Part shown: positions 1-20,269 of the stretch, one piece after another | How positions within the stretch are numbered: position 1 is the first letter of the stretch | How the letters are laid out: every line of letters starts with the position of its first letter | Source of the DNA: a virus | Strand: one strand, 5' to 3' | Length of the DNA stretch: 20,269 bases | Virus record (IMG/VR): IMGVR_UViG_3300024518_001265 | Location: 1 to 20,269 of that record | Translations under genes and position numbers: made by a program | Notes under the pieces: model-generated | The model's database searches: none | The model's input: only the letters and a program-made list of their open reading frames with translations | Told to the model about the DNA's origin: nothing

Positions 1-47
1 GGTTCCTGAGTTCCAGGTACTCCTATCCCAACCAGTTATTAGAGCCA

Positions 48-557
48 TTACGAAATCCTGATTATCGAGTTATTCGCATCGTTGGCAGGGAATTGAATCG
101 TGAAGTCCCCCGCACTCGAAGACTTGTCGCCACCAAAGTTAATAACCGCTACCGCAGGATATGCCGCAGCCGTAGTCGCAGAACCCGTGCTCGCGCCGCT
201 CAGAGTAGAATTATAGACCAAAGCACCTCTGGCGCTGCTGATAGTGGAACTGGACCAAGTACTATCCGCGAAATCCAGATATGCCGTGGGGACAGAACTA
301 CTATTGTCACCGAGACCAATAGTGGGGCTGCTTAATGAATTACCCCCCGCAGTATAATTAGTACCGCTAACCTCGTTGCTGGTTGTGTACCCCGTGGTAT
401 CTGCGTCAATGGAAGAGCTATTGGTAAACATAGCAATCTTGAACGTATCACCAGAAATTGCACTGGAATCCCCACGACTATGCGCGGTCCAGAAATGTAT
501 ACCTGCCAGTATCTCTCTTTTGAATGTCCCGCACATTGCGGACGTGCCAACAGCCAT
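48..557 (-). CDS. Virion structural protein (tail-region, phage-conserved)
   Basis: This 169-residue protein is rich in Ser, Thr, Gly and Ala and has no membrane segment or signal peptide. The pattern is an N-terminal 'FKREILAGIHFW' helix, then 'FKIAMFT', 'GYTTSNEVSG', 'YTAGG', a central 'ARGALVYN' and a C-terminal 'VAVINFGGDK' followed by 'FTIQFPAND'. I recognise this as a recurrent phage structural family encoded near the head-tail connector genes; its exact position in the particle is not known to me. The start is well supported. A strong AAGGAGG ribosome site lies inside the last codons of the upstream gene, and that gene's TAA overlaps this ATG (TAATG), so translation is probably coupled. 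The next gene downstream must begin at or beyond the left edge, because no ATG, GTG or TTG follows the AGGAG near base 20. Confidence 0.75.
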   Translation of the reverse strand: MAVGTSAMCGTFKREILAGIHFWTAHSRGDSSAISGDTFKIAMFTNSSSIDADTTGYTTSNEVSGTNYTAGGNSLSSPTIGLGDNSSSVPTAYLDFADSTWSSSTISSARGALVYNSTLSGASTGSATTAAAYPAVAVINFGGDKSSSAGDFTIQFPANDANNSIIRIS

Positions 558-847
558 TATAGCCTCCTTATAATCTCTGCAATATCGTCATGGCCCTGCT
601 TCTTCATCAAGGCCCAGATTGTCGTTCTCTCGCTCTTCGCCATGCTATTCATATAATAAATCAAAACTTCCCGCAATTTATCCCTATGAGCAATAGCCTG
701 ATCCCGTATAACCGGAGGAGCGGAGTCATTGACTATCATAATCTTGTTAAGGGCCATATCCGCTATTTGCTCTGGACTATGACCGGAATCCACCGAAGTG
801 AAGACCGAGACACTCCCAATTTCCCCTTCTCCGTCCACACTCAACAT
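557..847 (-). CDS. Small conserved phage protein, helical, unknown function
   Basis: This is a 96-residue soluble protein. It has a short Gly/Val/Ser-rich N-terminus (to about residue 22) and is mostly helical afterwards: 'SPEQIADMALNKI', 'PPVIRDQAIAHRDKLREVLIYYM', 'SERTTIWALMKKQGHDDIAEIIRRL'. The pattern of an ID-type helix, an aromatic YYM segment and a final 'G..D.A..IRRL' is one I associate with small proteins beside connector genes in marine phages, but no function is established. The start is fixed by a TAATG overlap with the upstream connector gene. Its own end contains the AAGGAGG that serves the next gene. Given the neighbours it is probably a minor virion or tail-assembly component; that part is inference. 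Confidence 0.7.
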   Translation of the reverse strand: MLSVDGEGEIGSVSVFTSVDSGHSPEQIADMALNKIMIVNDSAPPVIRDQAIAHRDKLREVLIYYMNSMAKSERTTIWALMKKQGHDDIAEIIRRL

Positions 848-1491
848 TAGGCCACCGCTCTTCGTACTCGATCATATCTGTATTGATCCCGTGTCTGGAG
901 ACCTTCTCCAAGGTTCTTGAGCCACTGGATAGATTCCATAAATCTGTCGTTATAGAATTTGAGAAGCTCCGCTTCCCCCTTCATAAAAGTATACGCCTCC
1001 ACAAGACTGCCATACAGAAGAGCTAGTTCTGCGTTGGTCCCTAACCAACTTGTTCCGTCCCCACTAGCCGTAATAGACGTGGGACGATAAAAATAATGTA
1101 GTTCCATTGTGTAGGTGCTATCAGGAGTTGGAGCCAGAAGGAAAGACGTGTCGTCCCAGTCCCCATAATATAGCGGAGTGCCCGTGGTGGTAGGGTCAGG
1201 CGTATAATCCTGTAGCATCGTTACTTGCTTATAGAGAAGGAACTCCTTGCTGGAGGAGTTAATAACGCTTAACGAATTCTGAGACAGAAAGTCGGAAGGT
1301 TTGGCTAGATACTGATTTCCAGATGTAGCGGAACCTTGAGAAGATTTGCGGAATACGTCTAGCTGGCATTCCTTCAGGATGCGCTCTTCAGCATTAATGA
1401 TGAAGCGAGGCAATTGACTGGTAAAGGTCGTCTCGGTGTTATCCGTGTAATCCTGTATCGATGTCTTTAATGTTGTAAAAGTAAAAGCCAT
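847..1491 (-). CDS. Head-tail connector (adaptor) protein, tail-tubular-A-like
   Basis: This 214-residue protein reads as a phage adaptor. It opens with 'FTTLKTSIQDYTDNTETTF', then 'IINAEERILKECQLDVFR', 'YLAKPSDFLSQNSL', 'GTPLYYGDWDD', 'LLAPTPDSTYTMELHYFYRP', and ends in helices 'LALLYGSLVEAYTFMKGEAELL' plus 'YNDRFMESIQWLKNL'. The helical start, the central beta region with 'APTPD..Y..EL.YF.RP' and the terminal helices are characteristic of the adaptor/tail tubular protein A group, which docks below the portal. I chose the ATG at 1491; an in-frame GTG three codons upstream (1500) is an alternative. It overlaps or abuts the stop of the upstream gene (1493-1495), consistent with coupling. Family assignment is by remembered pattern, not by alignment. 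Confidence 0.75.
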   Translation of the reverse strand: MAFTFTTLKTSIQDYTDNTETTFTSQLPRFIINAEERILKECQLDVFRKSSQGSATSGNQYLAKPSDFLSQNSLSVINSSSKEFLLYKQVTMLQDYTPDPTTTGTPLYYGDWDDTSFLLAPTPDSTYTMELHYFYRPTSITASGDGTSWLGTNAELALLYGSLVEAYTFMKGEAELLKFYNDRFMESIQWLKNLGEGLQTRDQYRYDRVRRAVA

Positions 1492-1492
1492 G

Positions 1493-1996
1493 TCATGCAC
1501 TCACTGTTACGGGACCCGCAGAAGCCGAAGCGCCTCCGCCGTCAATAGTACCAGTTGTTGCGGTTCCACTGCCAGAGGTAAAGGTATAAGTGTCATCGTC
1601 TACCTTCGTGATAGAAAATCCATCCTCATCTTCAATGGCACTCTCCGTGAACCCATCGAAAGATTCCACCTTTCTGAACCTTACCGTATCACCGGTACTT
1701 CTACCGTGACCCGGTTGAGTAACCGTAATAATAGCCGATCCACTAGCTCCCGTTCTGAAAGGATTCATGGGGAGCAATACGAGAACAGCAGGTTCTTCCC
1801 TATCCGGGCGTGGGTTACGCAGCGCCTGAGAATCAGCCGACATCCGTGGAGGAGTTAATTGAGGTTGTTTTGATTCCCATTCATCATAACCAACTAAGAA
1901 CCCATTCCACTCCTTCCTCATATTGCGTAGTTTATAAGCGGCACCGGAACGATCCGAGATACCCAGGGCGTACTTCTCTGAAGAGTACTTAGCCAT
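1493..1996 (-). CDS. Conserved neck/virion structural protein with C-terminal beta domain
   Basis: This is a 167-residue protein with two parts. The N-terminal half carries 'GISDRSGAAYKLRNMRKEWNGFLVGYDEWESKQPQ' followed by 'PRPDREE', a very distinctive block that I recognise from many marine phage genomes between connector genes. The C-terminal half (from about residue 80) has 'GSAIITVTQPGHGRSTGDTVRFR', which looks like a small beta domain, and it ends in a Gly/Ser/Thr-rich tail. No catalytic motif, membrane segment or signal peptide is present. The upstream gene's TAG overlaps a GTG by one base; I used the ATG directly after it. A minor head-completion or neck role is likely from position, but is inference. 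Confidence 0.75.
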   Translation of the reverse strand: MAKYSSEKYALGISDRSGAAYKLRNMRKEWNGFLVGYDEWESKQPQLTPPRMSADSQALRNPRPDREEPAVLVLLPMNPFRTGASGSAIITVTQPGHGRSTGDTVRFRKVESFDGFTESAIEDEDGFSITKVDDDTYTFTSGSGTATTGTIDGGGASASAGPVTVSA

Positions 1997-1998
1997 CA

Positions 1999-2886
1999 CT
2001 AGACCGCACTTATGAAGGTGTACGTTGGAACAAGATTAATGGAAGTTGTGGCACTATCCTGCAACGAAGCCCTATGGAACTCCTCTTCATAAAGACCCTT
2101 CAATAACTGGATTTTATCCGGCGCTATCTTCATGGATAGGTAATAAGCAAGACCAGCCGCCAAACACGGGTAAAACCGGAACGGCATCTCTACCGTATTA
2201 ACAGAGGTGTCTGCGTCATCCATTCGCACAATGCGGTCATAGATAAGCTGGTCCGTGCTATTCTCAGGTGACGGCCAAACCTTGATAACGGGAGTGATCT
2301 GCCGATCAACAAAGTATTGTGTAACCCTCCCAGTGCTTGTTTTATTGGGGATGTCTAGATAGGCCGCACGGTCAATGGCGCTTGTAGAAAGATCCTGACT
2401 GCTTCGGCGCACAACAGCCGTAAGAACATCAATAGTAGCCTGAACGTCCTCAAAGGAGACAATAGACGAAACGGTAGTGGTTGCAGAGCTAGTGCCCCCG
2501 GTAATTGTCTCAGAAGCAGAAAAAGTCCCCGAAGGAACTGTTATAGTCATAGAAGTAGCAGTGGGGGCGCTAATTATAGACGCGGTTGCCGTGCTAGTAC
2601 CCCCTGTGATTGTCTCACCAATCGTGAATGACCCGCTGGCCCCTACACTTAGTGTGATAGTGCCCACCGGGTATTCAGTGATTCCTATGATGAGATTTTG
2701 CGTGACTTGTTTAATGGTCCACTGATTGAGGCCTCTATTCGCCCAATCCGCGAGCAACAAATTCAGGGATCTCCTGGCTGTCCGGGCCTGATATCCTGTC
2801 CGTAACTCAAAGCCACACCGTTCGAAAGCTTCTTCTATATAATCCGCTACATTCGGTTCAAAGTCCTTAGATCCAGAAACAGCCAT
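1999..2886 (-). CDS. Head-tail connector-like protein with inserted repeat domain
   Basis: This 295-residue protein starts with 'VADYIEEAFERCGFELRTGY', then 'ARRSLNLLLADWANRGLNQW', a signature I know from phage connector proteins of the P22 gp4 / tail-tubular-A neighbourhood. The C-terminal part ('VWPSPENSTDQLIYDRIVRM', then 'MPFRFYPCLAAGLAYYLSMK') matches the same class. Between them, about residues 78-145, sits a low-complexity beta insert with two imperfect copies of a 'GETITGGTSTATAS' / 'SETITGGTSSATTT' unit. Such Ser/Thr/Gly units recur in surface-exposed phage proteins. The ATG has only a weak, distant ribosome site (AAGGA, about 11 bases upstream). The role would be sealing the portal after packaging; assignment is moderately sure. 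Confidence 0.78.
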   Translation of the reverse strand: MAVSGSKDFEPNVADYIEEAFERCGFELRTGYQARTARRSLNLLLADWANRGLNQWTIKQVTQNLIIGITEYPVGTITLSVGASGSFTIGETITGGTSTATASIISAPTATSMTITVPSGTFSASETITGGTSSATTTVSSIVSFEDVQATIDVLTAVVRRSSQDLSTSAIDRAAYLDIPNKTSTGRVTQYFVDRQITPVIKVWPSPENSTDQLIYDRIVRMDDADTSVNTVEMPFRFYPCLAAGLAYYLSMKIAPDKIQLLKGLYEEEFHRASLQDSATTSINLVPTYTFISAV

Positions 2887-2906
2887 AATAGTTTAAATCC
2901 TTCATG

Positions 2907-3116
2907 CTAGCCCCATAAGGTGCTCTTCACGGCAACTCCCAGATGACCAAGAACTATAACACCAACTGCCCACAATATCCTTTGTATGCCATCTACGCTC
3001 TTCTGAATATGCGCTAAGTCGTTAACCTTCAGCGTCTCAACCTTCTGGGACAGAAGGTTGATCTCTCCCCGAAGCTCTAAGATATTAAGCTCATTCTTCC
3101 GGTCCAGGTCTGTCAT
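2907..3116 (-). CDS. XhlA-like small membrane protein (coiled coil + C-terminal TM)
   Basis: This 69-residue protein consists of a charged heptad-like helix ('DLDRKNELNILELRGEINLL', 'QKVETLKVNDLAHIQKSVD') and one hydrophobic segment near the C-terminus ('ILWAVGVIVLGHLGVAV'). That architecture is that of the XhlA/haemolysin-like accessory proteins often found with phage holins. A longer reading starts at TTG 3149, inside the upstream gene. I prefer the ATG at 3116, because it has an AGGGG site six bases upstream and leaves only a 14-base gap to the previous stop. It could take part in lysis or in membrane attachment of virion assembly; the sequence does not decide this. Confidence 0.62.
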   Translation of the reverse strand: MTDLDRKNELNILELRGEINLLSQKVETLKVNDLAHIQKSVDGIQRILWAVGVIVLGHLGVAVKSTLWG

Positions 3117-3130
3117 ATCAGCCCCTAACG

Positions 3131-3535
3131 TCAGTATTCTTTCAAGCAATACAGAACTACGGAGTAGCTATCACCACTAGAGTGCCCAACTGTGGTGAAC
3201 TTGATGTCTCCAGTCTTACCGCTCGAAGCCGCTACATTAGGAAGGCCACTGATGTCAGAATAGTCTAGGGCATCTGAATAATCCGCAGGAAGCTCCGCTG
3301 CTATAACGTTAGTCGAAGCATTCCAGAGAACCTTGACGCCCAGCCCAACATTAGAAAAGGACACCTTCTTAAGCCTCACTCCGGTGCAAGCTGTTCCATC
3401 TTGACGGGAAGACAAAGCGGAAACATCTACCTTAGTAACGGCAGACTCTCCAGTGCCATCGCTGGTATTGGTACAATAAATCACAGCCTCTCTAGGCCCA
3501 TCTATCACCGTAGTAGTAGTCACAGCATCAGCCAT
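3131..3535 (-). CDS. Conserved virion structural protein ('SDGTGES' family)
   Basis: This 134-residue, mostly beta protein contains 'YCTNTSDGTGESAVTKVDVS', followed by 'VKVLWNASTNVIAAEL', 'NVAASSGKTGDIKFTTVG' and 'GDSYSVVLYCLKEY'. I recognise this combination (TN.SDGTGES.VTKVD, a central VLW, and GDI.FTT.G near the end) as a family that recurs in marine phage genomes next to capsid and connector genes. It has no signal peptide. The start ATG has a GGAG eight bases upstream. Its position after the major capsid block suggests a head or neck surface component, but I know of no demonstrated role. Confidence 0.72.
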   Translation of the reverse strand: MADAVTTTTVIDGPREAVIYCTNTSDGTGESAVTKVDVSALSSRQDGTACTGVRLKKVSFSNVGLGVKVLWNASTNVIAAELPADYSDALDYSDISGLPNVAASSGKTGDIKFTTVGHSSGDSYSVVLYCLKEY

Positions 3536-3546
3536 TCAACCTACTC

Positions 3547-3693
3547 CTATCCCTTAATCTTACCGGAAAGCACCATAGATTTATGTATGGCGCTTCCTGG
3601 TACAGGAAGCTTCTTAGCACGTCTTTTCTCGGTAGGATTCGTAGAAGCGCTCTTCTTAGGAGGATTCTTACGGCTCCCTTTCTTAACGGGCAT
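3547..3693 (-). CDS. 48-aa basic protein, unknown
   Basis: This short reading frame encodes 48 residues, opening with 'MPVKKGSRKNPPKKSASTNP' and ending in 'HKSMVLSGKIKG'. It is strongly basic (about 30% Lys+Arg) and unlikely to be structured in its first half. It is supported by an AGAGGTG ribosome site five bases before the ATG and by tight packing between its neighbours (9 and 11 bases). No family is recognised. Basic peptides of this kind could bind nucleic acid or act as small virion components; both are guesses. Confidence 0.6.
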   Translation of the reverse strand: MPVKKGSRKNPPKKSASTNPTEKRRAKKLPVPGSAIHKSMVLSGKIKG

Positions 3694-3702
3694 GGCTCAC
3701 CT

Positions 3703-4470
3703 CTATGGCTGCTGGTTGAATTGGACCATCCCAGAAGCCACTCTTTGGGCGTTAACTAGAATATAGTCACACCAAGCAGCATCCGCAGTCGTTGTACCAG
3801 ACATTGCACAGAACCACGGCGTAAGAGCAGATGTTGGAATATTGGCGGTAGTTGTCACCTTTTTGTCCCGGTCCACATAGAACTCTACCTGCCCGGTCCC
3901 CCGGATGATAAACCCAAGCTGACGGCTGTTCGTGATATTGGAGCTAGACTCCGCACCATCTGCAAAATCAATTCCGGTATCGGTTTTTGTCTCAGTTCCA
4001 CCACTATCGCAATTGGCATAAATATCAGCGGCACCTTCCACCAACAAAAAGCCGACTTGGTTGCTGGCAGTGAAAGGAACACCCGTTGCAAAGGTCCCGT
4101 TTTCGGCAAGACCAACGAACATGTCCATATCGTCAGCATCGGCCACCGCAACCCTAGCTTCAAAGAAGATGTTCTTGCTGGCTTCCGCCATAAAGATCTC
4201 GTTACCCTGAATTGCGCCCCCGGAATTATCCGTTGAGCCATCACCCGTAGATTTGGCCCACCCACCGACATGGTCAGCGAGGAGCGTCAGGGTTCCGCTG
4301 TTGAGGACCGACTTTGTCCAGTCATCGGTGTCATCGATATCAATGCCGACAAAGTCATCCATCTTGGTGACATAGTCCGGATTTACACCGATAGGAAGAT
4401 TTTGAAACCAAGCATTCTTGGTGCCCGTCCCGCTATACATAACAGGACCGGAAAAGCGTGTTGTACCCAT
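3703..4470 (-). CDS. Virion structural protein, possible lectin-like jelly roll
   Basis: This 255-residue protein opens with 'GTTRFSGPVMYSGTG' and 'WFQNLPIGVNPDYV', a start shared by structural proteins encoded after the capsid gene in related phages. The rest is beta-rich: 'IFFEARVAVADADDMDMFVG' followed by 'VGFLLVEGAADIYANCDSGG', 'RQLGFIIRGTGQVEFYVDRD' and 'TPWFCAMSGTTTADAAWCDY'. The pattern of alternating strands is like the concanavalin/LamG-type jelly roll used by surface proteins. This start has one of the best ribosome sites of the window (AAGGAGGTG, six bases before the ATG) and follows the only sizeable gap in the structural block. High expression as a decoration or fibre-base protein is plausible, not proven. 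Confidence 0.68.
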   Translation of the reverse strand: MGTTRFSGPVMYSGTGTKNAWFQNLPIGVNPDYVTKMDDFVGIDIDDTDDWTKSVLNSGTLTLLADHVGGWAKSTGDGSTDNSGGAIQGNEIFMAEASKNIFFEARVAVADADDMDMFVGLAENGTFATGVPFTASNQVGFLLVEGAADIYANCDSGGTETKTDTGIDFADGAESSSNITNSRQLGFIIRGTGQVEFYVDRDKKVTTTANIPTSALTPWFCAMSGTTTADAAWCDYILVNAQRVASGMVQFNQQP

Positions 4471-4601
4471 GGTACACCTCCTTACAAAGGTTTTCGCCCT
4501 AGAGTCTTGTAAGCGTCTGCTGGGCCAGTCGCTAGGGCTATGTATCCCAGAGAATGGGAGGAGGCTTCCAACCTCCTCCCGATAGTCGAACTACACGCGA
4601 C
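4471..4601 (-). promoter_or_regulatory. 131-bp intercistronic region with strong hairpin
   Basis: This is the only gap above about 100 bases inside the operon. It carries a perfect 9-bp inverted repeat, GGGAGGAGG at 4556-4564 and CCTCCTCCC at 4572-4580, with a 7-base loop, 22 bases after the major capsid stop codon. No run of T follows it on the transcribed strand, so a classic intrinsic terminator is not supported. An attenuating or mRNA-protecting hairpin that favours the capsid message is the likelier reading. I saw no convincing -35/-10 pair before the next gene, which does have a very strong ribosome site. Confidence 0.55.
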
Positions 4602-5510
4602 TTATGCTCCAGGCGATCCGAAGATGCCGCGAGGATCAGACCAGCCGAACGCATAACGCTCGCGGGCCTTGTACCTCACATTACCGGTATCAAAATCCCC
4701 TTCCATCGAAGTCCGAACCGCCGTCCGATTGAAACCTTTCAAACCATTTGGCGCATCAGTCTTGATGAAGAAAGCATCCGTGTCGGTGAGGAAGTGGTTA
4801 ACGACATATCCATCCGGAAGCATACCCATGTTCCGAACAGCATTGATGTCATTATCCGCAGTCCCCGGACGAAGCGTGGATTCCAAAAGCCGATCAGAGG
4901 TAAACTGGAGTTCCTTTGGAACAATCAATTTAACCCCGCTCACAGCAATTTTCAGACCGCGCTCATCGACAAAACCAGCAATATCAATGAGGGCCTGCTC
5001 TAGGCTGGTCTCATTGAGATCCGCTGCTGTCGAAAGCTCATTCCGGAAAGTGCTACCATTGGCAAGAGTATGGGCTGTTGAGCAAAGCTCAAGACCATCG
5101 CCTCCGGTGTAGGTGCTGTCAAAAGCATTGTTAAGAACTGCCGCAGCCTTAACCTGCTTCGTTTGACTCATGCTACGAGCGAGAGCCTTCGTGTATCGGC
5201 TAGCAAGCCGATCATAAAGGTTATCCTCGATGGCTTCTTCCGTAATGGAAAATGCCAAAGCAATCGTCTCCATAGTATACCGCGCCGTGTACACTTCCTG
5301 GGCATCGTCAAACGATATGGCCGCTCCCTCAGATTTGGTGGGTGCCGTCCCAAAACCGGATAGCATAACCTCCTCTTCGAATGCACGGTCAGAACTCTCC
5401 ATATCGAAGATCTGATCGTGCTCGCGATCATAATTATCGTATTCCATACCAAACAAAGCGTTCAGGCCGGGTTCCAACTCTTTTACGAGTTGCGCTCTAC
5501 TTATAGCCAT
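4602..5510 (-). CDS. Major capsid protein (HK97-fold type)
   Basis: This 302-residue protein is the best candidate for the main shell subunit. Features seen are an N-terminal 'MAISRAQLVKELEPGLNALF', 'YDNYDREHDQIFDMESSDRA', then 'YTMETIALAFSITEEAIEDN', 'KALARSMSQTKQVKAAAVLN', a 'VKLIVPKELQFTSDRLLEST' segment, and the C-terminal 'RYKARERYAFGWSDPRGIFG'. The 'R..YAFGW.DPRGI.GSPGA' ending is characteristic of a capsid family in phages with P22-like portals. It lacks a long N-terminal prodomain, consistent with the separate scaffold gene upstream. An AGGAGGG site eight bases before the ATG supports the start. A hairpin directly follows the gene. Confidence in the role is high from sequence pattern and from order scaffold-MCP. 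Confidence 0.88.
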   Translation of the reverse strand: MAISRAQLVKELEPGLNALFGMEYDNYDREHDQIFDMESSDRAFEEEVMLSGFGTAPTKSEGAAISFDDAQEVYTARYTMETIALAFSITEEAIEDNLYDRLASRYTKALARSMSQTKQVKAAAVLNNAFDSTYTGGDGLELCSTAHTLANGSTFRNELSTAADLNETSLEQALIDIAGFVDERGLKIAVSGVKLIVPKELQFTSDRLLESTLRPGTADNDINAVRNMGMLPDGYVVNHFLTDTDAFFIKTDAPNGLKGFNRTAVRTSMEGDFDTGNVRYKARERYAFGWSDPRGIFGSPGA

Positions 5511-5522
5511 CTCTCAACCCTC

Positions 5523-6167
5523 CTATACGCCAGCAGTATCGGTCGTACCAGCTACAAGAGCACCATTGGCGCTATTGAAGTGGTTATTCAACCGAACTAA
5601 GGCAGGGATTCCAGCCGCAGAAAAATCTTGATTGGAAGCATCTTCCTCCCAGCCAAGAATACGCAGGTTCAACGTCTTGGTAGCAGCTATCGTAGTGATA
5701 GACAGAGTAGCCGAAGACTGACCCGTTGTCGTGCTGCCGCTTGTTCCAGTAGCGAAGTTCGCGTTAGCAAAAACAGCGGCTCGTGCCGTTGCCTTACTGG
5801 TCCATGAGGCGTCCGTTGCAATAACAAAGATTTGCATTGGATCATCTGCAACAAAAGCCTTCACAGCGTGGTTACTATCCGCGCCTGATCCGGGCCAGTG
5901 CATACTCCAAACGGGTTTTCCAGTGGTGCTCGAAACATACTGACAACCCATGAAAGCACCAAGCAGCCCAACAGTACCACCAGCGGCGGCTCCTACTACA
6001 TCAATATACCCCGTAGCAAGGGGGATTATAGGAGTACCTTGGTAGATGACGTTGGAATTGCCGCTAGCAATTTCATACATCGTGTAGCCTGAAACACCAG
6101 TGGAATTGGAGTTCTGACCCATTTTACCAACGGGTCGGAGCCCCCAAGCTCCATTAGTATTAGCCAT
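5523..6167 (-). CDS. Head structural / probable decoration protein
   Basis: This 214-residue protein starts 'MANTNGAWGLRPVGKMGQNS' and continues 'GYTMYEIASGNSNVIYQGTP', 'GLLGAFMGCQYV', 'GKPVWSMHWPG' and 'VKAFVADDPMQIFVIATDA'. The N-terminal 'NGA.GLRPVG...' block is one I associate with an abundant structural protein encoded between the scaffold and the capsid gene in many environmental phages. It contains a Thr/Ser/Gly linker near residues 142-155, and a final beta region ('LNLRILGWEED'). No enzymatic motif is visible. Start: AAGGAGCGAAGGAT precedes the ATG. It probably coats or stabilises the capsid; 'decoration' is inferred from position. Confidence 0.7.
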   Translation of the reverse strand: MANTNGAWGLRPVGKMGQNSNSTGVSGYTMYEIASGNSNVIYQGTPIIPLATGYIDVVGAAAGGTVGLLGAFMGCQYVSSTTGKPVWSMHWPGSGADSNHAVKAFVADDPMQIFVIATDASWTSKATARAAVFANANFATGTSGSTTTGQSSATLSITTIAATKTLNLRILGWEEDASNQDFSAAGIPALVRLNNHFNSANGALVAGTTDTAGV

Positions 6168-6210
6168 ATCCTTCGCTCCTTAAAGCAAAAAGGGGTTAAA
6201 ACAATAAGTC

Positions 6211-6681
6211 CTAATTATTCTTAGGACCTCCAAATGTCACACGCGACTGGCGTTCAGGTTTCTGAATCGCCATCGAATGATGCTGAGTCTCCTTCAAAAG
6301 ATCATTATCAACGGCCCGCATCGCATCTTCGGTCATTTGATCAAAGTATTCTCTGCGTTCCTCAACGATCTCCTCTGGAATTCGAGCCAGCAACAAACCT
6401 CCTACACCAAAAACACCTTCATAACGGCCAGTATCCATGGTGGGCGCTTCAAAATTAGGATATTCATCCTTCCGAACTAACTCCCACCCTTCTCTTAGAC
6501 GGGCGGAGACATTCTTCCGGTCATCAAATCCCCTAACTTCGGCACGTATCCACCTATGCTTATAGCCTTCCGGTGGCGGAGGAGCGTCTAATAAAGACGG
6601 GGGTTTCCAAGGTTGGCGGCGGGGTTTCCCCTCCCGCTTCTCGGAGGCGCGAGGAGTACGATCTACTTCAGCATCTACCAT
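6211..6681 (-). CDS. Conserved head-region protein, unknown function
   Basis: This 156-residue protein has a basic, proline-rich N-terminus ('REGKPRRQPWKPPSLLDAPP') followed by a conserved core: 'YKHRWIRAEVRGFDDRKNVS', 'LREGWELVRKDEYP', 'GVFGVGGLLLARIPEEIVEE', 'RREYFDQMTEDAMRAVDNDL', and a tail 'RQSRVTFGGPKNN'. I recognise the R.RWIR / EG.E.V...EYP / GVGGL.LARIP pattern from marine phage genomes, always beside the scaffold and capsid genes, but know of no tested function. It lacks membrane segments. AGGAG lies about nine bases upstream of the ATG. A minor head or assembly role is the natural guess. Confidence 0.7.
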   Translation of the reverse strand: MVDAEVDRTPRASEKREGKPRRQPWKPPSLLDAPPPPEGYKHRWIRAEVRGFDDRKNVSARLREGWELVRKDEYPNFEAPTMDTGRYEGVFGVGGLLLARIPEEIVEERREYFDQMTEDAMRAVDNDLLKETQHHSMAIQKPERQSRVTFGGPKNN

Positions 6682-6693
6682 AGCATTTCTCTC

Positions 6694-7611
6694 CTAGCGT
6701 TTGTACTTCGCGTACTCATCAAGAGGCACTCCAAGTTTATTCGCAATAGCAACCTCGCTTGGAGTAAGTCTTACTGTCTTGCGCCCAGAATTACTTGAGC
6801 GAACGGCAGAGGCAACCGTCTGTGATGGACGACGCCCCTGTTCTACGGTGACCATTTCCCCCGTGTTAAGCTTATGAGGGAAGGCCTCCCGTAATCTCTT
6901 ATCGATTTCATTGTAGTACTCATCAGAGTCCGTGTCAAAACCTTCCTCTTCGATGAGTGTTTTGTGTATGCCAAAGGCAGCAAAGGTCATGGCATCATTC
7001 TCACCGAACCAAGAGTTCTTGGCGGCCCAGTCCTCTGCTTTCGGATCTGCTCTGGCCGGAGCTTGCGGTGTTTGGGCGGCATGGGCCGCTTGCTGCTGCA
7101 CCAACTGCTCCTGGTATTGAGCTTGTTGGGATAGGCGAGCCTGCTCCAGTTTCGCCGCCTTGACCCGCTCCTCTTCAATCGTAAGCTGCGCTAGCTTCTT
7201 GTTAAGATCAACCTGGGCTGCCGTGTCATTGGTTGCAATAGCGCTTTCCAAGTCTTTTTGTATTGATTCGGACTGAGTAGCTATGCGGTCCCCGTATTCA
7301 CTTACATAGCCTTCGTCCAAGCTTGATACTCGTGACTTCAAGTTATTGTTTTCTACCTGGATATTCCTGGCATAATTAATTGCCGCGTCTTGTTGCCTCT
7401 CAGCCTCCCGGACCTTCTTGGTCAGCTTGTCGATACGTTTCTTAACTTTCTGGCTGTATTCGGCATGTTCTACAGAATCTTCCGCCTCGGAAACCGTAGT
7501 CTCTGCGGCTACAGACCCTACTATGACCTGTTCCGGATTTATCTCTACGGCTACATCGCCACCTTCAGTGGGGATGTCTACTACAAGTTCTTCGTTTTGT
7601 GCTTCAGGCAT
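6694..7611 (-). CDS. Capsid scaffolding protein
   Basis: This 305-residue protein has the composition and layout of a scaffold. The N-terminus is acidic (about residues 1-45), the centre is a long charged/Gln-rich coiled coil ('YSQKVKKRIDKLTKKVREAE' through 'LSQQAQYQEQLVQQQAAHAA'), then comes an Ala/Pro linker. A conserved C-terminal block follows, with 'AAKNSWFGENDAMTFAAFGI', 'TDSDEYYNEIDKRLREAFP', then 'GRKTVRLTPSEVAIANKLGV'. The 'W...N.WFG....M...A..IH..L...G.D..S.EYY..ID..+R..FP' motif is typical of scaffold/assembly proteins of this phage group. It sits two genes before the major capsid protein, as expected. The protein should direct shell assembly and then leave the head. GGAG lies about eight bases before the ATG. 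Confidence 0.82.
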   Translation of the reverse strand: MPEAQNEELVVDIPTEGGDVAVEINPEQVIVGSVAAETTVSEAEDSVEHAEYSQKVKKRIDKLTKKVREAERQQDAAINYARNIQVENNNLKSRVSSLDEGYVSEYGDRIATQSESIQKDLESAIATNDTAAQVDLNKKLAQLTIEEERVKAAKLEQARLSQQAQYQEQLVQQQAAHAAQTPQAPARADPKAEDWAAKNSWFGENDAMTFAAFGIHKTLIEEEGFDTDSDEYYNEIDKRLREAFPHKLNTGEMVTVEQGRRPSQTVASAVRSSNSGRKTVRLTPSEVAIANKLGVPLDEYAKYKR

Positions 7612-7626
7612 GGCTCTTTCTCCATG

Positions 7627-8067
7627 TTAAAAATGCAGGATATCTTCGGGATCCTGTACAACGGCTATGACCTCATCGTCATTTAGAATGCGAACCTCGC
7701 CGCCGTCAATCTTGAAACGAGCGCCCGCATAACGACTAAAAATTATCCAGTCCTTCTCCTTGCACCAGGGACCGCTGGGGAACTTAGCTCTGTCCTCGTA
7801 GGCGAGAGATCCGACTTTTAACACATAACCACATACAGTAGCTACAGATTCTCTCTCGATGACCTCATCCGGCAGATAAATACCAGCTTCCGTCTTTCCT
7901 TTACCTCTATACGGCAAGATCAGCAGACGCCAGCCAGTTGGAGTTGGTAAGTGATCAAGGACCGGTCCTAAGTTCTTGGGATCCAGGACGCGCTCCTCTT
8001 TCTTCACATATGCATCCTTTAAGGAAACAAGATTATCCGTGGTTTCCGTATTAGATTTGTCCGTCAT
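7627..8067 (-). CDS. Phage GroES-like co-chaperonin
   Basis: This is a 146-residue protein. After a charged N-terminal extension of about 38 residues it shows a GroES/Cpn10 layout: 'PTPTGWRLLILPYRGKGKTE' followed by 'AGIYLPDEVIERES' (mobile-loop region that would touch GroEL), then 'VATVCGYVLKVGSLAYEDRA', 'WCKEKDWIIFSRYAGARFKI' and 'VRILNDDEVIAVVQDPEDIL'. Bacterial GroES has about 95 residues; the extra length is the N-terminal extension plus an insertion before 'GPWCKEKDW'. Known phage versions such as T4 gp31 replace host GroES to fold the capsid protein; the location just before the scaffold and capsid genes fits this. No GroEL gene is in the window, so host GroEL would be used. A TGATG overlap couples it to the upstream gene. 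Confidence 0.85.
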   Translation of the reverse strand: MTDKSNTETTDNLVSLKDAYVKKEERVLDPKNLGPVLDHLPTPTGWRLLILPYRGKGKTEAGIYLPDEVIERESVATVCGYVLKVGSLAYEDRAKFPSGPWCKEKDWIIFSRYAGARFKIDGGEVRILNDDEVIAVVQDPEDILHF

Positions 8068-8252
8068 CAGTCCGCCTTTTCTAGGATTTCTCTCAACTCC
8101 TGTCCTATATAATCCAAAGACTCCATGGAGCCAACCATTTGTTTGTATTCTTCATAATCTTTTATGGTCCCCTGCGCCAGCATTTCAAGGATCCTGTTTT
8201 TTCGATCCTGTATCCGTTCAAACAAATGTTCCGCTAAAAGAATACCGTCCAT
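8067..8252 (-). CDS. 61-aa helical protein, unknown
   Basis: This is a small acidic protein with alternating helices: 'AEHLFERIQDRKNRILEMLA', 'GTIKDYEEYKQMVGSMESLD', 'IGQELREILEKAD'. It resembles short phage proteins that pair with GroES genes in environmental phages, with the pattern L..G...DYEEYK..VG....L, but no function is known to me. The ATG is preceded by AGGAAG at a good distance, and the stop overlaps the GroES start as TGATG, so the two products are probably made in a fixed ratio. That ratio could suggest a chaperone partner or assembly helper, which is inference only. Confidence 0.68.
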   Translation of the reverse strand: MDGILLAEHLFERIQDRKNRILEMLAQGTIKDYEEYKQMVGSMESLDYIGQELREILEKAD

Positions 8253-8254
8253 GG

Positions 8255-8806
8255 TTACTTCCTCATATTTGCAAGGGGGTTCTCTAACGCTTTCTTGATC
8301 TTGTCACTTATCTTAGCATCCAATTCCTTCATGGCTACCCTAATTCGTTTCTCCAGATCCTCCATGTCACTCCGAAGCTGCTCGCGCCTCTTGTCGAAAC
8401 GATCAGAATTGACCGTTACCATAGTCCGGACCTTGGTGTCGTTGGTCTCTATGCTGCTACGCACAATCCTGAATACCTCCTTGCCCCGCTTCTCCACATC
8501 ATCCAGTTGCTTGGACATCTGATGCAATTCGTCTTTGAGATCCCGCTTGATATCCTTGGTATAATCCCTCGCCTCATCCGCCTTGAGTTCCAGCGCCGCC
8601 ATGCTCTCTTTTAAAACAGCAAGTCGCTTATCAAAACCAGATAGATCAGGAGCCTTATAGGTCGCAATCTTGGCCCGCATGGTCATATAGTCCTTGTAAA
8701 CTTCGAACGCGCCCCACGCACCACCGCACAAAGTAGAAAGCGCCGTCAAGATCAATATGATCTTGCCGCCCCGGAACTTCACACCACCAAATTCTACTTC
8801 CGCCAT
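8255..8806 (-). CDS. Membrane-anchored coiled-coil protein (possible inner-membrane spanin-like)
   Basis: This 183-residue protein has one N-terminal membrane segment (about residues 15-34, 'KIILILTALSTLCGGAWGAF') after a short 'EVEFGGVKFRGG' start. A long highly charged coiled coil follows (about residues 50-175, Lys/Glu/Asp/Arg rich, for example 'KDIKRDLKDELHQMSKQLDD'). The N-terminal block is one I have seen conserved in marine phages ('EFGG.KF.GGK...I...ST..GA.WG.FE.YKDY'). The layout, an N-terminal anchor plus periplasmic coiled coil, is that of inner-membrane spanins, but it lacks the usual embedded o-spanin reading frame. A virion or membrane scaffold role remains possible. The ATG follows a GGGGTGA stretch that also contains the upstream stop. 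Confidence 0.68.
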   Translation of the reverse strand: MAEVEFGGVKFRGGKIILILTALSTLCGGAWGAFEVYKDYMTMRAKIATYKAPDLSGFDKRLAVLKESMAALELKADEARDYTKDIKRDLKDELHQMSKQLDDVEKRGKEVFRIVRSSIETNDTKVRTMVTVNSDRFDKRREQLRSDMEDLEKRIRVAMKELDAKISDKIKKALENPLANMRK

Positions 8807-8813
8807 AAGGAAA

Positions 8814-8972
8814 TCACCCCTGCCGCCAGACCGAAGTGCCTTTGCAAGCGCGACATACCCGCTCCCCTTTATGCTCCGACATGAAATCAGTAAGACACAT
8901 GAGGCACCTGCGAATCATCGGATCCAGGTCTTCCCACTGGGGCTTCTTGTTTGATTCAGATCGTAAAGACAT
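8814..8972 (-). CDS. 52-aa zinc-ribbon protein
   Basis: This short gene encodes 52 residues. The core is 'RRCLMCLTDFMSEHKGERVC' followed by 'RACKGTSVWRQG', giving two knuckles, C23-x2-C26 and C40-x2-C43, spaced 13 residues apart. This is a typical small zinc ribbon. A very similar CLxC...F.S...G.R.C..CK pattern is common in tiny phage proteins thought to bind nucleic acid or RNA polymerase. Its start overlaps the stop of the exported protein upstream (TAATG), supporting that it is translated. The target is unknown. In an operon of structural genes it is a plausible regulator of late expression, but this is inference. Confidence 0.75.
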   Translation of the reverse strand: MSLRSESNKKPQWEDLDPMIRRCLMCLTDFMSEHKGERVCRACKGTSVWRQG

Positions 8973-10225
8973 TACTTGTACTGCGAGTCAACAAGAGCGC
9001 CATGCCGCGCCGTGGAACCACCAAAAAGAACATATTGAGCAAAGTTGTTACCGTTTATCACAGAGTCGGGTACGGTTTCCCCAGTGAAGAAACCCGGAGT
9101 GTCCTTGAGCTTCGACACAGGATCAAAGAACCCCTTGGTATCCCCCAGCGCCTGCATGACGATCAATGTCCGGATCTGATTAGTGGCGTCATAACGACCC
9201 TTGTCCCCCATCCGCTTCATGATCTTCTTGGCAACCTTCCCTTTAGCTGCGGCCTTCGGCTTGGAAGACGCCGCTTCCTGATCTTGAGACGGCGCAGTGT
9301 CCAACTCACGCTCAACCTCCGTACGCTGTGCCTCTACCTCCGGCTCTGGGGGAGGAGACTCCTGGCGCATGGGGTTGGGCATCGTCCTCGGCGTAATGCT
9401 AATCTCAGAAGTCTCAGCAACCTCCACATTGAAAGACTGAACAGCCTCCCCCGCACTATTATTGACTGTCACCTCAAAACTACCCACAGTCTCAACCGGC
9501 GTCGTACTCTGACTCAAAAGATCTAGCGTCTGTTCCATCGCCGTGTTGATCGAATCCAAAATAGCTTGCGACGTGTACGTAGCCGTCAGGAACGAGTTGT
9601 CGGCCCTTGGACCAGCAAGCGAGTTTCCCGTATACCCACTATCAATGCCGTAAAGCTCCAACGTGGCTATCGCACTCGAAAAGCTATTCGACGGTATCGT
9701 CTGCGTGAAATCAAAAGTGCTCCTATCCCACCCCGTCCATGACTGATCCTCATAGATATGCTCGAACTTGTGAAGCAACGTCCCAGCCGTATCCTTTATA
9801 TCCAGCGTAATCGAGAAGGCATCCTTGCAGTCCTGACCACTCCCGGCACTACCACAAGCAGGGACCGTGGCATTTGAACTATGCAACCAAACATCCGTTC
9901 CATACTTCATCTCAAAGCCATTATTGATCTCGCCCTTTGTCATCTCATCAAACAAATTCACCGACTGCTTGACCGTCGCCCCACCCCCACCGCTCTTGAG
10001 GGCGTTGCCACCAGCAGGACCACACGAATTGCAGATGTACCCGTCGCCCGTGGCTGTCCAGTTGGGAACACTGCTCGTGTTCGTAGAAGACTCAAACCCC
10101 GGATTGGAAAGAAGATTGCTCGTCGTCTCCTCAGAAGAAGAAGGGTAGGGGAATACCAAACAACAGCCCAATACCAAGAAGAATCCCAACAGGCGCAACC
10201 CACACATAGCTTTGAGGCTCCTCAT
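8972..10225 (-). CDS. Exported protein with carbohydrate-binding-like jelly roll and conserved C-terminal domain
   Basis: This is a 417-residue protein. Residues 1-29 form a signal peptide (basic start, then 'LRLLGFFLVLGCCLVF'). A lipobox-like VLGC at 18-21 is possible, though Leu at -2 is uncommon. About residues 37-215 read as a jelly-roll carbohydrate-binding module: 'NLLSNPGFESS', later 'SWTGWDRSTFDFTQTI', ending 'LAGPRADNSFLTATY'. It has two Cys pairs (C65/C68 and C124/C133). A beta segment near 248-278 leads to a Pro/Glu linker, a Lys/Ala-rich stretch (about 322-338) and a C-terminal domain ('ATNQIRTLIVMQALGDTKGF' to the end) that I recognise from marine phage proteins without known function. 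It starts directly after the upstream TAG, with GGAGGAG as ribosome site. A surface or periplasmic role in envelope binding or superinfection exclusion is possible but untested. Confidence 0.68.
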   Translation of the reverse strand: MRSLKAMCGLRLLGFFLVLGCCLVFPYPSSSEETTSNLLSNPGFESSTNTSSVPNWTATGDGYICNSCGPAGGNALKSGGGGATVKQSVNLFDEMTKGEINNGFEMKYGTDVWLHSSNATVPACGSAGSGQDCKDAFSITLDIKDTAGTLLHKFEHIYEDQSWTGWDRSTFDFTQTIPSNSFSSAIATLELYGIDSGYTGNSLAGPRADNSFLTATYTSQAILDSINTAMEQTLDLLSQSTTPVETVGSFEVTVNNSAGEAVQSFNVEVAETSEISITPRTMPNPMRQESPPPEPEVEAQRTEVERELDTAPSQDQEAASSKPKAAAKGKVAKKIMKRMGDKGRYDATNQIRTLIVMQALGDTKGFFDPVSKLKDTPGFFTGETVPDSVINGNNFAQYVLFGGSTARHGALVDSQYK

Positions 10226-10690
10226 CTACTCCTCCTTCTCTTTTTTTTTGAAAACTTCGCTTCCATCTGGGACTTCGTCCTCACTCTCTTCCCAACTAGC
10301 TTTAGCTTCATCGCCAATCTTTCCCTGATAGGGACAATAGGTCCCGGCCATCCACATGGCATCAAAAACTCTAGAATCCTGGCACAATAATGATACCGCC
10401 GCTACTTTCATACCCATCAGATAAAGACTACGCGCTAATTTAATGCGTTCGCAGTTCTCGTCAGATACGGTAATACCGGACGCAAACCCAAGGATTTGCG
10501 TTTGAATCGCAGCCGACGCGGCGCTCTTACATACGTCACTATTATTAATGACAATCGATGGCGCACTCGCCGTGGGAGGAGCCTTGTCCGTTACTACCGT
10601 TGAAGAAACAGTATTAGTATCTGCCGCTCGCACAGAAACGGAAAATAACAGGGATACAAGAACCGCTAGGATACAAGAAGCATTTTTCAA
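10226..10690 (-). CDS. Small exported Cys-containing protein (TTG start)
   Basis: This 154-residue protein has a clear Sec signal peptide (residues 1-22, 'MKNASCILAVLVSLLFSVSV' then RA, predicted cut before ADT). The mature part has four Cys in conserved-looking settings ('NNSDVCKSA', 'SDENCERIKLARSLYLMGMK', 'VSLLCQDSRVFDAMWMAGTY', then CPYQG), suggesting two disulfides, and a strongly charged tail ('WEESEDEVPDGSEVFKKKEK'). I recognise the DENCER.KLA..LY.MGMKVAAVS..CQD.RVF.AM..AGT.CP block from marine phages; its function is unknown. The start codon is TTG: GGGAG lies seven bases before it, and no ATG exists upstream in frame. The stop TAG is followed in the same frame by the ATG of the next exported protein. 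An A9 run near the end may allow slippage. Confidence 0.72.
   Translation of the reverse strand: MKNASCILAVLVSLLFSVSVRAADTNTVSSTVVTDKAPPTASAPSIVINNSDVCKSAASAAIQTQILGFASGITVSDENCERIKLARSLYLMGMKVAAVSLLCQDSRVFDAMWMAGTYCPYQGKIGDEAKASWEESEDEVPDGSEVFKKKEKEE
10241..10249 (-). other. A9 slippery run near the end of the small exported protein
   Basis: On the coding strand nine A residues encode the KKK of the charged tail at about residue 147. Reading one extra A (transcript slippage or -1 ribosomal shifting) changes to a frame that stays open to the TGA at 10131-10133. The added tail is of about 35 residues: a short charged linker and then a hydrophobic stretch reading 'YVWVAPVGILLGIGLLFG' followed by IPLPFFF. 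The alternative +1 frame stops within a few codons. The run is seen directly; whether it slips is not known. Confidence 0.4.
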
Positions 10691-10710
10691 GCAACATCTC
10701 CCATCCCCGT

Positions 10711-11193
10711 TTATTTAACTGGTCTGCGCTCCAACTGCCACGCACGAGCCTTCGACATGGCCCGGTTTCCAAACCAGAATGCGATAATGGCAGAGAATAT
10801 AGCTTGTGTCTCAGGATCCCAGATCGCAATCAGCCCTGCCGACAAATCCATGCCATCCGTCGTCACCATCGAGTAAAGCGTGACGCCTTTGATGGTAGAA
10901 AAAAGGAGAAAGAAGGCGTAAGTAAGGACAGGGCGCACAGAACCCCTGAGACCGTTGACAAAACCTCCGGCGTCAATAGATCGATCATGCTCATAAAGTC
11001 CTTTCGTTTCGGCAATCTCCGCTTCCGCATCCAATTCTTCCAGCTTGAGCTTGGACATCTGGTCCGCGAACTTGGCCTTCGCCTCAAGCATCGACAATTC
11101 ATGCGAATTGGCCTGCTTCTGTTTGAAGAATCCTAATATTTCAGGGACGATGGATGTACTAAAGCCCAAAATGGTGCCCAAAAGTGATATCAT
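10711..11193 (-). CDS. Holin-like membrane protein
   Basis: This 160-residue protein has an amphipathic hydrophobic N-terminus ('MISLLGTILGFSTSIVPEIL'), then a charged helix (about residues 25-70) and two strong membrane segments: about 87-110 ('VRPVLTYAFFLLFSTIKGVT') and about 128-147 ('ETQAIFSAIIAFWFGNRAMS'). The 'SIVPEI..FF..KQ', 'G..RPV.TY.FF.LF' and 'IIAFWFGNRA' blocks are those of a membrane protein widespread in marine phages and often annotated as a holin. Its start is coupled to the 29-aa membrane peptide by an ATGA overlap. With three other small membrane proteins next to it, this is the strongest candidate for a lysis pore former; I find no endolysin here. Confidence 0.75.
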   Translation of the reverse strand: MISLLGTILGFSTSIVPEILGFFKQKQANSHELSMLEAKAKFADQMSKLKLEELDAEAEIAETKGLYEHDRSIDAGGFVNGLRGSVRPVLTYAFFLLFSTIKGVTLYSMVTTDGMDLSAGLIAIWDPETQAIFSAIIAFWFGNRAMSKARAWQLERRPVK

Positions 11194-11279
11194 TTCTTCA
11201 CCAACGTGATTAAAGTGATAATAACTAAAGTAATTATTATAAACTCACCTATGGTTATGGGAATAGCCACTGCCGTCAT
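11190..11279 (-). CDS. 29-aa single-span membrane peptide
   Basis: This very short gene encodes 29 residues: a short N-terminus 'MTAVAIPITIGEF', a hydrophobic helix 'IIITLVIITLITLV' and a KK end. It is made almost wholly of Ile, Leu, Val and Thr. Both of its borders are ATGA overlaps, with the stop of the EF-hand membrane protein upstream and the start of the holin-like protein downstream. This argues that the frame is really translated by coupling. It has no recognisable family. It may act as an antiholin-like or assembly peptide with its neighbours, by analogy only. Confidence 0.6.
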   Translation of the reverse strand: MTAVAIPITIGEFIIITLVIITLITLVKK

Positions 11280-11569
11280 CGCTTCTTGCTCATATAGGCT
11301 GTCATCCCCATATAGGCCCCTACTACTCCCGCTTGACCGATATAAAACAAGCCAAACAAATCTGCCATAGCCTTTATCCGTGTATCAGGAAAAATAGGCA
11401 AAAATACAAGTGCCGTGAATACCAGCATAGAACCCATGGCAACCCAGGCCATGTGTCGCTGGGCATCCTCCTTCTCCTCTATACGGATCTCCTTGGCAAC
11501 GGCCAACTCTTCATCATTAACCGCGCCGTTCTTATTAAGATCCAGGTCAACGGGGGTGGTCTTATTCAT
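11276..11569 (-). CDS. EF-hand membrane protein (2 TM), holin-like
   Basis: This 97-residue protein combines an N-terminal calcium-binding-type EF-hand loop (residues 10-21, DLNKNGAVNDEE, with D, N, N and final E at the coordinating positions 1, 3, 5 and 12) and a charged helix ('ELAVAKEIRIEEKEDAQRHM'). Two membrane segments follow: 'AWVAMGSMLVFTALVFLPIF' and 'LFGLFYIGQAGVVGAYMGMT'. I recognise the QRHMAWVAM and Q.GVVGAYMGMTA blocks from small proteins of many marine phages, usually near lysis-like genes. The GTG at 11572 is an alternative start directly before the chosen ATG. The ribosome site is weak, so expression may depend on coupling to the gene before it. Role unproven; calcium-responsive membrane activity is a hypothesis. 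Confidence 0.75.
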   Translation of the reverse strand: MNKTTPVDLDLNKNGAVNDEELAVAKEIRIEEKEDAQRHMAWVAMGSMLVFTALVFLPIFPDTRIKAMADLFGLFYIGQAGVVGAYMGMTAYMSKKR

Positions 11570-11577
11570 CACGGTAC

Positions 11578-11739
11578 TTAGATAAGATTCTTCTCTTTGA
11601 GAACGAACCCACCAACACCCACAAGAATACCCACAATGATGAGGATAGGCTGGCTTACCAGAAGACCCAAGCCAACCAGTACACCACCAGCAGCCGCCCA
11701 GCTAGACGGCTCTTTGATACGACTCTTTATCCATTCCAT
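11578..11739 (-). CDS. 53-aa two-helix membrane protein
   Basis: This short gene encodes 53 residues: 'MEWIKSRIKEPSSW', then two Gly/Leu/Ile/Val-rich hydrophobic segments ('AAAGGVLVGLGLLV' and 'PILIIVGILVGVGGFVL') separated by a tight 'SQ' turn, and 'KEKNLI'. The hairpin shape with short basic ends is common for small phage holins and class II-like pore peptides. It is followed by the EF-hand membrane protein after 5-8 bases and preceded by the 60-aa protein. I know similar 'KEPS.WA..G' sequences in marine phages but not their function. Confidence 0.65.
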   Translation of the reverse strand: MEWIKSRIKEPSSWAAAGGVLVGLGLLVSQPILIIVGILVGVGGFVLKEKNLI

Positions 11740-11748
11740 AATAAAACC

Positions 11749-11931
11749 TCATGCACAACGATAATTACCGCCGCGTAAAGCAGCGCCCATGCCTTTGTTC
11801 TTCCCCTTCACTATGGTGCCCTTGGCAACACTGGGGGTATCCACGGTTTTGGGAGGATTATACGAAACAAAGCCCTGGTCCTTTATAACCTCCCCTTTAC
11901 GCACCACACCTACTGATGTCTTAGCTGCCAT
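11749..11931 (-). CDS. 60-aa conserved phage protein ('GMGAALRGG' type)
   Basis: This small basic protein has no membrane segment. Its N-terminal half reads 'TSVGVVRKGEVIKDQGFVSY', and it ends 'KGMGAALRGGNYRCA'. The C-terminal KGMGAA.RGG motif occurs in many tiny proteins of environmental phages next to portal or capsid genes; no function is known to me. An AGGAGAG site that overlaps the portal stop lies at good distance from its ATG, so the start is well supported and it is likely made together with the portal protein. It may be a minor virion protein, which is a guess from position. Confidence 0.65.
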   Translation of the reverse strand: MAAKTSVGVVRKGEVIKDQGFVSYNPPKTVDTPSVAKGTIVKGKNKGMGAALRGGNYRCA

Positions 11932-11940
11932 AATACTCTC

Positions 11941-14364
11941 CTATGTACGTTGTTTCATAATCTCACGCTCACGCGCCGCTTTTATCCTGGCCGCAGCTAT
12001 GTCCTCGGAACTCTGGATGCGTCCTTCACCCAAACTGGCAGCAGTAGCAGCCTTCTGTTGATCAAGAGCCAAACGCTGCTGATCCATCGCAGACTCATTC
12101 TGATCCCTCTGAGCGCGGATGTCCAGATCCCGGCCTTTCAGCGCTATTAAAGGATCTTCCTGTCCCTGCCCGCTCAACTGCTGACCAAGGGCCTTGATCT
12201 CTTGCATACCCTGCGAGATAAGTTCTGCCACCATACCCTCAATCTGCTGGGCTTCTTCTTCACTAGGAGGCCGTCCCTGTAACTGTTGCGTCATTTGACC
12301 CGCTACCTGTTCCTTGGCCCTAACGGAGACATGTTCCATGACATGTTTCTGAAGGGTCATCGCAACTTGAGGCATCTGGAGAACCAAACCAGAGGAACCG
12401 AAAACCATGTGCGCGGTAATATGCGCGTTGTGGTTCTGACCCTGGAAAACAACCAACGGCAAATTCTCCAGGGATTCAGAGTTCTCAATAGCTGGATCCT
12501 TGGGCTCCGGGTCGCCCTCCGCCTCCGGCTTCAAGATAGCGTCAACGTCCTTTATTCCAATAGCCCGATACATCCTCCGGTACGCTTCATACATATTATG
12601 AAGATCCGGGGCAGATTGAGCCAACTGAAGTTCCGTCTGCGCCGTGGCAATACGTTGCGCCATGGAAAAGATATTGGGATCCGATACCGGTATGACATCC
12701 ACGCGCTCATCAAAATCCGACGCCTTTATAGTGCGCTCCGCCCCTACAACATTATACGGATATTCCGCAGGCAAGGTCTGCCCGAAAACATCAGAAAGAA
12801 GAAAGAACTCCTCCTTCTGGGCATAATGCAGCCGCTTATGGATAGCCGACATGACCTTCGCACCCTGTTCAAGAAGCGCAATGGTCGTCCCAACCGGAGC
12901 CTGCTGATTGGCATCACCAACCTGGAGATTTGAAGTTGCAGCAAACCGCTGCCCAGCTTCAACACAAAAGCCCATCAACTGAAACAACGTCGCATCCGCT
13001 CCCTTGTACGGAAGCAGCATCAGGGAATCCCGGATAACGCCCCCCGGTGCGTCAACATCCCTGAACTCACCCGGTGACAACGGATCATCATCATTCTTCA
13101 CCCGTAGTCCCCGCGACTTAAAGCCAGCCGGAAGATTGGACAAAGTACCGGCATCAATCAATTGCCGTAAAGCCGCCGTCGCCGTGCGACTCAAACCACC
13201 AATCATGTGGATCAGGCCAAGGCCGTAAAATCCAAACCCAGGTAAGAATTTAAAATGTACAAAGTACTGCGTTTTCTTCCTGTCCGGGTCATCTGGGCTG
13301 TAGTTCCGCCGGATACTAAGAACCTTACTCCCCTCTATAGAAACCGTAACAATGTACGGGAGCTTTATACCAGTAGGCTCTCCAGAATCATCCGTATCCT
13401 CATAGCCTTCGATGTCCAAATCTACATGGCATTCCAGCAAAGTAATATCCGTATCCAGATAAGACGGCTCTACACCAGAGATTTCGTTCATCTCATCCCT
13501 GACTTCCGAAGGATCAGCCTGAGATGCCGTTACTTCAATATCCTGATAAAAGCCTGCAAGCTGTTTCTTGCGGAGTTCGTTTTCCGTGGTCTGGATAACA
13601 TGCGTCACATTCTCCGCCGTCTCCAGGTCCGTAGCCGTGTACGGAACAATAAGCTGCTCCGCCGGAACAAACCGGCTTACAGCCCGCCCCAGGAAATCAT
13701 CATAATAAACCTTCTTGAAAGTGGAACCCGACAAGGGAAGGTAAAACAGCATCTGATCAAATTCAGGCGTGTATTCCTTCATTATACAGGTGATCTGATA
13801 ATTCATAAAATGCCGAACGCGATCCGCCTGATTCTCAACCTCCGGCGTTATCTTCCCAACAATCTCCGTCCGTACCGGGCCACCCGCAGGCAAAAGCTCT
13901 CCAAACGCCTGTGCCTGAAATTGCGTCACAGCCTCCGCTAAAAGAGGATGCGTCACACCCGTCGCACCCCGGAAGGGCTCCGAGCGTTCCTCGTACTTGA
14001 ACCCTAGAAGCTCCAGACCCGTGCGATAAGCATCTTCCCAATCCTTGCGGCCATCCTTGTTGGCGTCATACTGCTCCGTCAGTTCCGAAGAAATTACAGA
14101 TAAAACCCTGTCATCCAAAACCTCCGCTAGATTCTCGTAAAAGTCACCACCATCTTGGGCCTCGGACCGTGGATCGAAGTCCACAACCACACTGCCGTCC
14201 TCCTCCAATTCAATGTTCAAACCAGGAGCTTCCAGAACAACGTCCTCCTGGATATCAACTTCAGCACCGGAGCCCTCCTCCAAATCAACCGTGGGAATAG
14301 CATCCCGGCGCTCAACCAGAGAACTGGTCCCGAAATTACTGCGAGGCAATGGGGCGCGGGCCAT
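11941..14364 (-). CDS. Portal protein (P22-like)
   Basis: This 807-residue protein forms the channel through which DNA enters and leaves the head. Its acidic N-terminal extension covers about residues 25-75. The conserved start of the portal core follows ('DWEDAYRTGLELLGFKYEER', 'SEPFRGATGVTHPLLAEAVT', 'FQAQAFGELLPAGGPVRTEI'). The middle has 'LPLSGSTFKKVYYDDFLGRA' and 'VHFKFLPGFGFYGLGLIHMI', and the stem/crown region 'IALLEQGAKVMSAIHKRLHY'. The C-terminus (about 640-807) is Gln/Ala/Glu-rich coiled coil ('RDQNESAMDQQRLALDQQKA'). The length is close to the P22 portal (725 residues) plus extensions. It sits two bases after the upstream stop, without a strong ribosome site, so translational coupling is likely. 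Assignment is firm for role, less so for exact subfamily. Confidence 0.88.
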   Translation of the reverse strand: MARAPLPRSNFGTSSLVERRDAIPTVDLEEGSGAEVDIQEDVVLEAPGLNIELEEDGSVVVDFDPRSEAQDGGDFYENLAEVLDDRVLSVISSELTEQYDANKDGRKDWEDAYRTGLELLGFKYEERSEPFRGATGVTHPLLAEAVTQFQAQAFGELLPAGGPVRTEIVGKITPEVENQADRVRHFMNYQITCIMKEYTPEFDQMLFYLPLSGSTFKKVYYDDFLGRAVSRFVPAEQLIVPYTATDLETAENVTHVIQTTENELRKKQLAGFYQDIEVTASQADPSEVRDEMNEISGVEPSYLDTDITLLECHVDLDIEGYEDTDDSGEPTGIKLPYIVTVSIEGSKVLSIRRNYSPDDPDRKKTQYFVHFKFLPGFGFYGLGLIHMIGGLSRTATAALRQLIDAGTLSNLPAGFKSRGLRVKNDDDPLSPGEFRDVDAPGGVIRDSLMLLPYKGADATLFQLMGFCVEAGQRFAATSNLQVGDANQQAPVGTTIALLEQGAKVMSAIHKRLHYAQKEEFFLLSDVFGQTLPAEYPYNVVGAERTIKASDFDERVDVIPVSDPNIFSMAQRIATAQTELQLAQSAPDLHNMYEAYRRMYRAIGIKDVDAILKPEAEGDPEPKDPAIENSESLENLPLVVFQGQNHNAHITAHMVFGSSGLVLQMPQVAMTLQKHVMEHVSVRAKEQVAGQMTQQLQGRPPSEEEAQQIEGMVAELISQGMQEIKALGQQLSGQGQEDPLIALKGRDLDIRAQRDQNESAMDQQRLALDQQKAATAASLGEGRIQSSEDIAAARIKAAREREIMKQRT

Positions 14365-14366
14365 GG

Positions 14367-15134
14367 CTAACGCCGCAACGACATGATGCCGCCCCCACCC
14401 AAGCCGCGCCGCCCACGGCCCACGTAGCCGCCATTGGCTACTTCAATCTCATTGGGGTCAAAGTACGGGTCTATTTGGTCGGGATTAAAGTATCCTTTAT
14501 ATCTGGGATCCTTCATGTAATCAGGAAGCTCACGTGGCTCACGTGGCTCTATAAAGGGGGGAGCTAGCTGAAGCTCCTCTCCTCTTTGTGTAGGGGGTAT
14601 AATCTTGTCAAGGAAGCCGGGTGATCCAAACTCATCCCCTGGTAACCCAGGAGGCAACGGAGCAGGGATACTAAGGCCCGACGGTCTAAGTTCTTCGACT
14701 CCTTCTATAAGCGGTCTATGCTCTTCCGGCCCGATATAAGTCGGGATCGATGGACCGCTTCGTGGATATTCTTCCAAGACCCTCCTCACAATATTGAAGT
14801 TGTCCCCAGGCAACGTCGCTATCCATTCCAGATCAGGACGATGCTTCTCAATATACTTAGCTATCTCTTCCTTGGATTTTGGAAGTGTCTCCCAGAGATC
14901 ACGGACAACATTCAAAACCGCACCGCTGGTTTCTTCTTCCGGAGACAAGGCCATCGTAGAGCGAACGGTCATCCCAGCAGGCTGTACCCCAGCAGGTCCA
15001 GTACCTTCCTGATACCCAACAGGCCGGAAGCCCATCATTCCTCCACCGCGCATCCCAATCGCACGGCTATAACGCAAAGCCGCCGCTTGCCCTTCCGGGG
15101 TGTACGGGAACTCCCTACCCATTACATTCGGCAT
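14367..15134 (-). CDS. Unknown phage protein with Gly/Met 'GGIM' motifs
   Basis: This 255-residue protein starts 'MPNVMGREFPYTPEGQAAAL'. It has a 'MRGGGMMGFRPVGYQEG' segment near the N-terminus, a helical part with 'WETLPKSKEEIAKYIEKHRP' and a long Pro/Gly-rich region ('GLSIPAPLPPGLPGDEFGSP'). It ends 'VANGGYVGRGRRGLGGGGIM' then SLRR. Short GG-M/I-M peptides at the ends of otherwise unrelated proteins recur in marine phages between terminase and portal; their meaning is unknown. The same GIMSL pentapeptide occurs in the ART-like protein. The AGGAG of the gene lies about nine bases before the ATG, within the end of the small gene upstream. A role in head or ejection proteins is possible; none is demonstrated. 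Confidence 0.6.
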   Translation of the reverse strand: MPNVMGREFPYTPEGQAAALRYSRAIGMRGGGMMGFRPVGYQEGTGPAGVQPAGMTVRSTMALSPEEETSGAVLNVVRDLWETLPKSKEEIAKYIEKHRPDLEWIATLPGDNFNIVRRVLEEYPRSGPSIPTYIGPEEHRPLIEGVEELRPSGLSIPAPLPPGLPGDEFGSPGFLDKIIPPTQRGEELQLAPPFIEPREPRELPDYMKDPRYKGYFNPDQIDPYFDPNEIEVANGGYVGRGRRGLGGGGIMSLRR

Positions 15135-15135
15135 A

Positions 15136-15276
15136 TCATGCTCTCCTTTTCTTGCGGTCTACACCCTTTATCGTACCCTTGTTCCGTGAGGCGTGGAAAA
15201 TGCTCTTACCACGCTTCTTACCATACTTCTTGGTCATCGCCTTCTTTATCTTGCGGCCTTTATTGGTCAAAGGCAT
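15136..15276 (-). CDS. 46-aa basic conserved phage protein
   Basis: This short gene encodes 46 residues, 'MPLTNKGRKIKKAMTKKYGK' followed by 'KRGKSIFHASRNKGTIKGVD' and RKKRRA. About 45% of residues are Lys or Arg. I recognise the pattern MPLT.KG+KI...M.K.YG.K+G+S.F.AS.NKGTI.GV from small proteins beside portal genes in many phages; no function is known to me. AGGAG eight bases before the ATG supports translation, and it ends one base before the start of the next gene. Nucleic-acid binding is plausible from charge alone. Confidence 0.7.
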   Translation of the reverse strand: MPLTNKGRKIKKAMTKKYGKKRGKSIFHASRNKGTIKGVDRKKRRA

Positions 15277-15287
15277 CCCGGCGTCTC

Positions 15288-16034
15288 CTAGAAATTCAAC
15301 CCGTAACCTACCCTGCCGTAGATCTCTGGCTTCTTCCGCCCCCGCCTGACCCCAGCACCAACAGTCAGATCGCCTCCAAGGCCAAAGGGGTCATTCATCC
15401 TGTACTCGCCTCTTCCACCATAATCCGCGAGCCCCGGTACACCCCTTTGGCCCGTCGCCATCCCACTAAGGGACAACGGGCCTTCATCCCAACGGGCCTC
15501 TACCGTCGTCATGGGAGGGGGACTCCACCCAAACGGGTTTAGGTTTTTCTCCGTCCACCTGCGGCCAACCCTAGCACCAAACGACCCTAATCCAAGATGA
15601 GCACTGAGCGTCCGACTTCCTGGAAGTTCCTCTCTCGCTCCCTCTATCCGTTGTTGTGCCTCTTGGTAAGACAAACCAACATTACCAAGCTGACCGGAAA
15701 CCGTGTCACGAACTCCCGTTCCTCCAGGAAACTTGGTGAACGCTCTATCATAATGGAGAGGTCCTGCATCAACACCATAATAAGCCTCGCCTCCGCCGGG
15801 TTGATCAGGAAGAGCCCGTGCCCCGGCCCTGAACACCGGCAATGAAGGGTCTTCCGCCGCAAGCTTCACCTCTCCAAAAGGTGTGGCCTCGTAATCCAGG
15901 AGCCTGTCGGTTCCAAAAGGCGTGGCCTCTCCGAACTGAAGCGTTGCTTTATACGGCTCTGCTGCAAAAAGAAGGATATCACTGACCGTTACATCAGGAC
16001 GCCCAAGATCCATGCTGTCACTTTTATCCGCCAT
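15288..16034 (-). CDS. Possible beta-barrel protein, unknown
   Basis: This 248-residue protein has two parts. Residues 1-70 contain the repeated peptide EATPFG (36-41 and 49-54) around 'TDRLLDYEATP'. The rest, especially after residue 140, has alternating polar/hydrophobic strands with Gly and aromatic residues: 'TLSAHLGLGSFGARVGRRW', 'TTVEARWDEGPLSLSGMATG', 'GGRGEYRMNDPFGLGGDLTV', 'PEIYGRVGYGLNF'. The end (RVGYGLNF) fits the pattern of C-terminal beta signals of outer-membrane barrels, with final Phe. No signal peptide is present, so either the barrel forms in the virion/ejection apparatus or the resemblance is superficial. A TAGGAC ribosome site stands right before the ATG, four bases after the ART-like gene. 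I do not recognise the family with certainty. Confidence 0.55.
   Translation of the reverse strand: MADKSDSMDLGRPDVTVSDILLFAAEPYKATLQFGEATPFGTDRLLDYEATPFGEVKLAAEDPSLPVFRAGARALPDQPGGGEAYYGVDAGPLHYDRAFTKFPGGTGVRDTVSGQLGNVGLSYQEAQQRIEGAREELPGSRTLSAHLGLGSFGARVGRRWTEKNLNPFGWSPPPMTTVEARWDEGPLSLSGMATGQRGVPGLADYGGRGEYRMNDPFGLGGDLTVGAGVRRGRKKPEIYGRVGYGLNF
15874..15929. repeat. Short duplicated coding repeat (EATPFG) next to a copy shared with the ART-like gene
   Basis: Two 17-base copies differ at one position, 15874-15890 (ccaaaaggtgtggcctc) and 15913-15929 (ccaaaaggcgtggcctc). They encode the two EATPFG peptides. Between them, 15889-15911 matches 16618-16640 in the neighbouring gene at 22 of 23 bases, encoding (T)DRLLDY(E/D)A in both. 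This is a direct sign of local duplication or recombination between the two adjacent genes. Confidence 0.7.
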
Positions 16035-16037
16035 GTC

Positions 16038-18371
16038 CTACCCTAGCATTCTCGGCTGGTCGTATAAAGGTTTGTCTATGAAGCCGCCGAGAGCTTCCTT
16101 ACGGACAGTCTTCAAACGGTCCAAGAGATCCTGATCCCAAACCACATAATTGCGGGTGCCTTCCTTGCCGCCACGGCTCATATGGTCAAAATATTTGAGG
16201 CCAGGGATGCCTAATGAATTAAGGAATTTAGATACCGCCCGCTTAGGATTATAATCCATACGCCCACCGGGCTCATCAATGCCTTCTACCGGCTGTTGGT
16301 ATCCAAATTCTTTTATGGTGGCTCCAAGATCGCCAGATGCGCGTGACCGGATTAGCGACATAGCCGTGGCCCCAAGACCCCGTGTATCCGGCCTACCTTC
16401 AGGAAAATAAGAAGCTAGATAGTTCAGCAGAGACTGAATGTCCTCACCGGTTGGATCTTTGTTTATGTCGGGGATCCAGAGGGCCGTGTTTCCGCGCCCT
16501 GGTATATCCACCGTCTTAAATCCAGCCTCCGGATGGTTCCTTAGTCGCTTCTGTATTCTGTCTATAACGGGAGCAAGGGCATCTTGAATCGATTTGGGCT
16601 GCTCACTCAGCGGCGCATCGTAATCCAGAAGCCTGTCGGTATCGGCTTCGGGGATGTCAAGTTGGTAGAAAGCACCACTGTGTTCACTAATATCGCCCGA
16701 TTTTGCGGGCCTTGCGTAGATGTCCCAATAATCAGAAAGTGCCTTCATGTCTTGATTTGCTATCCCGCCCGTACCATGTCCAGCCTTCTCGGTTGCAGCT
16801 ATTTGATCCCGCCACCGTGCCATGCGTCTATCTATCTGTCCCCTTAAATAATTTTCCATGTCCGGGCTCTGACCCGACATTTTGAAAGATAAATAACTTT
16901 CAATGTCCTGCGCGGAATCTAGAGCCATGTGCCCAGCGCGACCTTCTGGAAAATCTACACCCGTAACTCGATATTTTGAACTCCCGCTAGGAGCGCCGGG
17001 AATAGTTGATGTTAAGGATTCTTGGTAGCCCTTCCCTACTTTAGGCGCTTCCGCTGCATAAAACCCCCACCCATAAGCTGCTGCGCCTTCGCCCGTGCCT
17101 TGCTTATCCAGCCGTGCCCTACCCTCTGGGTATCCCGGTTCCGGAGCCCACTGGTATGGACCACCGTGAAAGAGGGAGCGATACTTCTGCAAATCCGGGA
17201 GGGACATTATGCCACTGGGCTCCTGGTCTCCAAAGCCAAGTGCATCCTTGGCCCATTCAAGACCACCCGCAAACCCCTCCGGGAAATTCTGGCGACCCGT
17301 CCACTCCTGCGCCGCATCAATACCCGCCTCAAGACTCCCATAGGCCTGCTTGGCATAATCTTCCGCCACCTGCCGCTGATCCGGACTAAGTTCGTTCCAG
17401 GCCATCCGCGCCAAAGCAAACCAGGGAGCCTTCCGTAACGCACCAATCCCCCCCTGTAACTTGCCCTTGGGCCGTGGTTTGTCACGCGGTCCCAGTAATT
17501 GGGAGGCAGCGGAAGCTGCGTCTATTACGGCGGGTAAATTAGACTGCTCCGGGGGCCGGGGTTCGTCAGGAACCGCGCCACTGATTCCTAGCTTCTGCTT
17601 GACGGCCCACTCAGGAATCCAGGTTGTCGCGTCTTCCCGGACAACTTTGTAATAAGGAACATCCGGCCCTTTAATGAATACACCTTCACGGGGTCTTGAA
17701 CCTTCTAAAAGCCCCTCCGGGCGCACCATCCTCTCCGTTATTTGAAAAGGAAGTTGGCCTGCTCTTAAAGACTGCTCTGTTGCAACCCTGTCTCCGATTC
17801 CATACTTCCAGGGATGCTTGGCGCTCTTTTCTGCAAGCAACTCCGCCCCGCCAGCGACATCCTGTTGAAAATCACCATAGGCTTCTCCCAGGACACGCTC
17901 TTCCCGGACCTTCGACAAGTCCGTTATGTTCTGGGGCCGTGGTTCGTCAGGGACCATTATGTCAACAAGATCTTTTCCATAACGCTTCTTTAAAAATTCT
18001 TCATAAGTCATTGGAGGAGCCAGTAAACCGTGTTCCTTATACCAGCTTCGATCAAAAATTAATTCTGCACCAGTGGGCGCGGGCTCGAAATCTAGAGCCA
18101 ATCTTCTATAAAGCCCTCCCCTTTCTTTAGAGGGAGGAATCTTCACGTTTAGATTCTCCGGGGCATCTGAAAGATTGAGGAAAGAATCAAGAACGTCGTT
18201 CATAACGGCATCGGATTGTAGAATCTTGAGTAAATCCGGATTCTCAACGACTTGCAGTGGTAAATCCGGATCTCTTTGGGCAGGGTGTAAATTTCTCAAA
18301 TACTGGTTATATGCAGCATCAACCGTCTCTTCTGTAGGTGGCCCTTCAGGAAATTTGGGTGTGTCAGCCAT
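16038..18371 (-). CDS. Large polyvalent-type protein with ADP-ribosyltransferase-like (ART) signature
   Basis: This is a 777-residue protein. The ATG at 18371 is chosen over one 11 codons upstream because it has GGAG five bases before it and overlaps the TerL end by 8 bases. The N-terminal ~390 residues are probably a virion or spacer region with Pro-rich VPDEPRP linkers (two exact, one related). From about residue 399 the sequence reads 'SLFHGG', 'KQGTGEGAAAYGWGFYAAEA' (about 424-443), then about 280 residues with 'DTDRLLDYDAPLSEQP', and finally 'LGIPGLKYFDHMSRGGKEGT' and RNYVVWD. This HG / GTGEGA.AYG.G.Y.AE / EGTRNYVV.D set is characteristic of the ART domains of phage 'polyvalent' proteins; H402, Y438 and E737 would be the likely H-Y-E residues. 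Such enzymes transfer ADP-ribose from NAD to host targets (as T4 Alt does after injection). Catalysis here is inferred. Confidence 0.7.
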   Translation of the reverse strand: MADTPKFPEGPPTEETVDAAYNQYLRNLHPAQRDPDLPLQVVENPDLLKILQSDAVMNDVLDSFLNLSDAPENLNVKIPPSKERGGLYRRLALDFEPAPTGAELIFDRSWYKEHGLLAPPMTYEEFLKKRYGKDLVDIMVPDEPRPQNITDLSKVREERVLGEAYGDFQQDVAGGAELLAEKSAKHPWKYGIGDRVATEQSLRAGQLPFQITERMVRPEGLLEGSRPREGVFIKGPDVPYYKVVREDATTWIPEWAVKQKLGISGAVPDEPRPPEQSNLPAVIDAASAASQLLGPRDKPRPKGKLQGGIGALRKAPWFALARMAWNELSPDQRQVAEDYAKQAYGSLEAGIDAAQEWTGRQNFPEGFAGGLEWAKDALGFGDQEPSGIMSLPDLQKYRSLFHGGPYQWAPEPGYPEGRARLDKQGTGEGAAAYGWGFYAAEAPKVGKGYQESLTSTIPGAPSGSSKYRVTGVDFPEGRAGHMALDSAQDIESYLSFKMSGQSPDMENYLRGQIDRRMARWRDQIAATEKAGHGTGGIANQDMKALSDYWDIYARPAKSGDISEHSGAFYQLDIPEADTDRLLDYDAPLSEQPKSIQDALAPVIDRIQKRLRNHPEAGFKTVDIPGRGNTALWIPDINKDPTGEDIQSLLNYLASYFPEGRPDTRGLGATAMSLIRSRASGDLGATIKEFGYQQPVEGIDEPGGRMDYNPKRAVSKFLNSLGIPGLKYFDHMSRGGKEGTRNYVVWDQDLLDRLKTVRKEALGGFIDKPLYDQPRMLG

Positions 18372-19827
18372 AATAACTCCGGATGTAAGTAGACGGCTCG
18401 TCATCTACCCAATCATCACTCGGTAATTGTACGAAGTTACCCTGGCGATACCGCATCAGGGCCTGCGTCGTGCTGTCTACAAGATCATCATACTCGCCAT
18501 TGGGAAATGCCGAACACTCCTCAATAACCTCGTCAGCCCAACGTTCGTCCGGTGCCCATATCATACCACTCTCAAATAAGGGCGATACAGCATGAACACG
18601 CGATACCTTATCGTTACCCTTGCTCGGTGTAAAGTTCACAACAGGAATACCTAACTGACGAAGCTCCTGCGTCAAAGGCAGCCCCGACGCCTTCGCCTCA
18701 ATTATTACCGTCTCAGGCTCCCAGAACTTATACTGCTCCAAAGCCGCAACCTTCAATTCCGGAAAATCCCAGCGGCCCTTCTTGGAATCCAAAAGAATTA
18801 AATTCGCCGGGCCATCCTGAACCGGATAAAAAACCCCCCACGTCGTAATCGCCGAATAATCCGCCGTCTCCCGCTTGCTAAAAGCCGTGTCATAACTCTG
18901 TATGATATACTCAAGCTGGGGAACCTCATCCTCCTCCCAACGCTGCCACCACTCCTTCTTGATAATCGCACCCTCTTCCGAAGTGGGATTCTGCTGCCAC
19001 TGTGCATTCCACTTCGAAACCGACAAGGAAGCCCTCACACCCTCCAGTTCCTTAATATCCCAGTATTCCGGCCAACACGCCTTGCCCGAAGGCATCACCG
19101 CAGGAAATTCAACAACCTCCCACTGATCCGCAAGAGCATCATACCCCTGTGCCTTGATTACCTTCGCCGTCAAATCCTTCAACGACCACCGCGTCATAAC
19201 AATAACAATCGCTCCCCCAGGCTGAAGACGCTGCCGGGGACCCGACGTATACCACTCATACGCATGCTCCATCGCCGTCTCGGATAATGCATCCTGCTCC
19301 GAATGCGGATCATCAATAATCAATAAATCCGCACCACGGCCAGTGATCGCACCACCAACACCCGCTGCAAAATATTCCCCGCCATGATTCGTGGACCACC
19401 GGCCCGCAGCCTTGCTGTCCGACTGCAAACTTACCCCTTCAAAAAGATTCTGGTACTCCACCGAATCAATGAGATTGCGAACCTTCCTGCCAAAGTTTAC
19501 CGCTAACTCCGCCGTGTGCGTCGTCTGAATTATCTTGGTGCGCGGCTCACGGCCAATGATCCACGAGGGAAAAAGATAGCTCGCAAACTCGGACTTAGTG
19601 TGCCGGGGAGGCATGTTGATGATAAGACGCTTGTTCTTCCCCGTAGCAATGTCCTCGAACTTCTCCGCAATCATCGTGTGATGCGCCCCACCAATGAAAT
19701 CAGGCCACATCTTTTTGACATATTTTAGAAAATCATCACGGCATCCCTGAACCTCATCCATCTGAGCTAATCGAAGCTCAAGCTTCAGTCTCCGCGATTC
19801 AATGTCTGGGGTTTCTACACGAAGCAT
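18364..19827 (-). CDS. terL: Terminase large subunit (TerL)
   Basis: This 487-residue packaging motor has both domains intact. The ATPase has Walker A-like 'MPPRHTKSE' (72-80; the PPRH.KS form typical of Terminase_6), Walker B 'LLIIDD' (168-173) followed by PHSEQDA, and the coupling segment 'VMTRW' (210-214). The C-terminal RNase H-like nuclease has the acidic residues in 'SYDTAFSKRETADYSAITTW' (D313), 'VIIEAKASGLPL' (E377) and 'YDDLVDST' (D447/D448/D451). Length is normal. An AGGAG site lies six bases before the ATG. Upstream is a perfect ParB-binding palindrome. No small subunit gene is visible; it may lie beyond the right edge. Downstream the ART-like gene overlaps the end by 8 bases. Confidence 0.95.
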   Translation of the reverse strand: MLRVETPDIESRRLKLELRLAQMDEVQGCRDDFLKYVKKMWPDFIGGAHHTMIAEKFEDIATGKNKRLIINMPPRHTKSEFASYLFPSWIIGREPRTKIIQTTHTAELAVNFGRKVRNLIDSVEYQNLFEGVSLQSDSKAAGRWSTNHGGEYFAAGVGGAITGRGADLLIIDDPHSEQDALSETAMEHAYEWYTSGPRQRLQPGGAIVIVMTRWSLKDLTAKVIKAQGYDALADQWEVVEFPAVMPSGKACWPEYWDIKELEGVRASLSVSKWNAQWQQNPTSEEGAIIKKEWWQRWEEDEVPQLEYIIQSYDTAFSKRETADYSAITTWGVFYPVQDGPANLILLDSKKGRWDFPELKVAALEQYKFWEPETVIIEAKASGLPLTQELRQLGIPVVNFTPSKGNDKVSRVHAVSPLFESGMIWAPDERWADEVIEECSAFPNGEYDDLVDSTTQALMRYRQGNFVQLPSDDWVDDEPSTYIRSYYG

Positions 19828-19865
19828 ATAGGACTCCTAACACAAGAATGTTTCACGTGAAACAT
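19815..19865 (-). other. 16-codon leader frame starting inside parS
   Basis: The palindrome itself contains an ATG that opens a 16-residue frame (MFHVKHSCVRSPICFV) which ends at TAG after crossing the terL start codon. It has no ribosome site. The MFHVKH peptide is simply how a parS reads in this frame, as known from bacterial parS-containing gene starts. Translation is unlikely unless coupled, but would overlap and could influence terL initiation. Confidence 0.2.
19849..19864. promoter_or_regulatory. Canonical parS site (ParB/Spo0J-binding palindrome)
   Basis: The sequence TGTTTCACGTGAAACA is an exact match to the consensus chromosomal parS bound by ParB/Spo0J across bacteria. The flanking bases extend it to a perfect 20-bp palindrome (19847-19866). 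A chance occurrence of an exact 16-mer in 20 kb is of order one in a hundred thousand. It lies 21 bases upstream of the terL start codon, between a possible promoter and the ribosome site, so it could load host ParB on phage DNA and/or act as an operator. A half-site (TGTTTCA) occurs at 19901-19907. No parA or parB gene is present in the window. Confidence 0.9.
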
Positions 19866-19877
19866 TAATAAGGGAAC

Positions 19878-19883
19878 ATTTTA
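19878..19883 (-). promoter_or_regulatory. Possible extended -10 promoter element for the late operon
   Basis: On the coding strand the hexamer TAAAAT is preceded by TGC, giving an extended -10 (TGnTAAAAT). It lies upstream of parS and about 50 bases before the terL start. A good -35 hexamer is not visible at 17 bases. It is in an AT-rich stretch, and no other strong candidate is seen. If used, transcription would begin at or within the parS, making ParB binding a potential block. Confidence 0.3.
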
Positions 19884-19984
19884 GCACAAGTGACCGAATA
19901 TGTTTCATCACGGGTTTATTTGAGCAAAACAAGGCCGAAGCCACCGTTGGGCCGCCGGGGGCCGGGCGCGGCGGGGCGCGGACC

Positions 19985-20269
19985 CTAAGCCATTGGAATC
20001 GCTGGACGAATCGGGCGGCGAGGACCCTTTGTCCCCGGACCGCGCACCATGGCCGGAGCGGCGGCGGCCAGCTGCGCGGCGGGATCGAGCGCGGCGGGAT
20101 CGAGCGCGGCGGGATCGAGCGCGGCGGGATCGAGCACGGCGGGATCGAGCACCAGGGCATCGAGCGCCAGGGCATCGAGCGCCAGGGCATCGAGCACCAG
20201 GGCATCGAGCACCAGGGCATCGAGCGCGGCGGCGGCCAGCTGCGCGGCGGCCAGCTGCGCGGCGGCCAG
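19985..20269 (-). CDS. Possible 3' end of a GC-rich gene entering from the right edge (doubtful)
   Basis: One minus-strand frame stays open from the edge to a stop at 19985-19987. Its peptide is built of five-residue units (LAAAQ, LDALV, LDALA, LDPAV, LDPAA), followed by 'QLAAAAPAMVRGPGTKGPRR' and a PIRPAIPMA end. Leu-led pentads and an Ala/Pro/Arg tail would suit a low-complexity C-terminus, and the position before terL is where a small terminase often lies. However, other frames of this GC-rich repeat are also open, and its base composition is unlike all other genes here. It may belong to other DNA or be an assembly artefact. Confidence 0.22.
   Translation of the reverse strand: MAAAQLAAAQLAAAALDALVLDALVLDALALDALALDALVLDPAVLDPAALDPAALDPAALDPAAQLAAAAPAMVRGPGTKGPRRPIRPAIPMA
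20076..20269. repeat. 15-bp GC-rich tandem repeat at the right edge
   Basis: At least ten consecutive 15-base units run from 20076 to 20225: four identical gcggcgggatcgagc, a variant with first base a, then five of the (a/g)ccagggcatcgagc type. They are followed by two to three related gcggcggccagc units cut by the window end. A 22-base segment before the array (20061-20082) recurs exactly at 20229-20250. From about 19930 the sequence is roughly 75% GC against under 50% elsewhere. Several frames are open on both strands. Confidence 0.85.

Follow-up and report, generated by a model that had tools for sequence, protein, structure and literature searches.

The question that this locus raises is why a virus in which no par genes are found should carry, at the head of its late operon, an exact copy of the bacterial chromosomal parS site. 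The window, by which we mean the whole stretch of DNA that was analysed, is a viral contig of 20,269 bases whose record has no second contig. Its predicted genes lie almost all on the minus strand and run leftward. They include terL, which encodes a large terminase of 487 aa (18364..19827, minus strand; phrog_38 at 1.3e-111, PF17289) and is the first gene of the late operon. The late operon context further comprises, from profile matches, genes for the portal protein (11941..14364, minus strand) and the major capsid protein (4602..5510, minus strand), and the phage also encodes a GroES-like co-chaperonin (7627-8067) that is annotated likewise in cultured relatives.

The parS box and the terL leader

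Scanning the window for the parS 16-mer TGTTTCACGTGAAACA, we found it at 19849-19864 with 0 mismatches and found no second match at ≤3 mismatches. The 16-mer lies within a 20-bp palindrome, AATGTTTCACGTGAAACATT, which is perfect from 19847 to 19866 and whose symmetry stops short of 22 bp. In dinucleotide shuffles, parS matches at ≤3 mismatches are expected 0.08 times per window, and an exact match is far rarer still. As a further control we used the reversed palindrome, ACAAAGTGCACTTTGT, which occurs in one stretch in all of IMG/VR, as against at least 120 stretches for parS, and gave zero matches in every genome search. The window parS is not due to chance. An earlier note on this DNA had claimed that the 16-mer equals the chromosomal parS consensus, that the palindrome is perfect over 20 bp and that coincidence is negligible, and these observations bear out each of the three. 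The same 16-mer, TGTTTCACGTGAAACA, is the parS of alphaproteobacteria such as Hyphomonas neptunium, and the Caulobacter variants read t/cGTTt/cCACGTGAAAca (PMC7022226).

Between the 16-mer and the terL ATG there are 21 nt, so that the site heads the late operon, as had been claimed, and this placement recurs in relatives. The intervening DNA contains a palindrome, AGGAGTCCT (19830..19838, minus strand), which overlaps the terL ribosome-binding region; the corresponding sequence in relatives is AGGGNCCC-like. In four near-complete marine genomes AGGGNCCC occurs 2-4 times per genome, one copy always standing directly before the terL ATG. On the far side of parS, comparison of leaders identified an extended -10-like element, TGCTAAAAT (19878..19886, minus strand; TGCTATAAT in relatives), as a putative late promoter, and a conserved leader block, GGCTTCGGCCTTGTTTTGCTCAAATAA (19916..19942, minus strand). 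The proposal that parS stands between a promoter and the ribosome site of terL holds in part: a promoter-like block, an extended -10 resembling TGCTATAAT, lies just upstream and is common to the relatives, but a sigma-70 consensus scan of the window returned no promoter, TGCTAAAAT included, and a sigma-70 promoter defined by consensus was rejected.

Conservation, placement and turnover among relatives

Thirty-three close relatives with upstream sequence were picked on TerL similarity alone (84-89% identity). In 28 of them the exact 16-mer heads the terL operon; four have a near-variant (three with one mismatch and one with the symmetric TGTTCCACGTGGAACG) and one (L127) is without parS. After removal of near-copies, 24 leaders anchored on parS gave 1.6-2.0 bits in all 16 parS columns, against 0.1-0.7 bits for most flanking positions; conservation extends somewhat into the two bases that adjoin the 16-mer on each side. 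Judged by these bits per column, the 16-mer is under purifying selection, and the conservation footprint belongs to the parS box, not to the leader.

The earlier note had proposed this search, and had named two findings that would undo its claim: absence of the palindrome from the same position in all close relatives, and a chimeric host fragment upstream of terL. Neither is the case. Dozens of independent contigs share the leader-terL arrangement of the window, which shows the junction to terL to be genuine. An assembly artefact or a chimera with host chromosome might be suspected from the GC-rich tandem-repeat DNA just upstream, in which the contig ends (20056..20269, hypervariable between relatives), but tens of contigs that are independent of one another have this junction, the repeats are the phages' own DNA, and we consider this explanation ruled out for all practical purposes. 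Most close relatives examined (L122-L155) have such GC-rich non-coding repeats ahead of the late leader; their presence is kept and their sequence is not, and numerous contigs break inside them.

By TerL, the nearest cultured relatives are 023Pt_psg01, DSL-LC04 and the pelagiphages HTVC027P and HTVC023P (59-67% identity; genomes of 57-62 kb). In HTVC027P (W02) a site with one mismatch lies 4.1 kb upstream of terL, and no parS was found in the other three. Three further TerL scans, blind to parS, extended the survey. The site is present in 43/80 L083-like loci, in 48 of the 62 L042-like loci and in 36/80 loci of the L044-like freshwater family, whose TerL has ~28% identity to that of the window, and in all of these it lies upstream of terL. 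Pooling 300 terL loci at ≤2 mismatches, with 457 kb of upstream and 673 kb of downstream sequence, we counted 165 distinct sites upstream of terL, within 2.3 kb (143 of them exact), and zero downstream. The natural variants include the T5/A12 change that is known in bacterial parS. The freshwater family carries arrays of 2-5 exact sites within ~2.3 kb upstream of terL (L359-L391, L413, L422), and near-complete relatives (50-61 kb) have one site if marine, or one array if freshwater, almost always upstream of terL; the exceptions are G043, where the sole site is found 5 kb past the start of terL, and G096, which has sites to either side of the gene. Some loci (L236, L243, L244, L249-L258, L357) have paired sites ~24 bp apart, one being TGTTTCACGTGAAACA and the other TGTTCCACGTGGAACA, which suggests local duplication or co-loading. 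One genome, G149 (57,546 bp; L451-L453), has a 301-bp terminal direct repeat and is likely complete, and it ends just upstream of parS and terL.

On the TerL tree the distribution of parS needs 14 state changes, at least eight of them forced by well-supported branches, compared with ~37 when labels are shuffled; a few of the 'none' calls may reflect short contigs (e.g. L312). When sister leaders are aligned, parS is seen to come or go as a clean cassette beside a retained promoter-like block. L042-clade leaders carry the insert ~45 bp upstream of the TTGTTAACTG...GCATATTT block, which is retained; L083-clade leaders carry a similar insert downstream of the promoter-like block; and in the window clade parS is downstream of the block and adjoins the start codon. 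Where a gene has been inserted between parS and terL, as in some loci, parS remains with the leader. Since many relatives without the site retain the leader, parS is accessory; it keeps to the late-operon head without needing a fixed geometry. The fixed spacing to one promoter that characterizes a classical repressor operator is thus not found, and we rejected a fixed-geometry operator on the ground that parS lies upstream of the block in one clade and downstream in two. The variable placement is suggestive of a sliding clamp rather than of a classical operator, without being proof of one.

Two other explanations for the position were tried and rejected. GC skew shows no switch at parS, which speaks against a replication origin there, and parS does not simply occupy the largest non-coding gap, its gap ranking anywhere from 1 to 14.

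Par genes and other parS-bearing phages

Profile searches found no ParB_N domain (PF02195) in the window, in 47 relatives or in 36 large records, no HTH_ParB domain (PF17762) in the window or in relatives (28-29 records), no ParA (AAA_31, PF13614) in 28 records other than that of the window, and no phage integrase in 28-29 records. Control genomes gave matches in these par and integrase searches. Many of the searched records, the window included, are fragmentary, and the absence of par genes rests mainly on the near-complete ones. The claim that there is no parA or parB nearby stands for every near-complete relative tested, and, the window being a fragment, it is also on these relatives that we looked for a parB elsewhere on the genome, with the same outcome. 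A phage-encoded ParB was therefore rejected, and neither the parB nor, in the 28 records, the parA of a phage-encoded ParABS of the P1/N15 type was found. Among the first 100 parS-bearing IMG/VR records listed, four have any ParB_N match.

With no integrase and no prophages found, we infer that these phages are virulent. A scan of a genome collection for prophages gave only one 16-kb Maricaulis MAG contig, whose best parS match has 5 mismatches. That contig (L214, NZMJ01000056.1) encodes a 69% TerL relative, has no parS at ≤4 mismatches in the 13 kb examined, and is probably a co-binned phage.

Several known systems share features with this one. One is the chromosomal parS of ParABS (consensus of Livny et al. 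2007, as used in PMC10197239), with an identical 16-mer and similar tolerated changes; here, unlike there, the site stands on a phage genome in single copy, with no parA/parB and beside late genes instead of the chromosome origin. The parABS systems of P1, N15 and mycobacteriophages (PMC7157519) likewise place a centromere-like site on phage DNA, but they encode their own ParA and ParB, of which we found none. The alphaproteobacterial phages with CtrA sites, for which lytic deferment has been proposed (PMC9437464), have similarly captured the sites of a host cell-cycle protein in lytic phage regulatory DNA, although the host protein and the genes are different. The precedent is the virulent Bacillus phage phi29, whose genome host Spo0J (=ParB) is reported to trap in spores (Meijer 2005, as related in PMC9437464). 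Phage phi29 has no par genes of its own and reportedly uses the host chromosomal ParB, and the present phages are of this kind in being virulent, in carrying a host-type parS and in having no par genes found. There, however, the setting is spore entrapment in a sporulating host, in which Spo0A does the silencing; the present phages are marine, with no known sporulating host and one site in the late-operon leader. In Goe1, a phi29-like phage, one exact and one 1-mismatch parS lie within the lysin and connector genes, away from the late promoter. Unlike the protein in our case, which would be the host's, KorB comes from a plasmid and recognizes another operator. Repression of plasmid promoters by ParB proteins of the KorB type (PMC7022226) has in common with the present case that loading of a ParB-family protein at a single site acts on a promoter nearby.

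Exact parS sites also occur in the cultured phages DSS3P8 (3), Bromius (3), vB_BcoS-136 (4) and Butyrivibrio virus Arian (3); the corresponding loci L479, L480, L481 and L484, with 3-4 exact sites each, are from cultured phages of Ruegeria, Lactobacillus, Bacillus cohnii and Butyrivibrio. The filamentous phage genome of the inovirus bajarodino virus 3 (L482, 6183 nt) contains six. In open-licence full text on the 16-mer and on phage use of host ParB, we found no report of a conserved parS in a late-operon leader. The novelty asserted in the earlier note was nevertheless too strong a claim, given the parS sites of Goe1 and the reported phi29/Spo0J case.

Possible roles of a putative host-ParB site at the late-operon head

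We hypothesize that the parS of the window is a selected loading site for host ParB that acts at the head of the late operon, a reading to which we assign a probability of about 0.62. Binding itself is very probable, judging from the sequence identity and the conservation footprint: the host's chromosomal ParB would recognize the 16-mer as a parasitic centromere on a virulent phage without par genes. ParB-CTP is known to close into sliding clamps. On the phage such clamps would slide a few kb each way and so cover the late promoter, the leader and terL; for comparison, Caulobacter ParB spreads ~2 kb from a single site (PMC5815017). At low phage copy number relative to ParB, the clamps would tie the genome to host ParA/SMC and lower transcription at the head of the late operon; replication would then multiply parS, titrate ParB and release the late genes. 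In Pseudomonas aeruginosa, the intergenic parS3 and parS4 repress adjacent genes through ParB (PMC7022226). That clamps, given binding, retain the genome and dampen transcription of the late genes until replication titrates ParB is a hypothesis that we advance tentatively, as somewhat short of even odds. The site may possibly serve both as a borrowed centromere and as a copy-number sensor. The further proposal, that the host ParB-CTP clamp as copy-number sensor constitutes a host-encoded, phage-placed lysis timer, repeatedly gained and lost as a small cassette, is a doubtful one. Against a role at the late promoter we count that HTVC027P, G043 and the phi29-like phage carry parS away from it, and that the position relative to the promoter-like block differs between clades.

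These last observations bear also on a different reading, in which host ParB and ParA would anchor and partition the phage DNA in slow-growing or dormant cells or in a carrier state, late transcription being unaffected and the leader merely a tolerated non-coding spot. Parasitic partition of this sort has its precedent in phi29, where PMC9437464 credits host Spo0J with spore entrapment, and it would accommodate both the sites that other cultured phages carry away from late promoters and those on either side of the promoter-like block. Yet each genome or contig checked has some 11-23 intergenic gaps of >50 bp, and parS nevertheless keeps coming back to the late leader, both among separate clades and within the distant freshwater family; moreover, searches for an integrase (28-29 records) gave none, and no further gene for persistence was encountered. 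Of the roles that the earlier note had listed (condensing, tethering or shielding the DNA, timing the late genes, titrating ParB), this recurrent placement favours those bound to the locus, and we regard pure partition as unlikely, if the most serious of the rivals. Phage parS copies could instead sabotage the host, drawing ParB off the chromosome and blocking segregation and division. Extra parS on plasmids is harmful to Caulobacter, in which one strong parS on a low-copy plasmid lowers viability by as much as ~1000-fold and a plasmid with sites 3+4 is lethal (PMC5815017), and the arrays of 2-5 sites in freshwater relatives would suit this purpose. A single site, however, would be effective only after replication, when the cell is already near lysis, and the fixed position at the late-operon head is left unexplained, which makes sabotage quite improbable in our view.

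Less probable again is loading of SMC/condensin, whereby host SMC, recruited by ParB-parS, would compact phage concatemers or resolve them close to the packaging genes. ParB-parS is a known SMC loading platform (PMC10197239) and parS adjoins terL, but no evidence was found for a pac or cos at parS, and complete relatives such as HTVC023P are without any site. The site might, finally, be an operator for some phage-encoded or other host regulator and equal parS by coincidence. Its position in a promoter and leader region is operator-like, but the same 16-mer with similar tolerated changes occurs in unrelated phages of very different hosts, the position relative to the promoter-like block varies, and no HTH_ParB or ParB_N protein was found; we give this explanation very little credence.

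A loading site for host ParB would extend the idea drawn from phi29, that a virulent phage can exploit the host protein that acts at the centromere, beyond a single sporulating model to phage lineages that are widespread in sea and fresh water, across which parS has repeatedly been gained at one locus. The inovirus and the several tailed phages suggest that host-type parS on viruses is under-recognised, and cultured carriers with known hosts exist in HTVC027P (Pelagibacter; one mismatch), DSS3P8 (Ruegeria) and Goe1 (B. subtilis). Our observations suggest that ocean phages borrow the host's tag-reading proteins, lacking their own. If host ParB does control or hold these genomes, a chromosome-segregation CTPase would become a determinant of lytic timing or of persistence.
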